A DNA stretch of 64,000 bases from Deltaproteobacteria bacterium (GTDB taxonomy: Bacteria > Desulfobacterota > Dissulfuribacteria > Dissulfuribacterales > QOAL01), in NCBI GenBank assembly GCA_026986785.1, contig JALSNW010000031.1, forward strand, positions 1 through 64,000, read 5' to 3'. This document shows positions 1 through 64,000 of this stretch, piece by piece. How positions within the stretch are numbered: position 1 is the stretch's first letter; the number at the start of each line of letters is the position of its first letter. The notes beneath the pieces are model-generated. The model saw only the letters and a program-made list of their open reading frames with translations. It did no database searches and was not told the origin of the DNA. The position numbers and the translations under genes were made by a program.

Positions 1-430
1 GTCCAAAGGAAAGTTGCACAGGCCCACGAACCTGTCCCGCATTTACCTCTGTTGACATCACTGCACCAAATGTGCGGATATCATAGAAATTTTTACACAT
101 CCAGAGAGTGATCTCCCTGGCCTTTTGGGCATCCTTTGGCAGTTTCTTTTTTTCAGGCTTTATACCAAGGGCCTCATATGCCCTTTCATGCTGTCTGTTA
201 AGCACGGCCTTTTCCTTTACATAGATTTCATAAGGGGGCTGTTCACCCTTCAACAAACCAATGTAATTTCTGATTTTTCTCTTCAGGCAGACATCGGTGA
301 CAATGCCTTGTCCTGTTTCAGGGTCAATCCTTGGAAGATTCCCCGCATCTGGATCACCATTTGGATTGCCATCTATTACATCAAAAAGGAGTATAAATTC
401 ATGTCTTTTGTCCACAGGTCTTGCTTCCAT
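1..430 (-). CDS. cas7c: Cas7 (Csd2) type I-C Cascade backbone protein, partial
   Basis: The gene enters from the left edge, so only the N-terminal 143 codons are present. The start is ATG at 430, overlapping by one base the TAA stop of cas8c (TAATG), which indicates translational coupling. Visible features are an [19 protein letters not shown] opening and a G-rich loop with FGAVMS near residue 125, typical of the RAMP-fold Csd2/Cas7 family that polymerises along crRNA in the I-C Cascade complex. Family proteins are about 280-300 residues, so about half is missing. Gene order cas3-cas5-cas8c-cas7 is that of type I-C; cas4, cas1, cas2 and the array would be expected beyond the window. Confidence 0.93.
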
Positions 431-2187
431 TATTGAGCCACCTCCTTGTCTTCTTCTTTATTTTTATTGAACCTGAAAAAATCTTGCCTTTGATGATAAT
501 AGCCCACTGCAAAACGTCCTTGGTCATCAAGGGACATGGTGTTCGGGATGCCAGAGGCAGGGACTTTGTCCATAACCTCTTGTAAAAGCATTTCGAGCCA
601 TGTGGTGCTTTCCCCTGAGTTTCGTAGCTTTGCAAGATGGTGGATGGCAAGCTCATTGAGCCTTCTGAAGGTAACCAATGGGGAGCTTGAAGCAGCACCA
701 AAATAGGTGTCTCTAATGGTCTTATTGAGACCTCCTCCCAGGGCCTTTTCCTGGATCCTTTCAAAAACGGCAAATAACCTTCCAAGAACATAGCCCATGT
801 TGTCATAGGTTTTATCCAATGCCATTGAAACCTCCTTTGATGATTTTTTTTGAAAGCGGGCCTGCCTGACAAGGCAAGCCTTTATGATTGCTGCACGGGT
901 CCTGTTGACTTTTTGTTCTGCCTTGCATCTACTTATGGCTGCACTTAGTAGTGTTCTGGGGTAGGGAAGGCCACTTAGAACGGATCGCATTGTCTCACCA
1001 CCAAGGTTAGGTGGTATATTGTCTGACTTTCCTTCTGGTGCTATGGCTATCAGAATTTGAAATAACGAAAGATATTCCCGGTCACCAGGGGATCTTACTA
1101 TCTCAAGATCTTGAAAGTGTTGGGCTATGCGGGCCTTGAGTTCGGCCACGGTTCCATCATACCAGAACCTGATAGCTATCCTGGATGCATTGGGCGCAAG
1201 ACCCAAGACATGAAAGCCTGTAGTATCTTCTGGAGGCAAGGTGCCTGTCTGAACTGCCTTTAACAGCGCACGCACTCTGCTGTAGTCAGGTTCTTGTCCT
1301 TTTGGTGGCTCTGAAAGGAAAAAGGAAAAATCCTCTTCAAAAGGATGGCTCTTGTCTGCCCAAAATACTGTAGATGTATCACCCACCTGCATCCTTTGTC
1401 GCGAGTCCTTGGCAAGAAGGGTATTTAGGGCAGTGGTGTAGGCAAATTCTGTCCTTTGCCCAACAGGGGCATTTAAGCCCTGTTTTTTCCAGTAAGTGAA
1501 AGAACAAAATGACTCTTTGTTGAAAGAGACGATGTTTGCCCCTGAGCTTTGTGCCCCCCAGACTCCCTTTATGGCAGTGTGAAGTATTGCAGGGGCATCT
1601 TTTTTTCCTGTTACAAGACAGATCCGCTCCTTCCCATTTGAGATTTCCATTGTTTCGAGCCTTGCAACCACCTTTGGGCGCTGGGCAATAAGCTCCTGGT
1701 GGTCGCCTTCAAGGATAAAGGTCATGTTTGGATGAGTCTCTGCGATCTCTTTCCAGAGCGGATTTTTATAGACTTGGTCGAAATCTTCCCTGTTCAAGAA
1801 TCTGATCACTGCCCTTATGCCATCATCATCAAAATCTTCTCCAAAGACCTTTATGATCTTTGCCAAAAAGGCCTTCTTTGCCTGCTGTGCACGTCTTTCG
1901 TCCTTGTCGCTATTGCCTTTGGATACCCCGAAGATATACTGTGGGTTGTCCCACAGGAGATTTGCCTTGATTCCAGAGGTTTTCTTCTCGCCTTTTGGGA
2001 GGAGAAAGGATCTCGCCCTCTTCTTTTTGCCATCTCCTGCTCGGGTGTCTCTGAGCCCTTTGAAATTACCATCCTTATCAAGAACGATGAGAAAAGGGAT
2101 CTCCTTTTTTTCGAAACCAAAGGGGGCAATCTTTGCGCCTTCATCTTTGAGTCTGTAGTAATATTGAGTAAGGGCCTGAAGTATCAT
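430..2187 (-). CDS. cas8c: Cas8c (Csd1), type I-C Cascade large subunit
   Basis: A 585-residue protein matching the Cas8c/Csd1 family in length and in its N-terminal pattern ([13 protein letters not shown], then [10 protein letters not shown] and the [11 protein letters not shown] region near residue 80). In type I-C this is the large subunit of the interference complex, which recognises the PAM and helps load target DNA. The start ATG at 2187 overlaps the cas5 stop by four bases, and the stop overlaps the cas7 start by one base, so the genes form one tightly coupled operon. There is no frameshift and the gene appears intact. The assignment rests on recognised family pattern plus context. Confidence 0.95.
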
Positions 2188-2852
2188 GATCGTACCTCAA
2201 CGTCTTTTAGATCTAGCACTCCCTTTTCCAGCCTAGCCCTGAAAAACGAGGGAACTGGTGGCTTCTTCGTATAGTCCATATCAAAAAGCATCCAGCCAAG
2301 CTCTCTATCTTCATCAATAGGAGACGGTGCATTTTCTCCTTTTTTCAATAGATTGAAGTCTGCTGGAAATTCCCTGCATCCAAGATACGGTCTGTGAAAA
2401 CATTGCCCCTTTGAAGCTCGTCTTAGAAACATCTGCTCGAACTTGGCTACACTATCTTCCGGGCCGGCCCTTTCTGTCATCTCAAAACAGGCATGTATGA
2501 TATATTGAACGTCCCTGAGGATCAGTGCTGCCCTCTGTTGACGTTCCTTTCCAACATCGACATATATTCCCAAACTGCCCCGTCCCTTTTTCATGGCGCT
2601 AATAGCGTTCTTGGCAGACACTATGGATGCTACCTCATTTCTCCTGATAGAGAACCACTGAATGGGCTTTAGCACATCTATTTGGAGTATTTGCCAGCTT
2701 ATGGCAGGTTTCCACAATATGGCCTCAAGGATACCTCTGGCAGCAGAAGGCGTCATTACATCGTAGCTCACCCTTTCCACCTTCATTTCTGGACGTGTGA
2801 AACATGCATATTCGCCAGAGACCATGAGCCTGAATGGATCGCTTTTTTTCAT
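2184..2852 (-). CDS. cas5c: Cas5c (Cas5d), type I-C crRNA-processing subunit
   Basis: A 222-residue RAMP protein. In type I-C, which lacks Cas6, Cas5c is the endoribonuclease that cuts the pre-crRNA repeat and stays bound to its 5' handle. The motif VMTPSAARGILEAI near residues 32-45 is the characteristic Cas5 segment. I place the start at the ATG at 2852 because GAGGTGAT lies just upstream; an in-frame TTG at 2867 would be a poorer start. It follows the cas3 stop after 15 bases and overlaps cas8c by four bases. The gene appears complete. Confidence 0.94.
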   Translation of the reverse strand: MKKSDPFRLMVSGEYACFTRPEMKVERVSYDVMTPSAARGILEAILWKPAISWQILQIDVLKPIQWFSIRRNEVASIVSAKNAISAMKKGRGSLGIYVDVGKERQQRAALILRDVQYIIHACFEMTERAGPEDSVAKFEQMFLRRASKGQCFHRPYLGCREFPADFNLLKKGENAPSPIDEDRELGWMLFDMDYTKKPPVPSFFRARLEKGVLDLKDVEVRS

Positions 2853-2867
2853 GGTATCACCTCGCAA

Positions 2868-5126
2868 TCAAACGATGAAATCTTCAGGATCTTTCTCCCT
2901 TGGCTCATCCAAGGGTAAGAGCCCGAAATCCGGATGGTATAGGCTGTCATCCACTATGTAGAGGGCGTCTTCCCCATTGATAATTGGATGAAGTAGGCCC
3001 TTTCGTCCCATGAGATTGAATTGGTCTATGAATACATTGACGCTGTACTGCTGCAGTCTTTGAAGAATGGAGCGTTCATTCCAAGGTTCAGAATCAAGTC
3101 TTGCTATGAGATCCAGGACATCTTTATATGGGACAAGTACAGACATTTGCCCCGCATCATCTATTAAGCAAAAACGTTCAGATGCAGTCCGAAAATAGTA
3201 GTTGAGATTGTAGCCCTCAAGGAGCTTTAATATGTTCTCTTTATCCATACCATCATCTCCAAGCTGCCAGTACCATTTTGAGAAATAAGATGTTATTGTC
3301 TGTGGGGAGTGAAGTCTTTTTCTCTTTTCAGCGTCCAGGAGGAACTCTTGGGTCAAAGATGCCTGCTGTGCAACAAAGGAAGGCTCTTTTGAAAGGCGAA
3401 AGACAAAGACTCGTCCAGGTTTTTTCATTCGTCCCTCCCTGTTACAGCGGCCAGCAGCCTGGATGATGGAATCGAGCCCTGAAAGGGCCCTGTAAACTAT
3501 GGGAAAGTCAAGATCCACCCCTGCCTCAACCAGCGATGTGCTGATCACCTTGACAGGTGATGAGTCCTTGTCCCTTAACAATTTCTTTATCTCGTCCAAA
3601 ACATCCCTTCGGTGTTGAGGGCACATGTTTGTGGAAAGATGAAAGACTCTTCCTGTGGTAAGAAGTGAGGCAACCTTTCTGGCCTGATCCCTGAGATTTA
3701 CTATGCAAAGCAGTGAAGAATCGATTTTGTCGAGCATTTTCGCCAGATCATCTTCATGAATGGGCTCAAGCCCCCTATCGATAAGCTCAATTTCAACCCT
3801 TTTGAGCCTTTGGCCAAGCATTTCGGGATTTTCTGTTATTTCCAGAGGTTCTTTATCGAATCCTTCAGGGAATTCAAAGTCAAAGGATTTGCTCTTAATG
3901 AGCGCAGGTTGGGTTGCAGTGCAAAAAACTGGGGTCACGCCATAAAATCTATGGAGTTCCTTTATGGCAAAAACGATGGGCCTAAGAAATCCCGGTGGGA
4001 ATGATTGCGCCTCATCAAATATAACCACGCTGTTTGTGATGTTGTGTAGCCTTCTGCACCGGCTCGGCTTGCAAGAATAGAGGGACTCGAAAAACTGAAC
4101 GGCAGTTGTAACAACTATGGGGGCATCCCAATTCTCGGCTGCCAAACGAAAAGTCATGCTCAGATTCTCTTTGCCTCTATCCTCCAACAGGTTTGAGTGG
4201 TGCTCAAGGACCGCCTCCTCAAGACCTGGGATACCTCTAAAGACATCTGCCGTCTGTTCAATGATGTTTGTATATGGAATTACATAAATAATGCGATCCT
4301 TTTTGTGATACGTTGCATGATTCAGGGCAAAGGCTAGTGAGGCCAGGGTCTTTCCCCCTCCTGTAGGAACAGTGAGGGTGAATACGTTTACGTTTGAGGA
4401 TGCCTTTTTAACGCATTGGGAAAAGACCTGCCGCCTTATGGCGTTTACTGGCGTATCAGGTGCACTTTTGATAAGTCTTTTCATGAAAGACATTAGACTG
4501 TCTCTCAATGACTCCATGGAAGGATAGGAAAATGAGCGAAGCTTTGCCCTGTTTTTGTCCATGAAGCATTCTGTATCCAGAAAGTCGGCATCCACAAGGC
4601 AGGAAAAGAGCATCCTGATATAAAAAGAGGGAGAGGCCCCTTTTGGAATGGGCTGTTTTGGGATGGGGTGGTCCAATATCCAGGACGGCACCGAGTCGAA
4701 GATATCTCTTGATCGTTCAGGATGTTCCATTTTGATGCGCAGGGCCTTAGCACCTGTCTCATCAGATTCGAAATCGGCAAGTCCTGCATGATGCCCCATG
4801 ATGAGCCATGACAAGACCCTGTCAACACCTTTTATTCCTTTAAGTATGGCCAGATGGCCTCCCGCCTCTGAATGAATGACCCGGACTGTAGATTTTAAAT
4901 CGGTTTCAAAACCGTTTTCTCTAAGAAGTTTCGCTTGAAAGGCTGGGGAGTATTTCCCTATGTCGTGCCAAAGCCCTGCCAGATAGGCCCATTTGTCGCC
5001 GCTAAACTTACTGGCAAAACTTGCCGCAAGCTCTGCCACGTTTTTAAGGTGTTCCTCAAGGGGTTGCCATCTTTCAGGAAGTTCCCCCTCAAGGCTGTGT
5101 GCATAAAAATGATGGATCTTCTCCAT
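2868..5126 (-). CDS. cas3: Cas3 nuclease-helicase, type I-C
   Basis: A 752-residue fused HD nuclease and superfamily 2 helicase, the enzyme that Cascade recruits to unwind and degrade target DNA. The HD domain is N-terminal (HSLEG near residue 10, HD at 54-55, GHHAG at 111-115). The helicase follows, with Walker A VPTGGGKT at 253-260, a DEAQ box at 371-374 and the arginine-finger motif QAAGRCNREG in the C-terminal half. All expected catalytic motifs are present, so it should be active. It is the first gene of the operon; about 190 bases separate it from hpnN, and I see only a weak promoter candidate there. Confidence 0.96.
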   Translation of the reverse strand: MEKIHHFYAHSLEGELPERWQPLEEHLKNVAELAASFASKFSGDKWAYLAGLWHDIGKYSPAFQAKLLRENGFETDLKSTVRVIHSEAGGHLAILKGIKGVDRVLSWLIMGHHAGLADFESDETGAKALRIKMEHPERSRDIFDSVPSWILDHPIPKQPIPKGASPSFYIRMLFSCLVDADFLDTECFMDKNRAKLRSFSYPSMESLRDSLMSFMKRLIKSAPDTPVNAIRRQVFSQCVKKASSNVNVFTLTVPTGGGKTLASLAFALNHATYHKKDRIIYVIPYTNIIEQTADVFRGIPGLEEAVLEHHSNLLEDRGKENLSMTFRLAAENWDAPIVVTTAVQFFESLYSCKPSRCRRLHNITNSVVIFDEAQSFPPGFLRPIVFAIKELHRFYGVTPVFCTATQPALIKSKSFDFEFPEGFDKEPLEITENPEMLGQRLKRVEIELIDRGLEPIHEDDLAKMLDKIDSSLLCIVNLRDQARKVASLLTTGRVFHLSTNMCPQHRRDVLDEIKKLLRDKDSSPVKVISTSLVEAGVDLDFPIVYRALSGLDSIIQAAGRCNREGRMKKPGRVFVFRLSKEPSFVAQQASLTQEFLLDAEKRKRLHSPQTITSYFSKWYWQLGDDGMDKENILKLLEGYNLNYYFRTASERFCLIDDAGQMSVLVPYKDVLDLIARLDSEPWNERSILQRLQQYSVNVFIDQFNLMGRKGLLHPIINGEDALYIVDDSLYHPDFGLLPLDEPREKDPEDFIV

Positions 5127-5315
5127 AATTTGACCAGATCATAATACCCGCGTTTGAATGACATTATTTATCATATCACAATCTGTATTTCCCTCGAAGC
5201 ACGGATTGTTTAATAGGGCATTGTCAAGGTTGGCAGAACTGGCCTGGATTTGGGATACCAGGCTGGCCATGCAGTGCCCGGTGGAAAAGCGAGAAATGGC
5301 TTTTGGTCAATCGTA

Positions 5316-7973
5316 TTATTGGTTGTGGCCATGGGAAGTGAGAAAAGCCGGGATTACCAGTATGGCTGTGAGGAGGGCCATGCTGATACCGACTGTCAGC
5401 AGTATACCCATGCTTGCCATGCCACGGTGGGGAGAAACCGCCAAGTTGCCAAAACTGCATATAGTGGTAAGAGTGCTGAAGAATATGGCCCTTGCAGTGC
5501 TCGTCTCAAGTATGGTTACTGGTTGGGACAGTGCTTTCCTATAGCGATGTACTATGTGAATGCCATTGTCTACGCCAATGCCAAGGATGAGTGGAAGAGC
5601 TATGATATTGGCAAAATTTAGGTCAAGGTTGGTCAGGGCCATCAATCCGCCAGTTAGCAGCCCTGCAAGTATTAATGAGAAGAACACTATTACAGCGTCT
5701 TGCTTATATGGTATTAGTACGAGCAGCAGCAAGGCTATGGCTGCAAGACTCATTGTAAAGGCCTCCTTGAATGCATTGACTACAGCTTTTCCCCCTTCCA
5801 TTATCAACACGGCATAGCCGGTTATGTCAGGGTCAACACTTCTCGTTTCATTGATCCATGTTTCGATTTCCCTGTCGTTTGTTGGGTTTTTTTTGGGTAC
5901 CACGTTTATTCGTCTGGCCCCGGATACCCCTACCCATTCGGATTTGATATAGTTGGGAATAGATGCCTCTGTAACAGATTTGGCAGCCAGGGCAAGTCTT
6001 AAGTCCCTGATCCTTCCAGGAAAGGAACCAAGGATGGATTGCCTGAGACGATCCAGCTTTTTGGTCTTTGCCTTGGGTGACAAAGTATTGATGTCTGTCA
6101 GGAAGAGCTGGGTTTGTTCAAGAAGATCAGCATAAGACCTGTATCTATGTTTATCATTTTCCCCATGCAGGATCTTTTTCAATCGCACTACAAACTGTTC
6201 GATGGCCCTTATTTCTTTGCCAGGTTCAATCTGTCTGTGTAGGTCCATGGGGGTAGACAGTACTGGATCCATTATCATGCCCATGTCGTAGATGATGTCC
6301 AGTTTTGTTTCTTGATCGGTTGGTATGAAGCTTTCGAGGGTTATGGCGTGTTTGACCATTTTGAGTCCTTGAAATCTTTTGGACCTCTTCATGGCCTCAT
6401 CCCTGGAAGAGGCAAGGGATTCCAGGCTCCATGGTGATCTGTCAGGGTCCTGGAGCAGTTTTTTGAATGCAATGATGGATTCGGCATGGGGGTCTCTGAG
6501 ATTTATGGGATTGCTATCGAATTTTACCTTTGGGACATACCACAGGGCTGCAATAGTCAAGGCTATGGCCGTAATCCTGACAATCCTGCCATGTTTGTAA
6601 GGAATAGTTGTGAATTTGAGGAAGATCGAATTTTGTCCAAGGCTGACGTAATAGGGCTTGATGGCCCCTGGAGAAAGGGGCAGTAAAGAGATGACAGCAG
6701 GAAGGACAGTGAGATTTGAGAACAGTCCAATGAACATGCCCGTGCCAGCAATGAGGCCAAGTTCTGCAACACCAGAAAAGTCAGTGGGCATGAAACTATA
6801 GAATCCTATGCTCGTAGTGAGGGCGCATAGTATGAGGGATGGGCCAACGTCCTGGACCGATGCAATTATCGCATCCCTGGAGGAATGCGTTTCAGGTAGT
6901 AATTCCCTGTATCTTAGGCATAGGTGGATGGCATAATCCACTGAGAGCCCGATGAAAAGCACGGCAAATGCCACAGAGATCATATTCAAGTGGCCTATAG
7001 CAATGGCTGCAAAGCATGCCGTCCAGACAAGGCCGGCAATCAAGGGTGCAAGGGTGGCCAATACGAGCCTCAGGGAGCCAAGGCCTGTAATCAACACTAT
7101 GGCTACCATGACAAAAGAGAGGAGTCCAGCAGTCTTGGCCCCCTTGGTCACACTTTTGAGTTCATCGTATTGCATGGGGATGTCACCTGTAAGCATGACC
7201 TGGACCCCATACTCTGGTGTCAGATGCAGTTCTTGTGTCGCCTTTTTTATTGTCAGGATCGGTATCTTGCCAGGTAAGACGCTTTCATAATCTACGGTTG
7301 GCTGGGCTATGATCAGTTGCCTGGTACCGGGGCTGGCCCCAGGGCCAGACATGAGTCTCATCCAAGACATCTGGTAAAATTGTCTTTTATTAACGTACTT
7401 AAAAGTGGTGTCGAGCTCAGAAAAGACCTTTGATGTGTCGATTTCAACTCCCTTTTTCTCTGCATCGAGTGCCAGGCAGAGCACGGAGAAAAAGCCATTC
7501 AAGTCTGGATTCTTCACCAATGAGGCCATTATCGGTTCTGCCTTGGCCATGTTGTCTGCAAGGTTTTCCAGCTCGTCAGGGGGGAGAAAGAGAAGCCCCT
7601 CTTGTTTGAAGAACAGATCGTCTCCTGGGAGGGAAACCCAGTGAAAGAGTCCTTTTTTTGCTCTCAAGTAGTTTCCGAGCCTATCCCGGGCATCTGCTGC
7701 CAGGTCTGGTGTAATGGCGTCTATTACTATGACTATCTGGTTGTAGGAGTGGGGGAATTCCTTTTTGTAGTGCCTGTACACCTGTAGATAGTGTAGATTT
7801 TTCGACAACATTGCCGATGTGTCTGTTATGACACCAAGATGTCTGGCTGAATAGAGCGCTGCTCCCAGTACAAGGAGGAGGCACGTGAGAAGGACAGCAC
7901 CTGGAAAGCGGGTAACGAAGCTGACCCACCGTTCGAGTATTCTGGTTATGGCTATCTTGAAACTATAGATCAC
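5316..7973 (-). CDS. hpnN: HpnN-type RND transporter (hopanoid export)
   Basis: An 885-residue MMPL/RND membrane protein with two repeats, each made of an N-terminal helix, a large periplasmic loop and a bundle of membrane helices (about residues 270-430 and 730-880). The N-terminal pattern ARHLGVITDTSAMLS followed by FPHSYNQIVIVID, then PGDDLFFKQEGLLFL and ELENLADNMAKA, matches HpnN, which carries hopanoids to the outer membrane. Helix motifs LSVDYAIHLCLRYRE and LGIGVDNGIHIVHRYRKA are the paired RND signatures. The start is probably GTG at 7973 with AGGA very close upstream. No hopanoid synthesis gene lies in the window, so an exporter of another lipid cannot be excluded. Confidence 0.83.
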   Translation of the reverse strand: MIYSFKIAITRILERWVSFVTRFPGAVLLTCLLLVLGAALYSARHLGVITDTSAMLSKNLHYLQVYRHYKKEFPHSYNQIVIVIDAITPDLAADARDRLGNYLRAKKGLFHWVSLPGDDLFFKQEGLLFLPPDELENLADNMAKAEPIMASLVKNPDLNGFFSVLCLALDAEKKGVEIDTSKVFSELDTTFKYVNKRQFYQMSWMRLMSGPGASPGTRQLIIAQPTVDYESVLPGKIPILTIKKATQELHLTPEYGVQVMLTGDIPMQYDELKSVTKGAKTAGLLSFVMVAIVLITGLGSLRLVLATLAPLIAGLVWTACFAAIAIGHLNMISVAFAVLFIGLSVDYAIHLCLRYRELLPETHSSRDAIIASVQDVGPSLILCALTTSIGFYSFMPTDFSGVAELGLIAGTGMFIGLFSNLTVLPAVISLLPLSPGAIKPYYVSLGQNSIFLKFTTIPYKHGRIVRITAIALTIAALWYVPKVKFDSNPINLRDPHAESIIAFKKLLQDPDRSPWSLESLASSRDEAMKRSKRFQGLKMVKHAITLESFIPTDQETKLDIIYDMGMIMDPVLSTPMDLHRQIEPGKEIRAIEQFVVRLKKILHGENDKHRYRSYADLLEQTQLFLTDINTLSPKAKTKKLDRLRQSILGSFPGRIRDLRLALAAKSVTEASIPNYIKSEWVGVSGARRINVVPKKNPTNDREIETWINETRSVDPDITGYAVLIMEGGKAVVNAFKEAFTMSLAAIALLLLVLIPYKQDAVIVFFSLILAGLLTGGLMALTNLDLNFANIIALPLILGIGVDNGIHIVHRYRKALSQPVTILETSTARAIFFSTLTTICSFGNLAVSPHRGMASMGILLTVGISMALLTAILVIPAFLTSHGHNQ

Positions 7974-8023
7974 TTCCTAAAACCATCAGAGAGCAATAAA
8001 CAATGTGGCCTGATCATATATTT

Positions 8024-8058
8024 CTTCACCCAAAAGGAGGAGGAGAATTCGGGTGAAG
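8024..8058 (-). terminator. Possible terminator hairpin after the Mth938-like gene
   Basis: An 8-base inverted repeat, CTTCACCC/GGGTGAAG, encloses a 19-base loop and is followed on the minus strand by AAATATATG rather than a clean T run. It lies between the Mth938-like gene and hpnN, where transcription from upstream could end. The stem is good but the tail is poor. Confidence 0.3.
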
Positions 8059-8142
8059 TCCTCAGGCATTTGAAGCCAAGAAAGGAGATGGTCTGGGGAC
8101 AGGGATTGAGACTGGTGACTCAGGGCTGGTCAAGCACTGCCG

Positions 8143-8493
8143 TCAACATGTTAGGTGGATGGCAAAGGCTACATCGTCAGGGCCATACTCTTCAATGAGA
8201 CGGTTGAACTTGTTAACCGCCTTCTTTGAGGGTAGGGCCTCTACTTCAATGCCAAGTCCCCTTAGGTGTTCTTCCACCCCTTCAGCAATGCGCATAAGTC
8301 CTGAATAGCCCCTTCCCACTACAAGTATTTTAGGCTTTGCTTCTATTATATCCCTTATATCTTCAAGATGAAGTCTATGACCATCTTTGCGCCACCAATT
8401 GGATTTTATCTTGCCATTTACTATCTTAAGGTCGCTCGTATATCTTTTATTATCGATTTCGATATTGCCAAAACCATAAGATGTTATTTTCAT
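8143..8493 (-). CDS. Mth938-like (DUF498/AAMDC) domain protein
   Basis: A 116-residue protein covering a whole Mth938-like domain. The pattern YGFGNIEIDNKRYTSDL, then NWWRKDGHRLHLEDI, ILVVGRGYSG near residue 65 and the C-terminal AIHLTC are all typical. The family is widespread in archaea, bacteria and animals, but its biochemical role is not settled. I start it at ATG 8493, preceded by GAGGTG; an upstream in-frame TTG would include the ribosome-binding site in the gene. It appears monocistronic, sitting below the terminator of the small HTH gene. Confidence 0.82.
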   Translation of the reverse strand: MKITSYGFGNIEIDNKRYTSDLKIVNGKIKSNWWRKDGHRLHLEDIRDIIEAKPKILVVGRGYSGLMRIAEGVEEHLRGLGIEVEALPSKKAVNKFNRLIEEYGPDDVAFAIHLTC

Positions 8494-8535
8494 AATACAC
8501 CTCAAAGATAGTTATAATAATTGGCTGGCTTAAAA

Positions 8536-8589
8536 GTCTAAAAAAGACAAACATCTTTTTAAAATGCAGGATGTTTGTCTTTTTTAGAC
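8536..8589 (-). terminator. Perfect 20-bp inverted-repeat terminator
   Basis: Bases 8536-8555 are perfectly complementary to 8570-8589, with a 14-base loop. Read on the minus strand the stem begins with an A run and ends with TTTTTTAGAC, so it should act as a strong intrinsic terminator for the HTH gene at 8603-8890. The stem has A and T tracts on both sides, so it could also stop transcription from the other direction. Confidence 0.8.
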
Positions 8590-8602
8590 AGTTCAGAAAG
8601 AA

Positions 8603-8890
8603 TTAAGATTTCTTTTTTCTTCCTCTTGTGCTCTTGCTCGTCTTGCCACTTTCTTCTTTTTTTATTGGAAGCCCCGCCTTTTTTAGGTATTCAAGAATAG
8701 GATTTGGCCTTTTTGCTGTTTTTTTCGGGAGATCGATATGCTTTCTTAGCTCACTAACGATTTTTGAAACTTGAAATTTACTAATCCCGAGTTTTTCTGC
8801 AATTTCTGCTGCAGTCATCGAAGCATAATTTTTGTGTATAAATTCTACATCGTCACTGGTATAGGGTCTACTCCTTTTTCTAGTCATCAT
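8603..8890 (-). CDS. Small lysine-rich helix-turn-helix DNA-binding protein
   Basis: A 95-residue basic protein. Residues 10-50 read as a homeodomain-like/resolvase-type HTH (YTSDDVEFIHKNYASMTAAE, then IAEKLGISKFQVSKIVSEL), in which LGISKFQVSK is the recognition helix region. The C-terminal third is rich in Lys, Arg and Ser and ends RGRKKKS, a stretch resembling an AT-hook. The start is ATG 8890 with AGGAGG four bases upstream. The gene stands alone between a near-consensus sigma-70 promoter and a perfect hairpin terminator, suggesting high expression. It could be a regulator or a nucleoid-associated protein; I do not recognise a named family. Confidence 0.7.
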   Translation of the reverse strand: MMTRKRSRPYTSDDVEFIHKNYASMTAAEIAEKLGISKFQVSKIVSELRKHIDLPKKTAKRPNPILEYLKKAGLPIKKEESGKTSKSTRGRKKKS

Positions 8891-8909
8891 TGAGCCTCCT
8901 TGTAATCTT

Positions 8910-8948
8910 TATAGTAAAGGCTATAAAATATATAACCCTATATGTCAA
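8910..8948 (-). promoter_or_regulatory. Sigma-70 promoter of the small HTH gene with overlapping inverted repeat
   Basis: On the minus strand TTGACA (8943-8948) and TATAGC (8920-8925) are separated by exactly 17 bases, close to the sigma-70 consensus. An inverted repeat TATAG-N6-CTATA (8910-8925) overlaps the -10 element and is a plausible operator, perhaps for autoregulation by the HTH protein. The promoter is seen directly; the operator role is inference. Confidence 0.65.
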
Positions 8949-8980
8949 GTGACTATAACATAAAATTTAATGTGCTTATC

Positions 8981-9736
8981 TTAGGTAAAGATAGGAGGCT
9001 CGATCTCTTTGAGACAATTCTTCTGTGTTAAATCAAATTTAATTGGAGTAATAGTGATATAGCCTTTATGAAGCCATGCTAAGTCGTTATCTTCATCTCC
9101 GGTATCATCAATGAAAGATGCGCATTGCCAAAAATAGATATTTCCACGTGGATCTTTTCTTTGTTCAAAACTTTCTTTGAATGTTTGGGTGTTTTGTTTG
9201 GTGACTTTAATGCCAACTATCTTATGTGCAGGGATAGATGGAATATTGACATTGAGAGCCAAGCATTTTGTCTTGTATTTATGAAACCAGTTTGCTAAAT
9301 CCTTAACATAGAATGCAGCAGCGCAATATTCAGGATCTTTGAAAGTGTCTATAGATACAGCGATAGCCTTTATACCCTTGATGGCGGCTTCGGTTGCGGC
9401 TGATACGGTTCCAGAATAAAGTACATTTATCCCTGCATTGGCCCCTAAGTTTATCCCAGAGACGACCAAGTCTGGTTTTTCCTTGAGAAGGGCTTCTATT
9501 GCAAGCTTTACACAGTCTGCAGGCGTCCCATTTATGGCCCAGCCGTATTTTTCTCCTGACCTGAAAATCTCCTTCACCTTGATGGGATCATTCAGGGTGA
9601 TTGCATGTCCTACTGCGCTTCGTTCACTCTCAGGTGCCACCACTGTTACCTCGTGGCCATCCTGGATGAATGCCTCATAGAGTGCACATATACCCAGGGA
9701 ATATATGCCATCATCGTTAGTCAGAAGGATCTTCAC
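8981..9736 (-). CDS. surE: 5'/3'-nucleotidase SurE
   Basis: A 251-residue survival protein E, a metal-dependent phosphatase acting on nucleoside monophosphates. The metal-binding NDDG is at residues 7-10, followed by APESERSAVGHAITL and INGTPADCVKLA near 70-80, then SGINLGANAGINVLYSGTVSAA around 94-115, all SurE hallmarks. Length matches the family. Its ATG overlaps the aroD stop by four bases, so the two are co-translated. About 90 bases separate it from the promoter of the HTH gene, with no clear terminator between. Confidence 0.96.
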   Translation of the reverse strand: MKILLTNDDGIYSLGICALYEAFIQDGHEVTVVAPESERSAVGHAITLNDPIKVKEIFRSGEKYGWAINGTPADCVKLAIEALLKEKPDLVVSGINLGANAGINVLYSGTVSAATEAAIKGIKAIAVSIDTFKDPEYCAAAFYVKDLANWFHKYKTKCLALNVNIPSIPAHKIVGIKVTKQNTQTFKESFEQRKDPRGNIYFWQCASFIDDTGDEDNDLAWLHKGYITITPIKFDLTQKNCLKEIEPPIFT

Positions 9737-10428
9737 GCTTCTTGTCCTTGTTTCAGGAGTGCTATGATTTGTTTCATGGTGTCCAGGGGAACCTGGCCAG
9801 GTGCTGTCTGAGATGACTGGTCAATGGAGGCGAAGGTGAGAAATCCCCCTAAAGACAGAGAAAATATACGGCTGAATCTGCCCTGTTCTCCCATGCAAAA
9901 GGCAATGACTGGGACAGATGCCTGTCTGGACCTGGTGAAGACAGGCATAAGCTTTATAAAATCATGGGGATCTGATGCCATGGTAACGATTTTTATTACG
10001 TCTGCTCCTGTCTCGGCCATATTGTCAAAAAGTCGTTTTATATCTTCGCTACCTGGAGTGGCCTGAAAGTCATGGAAGGAAACAATGACCTTTGTTTCAT
10101 GGATATGGGCCTTTTCCATGACTTGTCTCCTGATGTCCCGGCTGGTTCTGAATTCAATATCAATAAAATCCGCACCTGCTTCCACTGCATTTTCAAGGAG
10201 CATTGTCCTTTCTCGTTCATCGCCTCGAAATCCACCGCCCTCGTCCATCTTTCTGTTGGTAAAGATCAGAGGGACGGGGCTCAGGGACAATATCTGTTCA
10301 AAGTCTATTCCTTCAGGGTTGGACAAAAGGTCCAGGCGGATTTCAAGGATATCCGCCGAGGTGGCAAAGGATGTGACAAGTCCAAGGAGACCATCTACTG
10401 TTTTGTGTGAAAGGGAGAGACAGATCAT
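9733..10428 (-). CDS. aroD: Type I 3-dehydroquinate dehydratase
   Basis: A 231-residue class I dehydroquinase, third step of the shikimate pathway. Visible features are the EIRLDLL strand, FTNRKMDEGG near residue 60, the catalytic histidine in VSFHDF near 117 and the Schiff-base lysine in ADVIKIVTMA near 143. I start it at ATG 10428 because an in-frame upstream TTG would lie inside the terminator hairpin of the preceding gene; no clear ribosome-binding site is visible. It overlaps surE by four bases. Other shikimate genes are not in the window. Confidence 0.92.
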   Translation of the reverse strand: MICLSLSHKTVDGLLGLVTSFATSADILEIRLDLLSNPEGIDFEQILSLSPVPLIFTNRKMDEGGGFRGDERERTMLLENAVEAGADFIDIEFRTSRDIRRQVMEKAHIHETKVIVSFHDFQATPGSEDIKRLFDNMAETGADVIKIVTMASDPHDFIKLMPVFTRSRQASVPVIAFCMGEQGRFSRIFSLSLGGFLTFASIDQSSQTAPGQVPLDTMKQIIALLKQGQEA

Positions 10429-10440
10429 GGATATGATAGC

Positions 10441-10479
10441 AAAAGCCGCTTCTTTCGATAAACTGACCAAAGAAGCGGC
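10441..10479 (-). terminator. Intrinsic terminator after the IMP cyclohydrolase gene
   Basis: On the minus strand an 11-base GC-rich stem (10469-10479 with 10445-10455) encloses a 13-base loop and is followed by TTTT. It lies between the IMP cyclohydrolase stop and the aroD start, so aroD-surE probably need their own promoter or read-through. Confidence 0.7.
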
Positions 10480-10497
10480 CTTCTCTAACGGATTGTC

Positions 10498-11118
10498 TTA
10501 TTCCTTGAAATAGGGGTCTGAACCTGGGTCAATACCATCAAGATATCTTGTGATGGCAGCATCATAACTACTCGTGGTTGCAAAGACCTTTCTTGCCAGC
10601 TCAAAGCGGGTTTTCAGGGTAGTGGTTCCCTGATTCGCCTTCATCTCTTCGATGATCTTTCCATAATCCGATGGATCCACAACCACTGTTACGTACCGGA
10701 AGTTCTTGGCAGAGGACCTAAGCATGGTTGGCCCTCCGATGTCTATGTTTTCAATGGCCTCTGCCAAGGTGACCCCTTCTTTTGCCACGGTCTTTTCGAA
10801 GGCATAGAGATTTACTACCACCATGTCTATGGGGGCGATACCATGTTCCTTCATCTGGGCTACATGTTCTGGATTATCCCTTAGGGCCAGTATGCCTCCA
10901 TGAACCATTGGATGAAGAGTCTTGACGCGCCCATTCATCATTTCAGGAAAACCTGTCAGGTCTGACACATCCTTCACGTCTACACCAGCATCCCTGATAA
11001 CCTTGGCCGTACCGCCAGTGGAGACGATTTCCACTCCCAATTCCCTAAGTTCTTTGGCAAATTCCACTATTCCTGTCTTGTCTGTTACACTTAAAATGGC
11101 ACGTTCTATTTTTTTCAT
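10498..11118 (-). CDS. purH: Stand-alone IMP cyclohydrolase (N-terminal half of PurH)
   Basis: A 206-residue protein equal to the MGS-fold IMP cyclohydrolase domain of PurH, closing the ring in the last step of purine synthesis. Motifs include [11 protein letters not shown] at the start, STGGTA near 35, [15 protein letters not shown] near 65 and [16 protein letters not shown] near 125. The AICAR transformylase domain of the usual ~520-residue fusion is absent, and the ORF ends cleanly before a terminator. The start ATG 11118 has AGGAGG upstream. Single-domain versions are known in some anaerobes, so this is probably natural rather than broken; the formyl-transfer step must be encoded elsewhere. 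Confidence 0.88.
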
Positions 11119-11579
11119 GTATATCCTCCTGGGATCTGATCTTGGACCATCCAGTATGTTGTAACAGATTCTCCCTTGTGTCAACCAAATCTGGCAGGGG
11201 TTTTTCCCCATTCTCGAACTGACCTTGGGATGCCTCTTTTTGATGGATGATTATTTGAAGAGGTGAGATTACTTGGGCCACCTCTAAAAATTGTCCCCTT
11301 GCCCAACAAATATGTTGCATACAAACAATAACCTCGAAATACCGATAACATGTCTCTGGTTATTTTTTCATGAGTCTTGTTCTTGGATAAGATTTCTAAT
11401 GCTTAGAGGGGGTCTGTATTGAGAAAGAATGCACAATATGTGGGGCTTTGATTTTTTTCATACGCTATAATTGGCCAATTGGATGAAAAATCAGACAAAT
11501 TTTTCCCCTTGAGGCGCAAGATCTGACTCAAAATAGGTTTTTGCAGCAAGGCCCCTTTGATATTAAATTGCCGATGGCA
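11119..11579. other. Intergenic region between purH and the sensor-regulator gene
   Basis: I see no gene or tRNA here. On the minus strand TTGACA (11179-11184) and TACAAC (11158-11163) are 15 bases apart and form a suboptimal promoter candidate for purH. A short GGGG-TTTTT-CCCC hairpin lies at 11197-11209. The part near 11400-11579 is AT-rich and featureless. Confidence 0.35.
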
Positions 11580-12578
11580 TTAGGAACTGGCAGCTTTTTT
11601 CAGATCGACGATTCCAGATGTGCCTGGATATTTTTTTCGGGCATATTTTGTTATATCAGATAGCCTGTGTACCAGATCCCCCAGGGATTCCACCTGTTTT
11701 TCTAATCTTTCCAGTACGTTGATAGAGTTTTCAGTGCCAGGATCCAGGGTTTTCAAAAGCTCACTGCTCAACAGTATGGCCTGCATTGGCTGGCTGAATT
11801 CATGAGCTACAGCACCGGCCATCTCCAGGACCCCTGCCAGCCTCTCCCTTTCTATGATTGCTGTCTGGGCCTCTTTCAGTTTGCTTATCTCCAATACGAG
11901 GATGGCTATCTGATGTTCCGGGTTGGTTTTGTCAAACCTCTTTGTCGCCGATATGAGGAACCATCTCTTGGTTTCCGGTTCAAAGTATTCAAAGGTATGG
12001 CTGGTTTCATCAATGGCTACTTTTTCGAGAACTTCATGATTGAATGGGAGCATCAGACCGATGACATCGCTGTCAGTGCCCAAGAGGGAGGAGGCTGCAT
12101 TGTTTGCCCATACTATCTTCCCATCGGTATCGCAGATGAGAAGACCAGCACCTATCTGGGAGATGACCTTGCCCCAAAGTTCCCTTTCAAGGCTGATGCG
12201 TTCTTCGAGTTCCCTGATCTCCACTGCCTTTCTGATAATTTCTTCCAGTTCTTCTGGATTGACAGGCTTTTCAAGATAAGAAAACGCCCCTCTTTTCATG
12301 GATATTACTGCATCGTCCACCTTGCCAAAGGCAGTCATTATAATGACTGGCAGAAATGGGTCTATCTGCTTGAGCTTGGCGAGAAGTTCAATCCCTTCCA
12401 CTCCTTCCATTCTCTGATCTGTGAGCACCAGATTGAATCGTTCCTTTTCAAAAAGCTCCAATGCCTTTATGGGATTGTTGCATGCCGTGACATGGAATCC
12501 CATGATCTCAAGACGCATCTTGAGCACAGTCAGAATATCTTCGTCGTCATCCACAAGGAGAATTTTTTTTAAGGACAT
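11580..12578 (-). CDS. Response regulator-PAS-HisKA protein without an ATPase domain
   Basis: A 332-residue protein with three parts: a receiver domain (residues 4-120, acidic VDDDED near 10-15, phospho-accepting Asp in LVLTDQRM near 54, Lys in LEKPVNP near 104), a PAS domain (about 145-240) and a HisKA dimerisation helix pair (about 245-300) with the histidine in GAVAHEFSQPMQ. The protein stops about 50 residues later, with no N, G1 or G2 box, so it cannot bind ATP as a normal kinase. It may be a phosphotransfer or scaffold protein that works with a separate kinase. The start at ATG 12578 precedes MSLKKILLVDDDE. It is transcribed divergently from the M28 peptidase. Confidence 0.85.
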   Translation of the reverse strand: MSLKKILLVDDDEDILTVLKMRLEIMGFHVTACNNPIKALELFEKERFNLVLTDQRMEGVEGIELLAKLKQIDPFLPVIIMTAFGKVDDAVISMKRGAFSYLEKPVNPEELEEIIRKAVEIRELEERISLERELWGKVISQIGAGLLICDTDGKIVWANNAASSLLGTDSDVIGLMLPFNHEVLEKVAIDETSHTFEYFEPETKRWFLISATKRFDKTNPEHQIAILVLEISKLKEAQTAIIERERLAGVLEMAGAVAHEFSQPMQAILLSSELLKTLDPGTENSINVLERLEKQVESLGDLVHRLSDITKYARKKYPGTSGIVDLKKAASS

Positions 12579-12612
12579 GTTTGACCATCCCAGCAATAAT
12601 CTTTATGTTTTC

Positions 12613-13536
12613 ATGCAAAACCAGAACCAAAATATCATGGAATTGTGCAATCCTAAACATGTAAAAAATTGGGTGGAGCTCCTGGCCGGCCAGATTGGCC
12701 CCAGGCCTTGGAATAATCCGGGAAAATTGAGGCGGGTTGCCTCAATTATCAGGCAATACCTCCTTGATCTTGGTTATGAAGTAGATCTCCAGCAATTTTT
12801 TTACAAAAAAAATGAATACTTTAATGTGATCGCTTGTTCAAGGGGCAGGAAACCCTTGGCAAGGACCCCATCTCCAATAGTGGTGGTTGGTGCCCATTAT
12901 GATACCGTTGCTTCCTCTCCAGGTGCCGATGACAATGCAAGCGCAGTTGCAGGGCTCCTGGAAATTGCAAGAATATTCTCCCAGGATCCGCCAAGTGCAT
13001 TGAGAATGGCCTGGTTTTGTCTGGAAGAACCACCAGCATACAGGAGTAGAAACATGGGCAGCTACCACTACGCCAAGCTCTTGAAGGAGAGTGACCAGAC
13101 CCTGAAGGGGATGATATGTCTGGAGATGATAGGTTATTTTTCTGATAGGCCAGGGAGTCAGAAATTTCCCTTCCCATTCATGGATCGTATATATCCTTCA
13201 ACAGGTAACTTCATTGCCTTGGTGGGCAATACACGTTCTAGAAATTTCACCATGGACGTGAAGAGACATTTTGAAAGGGGTTCTATTCTCCCAGTAGAGA
13301 GCCTCAATGCCCCGTGTATTGTGGTGGGAATAGATTTTTCTGATCACTGGTCTTTTTACAAGATGGGCTACAAGGCCACAATGGTCACCGATACGGCCTT
13401 CTACAGGAATCCAAACTATCACCGGCCAAGCGATCTACCCTCCAGCCTCGATTACAACAGGGCCGCCCTTGTGGTTGACGGCCTTGTTGAAGCCATCTCA
13501 GGGCTCACTGCTCCATTGGAAGCACGAGGGGCCTGA
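12613..13536 (+). CDS. M28 family zinc peptidase
   Basis: A protein of about 300 residues with the aminopeptidase-type di-zinc site of family M28: VVVGAHYDT (first His), PGADDNASAVAG (bridging Asp), CLEEPP (Glu pair), then a late FSDHWSFY supplying His. No signal peptide is visible, so it probably acts in the cytoplasm on peptides or modified amino acids. Possible starts are ATG 12613 and ATG 12637; neither has a good ribosome-binding site. The reading frame stays open upstream through the divergent sensor gene, but that extension is not coding. It ends six bases from the convergent BCAM0308-like gene. Confidence 0.85.
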   Translation: MQNQNQNIMELCNPKHVKNWVELLAGQIGPRPWNNPGKLRRVASIIRQYLLDLGYEVDLQQFFYKKNEYFNVIACSRGRKPLARTPSPIVVVGAHYDTVASSPGADDNASAVAGLLEIARIFSQDPPSALRMAWFCLEEPPAYRSRNMGSYHYAKLLKESDQTLKGMICLEMIGYFSDRPGSQKFPFPFMDRIYPSTGNFIALVGNTRSRNFTMDVKRHFERGSILPVESLNAPCIVVGIDFSDHWSFYKMGYKATMVTDTAFYRNPNYHRPSDLPSSLDYNRAALVVDGLVEAISGLTAPLEARGA

Positions 13537-13542
13537 GATGGG

Positions 13543-14031
13543 TCAGTCCCTGTGCCATGAGATAGCAATGGTCTTTTCCGCATCTCCATATTGGAGTTCG
13601 AAATCTCCATGGTATGAATTATAGATGGCCTCTCCAATCCGTCTGGCCACATGGATGCCTGTCGTGAGTACTATGATCTGCCCTGGTTCCTCCTTTATCT
13701 CCATTATGCGTTCCAAGGGATGATCTGCCTTTTCCGCACGCTCTTCATTTCTTATGAGATTCATTATCTCATGTCCATGGGTCTCCAGAAATTTACCTGA
13801 CAACTGGATAGTTCCTGCTGGCAGATGGTCTTTCACCCTTCTACATGCAGGGCACAATGCCCTGTTTGCCTTTTCAGGAGGATTTTCCATCCACTTCCAC
13901 CTGCCTTCTATGAAAACAGCTCCACATTCAGGACAAATGGTGGGTTCTGGGAATTTCTCTCTTGGTTCGTATGGATCGTGACGTTTTTCCTGTACAAGCC
14001 TGTCCCTACGTCCATATTTGCCTTTGTCCAT
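13543..14031 (-). CDS. BCAM0308-family zinc-binding protein
   Basis: A 162-residue protein. Two cysteine pairs form a zinc ribbon (CPECG near residue 33 and CPACRR near 59), followed by an alpha/beta part with the conserved GIHVARRIGEAI and a closing WHRD. This layout matches the BCAM0308 family, which is uncharacterised but resembles the N-terminal zinc region of the ribosome-export factor NMD3. A role in RNA or ribosome handling is only an inference from that similarity. It stands alone, convergent with the M28 peptidase. Confidence 0.75.
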   Translation of the reverse strand: MDKGKYGRRDRLVQEKRHDPYEPREKFPEPTICPECGAVFIEGRWKWMENPPEKANRALCPACRRVKDHLPAGTIQLSGKFLETHGHEIMNLIRNEERAEKADHPLERIMEIKEEPGQIIVLTTGIHVARRIGEAIYNSYHGDFELQYGDAEKTIAISWHRD

Positions 14032-14122
14032 CTGATTCCCTCCTGTTGTCCATGTCCAATAAGGTGTTTTGATAAAAAATATGTATGGGAAATCATTGAC
14101 ACAAGGGCTGGAAATTGTTTTT

Positions 14123-14689
14123 CTACTTGGCTTTCTGATATGTGCCCATCAATACAGCCTCTCCAATGACATGTCCGGACATGGCCTGTAGCACATCATC
14201 TTTGGTGGCTTGTCCCAGATCTCCAAGTCTTGTATCAAGTGCGTATAGCTTGAAAAAGTAGCGATGACGTCCTATGGGTGGACAAGGGCCTCCGTAACCA
14301 GGCCGCTGCCAGTCGTTTATGCCTTGTTTCGTTGTATCGGGCAGATCGTTTGCTTTAATCCCCTCTTTCAGGCCATGGGCGTCAGGGGGGATATCGTATA
14401 GGACCCAGTGGACCCATGTCATCTTGGGGTGTTTGGGATCCGGGGCATCGGGATCATCTACGATCAGGACCAGGCTCTTGGTCCCAGATGGGACCTGCGA
14501 CCATGCAAGTGGTGGAGATATGTCATCTCCCTCGCAGGTGTACTTGGCTGGTATGGCTCCTCCGTTTTCAAATGCAGTAGAGGTTAGTTCAAAGGACATG
14601 GCTGCCTCCATCAAAGAAGGTAAGAGTAATAAGGGAAAGAGGAAAAGAAAAGAAGGCCAGATAATTTTATTAGCAAAGTGATAATACAT
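14123..14689 (-). CDS. YbhB/YbcL-type Raf kinase inhibitor-like (PEBP) protein, exported
   Basis: A 188-residue phosphatidylethanolamine-binding-protein fold. The first ~28 residues are a hydrophobic signal peptide (FLFLFPLLLLPS), then SFELTSTAFENGG. The anion-binding pocket motifs DDPDAPDP, TWVHWVLYDIP and YGGPCPPIGRHRYFF are intact. Bacterial members are periplasmic or cytoplasmic and of uncertain function. A TATAAT hexamer lies only about nine bases before the ATG on the minus strand and no ribosome-binding site is visible, so the message may be nearly leaderless. Confidence 0.88.
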   Translation of the reverse strand: MYYHFANKIIWPSFLFLFPLLLLPSLMEAAMSFELTSTAFENGGAIPAKYTCEGDDISPPLAWSQVPSGTKSLVLIVDDPDAPDPKHPKMTWVHWVLYDIPPDAHGLKEGIKANDLPDTTKQGINDWQRPGYGGPCPPIGRHRYFFKLYALDTRLGDLGQATKDDVLQAMSGHVIGEAVLMGTYQKAK

Positions 14690-14840
14690 GGAAATATTAT
14701 ATCAAAAATCGCTACGAATGGTAGAAAAAACATAGAAGATCTTTTGGCCTCTTTAGCCCATCGGCTTGACTGTTCCTTTTAAGAACTTAGTTTTTAACCC
14801 GGTTGAAAGGAATTTTATTTAAATTTCATTGGAGGGAAAA

Positions 14841-15230
14841 ATGGCAAAGACGAGGCGGCCCCTTACACCAGAAGAGATAGAAGGATTCAGGAGGGAGATA
14901 CTGAAAAAAAAGGAGGAGCTGTGGAATGAAATCAAGAAGGATTTGATAGAGAGGGTGGGCGAGCAGTATCAGGAGCTTATCGACACGGTAAAGGATGAGG
15001 AGGAGCTTGCCCAAATCGACCTGCATGAGGAAACAGTGCTTGGTGTGCTTGAGGCCAGGAAAAAAGAGTTAGAGGTCATAAGTCAGGCTCTGTGGAGGAT
15101 AGATCACGGAGAATATGGGAAATGCGTGGAATGTGGATGCTGGATCTGTATCGAACGGCTCAGGGTCAGACCTTGGGCTGCATATTGTATAGAATGCAAA
15201 GAAAAACTGGAAAAGATTGCCCGTGCCTGA
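14841..15230 (+). CDS. dksA: DksA/TraR-type transcription factor
   Basis: A 129-residue protein with a coiled-coil N-terminal two-thirds and a four-cysteine zinc finger at the C terminus (KCVECGCWICIERL, then AAYCIECK). DksA-type proteins enter the secondary channel of RNA polymerase and modulate transcription with ppGpp. The coiled-coil tip region EIDLHEETVLGV-like segment (AQIDLHEE) differs from the DxxDxA of E. coli DksA, so the mechanism may vary. The start is ATG 14841, preceded by GGAGGG; an upstream TTG would swallow that site. Confidence 0.85.
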   Translation: MAKTRRPLTPEEIEGFRREILKKKEELWNEIKKDLIERVGEQYQELIDTVKDEEELAQIDLHEETVLGVLEARKKELEVISQALWRIDHGEYGKCVECGCWICIERLRVRPWAAYCIECKEKLEKIARA

Positions 15231-15284
15231 AAAGATACGGGCTAACCCCTGGTTATCTTGTCATGAGTGATCCCATGCCTCTAT

Positions 15285-16241
15285 CTACATATCCCTCATG
15301 GAATCCCGTAGAAGAGAGGAGACTTGAGGGACCTGAATCTCCTCCATGCAGTGAACGTCTTGGCATCTCCTGTATGCAGGGCCACAAGGACTGCATCTTG
15401 CAGGGCTTTCTATGATATTTGTATCTGGTAGAGGCGGGCTCCAGAGACCTGCTTCAGTGGGGCCAAATAGGATGGTCGATCTTGCACCACACCAGGTTGC
15501 CAGATGGGAGATGCCCGAATCGTTTCCAAGGAAATATCTGGTCTGTCCAAGGGTTTGAGCAACCAGTAGTAGATCCTGTTGCTCCATGTACAGTAGCCTT
15601 CCTCCCTGTTCCTGGGCAAATCGTTTGATCTCATCGGCCATGTCTGCCTCTGCAGGGCCAAGGATGAGGAGGACATTGCCTTCTCCATAGCTATTTATTA
15701 CGGCCCGTATGGTCTGGAAGAATCTATCGAGAGGCCAACATTTTTTCCTGCTTCCGCTACCTGGGTGTACTGCCAGGTGGAAGAGATTCCTTTCCTCAAT
15801 GACGCGGCTGAATGACATGGGATAGAGAAAATCCTCCAATATGGCGTCATCCATGCCAAGCATGTTTTTGACCTGATGGAATTGGAAGAGGGCACAGTTG
15901 GTCCGGCTCGGGCCCTCATCCACGGTGAAGACGACTTGTGACGACCACTTGTCGTTAGGTTTGAGGAAGACGTCAGGCACTAACCCTCTCCTTCTGGTAA
16001 ACCACCAAATGTCATCGAAGTATTGGAGCAGCGGGGGGATTGTACCAATGTATAGCTCGCTGAAGGCACTGGCATTGGACGGTATGACCGATGAGACCTC
16101 ACCGGCGTGTTTCAGAAAAAGTCCCAGGTATGGATTGGCGGCAAGGGTGAATTCTCCCTTGGCCTGGTGCAGCAGTCTAAGTGCTGGCAGAGAGAGCAGG
16201 AGGTCTCCCAATGCCCCTTGGTTCACTACGAGTGTAGGCAT
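15285..16241 (-). CDS. Glycosyltransferase family 9 (ADP-heptose:LPS heptosyltransferase-like)
   Basis: A 318-residue GT-B enzyme. Typical motifs are NQGALGDLLLSLPALRLL at the N terminus, LAVHPGSGSRKKCWPLDRF in the middle, and FLGNDSGISHLA then ILFGPTEAGLW in the nucleotide-sugar domain. Family members add heptose to the lipopolysaccharide inner core on the cytoplasmic side. The C-terminal CSPCG...CQDVHCM cysteines are common in this family. It stands alone, convergent with dksA and divergent from icd, so the exact sugar cannot be stated. Confidence 0.87.
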   Translation of the reverse strand: MPTLVVNQGALGDLLLSLPALRLLHQAKGEFTLAANPYLGLFLKHAGEVSSVIPSNASAFSELYIGTIPPLLQYFDDIWWFTRRRGLVPDVFLKPNDKWSSQVVFTVDEGPSRTNCALFQFHQVKNMLGMDDAILEDFLYPMSFSRVIEERNLFHLAVHPGSGSRKKCWPLDRFFQTIRAVINSYGEGNVLLILGPAEADMADEIKRFAQEQGGRLLYMEQQDLLLVAQTLGQTRYFLGNDSGISHLATWCGARSTILFGPTEAGLWSPPLPDTNIIESPARCSPCGPAYRRCQDVHCMEEIQVPQVSSLLRDSMRDM

Positions 16242-16407
16242 CTCAGTCCTTTCAAGATCAAAATTTTTCTACAAAATCAGAATAAAATGGAATAAGTTAG
16301 CCCAGGTATATAATGCTGTCTGGAACAATTTGGGCAGCTACAATCCTAATTTCTTTTCAGAGATGTAGCTACAAAATTTTGAATATCAGGAGGCGAAAAA
16401 ATTAGAC

Positions 16408-17625
16408 ATGCCAGGTGAAAAAATCACTATAAATCAGGATGGGACAATCAATGTGCCCGATGAGCCTATAATCCCATTTATAGAAGGAGATGGCATTGGC
16501 CCAGATATCTGGAAGGCCACCAAGATGGTGTTGGATGCTGCAGTGGAGAAGACATTCGGTGGTGCAAAGTCCATCAAATGGATGGAGATCTACGCGGGGG
16601 AAAAGGCAAAGGAAAAGACAGGTCAATGGCTTCCTCAAGAGACCCTTGATGCCATTGCGGAATATGTGGTGGCTATAAAAGGTCCCCTTACCACCCCAGT
16701 GGGGGAGGGAATAAGGAGCCTCAATGTGACCTTGAGGCAGGTGCTCGATCTCTATGCATGTGTCAGGCCTGTGAAGTATCTCAAAGGGGTACCAAGCCCG
16801 GTGAAAAGGCCTGAGCTGGTGGATATGATAATCTTCAGGGAAAACACTGAGGATGTCTATGCTGGCATAGAATGGGCCGAAGGCAGTGGAGAGGCGAAAA
16901 AGGTCATTGATTTCCTGAAGAAGGAGATGGGGGCCGATATCAGAGAAGACTCCGGCATTGGCATAAAACCAATCAGCCGCACTGGAACCCACAGACTCGT
17001 GAGAAAGGCTATCCGTCATGCCATTGAAAATGGCAAGGATTCAGTCACGTTGGTACACAAAGGCAATATCATGAAATATACGGAAGGTGCCTTCAGAAAT
17101 TGGGGTTATGAGGTGGCGAAGCTCGAATTCCCCGATGAGACCATCAGTGAACAAGAGCTCTGGGACGAATTCAATGGCCAGATGCCCGAGGGCAAGATTC
17201 TCATCAAGGACAGGATTGCAGATGCAATGTTTCAGCAGATACTTTTGCGTCCTGCAGAATATAGTGTGCTTGCACTTCCCAATCTCAATGGTGATTACAT
17301 GTCAGATGCCCTGGCAGCCCAGGTAGGAGGTCTTGGCATGGCGCCTGGTGCCAATATTGGAGACGGAGTGGCCCTGTTCGAGGCTACTCACGGTACTGCA
17401 CCTAAATATACCGGGCTTGACAAGGTAAACCCCGGCTCCCTCATCCTTTCAGGGGCGATGATGCTGGAATATCTGGGGTGGAAAGAGGCCAAAGACAGGA
17501 TACACGATGCCATTGAGGCAGCAATAGCCAAGAAGAGGGTTACCTATGATCTGGCTCGTCAGATCCCAGATGCAACAAAGATAAAGTGTTCTGAATTTGC
17601 AAAAAGTATCGTGGAGTGTATGTAA
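16408..17625 (+). CDS. icd: Isocitrate dehydrogenase, NADP-type
   Basis: A 405-residue decarboxylating isocitrate dehydrogenase of the E. coli type. Visible are [10 protein letters not shown], the substrate loop [19 protein letters not shown], the [13 protein letters not shown] segment, the ANIGDG metal region and [17 protein letters not shown] near 330. The [10 protein letters not shown] stretch follows NADP-preferring enzymes. The enzyme may serve glutamate synthesis or a partial TCA cycle in an anaerobe. AGGAGG lies about 14 bases before the ATG, a long spacing. The comF gene overlaps its end by ten bases. Confidence 0.96.
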
Positions 17626-18395
17626 CAGCGCAAGCCGTTAATCAGGTCCTTAGAGGGACAGGGGCCAGGCTCCAAAGGATATCCGACCTGCTCCTGTCCA
17701 TAGTTTTTCCACCTCGGTGTGCATCATGCAGGTCTTTCATGCCTATCCCTTCAAGGGATCTGTTGTGTTTGGATTGCAAGAAGGGGATTTCCCTCCTACA
17801 GGGGCCCATGTGTACCAGGTGCGGAAGGCCCTTTGTTTCCCCGACAGGGCCTGATCATCTTTGTAAAACCTGCATAGAAAGCCCTCCGCCTTTTCAGGTG
17901 GCCAGATCCATTTTCCTCTTTGACCATACGATAAGAGATCTGCTCCACAGATTGAAATACAGCGGGGATACCTATGCGGCAAAGGCATTAGTCTGGCTGG
18001 CAAGACAGGAGCTAAAGGGACTGGGCCCATATCTTTGGCCTTTCGAGGGACTGATCTTACCTGTGCCGATGTTCAAGGACAGGCTTAGAAAGAGGGGATT
18101 CAACCAGGCCCTGGTATTGGCCTCGGGGATTTTTGACAGAAAAGATGTCAGTCCTTGGTTGCTGGTAAAGACAAGATCGACCCCAAGTCAAACAGGGCTC
18201 AGTTTGCAGGAACGAAGAAGAAACGTAAAGGGTGCATTCACAGCTCATGTTGATGGGATCAAGGGCAAGGATATCTTGATCTTCGATGATGTTTTCACTA
18301 CAGGTGCTACGGTGACAGCGGCGGCAATGGCAGTAAAAAGGGCAGGGGCCAAGAAGGTTTTAGTTCTTACCTTGGCCAGGACGCCAGAGCCATGA
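17616..18395 (+). CDS. comF: ComF family phosphoribosyltransferase-like protein
   Basis: A 259-residue protein with an N-terminal zinc finger (cysteine pairs in CASC, CLDC, CTRCG and CKTC, residues 34-90) and a C-terminal phosphoribosyltransferase fold with the PRPP-binding motif [14 protein letters not shown] near 215-228. ComF is needed for transformation in several bacteria, acting with single-stranded DNA intake, but its substrate is unsettled. Translation likely starts at GTG 17616, ten bases inside icd. No other competence gene is present here. Confidence 0.85.
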
Positions 18396-18410
18396 ATTAG
18401 ATGGGGCAGC

Positions 18411-19628
18411 TTATTGTATTCTTACCAGACTCCAGTGGGAACCCATGCATCTTAGGAGCAGAAGGGATTTGGCTGATAGACCCGAATGATCCCTCTTGTT
18501 CGGGGAGAAGACGCCCATGACCCCGGCAAATGGCGCCATCTTTTTTTCAAGGCTCGTCCTTATGGCCCTGTGGCTCAGGTTGGCTGCACTTGAGATGGCC
18601 CGACAGGCAAGGCGTAGGCCGTCCCATGCCTGTCCGGCAGCAAGTTGTTGCTCCGGGGCCATGCTCTGAAATTCTGATCCCCATGCATCGATGAATCTCA
18701 TGGTTGGGAAGTAGGAGAGAGAACTTCTGGGTACATATTGCCAAAAGAGTATGGGGGGGACTGCAGCATAGATTAAGCTCCCTACTGGTAATGACAGGGT
18801 ATGGGGGTCGGGGGAAAAAAGTTGGTGACTCAAGGCCATTGGCACATCCATACGTTTTAGATCTTTTTTTACCAATGGGGCCGATGCCCAGGAGGCCCAT
18901 ATCAGCGTTATATCTGGGGCACATCTGGAAAGGTATTCGAATTTCATCCCTATGTCTTCCTGATTTGGGTTGAACCTTCCAAGGCAAGTGATCTTCATTC
19001 CATATTCTGGTGCATATCCCCTTATCCAGAGGCCAATCTTACGAGTTGTCTCGGTATTGTCCATGAGTCCGCCCAATGTTTCATAGTCTTTACTCCTGAA
19101 ATACGAAAAGAGTGCCTTGAGTTCAGCATCGAAGTTTACAGTGGTGGAAAACGTCCAATTTGTCTTGGTGCCAGTGAATCTAAAGATGGGGTCAATGCCC
19201 TGGATGAGTATCAAAGGGATCTTGTTCGATTCAGCATACCTCCTCAGCAACATTACATTTGATGTGTCCGTCGGTCCCAAGAGTACTGAGGCACCAAATT
19301 CAAGCTCCAGACGTTTAGCCCCGGACAGAAGCTGGTTCTTTAGCCCTTGGGTGTTGAAGACAGCAATGTTTAGTCTTTTCCCCTTGACCCCTCCTTGGGC
19401 ATTGATCTGCTCTGCTGCAAGCCTTATAGCCTTGTAGGCGGCAGCGCCATTCAGGCTACCAGGACCACTGAGATCCAGCAACACCCCCACGGTAATTGTA
19501 TCACTCTGGGCACAGCAAGGTAGCGGGCACACTATGGCTGAAAGACAGTAGAGAAACAGGGCAAGAAGAGGACGGATCGCCCTTAAACCTATGAGTTGGT
19601 CAAATCTTGGCAAGGTCTTTTTTCTCAC
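18411..19628 (-). CDS. ABC transporter substrate-binding protein, branched-chain amino acid type
   Basis: A 405-residue periplasmic binding protein of the Leu/Ile/Val receptor family (peripla_BP_6). A signal peptide covers about residues 1-41 (RPLLALFLYCLSAIVCPLPC), then the mature start TITVGVLLDLSGPGSLNG. A second conserved block, LGPTDTSNVMLL near 117, follows. The mature N terminus may be lipidated but there is no clean lipobox. No permease or ATPase of this transporter is nearby. Some proteins of this kind act as sensor inputs. The ligand is unknown. Confidence 0.82.
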   Translation of the reverse strand: MRKKTLPRFDQLIGLRAIRPLLALFLYCLSAIVCPLPCCAQSDTITVGVLLDLSGPGSLNGAAAYKAIRLAAEQINAQGGVKGKRLNIAVFNTQGLKNQLLSGAKRLELEFGASVLLGPTDTSNVMLLRRYAESNKIPLILIQGIDPIFRFTGTKTNWTFSTTVNFDAELKALFSYFRSKDYETLGGLMDNTETTRKIGLWIRGYAPEYGMKITCLGRFNPNQEDIGMKFEYLSRCAPDITLIWASWASAPLVKKDLKRMDVPMALSHQLFSPDPHTLSLPVGSLIYAAVPPILFWQYVPRSSLSYFPTMRFIDAWGSEFQSMAPEQQLAAGQAWDGLRLACRAISSAANLSHRAIRTSLEKKMAPFAGVMGVFSPNKRDHSGLSAKSLLLLRCMGSHWSLVRIQ

Positions 19629-19665
19629 AACGTATGGGGCCAGAATGTCCGAGTAAAGAGATGGG

Positions 19666-20514
19666 TTATCTCAGGCGTTTGAGTTGTTTCTTTGCCGCCT
19701 TGGCTTGAGGAGTTCCAGGATACCTCTTTGTGAGCTTTTTCAAGACGATCTTTGCGCTTTCCTTGTCTCCCAATCTGGCAAAGGCAAACCCCTCCTTGAG
19801 AAGTGCGTCTGGCACCTTGTTGCTCTTGGGGAACTTGCTTATGACCTTTTGATATTCAAGGATGGCCTCTTCAAACCGAGAGAGCCTGTACTCGCAGTCG
19901 CCTATCCAGAAGTGGGCATTCGCAACGGTGGGTGCCGTTGGGTTTTGTTTGATAAAGGCCCTTAGCACCTTTTTGGCCTCTGTGTACTTACCTTCTCTGT
20001 AGAGTTCTAATCCCTTTTGATAGAGGTCTATCTTGGCTTCCTCAACTTTTTTCCTGGTCTCTTCCGCCTCTTGGGCTGCAGAAGCTGAGGTACGGATGGC
20101 CTTGACGTCAGCCCTGAACTTGTCGAGTTCTGTCTGGAGTTCTTCCTTTAGATTTGCGATCTCGCGTTCTTCCTGTTCCTGTTTATAATTGGTCTGTTCC
20201 AAGAGACCATTTATCCTCATGAGTTCGCTTTCCAATGCGTCCAACCTGGCATTGAGTCTGGCATAGGATTTTCTGAGGGATTCGGGACCATTGCCCTTTT
20301 CGTTCTGTAAGTTCAATGACATCTGTTTCTTGATGGATTCTATTTCTCTGTTTATGCGCTGGTTTTCCACCTGTAGGCCAGAGACGTTGCGTTCGAGCAT
20401 ATTGATCTGGGCCTGGGGGGCACAGCCCGAGATTATCATCACACATACAGAGGCAAACAAAACGGATTTGAAATCAAAGGGATAGACAATCGACAGTTTT
20501 TTATTCGGTTTCAT
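19666..20514 (-). CDS. cpoB: CpoB/YbgF-like Tol-Pal accessory lipoprotein
   Basis: A 282-residue protein with a lipoprotein signal (lipobox IISGC, Cys31), a coiled coil of about residues 37-140 (heptads, E and Q rich) and C-terminal TPR repeats (DLYQKGLELYREGKYTEA and two more). This is the YbgF/CpoB layout, which links Tol-Pal outer-membrane constriction with peptidoglycan synthesis. The lipobox differs from the soluble E. coli form and would anchor the protein. It follows tolB by 18 bases in the same operon, supporting the call. Confidence 0.88.
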   Translation of the reverse strand: MKPNKKLSIVYPFDFKSVLFASVCVMIISGCAPQAQINMLERNVSGLQVENQRINREIESIKKQMSLNLQNEKGNGPESLRKSYARLNARLDALESELMRINGLLEQTNYKQEQEEREIANLKEELQTELDKFRADVKAIRTSASAAQEAEETRKKVEEAKIDLYQKGLELYREGKYTEAKKVLRAFIKQNPTAPTVANAHFWIGDCEYRLSRFEEAILEYQKVISKFPKSNKVPDALLKEGFAFARLGDKESAKIVLKKLTKRYPGTPQAKAAKKQLKRLR

Positions 20515-20532
20515 ATCGACACCTGTATAGTT

Positions 20533-21795
20533 TTATTTGAAATTATTTGGCCCCCAGAAAGGAAAGTAATCACTCTGGCCATAATCTATAAGTAGACGTT
20601 GGTTCTGTCCATTGGCAAACATGACGAAGAGGCTTTTTTTGCCCCGTGTCCTGGTAGAGCTAAAGAGGATCTGCCTTCCATCTGGTGACCACGAAGGATT
20701 TTCGTTGTTGGCTTCAAAGGTCAACTGGGTTGGATCACCTCCATCAGGGGAGATTGTGAATATCTGAAACCTGCCTCCTATTCGGCTGACATAAGTTATC
20801 TTTTCACCAGTGGGAGACCATTGAGGGTCTGTATTGTAACTACCGGTAAAGGTGAGCCTTTTGATTTTTCCAGATCCAAGCTCAAGTATGAATAGCTGGG
20901 GGCTGCCGTTTCTATCGGATACGAAGACAAGTCTTCTACCATCTGGGGAAAAAGAAGGTGAACAGTTGATTCCTGGCCCTTTAGTGAGCCTTTTCAACAC
21001 CCTTCCATTGAGATCGATGAGATAAATGTCTGGGGAGCCGCCCCTGCTCAATGTGACAGCGAGCCTATCTCCAGACGGTGCCCAGGCGGGTGACATATTG
21101 AGCCCTTTGTAACTGCTCAATTTTCTGATCCGGCCGCTTTTGGTGTCTTTGAGATATAGGCATGGTCTGCCTGAGATGAAGGACGTGAACGTGATCCATC
21201 GTCCATCAGGAGAATACCTGGGGGACATCACTATGCTTCTTTGTCTGGTCTCCTGACGGATATTCATCCCGTCGAAATCGGCTGAATAGACCTCGCTTCC
21301 AGATCCCTGCCTGGATACGAAAAGGATCCTGGACAGACTGATCCCTGGCCTTCCAGTGATGGCTTTGACTATCTCGTTACTAAATCTATGGGCCATCTTC
21401 CTTAGATCATTGATGGTGCCCAGATACCTTCTGCCAACCAGCATGGAATTGGTGGAAAGGTCGACCAGTTTCAGCACTACACTGAGGGATGAATCCTTTC
21501 TATCCATACTGGTATCCACCCTATAATCTATCTTTTCATCTCCTGCCTGATAAGGCGAATCAAATACAGAGAAAAATCCGTGAAAGATGAGATCAGATTT
21601 TAGGATGGAAGTAAGCTTTTTGGCTGCCTGCCTGTTTTCAAATGTGTTATTGGACAACTCTGGCTGGGATAGGGCGATAGGGATCTTTTCCATAAAGGGA
21701 GAGGATATGTCGATATATATCTTGGCCCATACAGGCCGAGCCAGTATCAGAAAAACAGTAAAGACGACGGTTAGGATATTGATTTTTTTGTTCAT
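20533..21795 (-). CDS. tolB: Tol-Pal system beta-propeller protein TolB
   Basis: A 420-residue periplasmic protein: signal peptide (residues 1-24), an N-terminal alpha/beta domain (about 25-160) and a six-bladed propeller of WD40-like PD40 repeats, each with a SPDGRWI-type signature (SPRYSPDGRWITFTS, PAWAPSGDRLAVT, PSFSPDGRRLVFVS, PQWSPTGEKITYVS, PSWSPDGRQILFSS). TolB binds Pal and keeps the outer membrane attached during division. Only cpoB accompanies it here; tolQ, tolR, tolA and pal are elsewhere. Confidence 0.95.
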   Translation of the reverse strand: MNKKINILTVVFTVFLILARPVWAKIYIDISSPFMEKIPIALSQPELSNNTFENRQAAKKLTSILKSDLIFHGFFSVFDSPYQAGDEKIDYRVDTSMDRKDSSLSVVLKLVDLSTNSMLVGRRYLGTINDLRKMAHRFSNEIVKAITGRPGISLSRILFVSRQGSGSEVYSADFDGMNIRQETRQRSIVMSPRYSPDGRWITFTSFISGRPCLYLKDTKSGRIRKLSSYKGLNMSPAWAPSGDRLAVTLSRGGSPDIYLIDLNGRVLKRLTKGPGINCSPSFSPDGRRLVFVSDRNGSPQLFILELGSGKIKRLTFTGSYNTDPQWSPTGEKITYVSRIGGRFQIFTISPDGGDPTQLTFEANNENPSWSPDGRQILFSSTRTRGKKSLFVMFANGQNQRLLIDYGQSDYFPFWGPNNFK

Positions 21796-21811
21796 GGCCC
21801 TTAAATATAAA

Positions 21812-21844
21812 AGGCCTCAGCCAATATGCAATCGGCTGAGGCCT
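21812..21844 (-). terminator. Terminator of the sulfur-relay operon
   Basis: An 11-base stem, AGGCCTCAGCC (21812-21822) with its complement (21834-21844), encloses an 11-base loop. On the minus strand it is followed by TTTATATTT. It ends the cluster at 21880-24488 just before tolB, whose start lies 17 bases beyond. Confidence 0.7.
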
Positions 21845-21879
21845 GAATTTTTCGATTTGACGTTTTAAAACGGCAGCTA

Positions 21880-22071
21880 CTACCACCAACTGACGGTTTG
21901 ATCAGCCTCGAAGATCTTCTCGACTAAAATGTCATAATTGGGGTCTCCCACATAAAGATTGAATTCCATGGGCTCCCTGTCGCGGTTGAGTATCTCAACA
22001 AGTTTTTTCACGTCCTCATTGGGTTCTGACCTATAGACATGTAAAATTTTCATCTTTTTTTCGTCGCTCAT
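21880..22071 (-). CDS. Short TusB/DsrH-like protein of the sulfur-relay cluster
   Basis: A 63-residue protein with an opening KKMKILHVYRSEPNEDVKKL and a C-terminal DQTVSWW. Both resemble the ends of TusB/DsrH subunits (strand with HxxxxSP-like start, closing VxSW), but the usual proteins are about 95 residues and no internal cysteine is present. I start it at ATG 22071 after GGAGG; another ATG at 22086 overlaps the previous stop (TAATG). It is the last gene of the cluster. The assignment is tentative; it may be a small protein specific to this cluster type. Confidence 0.5.
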   Translation of the reverse strand: MSDEKKMKILHVYRSEPNEDVKKLVEILNRDREPMEFNLYVGDPNYDILVEKIFEADQTVSWW

Positions 22072-22085
22072 ACCTCTTCCTCCCA

Positions 22086-22427
22086 TTAGTCTTCAGAGCA
22101 TGCTGGTGGTGGGGTCTTGGTCTGCTTTGGCAAGCCATAGGGTATGATCAGATCGGCTTCCCTAAGTTTTTCCCCAAGTTCTTCCAAGGTGATCTTGGTC
22201 ATTTGTACACCTTCTACGGCTTCACCATCGACCGTGAATGCCTCGCCTTCCATGTCCATGATCCACTCGATGTTTTCTTTGACATAGTCTGAAAAACGAG
22301 GATATTCATTATGAAAGAAGACAGGGTAAGCGTAATGGTTCTCCACCGCAAGCCCTAAGGCTGAACGAACGGCATCCCCAGAATACATCCTGTTTGGTAA
22401 CAGAAAATAACACTTTTTGGATTCCAT
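22086..22427 (-). CDS. DsrE-like sulfur-relay protein, second copy
   Basis: A 113-residue small protein with MESKKCYFLLPNRMYSG at the start, a beta-alpha pattern AVRSALGLAVENHYAYPVFF and later EELGEKLREADLIIPYGLP. This fits a DsrE/DsrF-fold protein. The C terminus is TPPPACSED, and Cys110 with Cys6 are its only cysteines. It is 18 bases after the other DsrE-like gene and followed directly by the TusB-like gene, so the four small proteins may form a complex that passes persulfide sulfur. Function is inferred from context and fold. Confidence 0.6.
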   Translation of the reverse strand: MESKKCYFLLPNRMYSGDAVRSALGLAVENHYAYPVFFHNEYPRFSDYVKENIEWIMDMEGEAFTVDGEAVEGVQMTKITLEELGEKLREADLIIPYGLPKQTKTPPPACSED

Positions 22428-22445
22428 GTTTAAAAGCCTCCTTTA

Positions 22446-22778
22446 TTACAACACCAGATATTTACCGCACTCGTCTATGATGGCGCCATGAAATGCCTGG
22501 GTCCTCATCTGGCGTGCAGTAAGACCTTTTGGTACATCCTTTTCCACATCGTAACCTTCGCAGGTGTAGCTATCTGCACATATGGCCAGCTCTTCCACAT
22601 CGCACATATTGGCCAGTTTTACGAAGTCTGGATGTTTGGTCAGGTGGATGGATTTAAATGTAAAAAATATCTGCACCTTTTTCCCAGCCCTCACCGCTGC
22701 AGCGGTAACGCCCAAGATATGCCTCATGTGCTGGGGAGAGGTGACAAAGATTCCGAGTTTGTTTGGATCAGCAGACAT
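22446..22778 (-). CDS. DsrE-family sulfur-relay protein
   Basis: A 110-residue protein of the DsrE/TusD fold: LGIFVTSPQHMRHILGVTAA as the first strand-loop-helix, KKVQIFFTFKSIHLTKHPDF and a C-terminal GAIIDECGKYLVL. Cysteines at about 59, 67, 73 and 104 could carry sulfur. DsrE-like proteins pass persulfides with TusA. The start has GGGAGG upstream. It follows tusA in the same operon (57 bases), as is usual in sulfur-oxidising or -disproportionating bacteria. Confidence 0.75.
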   Translation of the reverse strand: MSADPNKLGIFVTSPQHMRHILGVTAAAVRAGKKVQIFFTFKSIHLTKHPDFVKLANMCDVEELAICADSYTCEGYDVEKDVPKGLTARQMRTQAFHGAIIDECGKYLVL

Positions 22779-22835
22779 TGATATTGAACCTCCCTTTCTT
22801 CATTAAATAGAAGAATAAGAATTTGAACTTAAGAC

Positions 22836-23093
22836 CTATTTTTTCTTGATGTAAAAACGGATGAACCCTTCGTCCTCTATCTCACCCAGGTATTCATGTC
22901 CGGCCCTGGCACACCAACCTGGGATGTCATTTCTTGAGCCAGGATCTGTCCCAAGTACCTCAAGGATCTCCCCTGAGTTGATCTTGCCTATCTCCTTCTT
23001 GGTTCGTAGAAGAGGCATGGGGCAGCTAAGACCTTTTGCATCCAATGTCCTTGCTACTTCTAAGCCTTCAGGGGCCTTTTTGTAGTCACTCAT
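22836..23093 (-). CDS. tusA: TusA-family sulfurtransferase
   Basis: An 85-residue TusA/SirA fold protein with the CPxP active site in LDAKGLSCPMPLLRTKKEI (Cys24). The cysteine binds persulfide sulfur and hands it to DsrE-type partners. A second region, DPGSRNDIPGWCARAGHEYLG, is the conserved hairpin of the family. It sits 45 bases below a YedE-type transporter, and this arrangement matches the clusters called YTD in sulfur disproportionators. The start has GGAGG nearby. Confidence 0.93.
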   Translation of the reverse strand: MSDYKKAPEGLEVARTLDAKGLSCPMPLLRTKKEIGKINSGEILEVLGTDPGSRNDIPGWCARAGHEYLGEIEDEGFIRFYIKKK

Positions 23094-23138
23094 AATTCCT
23101 CCTTTTTATTCTTGATTTGTTCAGCCTTTAACTGAATT

Positions 23139-24488
23139 TTACATTTCCACAATAAGCTTGTTGGACTCCTCGTTCCAATCAACGATTATGTACCATGCAA
23201 CCATGGCAAAAACGATTAGGGCAATAGTGCCTCCGTACCCAAGGACATCGGGGAGATAGATGTGTTTTCCAAGTTTGCTGCCGACATGTGTGGGACCAAC
23301 GCCTTCCATATGGATCGCCTTGAACCAATGGACCATGATAGCGTTAGATATACCGAAAAAGGGTACCACCAACCAGAGCTTGATCTGGCCTTCGCCAACG
23401 CGCCATAGGGTTCCGGTACCGCATCCACCGGCAAACATGGCCCCAAGGCCAAATAGAAAACCACCGAGGACGCCACCCCAGCCAAAGGTTCCTCTAACAT
23501 AGTTCACTGGGTCTAAAACCCGTCTTGCTACCACCACGGCCTGTTCAGAAGCATCCACCACATCTTCGACCGTATCAGCGAGATCAGGGTCTTTTATCTC
23601 TTCAGGGTCGAGGTCGCCTACCGCGTCCATGAGTACAGACTGTACGGCAACTGCCGAACCCCTCTGTGGTACAGCGTATTTCAATACGGCACAACCAATG
23701 GCAACGATCAGGATACTGAGTGCCACTGATTTGGCCAGGGTACAGTCACCTGTCATATGGGGTTCTCTGAATGCCTGCACCATGCACCAACGTCCCCTCT
23801 GCATGGTATAACCTAGGCCTGCCGATATCAGGAGTATGCCACTGAGGGAGGCCTTGTAGGCATCATTCATACCTGCATAGTGATATCCTCCCCAGATGAC
23901 TGCTGCAAATGCCGCTATCCCCAGGATGATCTTAAGGGCATAGGGGAAATCGATGTTTTTCCCACCACTCGTACCCCAGGTGATGTGTTCCATCTCCCAG
24001 TAGATATATTTGAGGCCCAGGATGACCCCAATGACCAGGCCAAGCCACATGGTAAAACCATTTGCAGCCAAGTTGCCAATGGCATTGTACATACCTCCAA
24101 CATTACAGCCGCCTGCAAAGGCAGCTCCAATGCCCATGAGGATTCCTGCTATCACCGCCTTTACCAGTTCCCAAGGAGGCGGAAACTTGAATGAAAAATC
24201 ATTGCCGAGGCAGGCCGAGACGAACGCCCCAGCCAGGAAGCCAACACCAATGACCGAGCCGGAACTGAATAGTACGCCACCAGGTTTATGGCTGAAGATG
24301 CCTATTCCATATAGGATCCATTCTCCCCAATTCCTCACAGCACCAACAGCACCCCAAGGCCTCCACCATGCCATGATCAAGATACTAAGCAATGCAACTA
24401 TTATACCTGATACAGTTGCATTCCACTCGGTCTGGCATAGGATCTTGAAGAAATTTTTGATCTTTTCGTTCATTATGCTCTCGCTCAT
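23139..24488 (-). CDS. YeeE/YedE-family sulfur (thiosulfate-type) transporter
   Basis: A 449-residue membrane protein made of two YeeE/YedE halves, with about ten membrane helices. The family's conserved cysteines are present: GGCNVGGMYNAIGNLAANG near 125, RGRWCMVQAF near 235 and GGCGTGTLWRVGEGQIKLW near 360. E. coli TsuA, the founding member, imports thiosulfate. An acidic central loop (VLMDAVGDLDPEEIKDPDLA, about 285-315) is unusual. It heads an operon with tusA and three small DsrE/TusB-like genes, suggesting uptake of sulfur and delivery to the relay. The actual substrate is unknown. Confidence 0.87.
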   Translation of the reverse strand: MSESIMNEKIKNFFKILCQTEWNATVSGIIVALLSILIMAWWRPWGAVGAVRNWGEWILYGIGIFSHKPGGVLFSSGSVIGVGFLAGAFVSACLGNDFSFKFPPPWELVKAVIAGILMGIGAAFAGGCNVGGMYNAIGNLAANGFTMWLGLVIGVILGLKYIYWEMEHITWGTSGGKNIDFPYALKIILGIAAFAAVIWGGYHYAGMNDAYKASLSGILLISAGLGYTMQRGRWCMVQAFREPHMTGDCTLAKSVALSILIVAIGCAVLKYAVPQRGSAVAVQSVLMDAVGDLDPEEIKDPDLADTVEDVVDASEQAVVVARRVLDPVNYVRGTFGWGGVLGGFLFGLGAMFAGGCGTGTLWRVGEGQIKLWLVVPFFGISNAIMVHWFKAIHMEGVGPTHVGSKLGKHIYLPDVLGYGGTIALIVFAMVAWYIIVDWNEESNKLIVEM

Positions 24489-24718
24489 AAGGTGGTTCCT
24501 CCCCTCATGTCCGGTTACGGCTTGAATGATCGGACTGCATAACCTAAGGATTGTTCATTGCATGAAGCAGATGATAAAGTTATTACTAATATGCAAATTG
24601 ATTCGTGTGTACCAAAATTCACGCACTGTGTCAAGGTTTAGTTGAACGGCTATTCATTATTAATCCAGGCTGTTTATCGGCGTTGGCCTGGTACTCGGTA
24701 GGAAGGAGATATCCAGAA

Positions 24719-27367
24719 GTGATTATAAAAATCTTTTTTTTTAGTATCTTACTATTTTGTATTCCAATGATTTCTAAGTTTGGTTTCGCCCAAACTCAAC
24801 CCCAAGGCCTGGTAAAAAAAATTTTTCCAAATGGACTTACTGCTGTTATCAAGGAGAGCCCTAGGGCCCCGGTTGTGGCAGTGCAGGTCTGGGTCAAGGC
24901 AGGCAGCGCTTATGAGAAGGATTCCCAGGCTGGCATAACGCATCTCATCGAACACATGATCTTCAAAGGGACCGAAAAGAGAAGGGCAGGGGAGCTTGCA
25001 AGGATAATAGAGTCCCTTGGGGGCACCATAAATGCCTATACCTCTTATGATTACACTGTATATCACTGTGTCGTGCCCAGCACTTATCTCGCTACAGCGC
25101 TCGATGTCCTGGATGATGCGGTTTTTCATTCCATCTTCGATCAGGGGGAGCTGGAAAGGGAAAAGAAGGTTGTCCTGGAAGAGATGCGCATGAGAGAGGA
25201 CAGGCCCAAGGTGATGCTATATGAAGATCTGATGAAGACCTCTTATTCCTCATATCCATATAGACGTCCCATCATCGGCTACGAGAACACGGTGATGTCT
25301 TTGACAAGGGAAGACATCCTCTCCTATATGGCAGAAAGATACAGGCCTTGCAATATTGCTGTGATAGTTGTTGGAGATGTTGATCCAGATAAGGCCGAGG
25401 ACTTGATCGGTCAGTATTTTGGTAGGGAAAAACGTTCTTCCTGTACCCCTTTGGTCTTTCCTCAAGAGCCGAGACAGACCGAACCGCGATATAGTGTCAG
25501 GCCAATGGATTGCCAAGAGGGCTATCTTGCCATCTCTTTTTCTGGTTTACCATCCTTCAAGGATAGTGATGTGCCAGCCCTGGATCTGTTGTCTGCCTAC
25601 CTGTCAGATGGAGAAAGTTCTTTGCTCGTGTCCATCTTGAAGAATAGGCTCCAGATAGTCCATTCAATCCATGCCTCGGCATTCACGCCGGAAGGTCCAG
25701 GGCTTTTTGAGATCACGGCAAATATTGACCCAGACAAGACGAGACACGTGCTTGTTCAGACCCTGTCGGAACTGTTCAGGCTCAAGGAGACCGAGATCTC
25801 GCCAAAGGAGTTGAAAAGGGCGAAGACCCAGGTGTTGACCGATTTTCTATTCAGCCAGGAGACCATGGAAGGGGAGGCAAGAAAACTCGGTGTATTTCAA
25901 ACCCTCGCAGGAGATGCCGCCAAGGAAAGAGATTATCTTGAAAAGATCAAACAGGTGACAGCATCCGATATAAAGGAGATCTGTCGGAAATATTTTGACC
26001 CCAATGCCGTAAATGTTGTCATGGTAAGGCCTGAAAATGCCAGGATAGCCTTGGACCGGGCATTTGTTGCTGGTGCAATACAACAGGCATTGAGCGATGT
26101 CCATGGCCAGACAAACGGTGTGGCGACTGGTTCAGCCGCCAAGATAAAACGTTTTAGTCTTGCCAGCGGCGTCACGATCCTTGCCATGGAATCCCATGAT
26201 CTTCCCACAGTAGCCGTCAAGGTGGTGTTCCCTGGTGGGCTGAGATACGAGACACCTGAGAACAATGGGATATTCAACCTCCTGGCAAAGGCCTGGAACA
26301 AGGGTACAACCCTACATAGCGCAGACGCCATCGCAGAGATCACCGATGGCATGGGGGCCACGATTTCAGGTTTTTCAGGTCAGAACTCCTTTGGGATCCA
26401 GGGGAGATTTACCAGCGAGACCTTTAGAAAAGGCCTGGGCCTGTTGGTGGAGATCCTCCTATCCCCCACTTTCCCTCAAAAAGAGGTGGAAAAGCTAAAG
26501 CCCTTGATACTGGCCCAGATCAGGCAGCAGGACGATTATCTCCCTGGTGTGGCCGTTCGGGAATTCAGAAAGCTGCTCTTTTCTCCCCATCCTTATGGAA
26601 TGAATATATTGGGCAGGCCAGAGACGGTGATCAAGCTGGATTCCGAGGACCTGAAGCAGATTTACAGGTCTTATGTAGTGCCGGATCGGGCAATCATCTC
26701 GGTGGTTGGCGACATTGATGCGGAAAATCTTAGACAGGAACTCGATATCTTGTTGAGATCCTGGCAGAATGAATCAAGCCTCTTTCTGCCCACGCCCCCA
26801 GATCCAGAGCCACTTTCATCTCCAAGGATTGTGTCCATCCATAGGGAGAGGCAACAGGAGCACATAGTTCTTGGATTTATGGGCCCGGGCCTTACGAGTC
26901 AGGACCGTTTCCCACTCGAGGTCTTGAATGCCATCCTTTCTGGCCAGGGTGGTAGGTTGTTTACGGATCTACGGGATCAGAAGGGCCTGGCCTATTCTGT
27001 GACCTCTTTCACTGGTTTCGGGATCGATTATGGATCCATTGCCTGTTATATAGCATGTGAGCCCCAAAAGAAGAACGATGCAGAGAAGGGATTGTGGAGT
27101 GAGATCTATAGGGCCCAAAAGGAGGCCCCTCTTGCCGGGGAAATAGATAGGGCCAAGAACTGGCTGATAGGACGCTATCAGATCTCCCTACAGACCCCTG
27201 GTGCAAAGGCCATGGACATGGCACTCAACGAACTCTATGGCCTGGGGTATGATTTCTCCGATAGATATCCAGAAAAGATCAGAAAGGTTACTGCCAGACA
27301 GGTACAGGAAATGGCAAAGAAGTATTTCAGCTCCCAGGCATATGTGTTAGTTACAGTGGGTCCTTAG
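24719..27367 (+). CDS. M16 family zinc peptidase, two-domain
   Basis: An 882-residue pitrilysin-type peptidase with a signal-like hydrophobic N terminus (IIKIFFFSILLFCIPMIS). The active half has the inverted HxxEH zinc motif in HLIEHMIF, with a downstream glutamate in EREKKVVLEEMRM. The second half (about residues 480-880) has the same fold but no HxxEH, as is usual in two-domain members where it serves as a lid. I place the start at GTG 24719 because GGAAGGAG lies upstream; the open frame extends to 24605 without support. It probably works in the periplasm. Its stop is followed at once by nadK (TAGATG). Confidence 0.86.
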   Translation: MIIKIFFFSILLFCIPMISKFGFAQTQPQGLVKKIFPNGLTAVIKESPRAPVVAVQVWVKAGSAYEKDSQAGITHLIEHMIFKGTEKRRAGELARIIESLGGTINAYTSYDYTVYHCVVPSTYLATALDVLDDAVFHSIFDQGELEREKKVVLEEMRMREDRPKVMLYEDLMKTSYSSYPYRRPIIGYENTVMSLTREDILSYMAERYRPCNIAVIVVGDVDPDKAEDLIGQYFGREKRSSCTPLVFPQEPRQTEPRYSVRPMDCQEGYLAISFSGLPSFKDSDVPALDLLSAYLSDGESSLLVSILKNRLQIVHSIHASAFTPEGPGLFEITANIDPDKTRHVLVQTLSELFRLKETEISPKELKRAKTQVLTDFLFSQETMEGEARKLGVFQTLAGDAAKERDYLEKIKQVTASDIKEICRKYFDPNAVNVVMVRPENARIALDRAFVAGAIQQALSDVHGQTNGVATGSAAKIKRFSLASGVTILAMESHDLPTVAVKVVFPGGLRYETPENNGIFNLLAKAWNKGTTLHSADAIAEITDGMGATISGFSGQNSFGIQGRFTSETFRKGLGLLVEILLSPTFPQKEVEKLKPLILAQIRQQDDYLPGVAVREFRKLLFSPHPYGMNILGRPETVIKLDSEDLKQIYRSYVVPDRAIISVVGDIDAENLRQELDILLRSWQNESSLFLPTPPDPEPLSSPRIVSIHRERQQEHIVLGFMGPGLTSQDRFPLEVLNAILSGQGGRLFTDLRDQKGLAYSVTSFTGFGIDYGSIACYIACEPQKKNDAEKGLWSEIYRAQKEAPLAGEIDRAKNWLIGRYQISLQTPGAKAMDMALNELYGLGYDFSDRYPEKIRKVTARQVQEMAKKYFSSQAYVLVTVGP

Positions 27368-28222
27368 ATGATCAAGAGAATATGCCTCGTTGTCAAACAT
27401 AGAGATCAGAGGCCAGCGGTAGCGGCCCGCAAGATTGAAGAGCACCTCAGGGCAAGAGGTGTAGAAGTCCATCCTGGACCAGTGGAGGAAAGGGATGAGG
27501 CCATAGTAGTCATCGGTGGGGATGGTACGCTTCTGCATGTGGCAGGGCAGGCATTTGTTGCCGAAATCCCTGTGCTCGGCATCAATGCCGGCGGTTTGGG
27601 TTTCTTGACAGAGGTGCATCTCGATGAAATGTTGGAGGCCTTGGATGCCCTTGTGGAAGGCACTTTCACCCTGGACAGGCGTATGGTTCTGGGTGTGAAG
27701 GTCAGGGGTGTCTCCTCTCAGGTTAAAAGAGAATATCTTGCATTGAACGAGGCTGTGATTACTAAAGGCGCCCTCTCCAAGATCATCCAGATAAACTCCT
27801 GGGTAAATGATACCTTTCTTACCGTTTATAGAGGAGACGGACTGATAATCTCCACTGCTACTGGTTCTACTGGTTACAATCTTTCCGCTGGTGGGCCGAT
27901 CATGTACCCAAGTCTCGAGGCCATAGTGTTGACCCCTATCTGCCCTTTTGCCCTGAGCTCCAGGCCCTTGATACTGCCAGGCAATTCTCTCATACGGATT
28001 CAGGTCGAGGACACAGCGGAAGAGGTGTGTCTGGATGTGGATGGTCAGTCTGGGCTTCGGTTGGAACGGGGGGATGTTATTGAAATACAGAGGATGCCAG
28101 GATATCTAAAACTTATCAAATCTCCCCACAGGGACTATTTTACTATCCTCAGGGAAAAATTGGGCTGGACAAGGGGGATGAGCTATCCAGATCAAGCGAA
28201 GTCCCTCTCTAAGGGCCCCTGA
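27368..28222 (+). CDS. nadK: NAD kinase
   Basis: A 284-residue NAD(+)/NADH kinase, making NADP for biosynthesis. The signature VVIGGDGTLL covers residues 47-56, GINAGGLGFLTEV follows near 75, the NEAVI segment lies near 126, and ISTATGSTGYNLSAGGPI near 165 completes the ATP- and NAD-binding site. The ATG directly follows the M16 peptidase stop, so the two are co-transcribed. A short GCCCCTG/CAGGGGC hairpin overlaps its stop (28215-28241) without a T run. Confidence 0.96.
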   Translation: MIKRICLVVKHRDQRPAVAARKIEEHLRARGVEVHPGPVEERDEAIVVIGGDGTLLHVAGQAFVAEIPVLGINAGGLGFLTEVHLDEMLEALDALVEGTFTLDRRMVLGVKVRGVSSQVKREYLALNEAVITKGALSKIIQINSWVNDTFLTVYRGDGLIISTATGSTGYNLSAGGPIMYPSLEAIVLTPICPFALSSRPLILPGNSLIRIQVEDTAEEVCLDVDGQSGLRLERGDVIEIQRMPGYLKLIKSPHRDYFTILREKLGWTRGMSYPDQAKSLSKGP

Positions 28223-28258
28223 CTCACCTGGAGCCAGGGGCTCGGTGGTGCGATTTTA

Positions 28259-28591
28259 TCAGGCCTCGCCTTCTTCCTTCTTTATCTTGGCCATGAGACG
28301 TTCCTTTTCCCGTTCCATGGCCTCTTTTCCTGCCTCCAATGCCGTTTCCAGCACGGTCTTCTTGGTTTCGACTACCTCCTTGCTTTTCTCCAGGAGTTCA
28401 ACAGCCTTTTCTTTGACTTCATCGGCTACCTTGAGGGCCTCGTCTCTGGCAGCAGAGGCCTGATCCTTTATGAGTTCTCTTGCCTCAGGGCCGGATTTTG
28501 GCGTGACAAGCAGTGCCAGACCCGCTCCGACTGCGCCACCCAGCAAAAATGCCAGTGCTACGCTTCCAGCAGAGTAACGACCATCATTCAT
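28259..28591 (-). CDS. YtxH domain protein
   Basis: A 110-residue protein with a glycine-rich membrane anchor (VALAFLLGGAVGAGLALLVTP, residues 9-29) and a long charged helix (KSGPEARELIKDQASAARDE onward) rich in Lys and Glu, the YtxH/gas-vesicle-like layout. Such proteins are envelope or stress associated, with no known enzyme activity. The start is ATG 28591, with GGAGGT seven bases upstream, inside the end of the DUF948 gene, which it overlaps by eight bases. Confidence 0.82.
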   Translation of the reverse strand: MNDGRYSAGSVALAFLLGGAVGAGLALLVTPKSGPEARELIKDQASAARDEALKVADEVKEKAVELLEKSKEVVETKKTVLETALEAGKEAMEREKERLMAKIKKEEGEA

Positions 28592-29222
28592 TTGAGTCAC
28601 CTCCTTTGGTATGGGTGTCCTTGGTGTTTATGTTTTGGGTGAGATATTCCAATGACCTGCGAGCCCCGACTGCCATACTGGCAAGTTGAATCGCAAGTCC
28701 AGTAAGCCCGCCTCTTACTATGCCTGTGGCCATTTTTACAGTTTGGCCAGCCTCGTTGACTGCCTCGAACAGGTTGTCTGTTGCCCTTATCTTGTCCTGG
28801 ATATCCTCGGTGATCTCTTTTGCCCCTGTTACGAGCTCCTTTGTCTCCACGAGGATTGGAGGCACTTCATTTTCAAGCCTTTTCTCCAAGACCTTTTCGA
28901 GCTCTTGATAGGATGTTGCAGTTTGGGATATCACATCCATGAGTCTGGAGGCATCCATCTGGAGATTTTCCACATGGGAACTCGTATCCAAGATGGTCTC
29001 CCTTACACTTTCTTCAAGCTCCCTAATACCTTGTACAGCAGGCCTGATCTCTTTCAGCAGTCTGTTTATGGAGTCAACGCTGGAATTTAATCTATTCAAT
29101 GTGCGGAGTATCCCCCTTACGAGTAAAGCAAAGAGAGACAAAAAAATCCCCAGTGCCAATGCGATCAACATGAAGTAAAGCTGATCTGTCGTCATATTGT
29201 TTAACAGATTTTGTAGGGGCAC
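28584..29222 (-). CDS. DUF948-like membrane protein
   Basis: A 212-residue protein with one N-terminal membrane helix (LYFMLIALALGIFLSLFALLV, residues 15-35) and a long amphipathic coiled coil, then a glycine-containing stretch near 165-185. This is the DUF948 pattern commonly paired with YtxH proteins, as here. The start is GTG 29222 after GGAGGAGATC; ATG at 29195 is less well placed. The pair may form a membrane-linked scaffold; its job is not established. Confidence 0.72.
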   Translation of the reverse strand: MPLQNLLNNMTTDQLYFMLIALALGIFLSLFALLVRGILRTLNRLNSSVDSINRLLKEIRPAVQGIRELEESVRETILDTSSHVENLQMDASRLMDVISQTATSYQELEKVLEKRLENEVPPILVETKELVTGAKEITEDIQDKIRATDNLFEAVNEAGQTVKMATGIVRGGLTGLAIQLASMAVGARRSLEYLTQNINTKDTHTKGGDSNE

Positions 29223-29627
29223 GATCTCCTCCGCTTCTTGTTTCTAAATTGATATCTGTTTATACCAGACAATAAGCAGGCGGTCTCTGATTTTCAACTT
29301 AATTGGCCCTTTTACGAATCAGGAAAGATATCCAGCCATACAATGAGACATGAACCGATTGGATGGGCATTTTAGTAGCTGCCATCATCAAAAAATGTGA
29401 AACTGCTGATTTTTTTATTTCTGTTAGATTTTTTACCATGATTATTATGTCGTTTTTGACAAATAGAAATTGAAAATAGCAACAGGTTATATTATTAATG
29501 ATTTTTATCACTATCATTCATTTTGTTTCATGCTTATTTGTTTTTTTAAGAGATCTCCGGAACGGTCCTCAAGAGGCATCGAACATCAATGTGCAACTGA
29601 AGAGTTTTCTAAAAGGGGGGAAAGAAA
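29223..29627. other. Intergenic region with divergent promoters
   Basis: An AT-rich stretch between DUF948 (minus) and the flavodoxin (plus). Apart from the Fur-like site listed separately I see no gene; the short open frames here have no coding character. Confidence 0.4.
29497..29518 (+). promoter_or_regulatory. Possible Fur box before the flavodoxin gene
   Basis: Read on the minus strand, the segment matches the 19-base Fur consensus at about 13 of 19 positions, with the repeated GAT triplets typical of Fur sites. Flavodoxins are often iron-repressed, which fits. The match is only moderate in a very AT-rich region. Confidence 0.3.
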
Positions 29628-30116
29628 ATGAAAAATTTAGTGGTTTATTCTTCCAAAACCGGTAACACAAAGAAACTGGCCGAGGCCATCTATGAACACA
29701 TTCCTGAAGAAAAAGAGATAAAACCTGTCTCCGAAGCCCCTGATCCCGAAGGATATACCTTTATTGCTGCAGGCTTCAGGATTGAAAATGGGGAACCTGA
29801 CAAGGAAATACAGGAATACCTGAAGAAGATATTGGAAGATTGTCAGGTGTTTTTGTTTGCAACCCATGCATCGGAAAGGGGATCTGAAGTCGTAAAAAAT
29901 GCAATGAAAACAGCGAGAGAGCTTGTCAAAAGGGCCAGGGTTGTAGGAGAATTCGATTGCCTGGGAGAGGTCCCAGAGGATAAACTTCAAGAGGCCAGAG
30001 GGCAATCTCCACTGCCCGAGTGGGTCAAGGATGCAGAAAAGGCAAAAGGTCATCCCAATGAAGAGGATATAAGGGAGTTGTTGAAGCTTTTGGATAGCCT
30101 GGATCTGCCTTGGTAG
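29628..30116 (+). CDS. Flavodoxin family protein
   Basis: A 162-residue flavodoxin-like protein with the FMN phosphate loop VYSSKTGNTKKLAEAIY near residues 5-21 and an FLFATHASERGSE segment near 64-76. It binds FMN and would act as a one-electron carrier or small reductase. The gene has a GGGGGAAAG-type ribosome-binding region upstream and an isolated setting, with the Fur-like site about 110 bases before it. A 10-base hairpin follows the stop (30144-30175). A more specific subfamily cannot be fixed from sequence alone. Confidence 0.82.
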   Translation: MKNLVVYSSKTGNTKKLAEAIYEHIPEEKEIKPVSEAPDPEGYTFIAAGFRIENGEPDKEIQEYLKKILEDCQVFLFATHASERGSEVVKNAMKTARELVKRARVVGEFDCLGEVPEDKLQEARGQSPLPEWVKDAEKAKGHPNEEDIRELLKLLDSLDLPW

Positions 30117-30143
30117 TAGGCGTCGTTGATTCTTTCGCAGTGG

Positions 30144-30175
30144 GGCCTTCTCCATTAGAGATATAGGAGAGGGCC
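30144..30175 (+). terminator. Hairpin after the flavodoxin gene
   Basis: A 10-base stem (30144-30153 with 30166-30175, one G-T pair) and a 12-base loop lie just after the flavodoxin stop. No T run follows, so its role as a terminator is uncertain. Confidence 0.3.
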
Positions 30176-30181
30176 GTTCAT

Positions 30182-30413
30182 CCCAGATTACGTACTTCCC
30201 GTGCCTGAAAAACAAAACAATTCCTTTGAACCCAGATTATGCACTCCAAATGCCTGAGTAAAGATTTTTTACAAAAAATCAGGTAGTTATCTACATTTTT
30301 TCCAGATAGATACGTTCACCCAAAAGCGAGAGAACCTATCCGTGACAAGTCCCCTGGTGATTGACACCATGAGGGGCTGACAATCGTGCCGAATCCACCT
30401 TGTTGTCGGACAG
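30182..30413 (+). repeat. Longest copy of a dispersed noncoding repeat
   Basis: Two left-end motifs of the form CCCAGATTA(C/T)G lie at 30182 and 30231 as a near-tandem pair about 49 bases apart. A right module ending TTGTTGTCGGACAG lies at 30375-30413. The right module matches 56520-56550 closely and 54038-54138 more loosely, and the left motif recurs at 50979, 56459 and, inverted, 47254. No open reading frame is convincing, so this looks like a decayed or miniature mobile element. It fills much of the 631-base gap before cmk. Confidence 0.6.
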
Positions 30414-30613
30414 TAGGGAAAAGGCCAGTTATATCGCTATCCAAATAGTTCTTATTGCAACTAATAAATACGAAAATGTTGCTATATGTATTGTTTGCCT
30501 GTGCCTCTATAATCAACATCATACCCAAGAAATGTCTTGTATAGTCTAAGTGATCCCATAGCAAAGTGAAAAATATATCAAAATAAAAATAACAATAACA
30601 TGGTTAAGTATTC

Positions 30614-30641
30614 TTGAGCGAATTGAAAAAAAGTGTATAGT
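30614..30641 (+). promoter_or_regulatory. Promoter candidate for cmk
   Basis: TTGAGC (30614-30619) and TATAGT (30636-30641) are 16 bases apart, with suitable spacing to the downstream gene about 107 bases away. Both hexamers are near consensus, but the surroundings are AT-rich. Confidence 0.35.
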
Positions 30642-30747
30642 TTGGTCGCATTGTATTTGTTTGATGTGTCCTTTTTCACTTATTCTCTCTAAAAAAGGGG
30701 CTTAATGGGGTTCGTATCGATTGTGATGAAAAAGGTGGGGAATAGCT

Positions 30748-31404
30748 GTGATTATCACTATTGACGGGCCGGCAGGTGCAGGTAAGAGCTCGGTGAGTAA
30801 GGAGTTGGCCAGGAGGTTGGCTCTGACATATTTGGACAGTGGTGCCATGTATCGCGCCCTGGCACTTTATATGTTGGAAAAAGGTGTCGATATAGACGAT
30901 GAGGCAGCAGTGACGGAACACCTGGACCATGTGAAGATAGGCTTTAAAAATGGCTCTATCTATCTTGGTTCCAGGGACGTTTCAGATCTCATACGCACGC
31001 CTGAGATAGATGTGGCATCTTCAGCCGTCTCCAGGATCCCTGCTGTTAGAAAGTATCTTACCCAGCTCCAGAAAGAGATCGGGAGAAAGGGCAATATTGT
31101 GGCAGAGGGAAGAGATATGGGTACCGTTGTCTTTCCCGAGGCGGATTTTAAGTTTTTTTTGACTGCCTCACCAGAGGAAAGGGCCAAAAGGAGAATGGCC
31201 CAGTTGGAGAGCAGGAAGAAAAATATAGTAAAGCATGAAATTATATTGCAGCAAATTAAAAAACGTGATAAAGCTGATACCAATAGGGCTATTGCGCCCT
31301 TAAGGCCGGCCAATGATGCTATTGTTATAGATTCCACAAATCTATCCTTTCAAGAAGTGGTAGAGAAGATCATTGATATAATACATGAAGGGAAAAAGAG
31401 GTAA
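30748..31404 (+). CDS. cmk: Cytidylate kinase
   Basis: A 218-residue (d)CMP kinase. The P-loop GPAGAGKSS is at residues 7-15, YLDSGAMYRALAL follows near 28, VAEGRDMGTVVFP near 115 and the R-rich lid KRRMAQL near 150. It starts at GTG 30748, with GGTGGGGA upstream. The marR-like gene starts just after its stop. It is an essential nucleotide-pool enzyme; no other nucleotide gene is adjacent. Confidence 0.95.
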   Translation: MIITIDGPAGAGKSSVSKELARRLALTYLDSGAMYRALALYMLEKGVDIDDEAAVTEHLDHVKIGFKNGSIYLGSRDVSDLIRTPEIDVASSAVSRIPAVRKYLTQLQKEIGRKGNIVAEGRDMGTVVFPEADFKFFLTASPEERAKRRMAQLESRKKNIVKHEIILQQIKKRDKADTNRAIAPLRPANDAIVIDSTNLSFQEVVEKIIDIIHEGKKR

Positions 31405-31408
31405 AAAA

Positions 31409-31888
31409 GTGACGAAGATGAAACCCAGTAAAGAAGAATTCACCTTTAGTGTGGACAACTGCCTTGGTTTTATTGCAAATAGGTTGGTTAAGTCCTTTCT
31501 AAAGGTATTAGATCACAAATTGACGGATTTCAACCTGACAGGGGCCCAGTTCTGTGTCCTGACAAAATTGTTCGAAGAAGAAGGGCTCACCCAGACGCAG
31601 CTTGCCCAGAGACTATATATCGAGAGCCCCACCCTGGTCAGGACCTTGGACAGGTTGGAAGAGGCAAATCTGATAGAAAGACGCAGGGTTCCTGAAGATC
31701 GTCGAGCCTTCCATATCTTTCTGACGGATAAGGGTCGGTCCTTGGAAGATCTTCTCATGGAGAAAGGTCGGGAAGTCCATGAGATCGCTGTACAGGGTAT
31801 GACCAAGGATGACGTTCAACAACTGAAAGACATGTTGTTTCTCTTGTGGCATAACTTGGAAGAAGGGGCAGAGGAGTTGGCCAAATAA
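31409..31888 (+). CDS. MarR family transcriptional regulator
   Basis: A regulator of about 159 residues with a winged helix: GLTQTQLAQRLYIESPTLVR is the HTH and LIERRRVPEDRRAFHIFLTD is the wing. N- and C-terminal helices form the dimer interface. It starts at GTG 31409 (GAGGT six bases upstream) or ATG 31418. It lies directly downstream of cmk and before a small lipoprotein, so it may regulate that gene or an efflux function elsewhere. The ligand is unknown. Confidence 0.88.
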   Translation: MTKMKPSKEEFTFSVDNCLGFIANRLVKSFLKVLDHKLTDFNLTGAQFCVLTKLFEEEGLTQTQLAQRLYIESPTLVRTLDRLEEANLIERRRVPEDRRAFHIFLTDKGRSLEDLLMEKGREVHEIAVQGMTKDDVQQLKDMLFLLWHNLEEGAEELAK

Positions 31889-31894
31889 TTCAGA

Positions 31895-32287
31895 GTGAAG
31901 CTATCGAAAGCAAATACCATTTGTCCCTTCCTGATCCTGTGTTTTTTATTGCCGGCCCTTCAAGCCTGCTCTCAAAAAGCAGTGATAGTCACGGCAGATC
32001 CAGATATAATAAAAGGATGCGATGGCTCTTTTGCCCTATTGGGCAGTCAGAGCAACTCGGCCAGAGGTCTTCTTTTGAGACTCTGCACCCGGGATCTTTC
32101 TGGTATCCTGGAGATGTCAGGGTTGGATCCAGGGGAAAAGGGGGAAATCCAAAGACTTCTCTGTACTTCTTCTGGTAGTCCAGAAAAATTTAAAAAATTT
32201 TTTTCACAACTCACCCCAAGGCAAAGATCGGCCCTGACAAGGGCATTCGAGTTCTTTGGTTATGAGATAAACGGGTACGGATGTTGA
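31895..32287 (+). CDS. Small predicted lipoprotein
   Basis: A 130-residue protein with a lipoprotein signal: basic start KLSKANT, hydrophobic FLILCFLLP and lipobox LQAC (Cys25). The mature part holds further cysteines (about 41, 63, 90 and a C-terminal GYGC) that could form disulfides. I recognise no family. It starts at GTG 31895, six bases after marR, without a clear ribosome-binding site. Confidence 0.55.
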   Translation: MKLSKANTICPFLILCFLLPALQACSQKAVIVTADPDIIKGCDGSFALLGSQSNSARGLLLRLCTRDLSGILEMSGLDPGEKGEIQRLLCTSSGSPEKFKKFFSQLTPRQRSALTRAFEFFGYEINGYGC

Positions 32288-32391
32288 TGGTTGAGCCTCG
32301 TTTTGTCGATGAACCTCTTGAGGCCCTCGTGCCGAATGTGGAGCTGAATCAGGTTGCAGCTGGTCCAAGGGAAGCTATGCAATCCAGATGA
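32281..32391 (+). CDS. Possible 36-codon ORF after the lipoprotein gene
   Basis: An ATG at 32281 overlaps the lipoprotein stop and opens a 36-codon frame (VEPRFVDEPLEALVPNVELN and a further segment) ending exactly where the convergent hybrid kinase ends. Codon use looks gene-like but no family is recognised, so it may be noise or a fragment. Confidence 0.2.
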   Translation: MLMVEPRFVDEPLEALVPNVELNQVAAGPREAMQSR

Positions 32392-34542
32392 TCATTGTTT
32401 CCAGGTTGGAAACAGTTTGTTTATTACATTCAATATGTTTTGCAAGCGAAAGGGCTTGGAAATAACTTCATCTATACACTTGCCTGAAAGGTCCTTGCCT
32501 TCATAACCTGCCCCCCATCCAGTCATGAGGACTACAGGTATGTCCTGGTTTTTCTCCTTTACGGCCTTGGCTATTTCCCATCCGCTTATTCCAGGCATGC
32601 CGAGATCTGTTAATACGAGATCGAAATCTTCATCTTTTATGATATCCAATGCCTGTTCCGAAACACTGCATGCTATGACTTCATGGCCTACTTCCTTTAA
32701 CATGAGCTTGATGAGATCAACGATCTGTGGTTCGTCATCGATTACCAGGATCTTTAGGTTCCGGGTCCCTGAAATCTCTGGCCCTTCTTCTTGTTCCAAT
32801 GTCTCCTCCTCGACTTGGGATTGACAGGGAAGAATTATGCTGAACGTGGTGCCAAGGCCTTTTTCAGATTCTACCTCTATTTTCCCTCCAGCATTTGTAA
32901 CTAGACCATAGACAATACTGAGGCCAAGTCCAGAGCTGCCCACATCCTTGGTGGTGAAGTATGGGTCGAAGATATGTTTCTTCGTGTCAGGATCCATGCC
33001 AGTGCCAGTGTCAGAGACATCGATTACGGCCTTGGAATCCATCAGATAGGTTTTGATTTTGATCTTACCGCCTTTGGGCATCGCATCAACGGCATTGAGG
33101 ATGAGGTTGGTAAGGATCTCCCTCAATTCATAGCCGGGCATGTCTATGATCAAGGAGGAATCGAGTTCCGTTTCTATCTCTACGAGGCATCCCTTTTTCT
33201 GGCAGCTATCCTTCCACATGGGTTTTGTAAGCTCGACTGCCTCCATCACTATGTCGGCGATACAGGTTGTCTGTTTGGTATCGGTCTTGGGGGAAGAGGT
33301 TTGGCGCACGAAACCCTGTAATCGTTTTATTGTCTTCGCCCCATCCTGTACACATAGTTCTATGTTTTTGAGGCGTTTGGCATAGGGGGTATTGTCAAGC
33401 TCCAGTTGTAATAGCTCGACATTGCCGAGTATGGCCATTAGCAGGTTGTTGAAATCGTGGGCAATGCCTGCAGCCATGGAACCAAGTGCCCTGAGTTTTT
33501 CTTCCCTGATCTTTCGTTCAGAGTCTTCATGCTGGTCCGAGATGTCATGGATGACGATTATACCACCTTGCTTTTGGTCATTTTTATCTATTATAGGATG
33601 GAAAAATATATCTGCCAGAAAAGTGGTGCCATCCTGTCTCAGAAGCCTTACACCGTGGAGTTTGGCAAGGTGTTTCGTCTTTATTGCCTTTGAAATGGAA
33701 AGAAAGGCAGTGGTATCGAAAAAGAACCTGCCCAGGCCTTCCTTGATGATATCTTCTTCATTACACTTGAGGAGCTTTTTGAAACCACGGTTTATCTTTC
33801 TTATTTCGCCTGATGCATCTGTCAGGCAGATTCCCTGGGGAGCACTATCTATTGCAGCCTCGAGGTATTCTATGTTTTGGCCCTTTTCCCCTTCCTGTTG
33901 TGTCAGTGCCCTGGTATTTGCCTCAACGATATTTTGTATGTGGTAATGGCTGTTGTTCAGGAGTTCGTGATATTCTTTTTCTTGGATGATATGTCCCATC
34001 ACCTGGGTAATGATGATGAGATTTCTTTTCAGGTGGTTGGAAAAGGGGCGTTTTTTTGTGGAACTCAGATTGAGAACGCCCTTTGAGGAGATGGGCAGGC
34101 AGGCCATGGAGGCGGGGATGAATTTGGCGTTTTCCACCTCTGGAATCTTGTCTTTGGCACTATCTTCAATGAACAGGGGCTGTTGTGAATCAAAGACAGC
34201 CCAGGCTATGCTTTCCCCCCTTTTGAAATAGAGGTCCTTGTTGTACTCAATCTTTTTCTTGGTCTCCATCAGGACCTGGCTGAGCCCTTTTGCTGCCACC
34301 AATCTGAGGACTTCTCTCTGGGGGTCATAGAGTAGCAGGGAGATGTTTTCGAAGGGGGTCTCTTCGGCCAGAATATCAACGATGATGCTACAAAGATCCT
34401 CGCTGGAGTGGGCACTTGGACTGAGTTCTATCAGTCGAAGTACGATACCGAGGGCCTCCATGTGCCTCATGCGATCCTTTTCGAGCTCTAAGACGGTTTT
34501 TTTTATCCTGGCCAGATCCATATGTCCTGATTCGAGATTCAT
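32392..34542 (-). CDS. Hybrid sensor histidine kinase (GAF-PAS-HisKA-HATPase-REC)
   Basis: A 716-residue cytoplasmic hybrid kinase. A GAF domain covers about residues 20-200, PAS about 225-345 (CLTDASGEIRKINRGFKKLL), then HisKA with the histidine in [20 protein letters not shown], HATPase with NLILNAVDAMPKGG, DTGTGMD and GSSGLGLSIVYG, and a C-terminal receiver (VIDDEPQIVD, phospho-Asp in LVLTDLGMPG, Lys in ISKPF). No membrane helix is visible, so it senses something in the cytoplasm. It is followed in the same direction upstream by an HDOD protein gene, 21 bases away. Confidence 0.92.
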   Translation of the reverse strand: MNLESGHMDLARIKKTVLELEKDRMRHMEALGIVLRLIELSPSAHSSEDLCSIIVDILAEETPFENISLLLYDPQREVLRLVAAKGLSQVLMETKKKIEYNKDLYFKRGESIAWAVFDSQQPLFIEDSAKDKIPEVENAKFIPASMACLPISSKGVLNLSSTKKRPFSNHLKRNLIIITQVMGHIIQEKEYHELLNNSHYHIQNIVEANTRALTQQEGEKGQNIEYLEAAIDSAPQGICLTDASGEIRKINRGFKKLLKCNEEDIIKEGLGRFFFDTTAFLSISKAIKTKHLAKLHGVRLLRQDGTTFLADIFFHPIIDKNDQKQGGIIVIHDISDQHEDSERKIREEKLRALGSMAAGIAHDFNNLLMAILGNVELLQLELDNTPYAKRLKNIELCVQDGAKTIKRLQGFVRQTSSPKTDTKQTTCIADIVMEAVELTKPMWKDSCQKKGCLVEIETELDSSLIIDMPGYELREILTNLILNAVDAMPKGGKIKIKTYLMDSKAVIDVSDTGTGMDPDTKKHIFDPYFTTKDVGSSGLGLSIVYGLVTNAGGKIEVESEKGLGTTFSIILPCQSQVEEETLEQEEGPEISGTRNLKILVIDDEPQIVDLIKLMLKEVGHEVIACSVSEQALDIIKDEDFDLVLTDLGMPGISGWEIAKAVKEKNQDIPVVLMTGWGAGYEGKDLSGKCIDEVISKPFRLQNILNVINKLFPTWKQ

Positions 34543-34563
34543 GCCTACTTAGAAGCCATTTTC

Positions 34564-35451
34564 TTACTGCGTTCCAACGAGCACAGAGGCTATCTGGCAT
34601 ACCTCTTCCTTCAATTCCTCTGCCTTTTCCGTGAGGATATCCAATCTGTCAAAGTCTATACCTGCCAGTGCCATGACCCGTGGATTTGGAAGGTCTACCT
34701 TCGCCCCCCTCTTTTCAGTTTCCTCCAATGTCCTGGCAATGAATGCGCCAATCTGCACGAGTGCACACTCCCGTGCGTACCTTGTCGATGAAAATGGTTC
34801 GTGATGGTACTTGAGAGCTGCCTTCAATTTTTCCGAAAAGCCCCACTTTATGGCGAGCCAGCCCCCTATCTCTGTGTGAGATAGGCCATAGGCTTCCTCA
34901 GCCTTACTAATGGGCATATCTTTTTTCCTGCTTAAAAGGGCGATGCTATTGAATCTGTCAGGCATGGTGGCAGCAGTAGCCAAGCGCCCGAGATCATGGA
35001 GAAGGCCCATGAGATAGATATCTTCGTCCTGGATCCATTCGTGGTCCTTTGCCAGTTCCTTGCAGCAAAAAGAGGTCAGGAGGTTGTGGGTCCAAAACGT
35101 ATAGAACGAAAACCCCTTTGGCAGGAGTTTTGGCTTGAATTGGTTTACCAGGCATATGGCCAGGCAAAGGTTTCTCACTTCCTTAATGCCAATGACCATT
35201 ACGGCACGCTCCAGGTCCACTATAGACCTCCTGAAACCATAATAGGCGCTATTTGCTATCTTCAGAAGCTGGGATGTGAGGGCGGCATCCGATTTGATGG
35301 TGGCACTGATGTCGGTAAAGGTAGTGTTTTTGTCTGTGACCGATGCCAGGAGCCTGGCCACGATAGGACTTGGAGCAGGCAGATATTCCAACTCCGCTAT
35401 CTTGCCTTGTGCCTCTTCTACGATTACGGTATTTTCCATAGTTTTTACCAT
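34564..35451 (-). CDS. HDOD domain signalling protein
   Basis: A 295-residue protein dominated by an HDOD domain: LPAPSPIVARLLASVTD at the start, LLKIANSAYYGFRRSIVDLE near 70, LMGLLHDLGRLA near 145 and HTEIGGWLAIKWGFSEKLK near 195. HDOD proteins are HD-related signal proteins, often without hydrolase activity; here the HD pair of LLHDLGRL is retained but other catalytic residues look absent. It sits directly upstream of the hybrid kinase and is probably in the same operon, suggesting a shared pathway. Confidence 0.87.
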   Translation of the reverse strand: MVKTMENTVIVEEAQGKIAELEYLPAPSPIVARLLASVTDKNTTFTDISATIKSDAALTSQLLKIANSAYYGFRRSIVDLERAVMVIGIKEVRNLCLAICLVNQFKPKLLPKGFSFYTFWTHNLLTSFCCKELAKDHEWIQDEDIYLMGLLHDLGRLATAATMPDRFNSIALLSRKKDMPISKAEEAYGLSHTEIGGWLAIKWGFSEKLKAALKYHHEPFSSTRYARECALVQIGAFIARTLEETEKRGAKVDLPNPRVMALAGIDFDRLDILTEKAEELKEEVCQIASVLVGTQ

Positions 35452-35529
35452 TTGGGTCTCATCTCTTGTATCTATATCGGCGGATAAAAGAGAAGGTCTT
35501 TAATTATTTTTCAAAAAGTTGGAGAAGGA

Positions 35530-37278
35530 TCAGTTGTCCTGTTGAATAGCCTGATTGGAGACAAGGACCAGGGGCCTCAATAAAGGTGAATCTTGCCTGT
35601 ACACAAAGGGAAAGCTTATTCCTTTTTTGGGGAGCCTTGTGAAATCCTTTTCCCTGAGGATCAAAAAGAGTCTTTCCCCTGCCTCTGTCTTTTCCAAAAA
35701 TTCAGCCAGATGGAGCCTTGGGATCCTTCTGTGGAGGTAAAAGGTGCATTCCTCATCCCAAAAGCCCAGATAGAATAGGGGATTGGAATCAACTATCTTG
35801 GCTACGTTGTGGCAAAAAGGTCTGGCATCTTTGTGCTTGTAGAGCGCTGGGATGAGGACAAGGCTTGATAGGAGAAAGACACAGCACATGTGCAAGGCGT
35901 AGGGGAGGACGATGTTTTCCACCTCATGGCCATCATTACCCTTCATGTAGAAAAATAGACCTGAGAACCCTATAATCAAAAGGGCCAGAAAGGCTGGCAG
36001 GTACTTGGGTAGGCTATATAAGAAGAACAACATGCTATTGGACACGGGTATATCCTTCAAGAAGGTATTCCATGTCGTAGGCGCCAAGAAGACAACCACC
36101 GAGGCAGAAAGCGAAAGGCAAAGCCCTGTAAGAATCAGGATCGTAAACGTGAGGAGTATGATGAGTTTTAGAGGCTTTAACCTGTCGCGGCTGTCCAGAA
36201 AGTATCTAACTGTGAGATATGAGGCGACAGGATAGACGGGAAGGATATAATCACTTCTTTTCGATAAGGCCATGGAGAAAAAGAGAAAAACAAAAAGAAG
36301 ATAGATAAATGACAGTCTCGATAACTCGTCCTTGTTCTTCCAATCTTTTATTATTTCATAGGTCCAAAATGGGGCAGCAATGCTCCAGGGGAAAAATCCT
36401 GTCAGAAAATAGATCGGGTACGAATATATCGGAGAGTGGTTGAATTCCTTGAAGGTCCCGCCAGGGATGAGGTTGGTGAAGCGTGACAGGTTTTCTTCAA
36501 GGATAAATCTGTGGAAAAACCTGAAATCCGTCTCTATGCTTGCAGTCACGAACCAAGGTATGGTCATGAGAAGAAAGAGGAGCATACCTTTTCCCAAAAA
36601 GATATGTCTGATTAGCCTCCACCTCTTTTCAATGGCCAGGTAAAGAAATACCGGTATGAAGACAATGATTGCCCCTACCGGCCCCTTTAGCATCACTGCC
36701 ACCCCTGCTGAGATGAAAAATGCCCAAGGGATCTTTTGGGGATTCTCGGTCCTTTCGCCTTGGCTGTCCATGATGGCCTTGTATGCTGCCCACAGGCCAA
36801 AGAAAGAGGCAGCGGTGAAGCTCATGTCTATCCTGGCCATTTGAGACATCCAGAATACCTTTATGCCAGAGATGAAAATAAAACCACTCAGGGCAGCAGC
36901 CATCCAATACTCTCCATGATAGGGGAGTCTAAAGAACAGATAGATGATGAGGCAGGCGGAGATCAGGGAGGGCAACCTTGCTGCAAGCTCCCAGTTAGGA
37001 CATACCCGCGAGATGAGCGCAATGGTCCAGTAGAAAAGGGGAGGCTTGTCCAGGTCTTCCTGGCCATTTAGGTGGTTGATGAGTATGGATGCCCCCTCGA
37101 TGAATTCTCTTGCTATTTCGGCAGACTCTGCCTCGAGGGTCTCTGTGAGTCCCCTGGTGGATGCGAGATAGAGGCTTGCTGAAAATATCAGGAGGATGGA
37201 ACACAATAGGGCAAAGACATGGGGTCTTGATAACCCAAGGGGGAGTATTTGGGGGTTGTCGAACATCTTGTGATACAA
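35530..37278 (-). CDS. ArnT/GT39-type membrane glycosyltransferase
   Basis: A 582-residue membrane protein with about eleven helices and a catalytic first loop: the sequence NGQEDLDKPPLFYWTIALIS near residues 70-90 carries the acidic and DKPPLFYW features of the dolichol/undecaprenyl-phosphate mannosyl- or aminoarabinose-transferase family. Such enzymes add sugars to lipid A or other periplasmic targets. The start is TTG 37278 or ATG 37266. It follows the second permease gene by only a few bases and so belongs to the efflux operon; whether it acts on the exported substrate is unknown. Confidence 0.8.
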   Translation of the reverse strand: MYHKMFDNPQILPLGLSRPHVFALLCSILLIFSASLYLASTRGLTETLEAESAEIAREFIEGASILINHLNGQEDLDKPPLFYWTIALISRVCPNWELAARLPSLISACLIIYLFFRLPYHGEYWMAAALSGFIFISGIKVFWMSQMARIDMSFTAASFFGLWAAYKAIMDSQGERTENPQKIPWAFFISAGVAVMLKGPVGAIIVFIPVFLYLAIEKRWRLIRHIFLGKGMLLFLLMTIPWFVTASIETDFRFFHRFILEENLSRFTNLIPGGTFKEFNHSPIYSYPIYFLTGFFPWSIAAPFWTYEIIKDWKNKDELSRLSFIYLLFVFLFFSMALSKRSDYILPVYPVASYLTVRYFLDSRDRLKPLKLIILLTFTILILTGLCLSLSASVVVFLAPTTWNTFLKDIPVSNSMLFFLYSLPKYLPAFLALLIIGFSGLFFYMKGNDGHEVENIVLPYALHMCCVFLLSSLVLIPALYKHKDARPFCHNVAKIVDSNPLFYLGFWDEECTFYLHRRIPRLHLAEFLEKTEAGERLFLILREKDFTRLPKKGISFPFVYRQDSPLLRPLVLVSNQAIQQDN

Positions 37279-37283
37279 AGTTC

Positions 37284-38486
37284 TCAGCCCTCTTCGAATA
37301 GGTGAAGGATTGCCTTGGGTTCAAATTCCAAGGCCTGCATGGCAGGATATAATCCAGATACTATGCCAATCAACATGGAAAGTAGTATGGAGACAAAGGC
37401 CGTTTTCCAGGGGAGGAAAAATGGCCACCTTGCCAAGAACTGTACTGTAAGGGCCAATAAGACAGAGATAACGATTCCTGCTCCAGAGCCCACTATGCTC
37501 AGTATCATGGATTCAGTCAAAAACTGGAGGAAGATGTCTTTCTTCCTGGCCCCTGTCACCCTTTTTATGGCTATTTCCAGTATCCTTTCATAGATGGACA
37601 GGGCCATTATGGCAAGTATGCCCAGTGTGCCAACACTGAATGCTATGGATGCCACCACTCGGCTGAGAACTGAAAAGAGGTGGAGTGTCTTTGAGGTGGT
37701 ACTTTGAAGTTCCTGGTAAGTGCTTACAGTAAAGTCTTTCTTTCCATGCCTCTTCAGTAGTAGTTTTTGGATATCGCCCATGGTTTTTTGCAAGACTCCT
37801 CGGTCCCTGGCAACTATTACCGCACCATCCAGGTAATCTACATTTTCCAAGACCTTCATGTGGGTAGTAAGGGGGACAAGGATTACTTCATCAAAGTCTT
37901 CGTTGCTAAAACTGCCCCTTTTTGCCATCACCCCAGCTACTCGAAAGGGCATGCCAGAAAGATAGATTGTTTGCCCCACTGGATTGCCCCTGAAAAATTC
38001 ATCGGCAACCTTGGCACCTATCAGTGCGATCTTTGAAAAGGTTTCCAGATCTCTTTGGAAAATGGTGCGTCCAGAGCTCAAACTATAGTCAAGAATGGTA
38101 CTGTAGTCTGGTTCTACTCCTTTGACCACGAGGGTTGAAGAATTTATGACCGTCTGCACTGGAACACCTTTCTGTTTGAAGGCGCTGACATCTTTCACCA
38201 ATAAGATCTTTCTGATGGCCTCTATGTCAGATGGCTTGAGGGTCGTATATTTTGACAGGCGAATTCTCCTATGTCCTATAGACCTTATCTCGCCTGGTAG
38301 GAGCATGATGAGGCTGCCCCCCATCCTACCAAGCTCGGATTCTATCTTCCGACTCATTGCACCACTGATGCTGTCCATGAGGACGAGGGAGAGGACACCA
38401 ATGGCTATGCCAAGCATGGCGATCAGTATCCTTTTCTTCTCATGGCGAAAATAGGCCAGGAGTTCGTTGAGTACAAGGGCTCTCAT
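37284..38486 (-). CDS. MacB-type ABC transporter permease, second copy
   Basis: A 400-residue MacB/FtsX-type permease: one N-terminal helix (IAMLGIAIGVLSLVLMDSIS), a large periplasmic domain and three C-terminal helices with the family signature KRVTGARKKDIFLQFLTES. It carries no ATPase domain, unlike E. coli MacB. It follows the first permease by about 70 bases in the same operon, so the complex may use two different permeases as a heterodimer. Confidence 0.9.
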   Translation of the reverse strand: MRALVLNELLAYFRHEKKRILIAMLGIAIGVLSLVLMDSISGAMSRKIESELGRMGGSLIMLLPGEIRSIGHRRIRLSKYTTLKPSDIEAIRKILLVKDVSAFKQKGVPVQTVINSSTLVVKGVEPDYSTILDYSLSSGRTIFQRDLETFSKIALIGAKVADEFFRGNPVGQTIYLSGMPFRVAGVMAKRGSFSNEDFDEVILVPLTTHMKVLENVDYLDGAVIVARDRGVLQKTMGDIQKLLLKRHGKKDFTVSTYQELQSTTSKTLHLFSVLSRVVASIAFSVGTLGILAIMALSIYERILEIAIKRVTGARKKDIFLQFLTESMILSIVGSGAGIVISVLLALTVQFLARWPFFLPWKTAFVSILLSMLIGIVSGLYPAMQALEFEPKAILHLFEEG

Positions 38487-38558
38487 CTCTTTTTGCCTCT
38501 CTTATGTTGAAGACATGGGCCGGGATATGAACCAACGTTTGAAGTGCATGATCCGGGA

Positions 38559-39770
38559 TTATAGCCTGGATTTCAAGGCGTGAACCATGTTCAGATATGC
38601 TGCTGATCTTGCAGGCATCCATACGGAGATGAGCCCTGTTGCCGAGGAGAAACATATAGCAAGGAAGAGGGATTTCATTGGAAACACCGTGGGTATCTTG
38701 AGAAGAGGGGTGATCCACCAGATAGCGAGAAAGCCAAGCAGGCTGCCCAGGACAGCACCCATTAGAGAGATGGTCAAGGCCTCTGCCATGAACTGGACTA
38801 TTATGGCATCTCTTGTGGCACCAAGGGCCCTTCTGATCCCTATTTCCCAGGCCCTGACCCTGACATTTATGGCAAATATATTCGACATGACAAAACCACT
38901 TATAAACAGGGCTATAAGACTTGCAAGGCCCAGATACAGGGAAAGGGTCATATTGAAGATATTGAGAAACTTGCGCACTGTCTCAGGGGTTACTATCACA
39001 TAGTCGTCCTTTTTGTGCCTTAGTGACAAGACCTCTTTGACCTGGGAAACTACATAGTCGTAATCCATGTCTTTTGCCAGCTTGAGTTTTATTGCAAATA
39101 GCCTTTTATATTCTGGTTCAATAAATTTTCTATAGGTATTTATGGGGATGATGAGTCTATCGTCCAGACTCTTGCCACTTGGCAATTTGCCCTTGGGGGC
39201 AAAGACCCCGATTATCCTGAAACTCGTCTTGGATATCTTTATGGTTTTGCCAACCGGGTCTGTATCTCCAAAGAAGAACCTGGACAGTTCAGTACCGATG
39301 ATACATATCTTGGGAAACGATGAATATTCATCCAACCTGAAAAAGCGGCCTGTCTTGAGCCTGTAGTCGAAAACATTTAGAAAGTCCTTCATTGCAGAGA
39401 CAGTGTATGCATTTCTTGCTTCTGCGCCCACAGAGATCCTTTTTTGTTTCAACATCAAGAAGGCGGCAGATCTGATCCCGTAGACCTGTTTCAGGGCCCT
39501 GAAGTCTTGGACATTCAGGCGGTAGGTCAGCCTCCTTACACTATTTTTATCCCCGAAGCCCGAGCGTACGAAGATGCTATTTGGTCCAAGGAGCTGGATT
39601 ATGTTCTGGGCATTTTGATTGCTGCCCTCAATGGCAGCCACTATGAAGACCAGGGATGCAATGCCAAGGCTTATGCCGCTCAATGCAAAGAGGGTCCGGG
39701 CAAGGTTCTGCCTGAGGACCTTGAAGACCGTCAGGATGAAGAGATCCTTAGTGAGAAGTGATGCATCCAT
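38559..39770 (-). CDS. MacB-type ABC transporter permease, first copy
   Basis: A 403-residue permease with the same architecture as its neighbour: helix LFALSGISLGIASLVFIVAA, a periplasmic core and the coupling motif RRALGATRDAIIVQFMAEA before two more helices. It overlaps the ATPase gene by 23 bases, showing tight coupling. The pair differ strongly in sequence, so this is not a recent duplication. Confidence 0.9.
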   Translation of the reverse strand: MDASLLTKDLFILTVFKVLRQNLARTLFALSGISLGIASLVFIVAAIEGSNQNAQNIIQLLGPNSIFVRSGFGDKNSVRRLTYRLNVQDFRALKQVYGIRSAAFLMLKQKRISVGAEARNAYTVSAMKDFLNVFDYRLKTGRFFRLDEYSSFPKICIIGTELSRFFFGDTDPVGKTIKISKTSFRIIGVFAPKGKLPSGKSLDDRLIIPINTYRKFIEPEYKRLFAIKLKLAKDMDYDYVVSQVKEVLSLRHKKDDYVIVTPETVRKFLNIFNMTLSLYLGLASLIALFISGFVMSNIFAINVRVRAWEIGIRRALGATRDAIIVQFMAEALTISLMGAVLGSLLGFLAIWWITPLLKIPTVFPMKSLFLAICFSSATGLISVWMPARSAAYLNMVHALKSRL

Positions 39771-40416
39771 CCTTCAGGTATATGATCCTTCTTGCATATC
39801 TGGCCGTCTCTGGGTCGTGAGTAACAAGGATAATGGTTTTCCCCCTGCTGTTGAGCCTCGAAAGTATCTCCATGACCTGTCTCGAGCTTTTGGAATCCAA
39901 TTGGCCTGTGGGTTCATCTGCCAGCACCACCTCAGGGGCATTTATAAGGCTCCTGACTATGGCTACCCTCTGTTTCTGGCCTCCAGAAAGTTCAGATGGC
40001 AGAAATCTTACTCGCTCTTCCATGCCCACCTCCCTTAGGAGAGACAGGGCGCGTTTATTGAAATCCATAGCCTTTGAACTATAGAGACTTGGGACCAGGA
40101 CGTTCTCCAGGACATTCAGATATGGGATTAGGTAAAAGGACTGGAAAATAAAACCAAGACTCTCGTTTCTGATCTGTGAAAGGGAATCGTCGTCGAGCAA
40201 GGCAACGTCTCTGCCCTTGAAGAAATAGTTGCCCGAGGTAGGGCTGTCGAGGCAGCCTATTATATACATAAGGGTGGATTTCCCGCTTCCACTCGCCCCC
40301 ATTATGGCCACAAAGTCGCCTTCTTCGATATCAAGGGTTATGTCCTTGAGGACCTGGACTTCCAGTTCACCCTGACGAAATATACGATTGATACCTCTGA
40401 GTTGTATCAGTGCCAA
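39748..40416 (-). CDS. ABC transporter ATPase, MacB/LolD type
   Basis: A 222-residue ATPase with Walker A GASGSGKST (residues 40-48), Q loop FIFQSFYLIPYL, signature LSGGQKQRVAI near 142, Walker B VVLADEPTGQLD and switch histidine ILVTHDPE. It is of the MacB/LolD class that powers periplasmic permeases. The start is TTG 40416, four bases from the macA stop, with no better alternative upstream. It is encoded separately from the permeases. Confidence 0.93.
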   Translation of the reverse strand: MALIQLRGINRIFRQGELEVQVLKDITLDIEEGDFVAIMGASGSGKSTLMYIIGCLDSPTSGNYFFKGRDVALLDDDSLSQIRNESLGFIFQSFYLIPYLNVLENVLVPSLYSSKAMDFNKRALSLLREVGMEERVRFLPSELSGGQKQRVAIVRSLINAPEVVLADEPTGQLDSKSSRQVMEILSRLNSRGKTIILVTHDPETARYARRIIYLKDGCITSH

Positions 40417-40419
40417 GTT

Positions 40420-41673
40420 CTACTCTTGATATAAGATTTCCTGGCCTTCTTTTATGCCAGCCTTTATCTCTGTGAATTTGCTATCGCTCGCTCCTATCTC
40501 GACAGGAACGGTCTTCTTCTTGCCGTTTATCCTGGCTATGACCACGTAGTGTCCATCCTTGAATCTTACAGCACTGTTGGGTACCATTAGTACGTCCTTT
40601 CTCGTCTTTGTGAAGATCTCGTTGTGGGTTGTCATCTGGATCCTGAGTCTTGGCTCGTTGTCGAACTCTGTAACCACAGCAATGTAGTAAACCACATTGT
40701 TTTGTAGGATTGGAGCTGGGTAAATCTGGGTTATTGTCCCCGAGTATTGATGCCTGACATAGGTATCTACCTTGAATCTGACTTTTTGTCCCACCCTAAC
40801 CTTGCCAATCTCGGTTTCGTCTATGTATATGCGGTTTTCGATCTTGGTGTCATCGAGGATCTTCACAAATTGTGGGGCGTTCAGGCCAGCCACCACGGTT
40901 TCGCCTTCTTGGGTGGACACATATGATATCACACCGGAAAAAGGGGCCCTCAAGGTGGAGTATGAGAACCTTATCCTTGCCCGTTCCAGGTTGGCCTGGG
41001 CGATAGCCAGGGCCTGGGGATATTCATCCTTTAGTTTTTTCAATTCATAGGTAGCCTTTTCCACTGCAAGCTCTGAGGCCCTCAGACTGTCTTTGGCCTT
41101 TTGGAAGTTGGCCTTGCTCCTGGCATAGGCAGCCTCGGCCTTCCTGAGGGCCTTTTCAGAAGTGGAATGGGTAGATCGTGAAAAAAGTGCCTTTTGGCTA
41201 TTCAGGTCCCATTTTGCAAATGAGAGCTCCTGCCTTGTTGCTTCGAGTTCTCTTTCAGCATTGATCTTTAGTGCCTTTTGTCTTTCCAGTTCCTTTTCCT
41301 GTTTCTTTATGGCATTGTCATAGGTGGCCTCTACCTTTTGCAGCTCTGCCTTGGCCTTCTCCACATCTACCTGAAGTTCCCTGTTGTCTATGACAGCAAT
41401 GAGATCCCCTTTCTTGACCCTGTCACCTATCTTGATGGGTTCTTTGACAACCATACCGGTAACCCGGGCCCCAAGGCTTATTTCTGCGCCTGTACATGGT
41501 TTTATTTCCCCAGTGGCCTCGATGGATTCGTGGATCGTCCCCTTTTTTACCACAAAGATCTCAAAGGGGCCATTTCGTGCCTTCTGTCTTTCCCTCTGCA
41601 TGAAAACACCTGATATTATGGCTGCAATGCCTATGAGCACCACTGCAATAATGACATATCTTTTCTTTTTCAT
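40420..41673 (-). CDS. macA: MacA-like periplasmic adaptor (HlyD family)
   Basis: A 417-residue membrane-fusion protein: an N-terminal helix (VIIAVVLIGIAAIISGVFM), a lipoyl half (GAEISLGARVTGMVVKEP), a long coiled-coil hairpin (about residues 95-235), the second lipoyl half (STLRAPFSGVISYVSTQEGE) and a beta-barrel. The layout and its place between a TolC-like protein and a MacB-type ATPase fit MacA, which bridges the inner and outer membrane in tripartite efflux. Substrates of such systems include macrolides, peptides and lipid-linked molecules. Confidence 0.89.
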   Translation of the reverse strand: MKKKRYVIIAVVLIGIAAIISGVFMQRERQKARNGPFEIFVVKKGTIHESIEATGEIKPCTGAEISLGARVTGMVVKEPIKIGDRVKKGDLIAVIDNRELQVDVEKAKAELQKVEATYDNAIKKQEKELERQKALKINAERELEATRQELSFAKWDLNSQKALFSRSTHSTSEKALRKAEAAYARSKANFQKAKDSLRASELAVEKATYELKKLKDEYPQALAIAQANLERARIRFSYSTLRAPFSGVISYVSTQEGETVVAGLNAPQFVKILDDTKIENRIYIDETEIGKVRVGQKVRFKVDTYVRHQYSGTITQIYPAPILQNNVVYYIAVVTEFDNEPRLRIQMTTHNEIFTKTRKDVLMVPNSAVRFKDGHYVVIARINGKKKTVPVEIGASDSKFTEIKAGIKEGQEILYQE

Positions 41674-43094
41674 CTTTTATAGCCTTGAGTCGCATCGATG
41701 GCGGAAGGGAAGATGCCTGTCCTGGGTAAATGGCCTGCCAATGCCCTATAAAGCGCTATCCTGTATTCGATAAGCCTGAGTTTTTCATCTATCATCTTTA
41801 TCTCCAATGAGTCCTTGTTGAGTTCTGTGGCCAGGAACCGAAGAAATTCCACTGTCCCAGCCTCATATTGGTTCTTGACCTGCTCAAGGGAGCTTTTGGA
41901 GAGTTGGAGGCGTTGTTCCATGTTTTTTAAAAGCCGTCTCTGTTGGGCCTCTTTGGCCAAGGCATCTTCGACCTCCCTGAGGGCGTTGAGAACCACACTG
42001 CCATAGTGGAAAAGGGCCTGCCTGGCAGCTGCCTCCCTCTTTTCTACCTCTGCCTCGAGGGATCCACCCCTGAAAACAGGGGTCAACAGGTTGGCAGCGA
42101 TGGTTGCTATCCAGTTTTCGAAAAGGTCGTTCACCCTGGAGGCATCTGTCTCGGCTGATGCTGTCAGAGAAAGCCTTGGATATTGTTCTGCCACGGCCTG
42201 GGCCAGTCTGGCATTTGCTGCCCTGAGTCTCAGAAAGGCGCTTCGGCAGTCCGGACGTCTATTGATGAGTTTTATGGGCAAGCCTGTATCTGGCAAGGGG
42301 GGGATGGGTGGTAGCCTTTTTTTGATATCCACCTTGAGATCTTGAGGTGGTATGCCAAGAAGGACGGCAAGCTGATTCCTCAGTACCCTCATATCCATAT
42401 TTTTTTTGATCCATTGGGCCCTTGTTGACTCCAAGGCCTGTTTTTGTTGAAGGGTATCCAGGATATCGGTCTGGCCAAACTCATACATGGAGGAGATTAT
42501 GTCAAGGGACGTCTGATTGTCTTTTATCTGTCTGGCTATGATATCAAGCTGTTGGCCTATTGCCTGGATCTGAAAATAGGTCAGGCCGACCTCTGACGAA
42601 ATGGTGATACGGGCTGTGTCGAGATCTGCCTCGGTAGCTGCCAGATCCAACATCGCTGCCTCTTTTCGTTTCCTGATCCTCCCCCACAGGTCAACCTCAT
42701 AACTTGCCATGGCCTCGAGGGAAAGGGTGTCCTGGTTGAAGTATTTCGATTGGTCTCTGCCTGTGTTGTGGGATGCACCTCCGCTGATATCGAGCCAGGG
42801 ATAGAGCTCTGCCCCAGCCTGTTTTGCCACTGCCCTGGCCTCAAGGGTCCGTTCCCAAACGGATTTCAGGTCCATATTGTCTCGCAAGGCCCTTTTAATC
42901 AACTGATTGAGCTCCTTATCGTTGAAGGAGTGCCACCAAAGCACGGGGTTAGGCTGTTTACCAGCTATGGAGAAGTTTTCCGGTAGGTCTACAGGTGCTC
43001 TTTCTGGTGCAGGGTGGAATCCGACACAGGCAGAAAGCATGGTCAATGCAAAAATAAGGGGCAGTTGGTATCTTGCAGGCCTGTATAGTTTCAT
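41670..43094 (-). CDS. TolC-like outer-membrane efflux lipoprotein (NodT family)
   Basis: A 474-residue outer-membrane factor with a lipoprotein signal ending MLSAC (Cys23), as in the NodT/OprM group, and two outer-membrane-efflux repeats of long helices. The conserved FNDKELNQLIKRAL near 55 and the repeated GxxDILDTLQQKQALESTR and AGTVEFLRFLATELNKDSLE helices are visible. It overlaps macA by four bases and forms the exit duct of the efflux operon. I start it at ATG 43094 rather than at 43148, which would add a non-signal extension. Confidence 0.9.
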   Translation of the reverse strand: MKLYRPARYQLPLIFALTMLSACVGFHPAPERAPVDLPENFSIAGKQPNPVLWWHSFNDKELNQLIKRALRDNMDLKSVWERTLEARAVAKQAGAELYPWLDISGGASHNTGRDQSKYFNQDTLSLEAMASYEVDLWGRIRKRKEAAMLDLAATEADLDTARITISSEVGLTYFQIQAIGQQLDIIARQIKDNQTSLDIISSMYEFGQTDILDTLQQKQALESTRAQWIKKNMDMRVLRNQLAVLLGIPPQDLKVDIKKRLPPIPPLPDTGLPIKLINRRPDCRSAFLRLRAANARLAQAVAEQYPRLSLTASAETDASRVNDLFENWIATIAANLLTPVFRGGSLEAEVEKREAAARQALFHYGSVVLNALREVEDALAKEAQQRRLLKNMEQRLQLSKSSLEQVKNQYEAGTVEFLRFLATELNKDSLEIKMIDEKLRLIEYRIALYRALAGHLPRTGIFPSAIDATQGYKR

Positions 43095-43174
43095 GATCTG
43101 ATATTTTGGTCTCTTTGTCTTTTCAGGCAAGTAGGATTTTTGTACCATACCTTTTCATGCTGGTGGATGAAACC

Positions 43175-43672
43175 ATGAACCAAGGATATAGCTCCAATTC
43201 TGAATCGACCTTGGAAAAACGCCTCAATTTTTCCTTTGTAATAGAAAAAAAGTTGGCAGGCCTGGCACATCCTCGCCTTGTTCAGCCGGATTATCTGTGG
43301 GTGGACTTTTTATTCAAGAAAGGTGTCCGCCTACTTATAAATCTTACAGAATATGATTATAATCTCTCAGTCGGTTCGGAGATAGGTATATATCATTATC
43401 CTGTAGTAGATTTTGGTGTGATGTCATTGGACCAGATGGATTCCATTTGGGATCGCTACAAGGCCCTTGGCAGACATGAAGCCATGGCTGTCCACTGTTT
43501 GGCCGGAAGGGGGCGCACCGGTACAGTGCTGGCGTGTATAGTCGCCAGGGAATTTGACATGAAGCCCTTGGATGCCGTCTTCTTCATACGAAATCTCAGG
43601 CCAGGGAGCATAGAAACTGGGCAACAGGAGGAGTTCATAGAAGAATGGGTGTTTGCGCGCAGTTCTCCATGA
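43175..43672 (+). CDS. Dual-specificity/tyrosine-type protein phosphatase
   Basis: A 165-residue protein with the cysteine phosphatase loop HCLAGRGRTGTVLACIVA (HCX5R, catalytic Cys about residue 109) and an upstream VDFGVMSLDQM general-acid region (Asp). It matches bacterial dual-specificity or phosphoinositide-type phosphatases. The start is ATG 43175, after a GGTGGA site; ATG 43157 is the alternative. It lies upstream of the nickel operon but is probably independent of it. The substrate is unknown. Confidence 0.82.
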   Translation: MNQGYSSNSESTLEKRLNFSFVIEKKLAGLAHPRLVQPDYLWVDFLFKKGVRLLINLTEYDYNLSVGSEIGIYHYPVVDFGVMSLDQMDSIWDRYKALGRHEAMAVHCLAGRGRTGTVLACIVAREFDMKPLDAVFFIRNLRPGSIETGQQEEFIEEWVFARSSP

Positions 43673-43702
43673 GAAATTCTTTCTTGTCAGATCCCGTATT
43701 GT

Positions 43703-43729
43703 GTGTTACTTTTTTTGAAAAAGTAACAA
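43703..43729 (+). promoter_or_regulatory. NikR-like operator before the nickel transporter
   Basis: GTGTTAC (43703-43709) and GTAACAA (43723-43729) are separated by 13 bases, matching the GTGTTAC-N13/14-GTAACAC form proposed for NikR in deltaproteobacteria except at the last base. The site also forms a 10-base stem with a three-base loop and lies 13 bases before the nikM start, well placed to block transcription or translation. Repression by nickel-bound NikR is inferred. Confidence 0.65.
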
Positions 43730-43742
43730 AGAGGCCTTTATC

Positions 43743-44435
43743 ATGCACATACCAGATGGCTATTTGAGTCCCCAAACCTGCGTAATCATGTACACAGCCT
43801 GCATCCCATTCTGGGTTATGTCTGGCAGACGGCTGAGAAGGAAACTGAACAGCAGGCTGGTGCCGCTATTGAGCATATTTTCTGCCTTTTCTTTTGTGGT
43901 CATGATGTTCAATATCCCTGTCCCAGGTGGTACTACGACTCATGCCATAGGTTCTGTACTCATGGCTATCTTGTTGGGGCCTTGGGCTGCTGTTACTGGG
44001 ATCTCTGTAGCCCTTTTGATACAGGCCCTTTTTTTTGGAGATGGGGGCATCCTGAGTTTTGGCGCAAATGCCTTCAATATGGCAGTTGTGATGCCTTTTG
44101 CAGGTTATTATGTCTATCGGTTCCTGAATCTCACACGTCCAAAGACACCTGTGAGACAGGCCCTCAACGCTGCTGTTGCTGGTTACGTGGGGATCAATGC
44201 CGCAGCATTTGTGACTGCCATAGAGCTTGGGGTTCAACCCCTGTTTTTCAAGGCGCTTGACGGCACACCCCTATACTGCCCTTATGGCCTCGCCCAGACG
44301 ATTCCGGCAATGCTATTTGCTCATCTGACGGTAGGAGGTATTGCCGAGGCAGTTGTAACCGGTGGGGTATTGCTTTTTCTCAGGAGATCTATGCCTGAGA
44401 TAATCGTGGATCTCAAGATAGAGGCTGTGGCATGA
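43743..44435 (+). CDS. nikM: NikM/CbiM-type substrate-specificity subunit of an ECF metal transporter
   Basis: A 230-residue membrane protein with the essential N-terminal MHIPDGYLSP (His2 metal ligand) and the GGTTTHAIGS metal-binding segment near 60-70. The family is the S-component for Ni2+ or Co2+ in energy-coupling factor transporters. The next gene is a PDGLE-type subunit and a NikR-like operator precedes the operon, so nickel is favoured over cobalt. It overlaps the following gene by four bases (ATGA). Confidence 0.9.
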   Translation: MHIPDGYLSPQTCVIMYTACIPFWVMSGRRLRRKLNSRLVPLLSIFSAFSFVVMMFNIPVPGGTTTHAIGSVLMAILLGPWAAVTGISVALLIQALFFGDGGILSFGANAFNMAVVMPFAGYYVYRFLNLTRPKTPVRQALNAAVAGYVGINAAAFVTAIELGVQPLFFKALDGTPLYCPYGLAQTIPAMLFAHLTVGGIAEAVVTGGVLLFLRRSMPEIIVDLKIEAVA

Positions 44436-44743
44436 AGAAGATCAAAGGACTGTGGATCTGGGTATTTTTCATTTGTCTCGCCACCCCTGCAGGGCTCATG
44501 GCTGGTGGAGATGCCTGGGGTGAGTGGGGCAGGGATTTCTTCCAAAAGGTACTGGGATTCGTGCCAGAGGGGATAGCGAAGTATTCCGGGGCCTGGCATG
44601 CCCCTTTCAGGGATTACAATATTCCAGGTTTTGGAGAGGTTACGGGCTATATCCTTTCTGCCATAGCTGGCATAGGTCTGATAATGGGTGCGGTATGGCT
44701 CTTGGCAAGGGGTCTTTCAGGGAAAAACGGGCCACAGGATTGA
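44432..44743 (+). CDS. nikN: NikN-like PDGLE-domain subunit
   Basis: A 103-residue protein with an N-terminal helix (LWIWVFFICLATPAGLMAG), the motif GDAWGEWGRDFF near 30, a conserved W/P-containing segment (AWHAPFRDYNIPGFG) and a second helix. This is the PDGLE/NikN arrangement, an auxiliary subunit that completes NikM for nickel transport. It is coupled to nikM and precedes cbiQ. Confidence 0.85.
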   Translation: MKKIKGLWIWVFFICLATPAGLMAGGDAWGEWGRDFFQKVLGFVPEGIAKYSGAWHAPFRDYNIPGFGEVTGYILSAIAGIGLIMGAVWLLARGLSGKNGPQD

Positions 44744-44819
44744 GACAGAAACCACACTTGCCCGTGATAGAGCCCCTGAACCGTTTTCTGCGAAACCGGA
44801 TGGGATAGGACAAGGGGCC

Positions 44820-45686
44820 ATGGCTATGGATTTTGTTGGAAAAACCCTTCTCGATACCACCAGGGCCATAGAGCAATCGGTATTCCAGCTGGATCTTTCC
44901 TCGGAAGACGGCTTCCTACAAGGCCTTGATCCAAGGGCAAAAGTAATTTGCTTCCTGTTGTTACTTTTGCTTACTGCGTTTTCCAAGGGCCTTTGGATGA
45001 TGTTTTCGACCTATTTACTCACTGTAGCCCTGGCCATGGCCTCCCGGATACCACTTGGTTTTTTCATAAAGAGGGTCTGGCTTTTCATACCGCTTTTTAC
45101 TGGACTCATCGCCCTGCCAGCCCTTTTCAATATCGTTACCCCAGGAGACAGTATTTGGACCCTGGTGGTCTTCAACAGTCCGATCTCCTTTGGGCCGTTT
45201 GAGTTTCCTGCATACTTAGCCATTACACAGCAGGGCCTCACTACTGCAGCCATGTTGATTCTAAGGGTAGCTGTATCTGTTTCCCTCGCCATACTTTTGG
45301 TGCTGACCACCAGGTGGATGGACCTGTTACGTGCATTGTCCATACTCAAGGTTCCACAGGTAGTGATCCTCGTGACAGCCATGACCTATCGTTATATTCA
45401 TCTCTTCTTGAGGAATCTCGAAAACATGCTTCTGGCAAGAAAGAGCCGTCAATTCGCCCCTTCTGCAATGAAGGACCAACATGGCTGGATCTCCTCCCGA
45501 TTGGGGGCCCTGGTGGCCAAATCCTATCACCTTAGCACAGAGGTGCATCTGGCCATGGTGTCAAGGGGTTGGTCTGGCACTCCAAAAGGCCTGGAACAAT
45601 TTCATTTCAAGGCGAAGGATGCAGTTTCGGTGGCTGTAGCCTTCATCCTTTTCAGCTCAGAGATTTTGTTTGATAAAATCTACTGA
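44820..45686 (+). CDS. cbiQ: CbiQ-type ECF transporter T component
   Basis: A 288-residue membrane protein, the energy-coupling transmembrane subunit. The C-terminal half carries the two coupling motifs, here ARKSRQFAP and AMVSRGWSG, that dock on the ATPase. About five to six helices are visible. The ORF is open upstream to 44688, but ATG 44820 gives a normal CbiQ length. It follows nikN directly. Confidence 0.9.
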   Translation: MAMDFVGKTLLDTTRAIEQSVFQLDLSSEDGFLQGLDPRAKVICFLLLLLLTAFSKGLWMMFSTYLLTVALAMASRIPLGFFIKRVWLFIPLFTGLIALPALFNIVTPGDSIWTLVVFNSPISFGPFEFPAYLAITQQGLTTAAMLILRVAVSVSLAILLVLTTRWMDLLRALSILKVPQVVILVTAMTYRYIHLFLRNLENMLLARKSRQFAPSAMKDQHGWISSRLGALVAKSYHLSTEVHLAMVSRGWSGTPKGLEQFHFKAKDAVSVAVAFILFSSEILFDKIY

Positions 45687-45706
45687 GTTTCCTACATTGT
45701 CCTGTA

Positions 45707-46543
45707 ATGTCCTTGTCTGAAAGTGCAATAATGGATGTCCAGATCCCGGTTTTTGAATTTGAGAAGCTCTCCTTTGCCTATCCAGGGCAAGAGAGCGAGC
45801 CAGCACTTGTCGGCCTTGATCTTGAGGTTGGCAGGGGGCAGTGCGTATGCATATTGGGGGCAAATGGCTCTGGAAAATCCACTCTACTAAAACTTCTCGA
45901 TGGGCTGTATCTGCCTTCGTCTGGGACCTTCAAGGCATTTGGTCAGGAGATCACCGCACGACTCATGGAAGATAAGCAGTTCAACTCGCATTTCAGGAAG
46001 AGGGTGGGGTTTGTGTTTCAAGATCCAGACGTGCAACTCTTTCTGCCTACTGTAAGGGATGAGATAGCCTTTGCCCCATTGCAGGCAGGTTTTTTGGACA
46101 AAGATGTAATAGAGATGGTTGAGAGTACGGCCTCTGATCTGGGCCTTGAAAGGCTATTGGACAGGCCGCCTTACCGTCTGAGCACGGGTGAGAAAAAGAA
46201 GGTGGCCATAGCATCTGTGGTTACCCTGGATCCCGAGGTCTGGCTCATGGACGAGCCCACGGCCAGTCTTGATCCTCAGACCCAGAGTTGGATCATAGAT
46301 TTTATCATAGGCCTGAAGGAAAAGGGACGCACCTTGGTAATTGCAACACATGATCTGGAAATCCCTTATGTTGCTGCTGATCTTTGTTATGTCATTGGCC
46401 AGGATCATAGGCTTCTGGCCTCTGGAAGCGCCAGACAAGTCCTTGAAGACCAAGGCCTTCTTTTAGAGGCCAATCTTATTCACAAACACCGCCATCTCCA
46501 CAATGGTCTCATCCATAGCCACCGTCATGACCACTGGCGTTAA
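45707..46543 (+). CDS. cbiO: CbiO-type ECF transporter ATPase with histidine-rich tail
   Basis: A 278-residue ATPase: Walker A GANGSGKST near 49, Q loop FVFQDPDVQLF near 103, signature LSTGEKKKVAIAS near 157, Walker B VWLMDEPTASLD and switch ATHDLE. The last 18 residues (HKHRHLHNGLIHSHRHDH) hold eight histidines, a metal-binding tail common in Ni/Co versions. It completes the nikMN-cbiQO operon. The GNAT gene overlaps its last 17 bases. Confidence 0.92.
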   Translation: MSLSESAIMDVQIPVFEFEKLSFAYPGQESEPALVGLDLEVGRGQCVCILGANGSGKSTLLKLLDGLYLPSSGTFKAFGQEITARLMEDKQFNSHFRKRVGFVFQDPDVQLFLPTVRDEIAFAPLQAGFLDKDVIEMVESTASDLGLERLLDRPPYRLSTGEKKKVAIASVVTLDPEVWLMDEPTASLDPQTQSWIIDFIIGLKEKGRTLVIATHDLEIPYVAADLCYVIGQDHRLLASGSARQVLEDQGLLLEANLIHKHRHLHNGLIHSHRHDHWR

Positions 46544-47057
46544 AGGGCAAATTGAGGCTATATCCCAGTCCGAAGCCAAGAAGCTTGCGATCCCAGATTC
46601 ATCTGTCGTCACTATCCACAGGATAACATGCCCAGATGTAGAACTCCTTGCCGAGCTTGCCAAATTCCAGGAAAGGATCTTCTCTGGACACAGGCACAAT
46701 AGGCTGGCCGAGCTTCTCGAAGCGGTGTCCCTTCAGGATTCTCAAGTAGTCTATCTGGCTCGTCGACATGGGCAGATATGTGGCTTCGTCTTCTTGAAGC
46801 GCAGGTCCAGGAAGGGCGAGTGGGTGGTACGCGGCATTGGTGTGGACAGGAGCTACAGGCGCAGAGGGGTCGGCAGCGCCCTTCTTACAAGGGCAATAGC
46901 AATGGTAAAAAGAATCAAAGGAGATGGCTTGGTGTCTTATGTAGACGTGAACAATAGGGCATCGTTGAGGCTTCACGAAAGGATGGGTTTTGCCTTTCGG
47001 CAAGACCCGACTCTTCCTGCTCCCAGGCTGCGCTTCAGAATGGTTTTCTCACAATAA
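46527..47057 (+). CDS. GNAT family N-acetyltransferase
   Basis: A 176-residue acetyltransferase with the acetyl-CoA pyrophosphate loop RRRGVGSALLTRAI near 125 and the C-terminal SLRLHERMGF near 152. Between them, DVNNRASL fits motif A/B of GNAT enzymes. The start ATG 46527 overlaps the end of cbiO, so it is translated from the nickel operon mRNA; the functional link is unclear. The acyl acceptor is unknown. Confidence 0.83.
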   Translation: MTTGVKGQIEAISQSEAKKLAIPDSSVVTIHRITCPDVELLAELAKFQERIFSGHRHNRLAELLEAVSLQDSQVVYLARRHGQICGFVFLKRRSRKGEWVVRGIGVDRSYRRRGVGSALLTRAIAMVKRIKGDGLVSYVDVNNRASLRLHERMGFAFRQDPTLPAPRLRFRMVFSQ

Positions 47058-47753
47058 TCCAGGCAATGTTTGCCCTTTCAGCGGGTTGATTTGTAGATTG
47101 AGCTATCTATGGCATTTGTAAGACACCAATAATCATAGGCACCATTGCTTTTTGGTGCAAATTCATAGATGGTATCTCCAGTGTTAGGCGCTTCTGCCAG
47201 GCGTACGTTTTGTCGTATAAGGGATATATAGGATTTAGATGAAAATACAATGCAGGCCTTTGAAGTACATAATCTCGGATAATGATTATCAAAGATAGTA
47301 TGGTAAAAGGATATTCTGACAAGCAACATGTAACCAAGGTTACATTGCCATAAGGCAACCATTCCATGATCCGTACTCTTTTTATAATGGCCATATATAA
47401 AATGGCATTAAATGTTTTTGCAGCCAGATGAAATAGTAAGATTATATATCTATTTTTCAATTCTAAATTAATTAGAACATTATTTCATATAAATCTTGGC
47501 AAAAGTTTCTCATTTTAATCTAATTTGTATCTTTAAGATTCGATCTCTTTAGCCTTTTTAGGCACTTGACTATCAAGTCTTATCAAACTATAATTAAACT
47601 TCAAATTTTTGTTAGTCTCATTCACCATGCTTTCCATGCTTTCTGCCTATAGATCTACTTCATATATATTATCTCTTCCCTATATTTAATCAAAAGCCCC
47701 CTTTGTGACGATTGAGATCTTACGGAGTCTTGTTTTGACAAAAAGTTACCAAT
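47058..47753. other. AT-rich intergenic region with one inverted repeat copy
   Basis: A 696-base AT-rich stretch with no convincing gene; the two long frames near 47078-47460 on the minus strand lack coding character. It contains a GCACC-N10-GGTGC hairpin near 47137 and one inverted left motif of the dispersed repeat at 47254-47278. The last part holds the promoter of the large kinase, but no clean hexamers. Confidence 0.4.
47254..47278 (-). repeat. Inverted single copy of the dispersed repeat left motif
   Basis: Read on the minus strand, the segment CCGAGATTATGTACTTCAAA followed by GGCCT is nearly identical to the left motif at 56459. No right module is visible beside it, so this is a solo or degraded end. 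Confidence 0.5.
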
Positions 47754-50700
47754 ATGAAGGACGATAATTATATACCTGGACAAATAAAAGATCATTTTGG
47801 CCCACCCTTTGAGAGAAACCTCATTATCACCCTGGCCATTGTCTGGTTTCTTCTGATCGCAGGCTCTTTTCTATGGCACATTAGGGATATCAAGAGGGAT
47901 ATTCAAAAACTGGCCGAGAGAGAGGCCATATCCAGGGTTAATAAAGATACATGTTATCGTTATTGGATTGCCCAGATGGGAGGGGTGTATGTGAAGGCCT
48001 CCGAGGCCCCACCTGATAGATTTCTCATTGCCAGAAAAGATGCAGAGCTCCTCACCACGTCCGGTGAGCGTCTTGTGCTCATAGATCCTGCATACATGAC
48101 CAAAATGGCCTTTGAATTGAACAAGGAGCTTTATGGCATAATGGGCCATATAAGCAGCCTGAGTCCCGAAAAGCCCGACTACAGGCCTGATTCATGGGAA
48201 AGGGCCGCCTTAGAGGGGTTTGAGAGGGGGCAGATGCAAAAGGTCTCTATGGTCACCATTGATGGGGAAAAATATATCAGGGCCATGAAGGCCTTGGTAA
48301 TAGGCCCTACGTGTATGAAGTGCCATGAATCGCAAGGTTACCAGGTCGGGGATATAAAAGGAGGGATAAGCATCAGCCTGCCTTTTGCAAGCTATGAGTC
48401 GATCATAGAGCAACAGGTTAAGACCTTTTCGTTTATTCATGGCCTGATCCTGATTCTTGGTCTATTGACCCTGTTTGTTGGTGCAGACATATCGAGACGC
48501 AATAAGGCAAAATGGCTCAAGGATATCAAGAAGAGACACATCCTCATGGAGGCCCTGCCTGATCTTGTCTGTTTCAAAGACGAGGATGGCAGGTGGCTTG
48601 CTGCCAATAGGTCCATGCTCAAGCTCTTCGGACTGGAGGGGGTGGATTTCATAAAGAAGAAAGGGGCAGACTTGGCCAAATACGCACCGTTTTTCAGACA
48701 GGTGTTCCACAATTGTAATGAGACCGACCAGATGGCTTGGCAGAGCGGAAAGGCTATTCGACAGGAGGTGACCATTCCTTTATCCAATGGACAAAGTAGG
48801 ACCTTCGATATGATAAAGATGCCGGTATTTGACAAAGATGGGGAAAGGGAAGGATTGGTCGTAGTGGGAAGAGATATCACTGAAGAAAAGAAGAATCAGG
48901 AGGCCATTGAGAGGATCTCCAAGTTGAAAGATCTGGTTCTTGATCTGGCCACCGGGTTTATAAACATCCCTGAAGACAGCCTTGATGAGCATATCAATGG
49001 GACCCTTGGTATGGCAGGTTCTTTTCTGTCCATGGACAGGGCCTATCTTTTTGAATATGACCACGAGGCTCGGGTGATGAGTAACACGCACGAGTGGTGC
49101 GCCAAGGGTATAGGTCCGCATATCAATGACCTTCAAAATATATCAATGGACGACTATCCGGACTGGATGGATACACATATGAGGGGCGAGGTCATACAGA
49201 TTCCATCGGTTGATGACCTTCCAGATGGTAGGCTGAGGAAGGCATTGAAGATGCAGTCCATTAAATCGTTGATAACAGTGCCCCTGATGTATGAAGGGGT
49301 GTGTCTCGGGTTTGTAGGTTTTGATTCGGTCCGTTCCAAAACCACCTGGAGTGACGATCATGTATCCCTAATAAGGATGATATCCGAGATATATGCCAAT
49401 GTATTGAAGAGGAAGGAGATGCTCAGGCTTCTCCAGGCCAGTGAAAAGAGATACAGGGACTTGGTGGAAGGTCTCCCTGTAGGCCTATATCAGAGGACCC
49501 CTGGGCCCAATGGCAAATTTATAATGGCCAATCAAGCCCTTGCCAAGATGCTCGATTATGAAAAAAGTGAGGAACTCGTAGGTCAAGACGTGGCAAGATT
49601 CTGTTTTAATCTTCAGAATCAACGTTGTTGTGAAAGGGAACTCAAGGAGAGTGGAGTGGTAAGGGATAGACAGGTGCAGCTCATGAGGCGAAATGGAGAG
49701 ATTTTCTGGGCATCTATCTCGGCAAGGGCAATACTCGATAAACAGGGTAAAATCGTAAGTGTTGAAGGATCTGTGTTGGATATAACCGACAGAAAGAAAG
49801 GGGAGGAAGAAAAGCAGAGGCTACAGGCACAACTTCAGCAGGCGCAAAGGATAGAGTCCATAGGGCGGTTGGCAGGTGGGATTGCCCACGATTTCAACAA
49901 CATCCTCGTGCCCATATTGGGTTACAGTGAGCTACTTTTTAATATTACAGCCCCGGATGACAAGATCAGGGATTACATAGAACCGATAATTGAGGCTGGG
50001 GAAAGGGCCAGAGACATAGTACGTCAGTTGCTCGCCTTTAGTAGGAAGCAGGTGATAGAAAAGAATCCCATAGATCTGAATGATGAAATAATAGGGTTTG
50101 AAAAGTTTCTGAGGCGCACCCTTCGGGAAGACATAGAGATCGTGTTGGAGTTGGAACCCGACATCCCTGTCATAGAGGCAGACAGTAGTCAGATAGACCA
50201 AGTGATACTCAATCTCGCAGTGAATGCTCAGGATGCCATGCCAAATGGCGGTAGGATCACTATCAAGACCGCCCTGCTGGAATTGGATGACAAGTTTCAG
50301 GCCGGGATGGAACCAATAGTACCTGGTAGTTATGTCATGATGAGCCTTAGTGACAATGGTGAGGGCATGGATGAGCAGATCCTCAAGCAGATCTTTGAGC
50401 CTTTTTTCACCACCAAGTCCAAGGACAAAGGGACGGGTCTTGGGTTGGCCACGGTTTATGGTATAGTAAGGCAACATGGAGGACATATACGGGTATCCAG
50501 TGAAGTAGGCCTTGGTACAACCTTTGATGTATATCTTCCTGTGAGTGAGAGAAGATACTTTTCAGGCCCAGTAGTTGAGCAGTCTACTGACATCCCTGGG
50601 GGAGATGAGACTATTCTATTGATAGAAGATGACGAAAAGGTGAGAGATTTTGTCTTCCGCATGCTCAAACAAAGTGGCTACAATGTGATACAGGCCTCTA

Positions 50701-50960
50701 CTCCAGGAGAGGCCCTTGAAAAATACAAAAATAGTTCACTTCGTATCGATCTACTCCTGACAGATGTGATAATGCCTGAGATGAACGGTAAAGAGCTCTA
50801 CAGGCGCCTCAAAGAATATCTTCCTGACCTTGAAGTCCTTTACATGTCTGGCTATGCACCAGATGTGATCTCTCTTACAATGGACAGGAATTTTATATCC
50901 AAGCCATTTTCTATAAGGCAGTTGGCCAAAGCTGTAAGGAGGGTCTTGGACAACCATTAG
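47754..50960 (+). CDS. Membrane hybrid sensor kinase with a heme-type DUF3365 sensor
   Basis: A 1068-residue hybrid kinase. Membrane helix at 22-42, a periplasmic DUF3365/Tll0287-like domain (about 45-215) with the c-type heme motif CMKCH at 187-191, second helix near 222-242, PAS (about 265-375), GAF (about 400-560), PAS (about 570-690), HisKA with the histidine in [16 protein letters not shown] near 708, HATPase ([33 protein letters not shown]) and a receiver ([23 protein letters not shown]). Heme in the sensor suggests detection of redox state, oxygen or NO. A copy of the dispersed repeat follows its stop. Confidence 0.9.
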
Positions 50961-51297
50961 TAAGATAGGGCTTTTCAGCCCAGATTATGTACTTCAACTG
51001 CCAGACGATTCCGCACCAGAACGGATAGCTCAGACATATATGAGTCTTGACTCCGGGTTGAAGGTCAAAATATCTTTCTCAGTCTTGACACCCTACAGGG
51101 CCGTTCTTAGCTTCCATAAAGAAAATCAGCACGTTAACCATATCCACTGGAAAGAGATTTTTTTGTTTTCGTAACAGCCTGAATATACGTCTGATTGGGC
51201 AGAATGATTTACTGTGCCAATGTGTTCAGGCAGAGGCAGATCATGTCTTTCCCCAGTGTAGTTATATGGCAAAAAAGATGAAGAGAGGAGAAATCCC
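50961..51297. other. Intergenic region before clpB
   Basis: A 337-base gap. A left repeat motif lies at 50979-51002. TTGACA at 51085-51090 with TAGCTT at 51108-51113 (17 bases apart) is a weak sigma-70 candidate for clpB; I see no good heat-shock sigma-32 match. No gene is visible. Confidence 0.35.
50979..51002 (+). repeat. Left-motif copy of the dispersed repeat
   Basis: CCCAGATTATGTACTTCAAC followed by TGCC, matching the left motif at 30231 and 56459, 19 bases after the hybrid kinase stop. No right module is visible nearby. Confidence 0.5.
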
Positions 51298-53883
51298 ATG
51301 CAATACGACAAATTTACCATGAAATCTCAGGAGGCCCTACAGGAGGCCCAAAGACTGGCCCAGAGCCAGAATCATCAACAGATAGAGGTGGAACACCTTC
51401 TGAAGGTCCTTCTTGCCCAGGAAGACGGTATAGTGCCAGCCGTCTTGAAAAAAATGGGGGTTCCAGTAAAGGCCATCGAAGCCGAGATGGAAGAGGCCCT
51501 CAAAGGCCTGCCTCAGGTGACTGGTGCAGGTGGACAGATCTATCTGTCTCCCAGTCTCAATGAGGTCCTCCAAAGGGCCTTTACAGTGGCATCTGACATG
51601 AAAGACGAGTACGTGAGCCAAGAACATCTGGTCCTGGCCATGATAGAGACAGGCGGTTCAAAGGCTGCCCAGTCTCTTGCTGCCCACGGTGTTACAAAGG
51701 ATGCCTTCCTGAAGGCCCTCGTGACTATCAGGGGGACTGAACGTATTACAGACCAAAACCCTGAGGAAAAATATCAGGCCCTTGAAAAATATGCTCGGGA
51801 TCTTACTGACTTGGCACGCTCTGGAAAGCTGGACCCCGTGATCGGAAGGGATGAAGAGATCAGGCGTGTAATGCAGGTCCTTTCCCGACGCACCAAGAAC
51901 AACCCGGTCCTTATCGGCGAACCTGGCGTTGGAAAGACTGCCATAGTGGAGGGCCTTGCCCAGAGGATAGTGGCAGGCGACGTCCCTGAGACCCTCAAGA
52001 ACAGACGTATAGCAGCCCTCGACATGGGTGCCTTGATAGCAGGTGCCAAGTACAGAGGTGAGTTCGAGGAAAGACTCAAGGCGGTCTTGAAAGAGGTTGC
52101 AGAAAAGCAGGGCGAGGTCATCCTCTTTATAGATGAGATCCATACCCTGGTAGGGGCAGGGGCTAGTGAGGGGGCTATGGATGCCTCCAACATGCTGAAA
52201 CCTGCCCTGGCAAGAGGGGAGCTCCACTGTATAGGGGCTACCACCATCGATGAGTACAGGAAATATATAGAAAAGGATGCAGCCCTGGAGAGACGTTTTC
52301 AACCAGTACTCGTGGAAGAGCCATCTGTTGAGGATACCATAGCAATTCTCAGGGGCCTCAAGGAAAAATATGAAGTCCATCATGGCGTGAGGATCAAGGA
52401 TTCTGCCCTTGTAGCTGCTGCCACGCTATCCCATCGCTATATCACGGATCGCTTCTTACCTGACAAGGCCATTGATCTCATAGACGAAGCTGCGGCAAAA
52501 CTCAGGATAGAGATCGATTCCCTCCCCACTGAGATCGATGAGATAGAACGAAAGATCATGCAGCTCGAGATAGAAAGAGAGGCCTTGAAGAAGGAAAGCG
52601 ATCCTGCATCCCAGGAGAGGCTTTCCAAGATAGAGGAGGAGCTTGCAAATCTGCGCGAGGAAAGTGATGCCCTCAAGGCCCGCTGGAAAGAGGAAAAGGG
52701 CATGATACAGCGCATCAGGGATATAAAAGAGCAAATAGATAAGCTCAAGGTAGAGGCAGAGCAGAAACAACGCCTGGGAGATCTGAACAAGGTTGCCGAG
52801 ATCCTCTACGGCGAGATTCCTAAGCTGGAAAAGGAGCTCGAGGAAGAACAGAAGAGACTGGATGAATTCCAGAAAAACGGCAAGAGTATGTTAAAAGAAG
52901 AGGTAGACGCAGAGGACATTGCGGCAATCATCTCCAAGTGGACGGGAATCCCTGTGAGCAAGCTCATGCAGGGGGAAAAGGAAAAGCTCATTCACTTGGA
53001 AGAAGAGCTCGGCAAGCGCGTGATTGGTCAGGAAAACGCTATCATCGCCGTGTCCAATGCCGTTCGAAGGGCGAGGGCAGGGCTACAGGCACCAAATAGA
53101 CCAATCGGCTCTTTCATCTTTCTCGGACCGACTGGTGTTGGAAAGACCGAGCTTGCCAAGGCCTTGGCAGAATTTCTCTTCGATACAGAACAGGCCATGA
53201 TCCGCATAGACATGAGCGAGTTCATGGAGAAACATGCAGTAGCAAGGCTCATCGGGGCACCTCCAGGATATGTGGGCTATGAGGAAGGTGGCTACCTCAC
53301 TGAGGCAGTGAGGAGAAAGCCCTATTCCGTGGTCCTCTTCGACGAGATAGAAAAGGCCCATCCAGACGTATTCAATATCTTGCTCCAGATCCTGGATGAT
53401 GGTCGCTTGACGGATGGAAAGGGAAGGACGGTAGATTTCAGGAATACCATCATCATCATGACGTCAAACGTGGGCAGTTCCCTCATACAGGAAGCCACAG
53501 ATCAGGAAGAGATGGAGCGCAGGGTGATGGATAGCCTTAGGGCAAGCTTCAAACCCGAGTTCCTCAACAGGGTTGATGATATTATCATATTCCACTCCCT
53601 GGCCAAGGAACAGCTTACCAAGATAGTGGACATCCAGATTGGCTATCTGGCCCAGAGGCTAAAGGAAAACCACTTCGAGCTCGAGGTAACCCAAAAGGCC
53701 AAAGAATGGCTGGCCGATGTGGGATATGATCCAAATTATGGGGCAAGGCCGCTCAAAAGGGCAATACAGCGCTATGTGGAAGACCCGCTTGCGCTCCAGA
53801 TACTTGAAGGTGTCTTCAAAGAGGGAGACAAGATAATAGTCGATCTCGATGAAAACAATCATATAGTCTTCCACAAGGGTTGA
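51298..53883 (+). CDS. clpB: ATP-dependent disaggregase ClpB
   Basis: An 861-residue Hsp100 protein. It has an N-terminal repeat domain (residues 1-145), first AAA with Walker A GEPGVGKT near 205 and IDEIHTL, a middle coiled-coil domain (about 400-525), second AAA with Walker A GPTGVGKT near 606 and FDEIEKAH, and a C-terminal domain with the [10 protein letters not shown] motif. It rescues aggregated proteins with DnaK. The start ATG has GAGGAGAA upstream. A strong terminator follows. Confidence 0.97.
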
Positions 53884-53908
53884 TCCCTTTTCTTTCCTCC
53901 GCTCTGAC

Positions 53909-53949
53909 CAAGGCAGGTTGTAGACGCCTACAACCTGCCTTGTTTTTTT
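53909..53949 (+). terminator. Intrinsic terminator of clpB
   Basis: A perfect 15-base stem (53909-53923 with 53928-53942), a four-base loop ACGC and seven T residues make a textbook rho-independent terminator 25 bases after the clpB stop. Confidence 0.93.
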
Positions 53950-54037
53950 ATCCCGGATCATGTTTTTCGAATCCTGGAGAAAATAATTTTTTTGAATGAT
54001 TGCATGATTGGCATGTATCTGATCCCATTGTGTCTGG

Positions 54038-54138
54038 ACCCAAAAGTGAAGGTCCAAATCCGTGATAAATCCCCAGGCACTTGAGTTAAAAGGGGTTTAC
54101 AACCTTACCGAATCTGTTTTGTTGTGGGGCAGTTGAAG
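54038..54138 (+). repeat. Right-module copy of the dispersed repeat
   Basis: The segment begins ACCCAAAAGTGA and ends TTGTGGGGCAGTTGAAG. It aligns over its whole length with 30313-30413, including a shared ATCCGTGA core and the ACCGAATC box. It lacks a visible left motif and lies between the clpB terminator and the ParB-like gene. Confidence 0.5.
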
Positions 54139-54280
54139 CTTCAGACCTTGCCTGGGTAAGTGCTATATTTGATCTCTTCCGTTATAGTACAATCCATGAT
54201 AGCCTCATTCAGATTGTATCAAATCACTTTGCTCTGTGGTCAGAAGAACAACGAAACGTAGGCTTGCCGTATGGACAAAG

Positions 54281-55291
54281 ATGCATATGATAAGAAACCA
54301 AATGATAAAAAGGATCCCCCTTGATCGTATCATGGCCCAGGGCTCCAGATATGCACTATCCAGAAGGTTTGAGCCTTTTGTAGAGCAGGTCTCAAGCGGT
54401 CTTGCCTTGAACCTGGATCAAGCGGGCTTGCTAATGCCGGTCTTGGCAAAGCTTCCACCAAACAACAGCCAACACCTACATTTGATCGATGGCTTCAAAC
54501 GGTACCAATGGGCCTGTCGAAAAGGACTTTCAGGCATAGATGTCAAGATCCTGGCCCAGGACTTTCCTGATCTCAAGATAGCTACCTATCTTGCCCATGA
54601 GCATGCAGGAATAATTTCTTCTACCATTGCCGCAAAGGCGTTGTTTATCACCTTCTGCTCTGGCCTTGGCCTGGAGAACGAGGACTTGATCGAGATCATC
54701 CTTCCTGCCATAGGGCTTCCTGCTCAAAGATCACTCCTTGACAAATATCGACGTATTGGGGCACTTCCACAAGAAGTGCTCTCGTTTTGCCACGAAAAAT
54801 CCCTGTCGTTCAAAAGATGTCTAAACCTGACGTATCATGATCGTAAGCTCCTGGCTTGGCTCATGGGGTACAGGAATGCTCTGCATCTTACAGCTACCAT
54901 CTTTCAGGAGCTCCTCGATGCCTTCGATGAGATCATGAGGAGGAAAGAAATGTCATTTCACGATCTGAAAGACACGCAGGACATCTCAAAGATATTGAAA
55001 GATGAAGCCCTCTCAGCCAGTGAAAAAACCGCTCGCCTTCGTGGCATGCTTAGGCTTTTGAGGCAACCGACCCTGACAGCAATAAATGCAGATCTCGATA
55101 AATGGAGGTGCCAAGTGGAAGGAGGTAACCAGGTCCTATCTATTGGTTGGGACAGGAGCTTGGAGTATGAGCATGTGGAGATACGGGCCAGGATCACCGA
55201 TATGGCACAACTCGAGGCAGTCATGGAGCATCTCCAGAGCGATAGAAGTCTGAGCGCTATTAACAAGATGTTGGAGAGGTTGAAGGCATAG
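54281..55291 (+). CDS. ParB-like N-terminal domain protein paired with an SPL-like radical SAM gene
   Basis: A protein of about 336 residues. The N-terminal third resembles the ParB/Srx-type nucleotide-binding fold: IKRIPLDRIMAQGSRY, then LHLIDGFKRYQWACRKGLSG, equivalent to ParB box II where GERR is replaced by DGFKR. The rest is helical with no obvious second domain. Typical ParB partners such as ParA are absent, so it is not a plasmid or chromosome partition gene in the usual sense. The start is uncertain: ATG 54281 is chosen, but GTG 54236 and ATG 54302 are in frame. Its stop is followed at once by the radical SAM gene (TAGATG), implying coupled expression. Confidence 0.65.
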   Translation: MHMIRNQMIKRIPLDRIMAQGSRYALSRRFEPFVEQVSSGLALNLDQAGLLMPVLAKLPPNNSQHLHLIDGFKRYQWACRKGLSGIDVKILAQDFPDLKIATYLAHEHAGIISSTIAAKALFITFCSGLGLENEDLIEIILPAIGLPAQRSLLDKYRRIGALPQEVLSFCHEKSLSFKRCLNLTYHDRKLLAWLMGYRNALHLTATIFQELLDAFDEIMRRKEMSFHDLKDTQDISKILKDEALSASEKTARLRGMLRLLRQPTLTAINADLDKWRCQVEGGNQVLSIGWDRSLEYEHVEIRARITDMAQLEAVMEHLQSDRSLSAINKMLERLKA

Positions 55292-56485
55292 ATGTCCAAT
55301 GTCACCTCCATCCAGAAAACCTCCTCCATGCGCCTGACAGGCATAAGCATAGAGCCTGATCTGGGCCATGAGATCGGAATAGAGCTCCCTTTGACTGGTA
55401 CAGTGGCCATAGAAAAGGCAAGCTTTCCCAAGATCAAGGACTATCGTGCAGGTAAGAGACATTTACATCTCGATATCAAACGTGGAAACCTGTTTCACCT
55501 CTGTGCCTCACTGGATCCTCGTTATATTTGCTGTAGCACCCATGTGGTCGCCCATGTCAGTAACTGCCCATTTGAATGCACTTACTGTTTCCTGCAAAAC
55601 TATCTCACCGATGCCACATTGACCCTTGTGGCCGATACGGATGCCATTCTCAAAGAGGTACGCCAGATGATCCGGCAACAGCCCTGGCGTACTTTCAGGG
55701 TGGGCACCTGGGAGTTGGGTGACAGTCTGGGCAATGAATTCATTTGCATGAGCGCAAAAAGACTTGTGGAAGGCTTCTCAGCCCTGGGCAATGCAGTGCT
55801 GAAGCTTCGTACAAAGGGGGCCCTTGTCGAGCCCCTTCTCCATGCCGATCACAAGGGGAGAACTGTCATATCATGGACTGTAAATCCACCTCAGGTGGTT
55901 GCCATGGAGGAGATAGGCACAGCCAGTATTGAAAAACGGATAACGGCCATGGCCAAGGCAGCGGATGCAGGTTATATGATAGGTCTCCATTTTGATCCCA
56001 TGCTGCTTTTTGATGGTTGGAAGAATGCCTACAAGGATCTTGTCCAGGAGATCTTTTCTCGTATCAGAACATCACAGGTCTGTTGGATCTCCCTGGGATC
56101 ACTGCGGTTTAATCCAGAGATGAAAAAAAAGATCGAATTGAATTATCCCCGCTCCAGGATTACTGCCCAAGAAATGGTGTTGGGAGATGACAATAAATTT
56201 CGCTATGTAAGACATGTGCGTGTCGGGATGTATCGCCACTTACTAAGGTGCCTCAAAGACGTAGGTGCGGATAGGTGTCTCATCTATCTTTGTATGGAGC
56301 GAATAAATGTATGGCGTTCCCTGTTCAAAAGGCCTCCCGAGACCATAGGAGAACTCGATTTCATGTTTGCAAGGAGCCTGAGCGAACGATTCCCCAGCCT
56401 TGGCCTGCCAGAACCTGAGCTGGATCTCTACCTAAAGGCGGCAGACAGTATCTATAAACCCGGATTATGCACTTCAAGGGCCTAA
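55292..56485 (+). CDS. Spore photoproduct lyase-like radical SAM protein
   Basis: A 397-residue radical SAM protein of the SPL family. The cluster motif CPFECTYC holds Cys92, Cys96 and Cys99, at nearly the same positions as in Bacillus SplB. Further matches to SplB are the RTKGALVEPLLHADHKGRT and AADAGYMIGLHFDPMLLFDG segments and GDDNKFRYVRHVRVGMY. The hydrogen-donor Cys141 of SplB falls on Thr139 in FRVGTWELGD, so ordinary photoproduct repair is unlikely. The host shows no spore genes. The last eight codons come from a dispersed repeat. Its substrate is unknown; the ParB-like partner suggests a nucleic-acid target, which is inference. Confidence 0.8.
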   Translation: MSNVTSIQKTSSMRLTGISIEPDLGHEIGIELPLTGTVAIEKASFPKIKDYRAGKRHLHLDIKRGNLFHLCASLDPRYICCSTHVVAHVSNCPFECTYCFLQNYLTDATLTLVADTDAILKEVRQMIRQQPWRTFRVGTWELGDSLGNEFICMSAKRLVEGFSALGNAVLKLRTKGALVEPLLHADHKGRTVISWTVNPPQVVAMEEIGTASIEKRITAMAKAADAGYMIGLHFDPMLLFDGWKNAYKDLVQEIFSRIRTSQVCWISLGSLRFNPEMKKKIELNYPRSRITAQEMVLGDDNKFRYVRHVRVGMYRHLLRCLKDVGADRCLIYLCMERINVWRSLFKRPPETIGELDFMFARSLSERFPSLGLPEPELDLYLKAADSIYKPGLCTSRA

Positions 56486-56560
56486 AAAACATCTTTTTGT
56501 ATTACAGCAATGGCTCACAAGTGTGCCAAATCCACTTTGTTGTCGGACAGTTGAAGTACC
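56459..56560 (+). repeat. Compact copy of the dispersed repeat
   Basis: The left motif CCCGGATTATGCACTTCAAG is at 56459 and the right module, GTGCCAAATCCACTTTGTTG and GACAGTTGAAGTACC, ends at 56560, so the unit is only 102 bases. ACTTCAA near the left end and TTGAAGT near the right end form an inverted repeat. The left motif overlaps the end of the SPL-like gene. The remaining gap to the aldo/keto reductase shows no gene. Confidence 0.6.
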
Positions 56561-56666
56561 AAAATATATATCCATGTCCTCTGTCTCACATCTTTGGCAA
56601 ACTTGTTAGCTGTATAATTCGGGATAAAACAAGAGCCACGGATATACACATGTCTCATAAGCAGTA

Positions 56667-57635
56667 ATGGCCCCGAGAATGCCCAAGCAGAGCCAGGAAC
56701 CTTTAAAACAGCAGCCAGGAATACCCCTTCCTATTGATCCAGAAGGTGTGTTGTTCCCTAATCTCTGGATTGGTACTTGGAGTATGGGGGGGGAAGGTTT
56801 TGGCCCTCATGATTTGGGACTCTCTTTAAGGACCTTGGAGACGGCCTATGAACAAGGGGTCAGGCACTTTGATACTGCTGGCTTCTATGCCCAAGGTCGT
56901 TCTGAAGTACTCCTGGCAAAGGCTTTCGGCAGAGTGCGTCCCAAGGTTTTCATCTCCACGAAGGGGGGGCTTGAAAGGGTGGGGCGCAAGGTCTGGCATG
57001 ATGCCAGGCCTGAGGCCTTGAGACAGGCCCTCTTTCAAAGCCTCGATCGTCTCAAAACAGACTACGTCGATCTTTTTCAGCTACATTGGCCCGATCCAGA
57101 GACCCCCCTTGATGAATCCATCTCGGCCCTCAAGGCCTTGAAGCAGGAAGGACTCATCCGCTATTGGGGGGTTGGAAATCTTTCTGCCCACGAGGTGTTG
57201 GGATATATAGGGCCAGGTGAGATGGCCCCTCATCAGGTCCATTTCAACCCAATTTACAGGTCTTCGTTCCAGGTCTTACAGGCAGGCAGGAGGGATTTCA
57301 GGTGCCTCAATTGTATAGTATCTCCCCTTGAGCAAGGTCTTCTTGCCTCTGGCATCTATCTGAGCAAAGAACTTGGGAAAAAAGACATAAGGCGGAGAAA
57401 TCCCTGTTTCCATGACAAGGGAATAAGAAAATGGCTTGAGGGGCTGTTTCACAGATGTAGCCTGAGGGGACTCAGCCCGGTAACTGTGGTCTTGTCGTGG
57501 ATCTTGAGTCATAAAGAGGTGGACGTAGTTATCCCTGGCCCAAGGAAGCCGGATCAGTTGGATGAGATCACGAGTTGTTTTGGCAGGTCCTATGACTCTG
57601 TCGAGCTGTCAGACCTATTTCATGACAATGGATGA
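56667..57635 (+). CDS. Aldo/keto reductase
   Basis: A 322-residue AKR. The catalytic set is visible: Asp in GVRHFDTAGFYAQG, Tyr in that same segment, Lys in VFISTKGG and His in LFQLHWPDP, then a VGNLSAHEV segment near 165 and a C-terminal VVIPGPRKPDQLDE loop for NADPH. It reduces an aldehyde or ketone; the substrate is unknown. The ATG 56667 has no strong ribosome-binding site. The radical SAM gene starts 54 bases later in the same direction. Confidence 0.87.
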   Translation: MAPRMPKQSQEPLKQQPGIPLPIDPEGVLFPNLWIGTWSMGGEGFGPHDLGLSLRTLETAYEQGVRHFDTAGFYAQGRSEVLLAKAFGRVRPKVFISTKGGLERVGRKVWHDARPEALRQALFQSLDRLKTDYVDLFQLHWPDPETPLDESISALKALKQEGLIRYWGVGNLSAHEVLGYIGPGEMAPHQVHFNPIYRSSFQVLQAGRRDFRCLNCIVSPLEQGLLASGIYLSKELGKKDIRRRNPCFHDKGIRKWLEGLFHRCSLRGLSPVTVVLSWILSHKEVDVVIPGPRKPDQLDEITSCFGRSYDSVELSDLFHDNG

Positions 57636-57689
57636 ACTGGGTTTTTCAAAAAAACAGTCCTGTTGTAGTGTGGGGGAAAGGATAAATTT

Positions 57690-59387
57690 ATGGAAGAAGC
57701 ATCCATAAGGACCAGGAGTCTGATACTTGTATCTCCTCCCTTCATGAGGCCATTGTCTCCCCCTTTGGGGCCAGCATCCCTAAAGGCCTTTTTACACCAG
57801 GAGTTACCCATGGCAGAGGTGAAATGCATAGATCTAAATCTGGAGTATTTTTATTTGGCTCTTCAGTGGTTGGAAAGTGGTATGATAAAATTGCGCCTTT
57901 ATGACTGGGATGACAAAAAGACCGCCATAATGGTGAAAAAGGCCTTTGAATTCCTCCGCACTACTGCTCCAAGGCCTGAAAACATAGATGGATACCACAG
58001 GCAGGCCACGGTCTTTCTCAGTTTTGAGAATATCTTCAATGCATTTATATCAGAGATGGCCATTCGTTTTATCGTTGGTGCCCCAGTGCCAGCCAGTATA
58101 TCTTCCTTTCTCCACAGGCTTTGTTCGACTGTCTTGGAGTCTGCTGCAGATGTGGTAGGCATCTCTGTCATGTTCGATATACAGATGCCCTTGGCCCTCC
58201 TCATGGCAAAAAAGGTAAAGGATTCCACTGGTGCCTGGGTGATTCTCGGTGGGGCGAAATTTGGTGTTGAGCCAAGCTACCACAGGCTCTTAAGCGAGCC
58301 GGTGACCAAGAAGGTGCGGGGCATAGAGTATAGATGCCAGCCTGCTGATTTCATAGATGGCATCATCTCGGGAGAGGGCGAGGTGGCCATCTTGCATATC
58401 TTGAGGTCCAAGAATCGATTCCAGATGGAACAGGCCCCAAATCTCAGCTTCAACAACGGCGAGCGAATAGTTCACAACAAACCTGCTGTGATAGACGACC
58501 TGGACAGGCTGCCATGTCCAGATTTTTCCGATTTCAGTCTACAAAGATATCTTTGTCCAGAAGAGATCTTACCCCTGCTCACTGCTCGGGGTTGCCCTTG
58601 GGGAAGATGTGCATTTTGTACGCATCATCGTTCATACAAGAGGTACAGACAGCGCTCCATCCCCAATGTTGTAAGGGATTTCAAGTACCTAAGGGAGCGC
58701 TATGGTGTAAGGATATTTAATATCTATGACGAGATGATCCCGCCGGGACGGTTCAGGGCACTTGCGAAGGAATTGATAAAAGGGGATCTTGATATCTGTT
58801 ATTCGGCCTATGGAAAGCCAGTCAGGGGCTTCACCGACTCGACCTTGGGGCTTATTCGTAAATCTGGCTGTGGGTTGATTCTTTGGGGTCTGGAATCTGC
58901 CAGTCAGTCCGTTCTGGATCTCATGAACAAGGGTACGAAGATATCCGAGGTGGAAAGGGTATTGAAGAGTTCGGCAAAACAGGGCATAAAAAATCTCGTT
59001 TTCGTCATGTTTGGTTTCCCAGGCGAGAGTGAAGCAGAATTCATGGAGACCATAAATTTCTTGGAAAAGAATAGGCCTGCCATCCATGCACTGTCAAAGG
59101 GGCTTTTTAGGCTCACCGAAGGCTGTCGTGTCCATAATGATCCAGAGGCGTTTGGGATCACAGATATAGAGGAATTAAAGGTCCAGCCCTTCAAGGCCAA
59201 GCATTTGATCTTCAATACATCTACCCCCTTGGACCCTGCCAAGGCAGAAGGGCTTTTCAGGGCCAATCTCAGACGGATCGAGGCTATTGGCATTACATCG
59301 CGCTTTGGCACATATCGAGAGCACCTTTTGATTTACGCCTGCCAAGAGGATAGATCCTCGTCCTTTGAGATAAAGGGACATGGATGA
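57690..59387 (+). CDS. B12-binding-type radical SAM protein with CX4CX2C motif
   Basis: A 565-residue protein. The N-terminal part (residues 9-250) has the LVSPPFMRPLSPPLGPASLK start and SVMFDIQMPLALLMAKKVKD of a cobalamin-binding-like Rossmann fold; no DxHxxG B12 loop is clear. The radical SAM barrel follows with CPWGRCAFC, giving Cys302, Cys307 and Cys310, a CX4CX2C spacing instead of CX3CX2C, plus YDEMIPP and GLESASQSVLDLMNKG downstream. Proteins of this class act in methylation or in RiPP and lipid modification. Function here is unknown; the upstream aldo/keto reductase may share its pathway. Confidence 0.82.
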   Translation: MEEASIRTRSLILVSPPFMRPLSPPLGPASLKAFLHQELPMAEVKCIDLNLEYFYLALQWLESGMIKLRLYDWDDKKTAIMVKKAFEFLRTTAPRPENIDGYHRQATVFLSFENIFNAFISEMAIRFIVGAPVPASISSFLHRLCSTVLESAADVVGISVMFDIQMPLALLMAKKVKDSTGAWVILGGAKFGVEPSYHRLLSEPVTKKVRGIEYRCQPADFIDGIISGEGEVAILHILRSKNRFQMEQAPNLSFNNGERIVHNKPAVIDDLDRLPCPDFSDFSLQRYLCPEEILPLLTARGCPWGRCAFCTHHRSYKRYRQRSIPNVVRDFKYLRERYGVRIFNIYDEMIPPGRFRALAKELIKGDLDICYSAYGKPVRGFTDSTLGLIRKSGCGLILWGLESASQSVLDLMNKGTKISEVERVLKSSAKQGIKNLVFVMFGFPGESEAEFMETINFLEKNRPAIHALSKGLFRLTEGCRVHNDPEAFGITDIEELKVQPFKAKHLIFNTSTPLDPAKAEGLFRANLRRIEAIGITSRFGTYREHLLIYACQEDRSSSFEIKGHG

Positions 59388-59686
59388 ACCGGAAAAATAG
59401 GGGAACCTTTTGGGAGGGCTTTTATTTAGTGAGAGGAGAAGAATTTAAGCCAAGGTTCCCCCTGAGTTCCAATATGTATGTGCCTCAACATGAAATTTAT
59501 ACATCTTTTTTGATTATTCAAGGGCGAATCCCCCAGGTCGTCGGATTATTGTCCTAAATATTGAACCCTACTGGGGCTGTTACAAGGATCTCCCCTGCCT
59601 TTAGTATAGGACAGGGGAGCCTGGAACAAAAGGGGGAATCCTTTGGGCTGATTCGGTACAATTCAGGCATGGGGACTGATTTGGCA
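59388..59686. other. Convergent intergenic region with two hairpins
   Basis: The 299-base gap lies between the radical SAM gene and the chemotaxis receptor, which converge. It holds a long stem (59400-59409 with 59452-59461, extended by 59417-59421 with 59447-59451) and an 8-base hairpin (59590-59597 with 59612-59619). Neither has a T run. No gene is visible. Confidence 0.4.
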
Positions 59687-61279
59687 TTAGAGTCTGAAAC
59701 CTGTTATCTCATCTTTTAGGTCCTTGGCAAGCTTTTTCAATTGTACTGCAGAGTGTTCTACCCTTTCGGCACTCTCTGCTGTCTTGTTGCCAGCCTCTAC
59801 CAGGTTGTTACTCATCTCTTTCAACTCTCCCACTTCGCGGCTTGTATCCTGGAGACTGCTGCTGATCTCAGAGGTTGTGGCTGTTTGTTCCTCCACTGCT
59901 GCAGCCACGCTGTCTGAAAAATCTGCCACCTTCTGGATGGTCTCAACGATCTTTTCCACCGCGTCGTTTGCCTCGTCTGCACCGTTTTGGATGTTTCGAA
60001 CGATCTCATCTATCTCATTTACAGAGTCAGAGGTCTGCTTGGCCAGTTCCTTTACCTCGTTTGCAACTACTGCAAAGCCCTTGCCTGCCTCGCCTGCCCT
60101 TGCCGCCTCTATTGTGGCATTCAAGGCGAGCAGATTGGTCTGCTCTGCAATCGAGCCTATGAGGTTGCTTACATCCCCGATCTTCGAAGAGGCATCAAGC
60201 AGGCGCTTTAGCACCAGGCTGGCCCTCTGTGCCTCATTACTGGCCTCTTGGGCAGAATACTTGGTATCGTTGGTGTGCTGGCTTATCTCGCCCACGGCGC
60301 CACTTAGCTCTTCCATGGCAGAGGCCACGTTTTCCACGTTTACCGATACATCCTTGGTATAGTCGTTCATGGTCCTGGCATGGGTATCCGTCTGGGAGGC
60401 GGCAGAAGCGAGTTCTTCAGACTGGATGGTGAGCCTTTCGGATTCCTTGGCCAGGCCATGGCCTGCCTCCTGTATGCCAGAGATAAGCTTTCTAAGGGAG
60501 GTGACCATTATCTTCACTGCGCCATAGATCCCTTTGCCCCCCTCATGTCCCTTTAGTTTTATTGAGAAGTCACCTTCTGAAATTTTTTTCGCAATATCAG
60601 CTAAATATGTAGGCTCTGCACCAAGTGAATCCATGAGGCCCTTGGTGATGACAAGGGTCACTGCGATACCGATCAAGATACCGGCAAGCAGCATGCCCAT
60701 GAGAAAGATCCTGGCCTGTTTTTCTGCATTGGCCATCTCCACAGTACTTTTGCCAATCTCTTTCTGTATGCTCTGGATCACTCTGTTTATGAGCCCTCTG
60801 TTTTTGTCTCCAATGGCGTCGAGCTCGTCATCTATTTTGGCAAAGAAGGATCCATCATCCCGTCTTTCCTTGACTGCTGGTATTAATTGTTTCTCTATCA
60901 GGGAAAGGGCGGCTTGGAGGTTGGAAAGGACCTGGTCCAGGCTGCGCTTTTCAAAGGCCGTCTCTCCTATGGTCAATATCTCCTGCCTATTGGCTGATAT
61001 CCATGATTTTATTTCCTGGTCCTTTTTTTCATATTCAGGCAAGATATCAGGGTTATCCTTGTCAATGATGATATCCATCCCGTTGAGGGTGATCATGGCG
61101 CTGTAATAGTCCAGGTTTTTTATGTCAAGCATCTGTTTGTATCGTTTCTGTACTTCGTCGTCACCATTTTTCAGGAGGTTCACCTGGTAAATGGCTATGA
61201 GTGAGGCAATGAGGAAGGTAGCAATGAGCATTCCAAAGCCCAGGGCGATCTTTGTACGAATAGATAGATTTTTAACCAT
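59687..61279 (-). CDS. Methyl-accepting chemotaxis protein
   Basis: A 530-residue receptor: helix 1 at about 8-30 ([20 protein letters not shown]), a four-helix-bundle periplasmic sensor (about 35-185), helix 2 near 195-215, a HAMP domain and a long signalling coil. The CheA/CheW-binding tip is intact ([38 protein letters not shown]). I start at ATG 61279 because GGAGAA lies upstream; the frame is open to 61384. The ligand is unknown and no che genes are nearby. Confidence 0.93.
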
Positions 61280-61430
61280 CAGTTTTCTTCTCCAGTATCT
61301 TTTTGGGTAGAGGAGGTCTTTCATCCTCAGTAAGGGTATCGGTTTTTGTTGGAAGAAACATGAGGGTAGATGGCCCTTGTGCAAACGGTGGCTTTGGGCC
61401 TTTTGTCTTGTGATGAAAATTCGAGCCTGT

Positions 61431-62240
61431 CTAAGGCCTTTTCAGGATAGCTGGGATCTCATCTCGGGACAGATCAGGCCTTATTCCAAACCTGGTAAGG
61501 ACAAAGTCATATCTTACCGGGTCGCAGGGCGTTAGCCTCCTAAAGGCCCTTGTGATCTCGATAGCAGTTTTTAGATTGGCCTGCTTCCTGTCGGTGAGGC
61601 CAAGATTTAGTGCAATGTGGTGCATATGGGTGTCAAGGGGGATGACAAGATCCGATGGGGAGAGGACATGCCAGCCCCCAGGGTCTACTTGGTCTTTGCG
61701 CACCATCCAGCGTAGATATAAGAACAGCCTCTTACACGCGCTTTTCTTACCAGGATCAGGAAGGAGATAGGATTTTTCCATGTTTGAAAGGGCCAACAAC
61801 TCGTCTACTGCTGTCTTTAGCTTCTTGACAGTAGAGTCAGGGCCTGAATGCCCATGGTCGCTTAGGCAGAGCAGTGGCTCAAGGCCTCCGTGGCGTTCAA
61901 TGGCCCTCTTTATACCAATCATGAAACTGGCCATTTCTTCGCCCTTGATAAACCTGTAGTTGAAACCCTTGAAGGCCCTCCTCAGTTCCTGTACCGAGGA
62001 ATATATGAGGAAGCCTCTGGGGCTCCTGCCTGTTATCTCGAGGCATTCGTCTATACTCTTGAGTATTTGCCAGACCCTTCCATATGCCAAAGAGGCGGCT
62101 ATTAGGCCCACGATCTCCCGTTCTTCGGGATCGGGGAAGCGAAAGAGAAATTCCAGGGGGTCAGGGTGTATGAATTCCGGTTTGTTGTATCGTTCGTAAA
62201 GTGCCTCGAGTCCTTCCAGGAGGCTACCTACCTCATGCAT
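61431..62240 (-). CDS. TIGR02757 family protein
   Basis: A 269-residue protein. Conserved blocks are [18 protein letters not shown] near 55, [16 protein letters not shown] near 120, [19 protein letters not shown] near 195 and [17 protein letters not shown] near 225. This matches the TIGR02757/DUF2400 family, distantly related to HhH-GPD DNA glycosylases, but its activity is unproved. The start ATG 62240 lies just after the fmdB stop; a longer ORF start is not supported. Confidence 0.83.
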
Positions 62241-62268
62241 GACGCAGGTGTTGGCCGCGGTAATAGGC

Positions 62269-62520
62269 TCATGCCTTGCCACAGCAGGAGCCAGGGCCTG
62301 CACATCCAGGGGCCTGGCCTGGCCGGGAACCACAGCAAGCAGTATCTGAGGGGCCAGGCATGGCCTTGGGGGTCTGACCAGTCAGACTCGAGGTTGCAGA
62401 CATGAGTTTTGTCAAGTTACTGCTCCCACAGTGGGGGCAGTTGAGTTCAGAGTTTGTTGAAAATATCAGCATTTCACTGATTTGACCACAATCTTCGCAC
62501 CTGTATTCATAGATGGGCAT
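62269..62520 (-). CDS. FmdB-type zinc ribbon protein
   Basis: An 83-residue protein starting MPIYEYRCEDCGQISEML and continuing to a CPHCGSSNLTKLM ribbon, the FmdB regulatory-protein pattern. The rest is low complexity with an unusually cysteine-rich end (TACCGSRPGQ and CAGPGSCCGKA, six cysteines) that could bind a metal or cluster. The start ATG 62520 has AGGTGA eight bases upstream. It neighbours Mrp and a NifX-like protein, which hints at metal-cluster assembly. Confidence 0.82.
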   Translation of the reverse strand: MPIYEYRCEDCGQISEMLIFSTNSELNCPHCGSSNLTKLMSATSSLTGQTPKAMPGPSDTACCGSRPGQAPGCAGPGSCCGKA

Positions 62521-62619
62521 ATGCTGTTTCACCTTTCTGTCGAGATTTTTTGATGGAAAGATATGCGTCTACGCCCTGCCATCAAAGAGTATAATCGCAG
62601 GGCGTAATGCCATGCCAGC

Positions 62620-62997
62620 TCAGTGGGCGCAGTGATGGTGTCCCTCGTGGCCGTGTTCGTGGCCGGAACATGTCGGGCCAGAGGCTCCCTTTAGGTTTCC
62701 GGCCAGGAACTCTTCTACGATCCTGGAAGGATCACCAGCAGGTACCCCTGCAATCACCTCTATCCCAGCCTGGTTCAGCAGCTCCACAGCCCTTGCGCCA
62801 ATGCCTCCGCAAAGGACATGGGTCACCTGCTGTCCCTTGAGCCAGGCAGGCAGGGAACCGGGTTCATGGGGAGGCGGGCTATCCAATCTGCTTCCAAGGA
62901 TCTTGCCATCTTGTACATCCACCAAGCCGAACTGGGGTGCATGTCCAAAATGGCTACAGAGCATTCCATTTTCTATTGGAAGGGCAATTCTCATCAT
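62620..62997 (-). CDS. NifX/NifB-type cofactor-binding protein with His-rich tail
   Basis: A 125-residue protein of the dinitrogenase iron-molybdenum cofactor-binding family: MRIALPIENGMLCSHFGHAPQFG at the start and VLCGGIGARAVELLNQAGIEV near 60-80. The C-terminal CSGHEHGHEGHHHCAH is a probable metal-binding tail. It overlaps no gene and lies 17 bases after mrp, so it is probably part of the same Fe-S-related operon. It need not imply nitrogen fixation. ATG 62994 is an alternative start. Confidence 0.82.
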   Translation of the reverse strand: MMRIALPIENGMLCSHFGHAPQFGLVDVQDGKILGSRLDSPPPHEPGSLPAWLKGQQVTHVLCGGIGARAVELLNQAGIEVIAGVPAGDPSRIVEEFLAGNLKGASGPTCSGHEHGHEGHHHCAH

Positions 62998-63014
62998 TTT
63001 TCTTCGGCCTCCTT

Positions 63015-63884
63015 TTATTCTTTCTCTTTTTCTTTCTTTTGAAGGGCAAGGGTCTGGGTGACGTTGATGACATTCTGGACTACCTTTTCGAATGCCTCGG
63101 CCGTATGGCTGTTTGGGTACATGGCCATGATGGGTTTCCCAGCATCACCAGTGGTTACTATCCTTGGATCCACTGGTATCTTGCCCAGAAAGGGGATACC
63201 GGTTTCCTCTGACAGCTTTTCTCCTCCACCCCTTTTGAAGACATCTATGGCCTTGCCACAGTGTGGGCATATCATGCCGCTCATGTTTTCGACTATCCCA
63301 ATGATTGGCATGCCTACATGTTTACAGAAATTGATGGATTTTTTCACATCCAACAAGGCCACTTCTTGAGGGGTTGTGACAACGACCGCATAGGCATCTG
63401 GTATGATCTGGGCTACTGTCATCTGTTCATCACCTGTGCCTGGGGGGGCATCGATCACCAGGTAATCAAGCTTTCCCCATTCTATGTCATAGATGAACTG
63501 CCTTATGGCAGACATCTTCATCGGGCCTCGCCACATGACAGCTGAGTCCTTGTCGGGCAGCAAGGGTTCTACGGACATAAATTTCAGGTTTGGCGAATAA
63601 TATACAGGGCCAACTGTCCCGTCCGGCCTTTTCTGGAGTTCACCTCCTTCCAGGCCAAGCATCTTTGGCACGTTCGGGCCATGAAGGTCAACATCGAGAA
63701 GGCCCACATAGAAATTTTGTAGGGACAGGCCTATGGCCAGGTTTATGGAAACCGTGCTCTTGCCAACCCCACCCTTCCCACTCATGACCATTATCTTGTG
63801 CTCAATCTGGGACAGTTTGTCCTTAATCTTTTTGTCCTGCTCATCAAGTACTGGATTTGACGGCTTTTTTGCCTCTTTTGTCAC
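63015..63884 (-). CDS. mrp: Mrp/NBP35-type Fe-S cluster carrier ATPase
   Basis: A 289-residue P-loop ATPase of the ApbC/Mrp class. A deviant Walker A MSGKGGVGKST is near residue 35, VDLHGPNVP near 70, VIDAPPGTGDEQMT near 145 and the CxxC NMSGMICPHCGK near 205 that bridges a [4Fe-4S] cluster between two subunits. I place the start at GTG 63884 because AGGAGG lies six bases upstream; an in-frame TTG at 63956 lacks one. Upstream sequence to 64000 shows no further complete gene. Confidence 0.92.
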   Translation of the reverse strand: MTKEAKKPSNPVLDEQDKKIKDKLSQIEHKIMVMSGKGGVGKSTVSINLAIGLSLQNFYVGLLDVDLHGPNVPKMLGLEGGELQKRPDGTVGPVYYSPNLKFMSVEPLLPDKDSAVMWRGPMKMSAIRQFIYDIEWGKLDYLVIDAPPGTGDEQMTVAQIIPDAYAVVVTTPQEVALLDVKKSINFCKHVGMPIIGIVENMSGMICPHCGKAIDVFKRGGGEKLSEETGIPFLGKIPVDPRIVTTGDAGKPIMAMYPNSHTAEAFEKVVQNVINVTQTLALQKKEKEKE

Positions 63885-64000
63885 TTTTGTTCCTCCTGAG
63901 TCAACATTTTTGAAACTGCGCTCCAGATATTTGCTATACTTTTTGATGCGTTGCAATCTTTATATTTGACAACAGGTTGTCCTTGGACCAGGCTTTCCAC

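Follow-up and report, generated by a model that had tools for sequence, protein, structure and literature searches.

An SPL-like radical SAM protein, a ParB-like protein and a GT2 glycosyltransferase are inherited together in non-spore-forming bacteria

Genes annotated as encoding spore photoproduct lyase (SPL) in bacteria that do not form spores are usually taken to function in DNA repair. In SPL itself (SplB; TIGR04070, PF20903), the cysteine at C140 of the Geobacillus enzyme (Gt) or C141 of the Bs enzyme is the hydrogen donor (PMC3742179), and the catalytic cysteine of the Clostridium acetobutylicum enzyme has been reported as C74 (PMC5368176). A second point of reference for the locus described here is the chromosomal ParABS system, in which ParB, and likewise Noc and KorB, joins a ParB-N domain to a helix–turn–helix (HTH) domain. 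Two further precedents pair a radical SAM enzyme with a GT2 glycosyltransferase: the logic of hopanoid side-chain genes (HpnH/HpnG/HpnI) combines a radical SAM enzyme, a nucleosidase and a GT2, and mycofactocin (MftC/MftF) and the TIGR04283 'arsenosugar' glycosyltransferase place a radical SAM enzyme and a GT2 in one pathway.

The locus studied here lies in a 64,000-nucleotide stretch of DNA, which we refer to as the window. It shares with SplB the fold, the CxxxCxYC motif, a conserved tyrosine at the SAM adenine and the TK motif, and with ParB/Noc/KorB the ParB-N and HTH architecture, recognized by profile and by model, and possibly a C-terminal domain of the ParB type. None of its components has the full complement of features that defines SPL or ParABS. 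The three-protein system that emerged from our analysis was not found in a literature search restricted to open-licence papers, where the single paper to mention both SPL and ParB dealt with another matter.

Two abutting genes with SPL-like and ParB-like folds

The features of the locus, all on the forward strand, are as follows.

54094–54138, +, dispersed intergenic repeat, copy 1, upstream of the ParB–SPL pair
54281–55291 including the stop codon, +, ParB-like partner gene (gene A), an open reading frame of 336 amino acids
54848–55288, +, C-terminal half of the gene A product, all that several lineages keep next to the SPL-like gene
55273–55279, +, GGAGAGG, from its sequence a plausible ribosome-binding site of gene B
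55292–56485, +, SPL-superfamily radical SAM gene (gene B), an open reading frame of 397 amino acids with its ATG at 55292
56512–56556, +, dispersed intergenic repeat, copy 2, downstream of the pair and in the same orientation as copy 1
56667–57635, +, aldo/keto reductase (AKR) gene, after gene B (Pfam 3.6e-51, synteny)

As the original prediction had it, the two genes abut: the TAG stop codon of gene A (55289–55291) directly touches the ATG of gene B, and the GGAGAGG element lies 12 nucleotides 5′ of that start, within the 3′ end of gene A. An alternative in-frame GTG at 54236 would lengthen the product of gene A by 15 residues. The core of the flanking repeat is TTTGTTGTCGGGCAGTTGAAG, within a longer similarity of about 100 nucleotides, and its pattern has 25 matches in the genome versus 1 for a reversed control pattern. 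We rejected the two copies as borders of a mobile cassette because the repeat is dispersed and the AKR gene, which appears to have moved with the pair, lies outside them. A small Rho-N-like protein and a zinc-ribbon protein encoded upstream were also set aside as system components, being local neighbours only.

Gene B is a spore-photoproduct-lyase-like radical SAM gene, as first proposed. Its product matches the Pfam SPL model (8.4e-31) and, used as a profile, solved SPL (4.7e-41), and its structural model (pLDDT 88.5) matches SPL by Foldseek with an E value of 8.5e-23 and a TM-score of 0.80. Against the TIGR04070 equivalog model it reaches 116.7 bits, far under the 400-bit cut-off. Gene A as a single sequence has no ParB match in Pfam or NCBIfam, and family profiles were needed to detect its fold. 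A profile built from 26 relatives matched the solved structures of Noc, Spo0J and ParB (best 2.5e-21), and the AlphaFold model (pLDDT 93.7) had ParB, Noc and KorB as its top Foldseek matches, which upholds the description of the gene as ParB-like. The protein consists of a ParB-N/HTH portion (about residues 1–190) and a family-specific C-terminal half (about residues 190–336) for which neither Pfam nor the PDB has a matching domain. In whole-length hhalign comparisons, the family aligned with ordinary ParB over 229 columns reaching the C terminus (E 2.1e-19), and the C-terminal half by itself aligned weakly (E 0.037, probability 1%). From these alignments the C-terminal half may be derived from the ParB C-terminal domain.

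The surroundings of the pair are those of neither a sporulation nor a partition locus. No Spo0A is encoded anywhere in the window's genome, which is 99% complete, in agreement with the earlier remark that a sporulation setting is missing. Across that same genome there were no ParB_N Pfam matches, so that the organism may have no standard ParABS or else a very divergent ParB. The window contains no parS-like site at three or fewer mismatches (chance expectation 0.21), and gene A has no adjacent ParA and has instead a radical SAM gene as its partner. Its ParB-like fold, together with the failure of ParB_N to detect any other ParB in the genome, could be taken to mean that gene A is the true partition ParB and that gene B has an unrelated role in repair. 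We consider this hardly credible, given that gene A lacks a ParB Pfam match, that the window lacks parS-like sites, that relatives carry another, full ParB alongside the ParB-like gene and that the N-terminal and HTH halves of the family are dispensable.

Co-inheritance of three genes

In a set of 158 genomes from the phylum, the SPL-like and the ParB-like gene each occur in 86, and 81 genomes carry both (Fisher 4e-32, a value that overstates independence because the genomes share ancestry); the possibility that the pair does not co-occur outside this genome is thereby strongly contradicted. The two genes are adjacent in 54 of the 81 genomes and unlinked in 27. Of the five SPL-only genomes, four carry a C-terminal-only ParB-like gene directly upstream, and in the fifth (G208) the open reading frame with the SPL-like domain also weakly matches the ParB C-terminal half (E 5.5e-5). 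On the ParB-only side, the SPL-like gene is cut off by a contig end in one genome and is present as a fragment in another, and in three further genomes the ParB-like gene lies, by its coordinates, at a contig start. Within the window's own family, the two genes mostly sit side by side.

The association extends well beyond the phylum. We examined 80 named genome loci drawn from many phyla; in 40 of them a ParB-like gene precedes the SPL-like gene immediately or nearly so. By record names, mostly those of metagenome-assembled genomes (MAGs), the linked pair occurs in Thermodesulfobacteriota, Nitrospirota, Neomarinimicrobiota, Acidobacteriota, Gammaproteobacteria, Bdellovibrionales, KSB1, Binatia and Margulisiibacteriota. 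Where the SPL-like gene stands alone (20 genomes), a ParB-like protein is encoded elsewhere in 15, and these 15 unlinked proteins match the family profile over nearly its full length, with scores clearly apart from those of ordinary ParB. The expectation that the pair is functionally conserved in bacteria with no known link to sporulation was thus borne out.

The original prediction had called the pair a two-component system, which did not hold: a specific GT2 is co-inherited almost as tightly, and a nucleosidase and AKR are frequent neighbours. The GT2 gene lies 5′ of the ParB–SPL pair in many loci, and the GT2 relatives of the system form a distinct subfamily, found in 86 of the 158 genomes at E ≤ 5e-96, with the next matches at only 3.5e-69. 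This GT2 and the SPL-like gene occur together in 81 of the 158 (Fisher 4e-32, with the same overstatement from shared ancestry), and after correction for fragments all three genes are present in 82 of the 92 genomes in this set that have any of them. Six genomes with the SPL-like or ParB-like gene have no GT2 of the subfamily. In a sample of 99 genomes, largely nearer to the window, GT2 and the SPL-like gene (its presence counted to include one fragment) are both found in 43, singly in 2 and 2, and neither in 52. Each of the possible adjacent pairs exists, namely GT2–SPL without ParB, GT2–ParB without SPL and ParB–SPL without GT2. The GT2 gene is frequently unlinked from the pair; in the window's genome, for example, it is found on contig C41 (4218–5771), fused behind an MTAN-like nucleosidase domain. 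Simple hydropathy suggests that the GT2 is soluble in most members.

Inheritance of the three-protein system in these non-spore-forming bacteria is mostly all-or-none, and it is strongly supported that the SPL-like, ParB-like and GT2 proteins serve one pathway. That they are co-inherited by descent only, with no common function, would fit the gene order common to related genomes. It is very improbable, however, as the SPL-like and ParB-like genes are both kept in the 27 genomes in which they are unlinked, all three genes are missing together from 5 genomes of 2 genera in the window's family and present in sister genera, the ParB-like, SPL-like and AKR genes appear to have moved jointly in the window's genome, and a truncated partner remains beside the SPL-like gene in other lineages.

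Altered active site and a reduced ParB-derived partner

We counted residue conservation in gene B over 111 SPL-like relatives; overlong SPL open reading frames in high-GC genomes were treated as spurious extensions. The positions discussed below are these.

55502–55534, +, extra cysteines C71, C80 and C81, each present in 111/111
55565–55588, +, CxxxCxYC motif (C92, C96, C99; Y98), invariant in 111/111
55712–55714, +, E141, which aligns with the catalytic cysteine of SPL (C140 in the Geobacillus enzyme), glutamate in 109/111
56291–56293, +, C334 in a YLCME motif, the fourth near-invariant extra cysteine, present in 110/111, the remaining one being a gap

The cysteines of the CxxxCxYC motif are the predicted ligands of the radical SAM [4Fe-4S] cluster. 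Elsewhere the family departs from SplB, with glutamate at the C140/C141 position, with I, F or V in place of the relay tyrosine (Y98 Gt/Y99 Bs; tyrosine in 2 of 111), with the additional C80, C81 and C334 and an HFDP motif, and with a ParB-derived partner, predicted to be obligate, in a host without sporulation. C71 aligns with S76 of Geobacillus SPL, the site changed to cysteine in PDB 4rh0. By alignment alone it also falls at the place of C74 of C. acetobutylicum SPL, so a cysteine may still act as hydrogen donor. In other groups of the SPL superfamily, C80 and C334 are either both present or both absent, which fits joint metal binding by the two residues, although it is no proof of a cluster. 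A further superfamily group, seen in four loci, has C80 and lacks C71 and C81, and C334 is present there wherever the sequence is not cut off.

The SPL-like family is also less basic than the rest of the superfamily (median pI 7.6 versus 9.0, p 6e-6, uncorrected for relatedness), and the system's proteins are less basic than ordinary ParB as well, although the window's own two proteins are basic. We treat this lower basicity as a soft argument against a DNA substrate.

In the ParB-like protein, the most constant positions among 119 sequences, P263 (118/119) and E295 (117/119), both lie in the C-terminal half. The first CTP-binding box (GERRxR) retains GxxR in about 108 of the 119, and the second (EN..R) retains N in 38 and R in 48, with both residues absent from the window's protein; judged by sequence, the second box is mostly lost across the family. 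Several lineages have lost the nucleotide and HTH domains of ParB altogether, and a C-terminal half of about 165–180 residues stands directly before the SPL-like gene. Since it is the C-terminal half that is retained, the system can do without a ParB sensor, and the suggestion that the protein is a ParB-type nucleotide or DNA sensor is weakened by this loss and by the incomplete CTP-binding boxes. Taken as a whole, the original account of genes, motifs and coupling stands and the conserved pair with it, but its two-component reading does not; its sensor reading is weakened, and action on modified or damaged DNA is left as a candidate. A ParB of which only the C-terminal half remains, serving as partner to a radical enzyme, would represent an unusual reuse of this protein.

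One rival reading is a role as an anaerobe's DNA-repair lyase, in which a UV-induced or other thymine lesion would be reversed with C71 as hydrogen donor, the ParB-derived protein would bring the enzyme to DNA and the GT2 would owe its linkage to something else. Such a role would agree with the SPL fold and its conserved TK/R positions, with C71 at the place of the C. acetobutylicum catalytic cysteine (PMC5368176), with the DNA-binding ancestry of the partner and with the single-strand DNA-binding protein (SSB) gene that follows in about 9 loci of the Desulfobulbales type. It conflicts with the missing relay tyrosine and the glutamate at the C140 position, with the extra cysteines and, despite the basic protein of the window, with the lower pI of the family, and it leaves the co-inheritance of the GT2 unexplained. 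We therefore judge it rather unlikely; the near-exclusive three-way gene profile and the altered active site together indicate a reaction different from that of SPL. In the Desulfobulbales-type loci (L119, L131, L139 and similar), the SSB gene after the SPL-like gene is accompanied by a DnaJ-like gene.

Neighbouring genes and a proposed pathway

In the window's genus the gene order is marC, PNP-GT2, ParB-like, SPL-like, a reversed 418-aa gene, AKR and folC. The window's genome has marC, PNP-GT2, the 418-aa gene and folC on contig C41, and the ParB-like, SPL-like and AKR genes together beside clpB, which is most simply explained if these three relocated together. AKR also follows the SPL-like gene in MAGs of Gammaproteobacteria, Bdellovibrionales and Nitrospirota. 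Several phyla have the nucleosidase attached to the GT2, and its domain retains the MTAN-type motifs of active nucleosidases; nucleosidase and AKR are adjacent to the system in only part of its range.

The computation shows the folds, a near-exclusive co-inheritance, conserved adjacencies, the disappearance of the ParB domain from some lineages and the residue patterns; from these we infer a pathway whose physical contacts, order of steps, chemistry and substrate may be sketched as follows. The SPL-fold radical SAM enzyme would modify a substrate by means of the 5′-deoxyadenosyl radical, with the ParB-derived protein as its obligate, non-catalytic partner, acting through the C-terminal half, and the GT2 would add a sugar to the same product. 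Where present, the nucleosidase could clear 5′-deoxyadenosine or cut adenine off an adenosylated intermediate, and the AKR could reduce an exposed sugar or aldehyde. We hold the core of this scheme, a co-inherited three-protein pathway of radical SAM modification with an obligate ParB-derived partner and sugar addition by the GT2, to have an even chance of being right. Somewhat more tentatively, it may be an undescribed three-component pathway of many non-spore-forming phyla, in which the SPL-fold enzyme, its obligate ParB-derived subunit and the dedicated GT2 make a glycosylated modification on an acceptor new to biology.

DNA is the target of relatives in both the SPL and the ParB families, which provides a prior for a nucleic-acid substrate. 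One such possibility is hypermodification of nucleic acids, with DNA or RNA selected by the ParB-derived protein, a base activated by the radical SAM enzyme and the sugar added by the GT2; this scheme unites all three components and accommodates the nucleosidase attached to the GT2 in several phyla. We nevertheless regard it as unlikely, because ParB-N and HTH are dispensable, the SPL-like protein had no relatives in viral contigs searched with the SPL profile, and the PADLOC defence models had no match for the ParB-like, SPL-like, AKR or PNP-GT2 proteins. Plasmids yielded only distant SPL-family matches. On balance we slightly prefer a small-molecule, lipid or protein substrate over nucleic acid.

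A more specific alternative is a hopanoid-like route, in which the SPL-like enzyme would adenosylate an acceptor, the MTAN-like domain would remove adenine, the reductase would reduce the sugar and the GT2 would decorate it. Exactly these enzyme classes co-occur in the system, the nucleosidase matches HpnG among other models, and the GT2 lies beside a LytB–UbiA isoprenoid gene in 10 genomes. The best HpnG score, however, is 62.7 bits, far under the 187.1-bit cut-off, the radical SAM protein is of the SPL rather than the HpnH type, the nucleosidase and reductase genes are not adjacent to the system everywhere and the route assigns no role to the ParB-derived partner. We know of no adenosylating SPL-fold enzyme. 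The route therefore receives only a small share of our confidence. The mycofactocin and 'arsenosugar' precedents also differ: the GT2 scores about 66–91 bits (cut-offs 280 for MftF and 182 for TIGR04283), and neither a peptide precursor nor arsenic genes were seen. The family offers a ready test set of three genes for which co-phenotypes are predicted, in phyla ranging from Thermodesulfobacteriota to Neomarinimicrobiota.

Away from the module, the GT2 has mixed neighbours, including LytB–UbiA, GH57 and RecG (the last named from its sequence, without a library search), with no common theme or single pathway. It follows the LytB–UbiA fusion gene, often overlapping it, in 10 genomes (loci L240, L241, L251, L252, L255, L257, L258, L259, L270 and L273), which gives a lead to an isoprenoid link. 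In loci L261, L262, L265, L266 and L268, and also in L124 and L118, it adjoins a GH57 alpha-glucanotransferase-type gene, in some of them behind clpP–clpX. In the window itself, the AKR gene is followed at 57690–59387 by a B12-binding-type radical SAM gene, whose product scores 142.9 bits against a RiPP C-methyltransferase model and 107.1 bits against a PhpK-type P-methyltransferase model, both below the cut-offs, and has a weak PADLOC match to PDC-M51A (1.7e-8).
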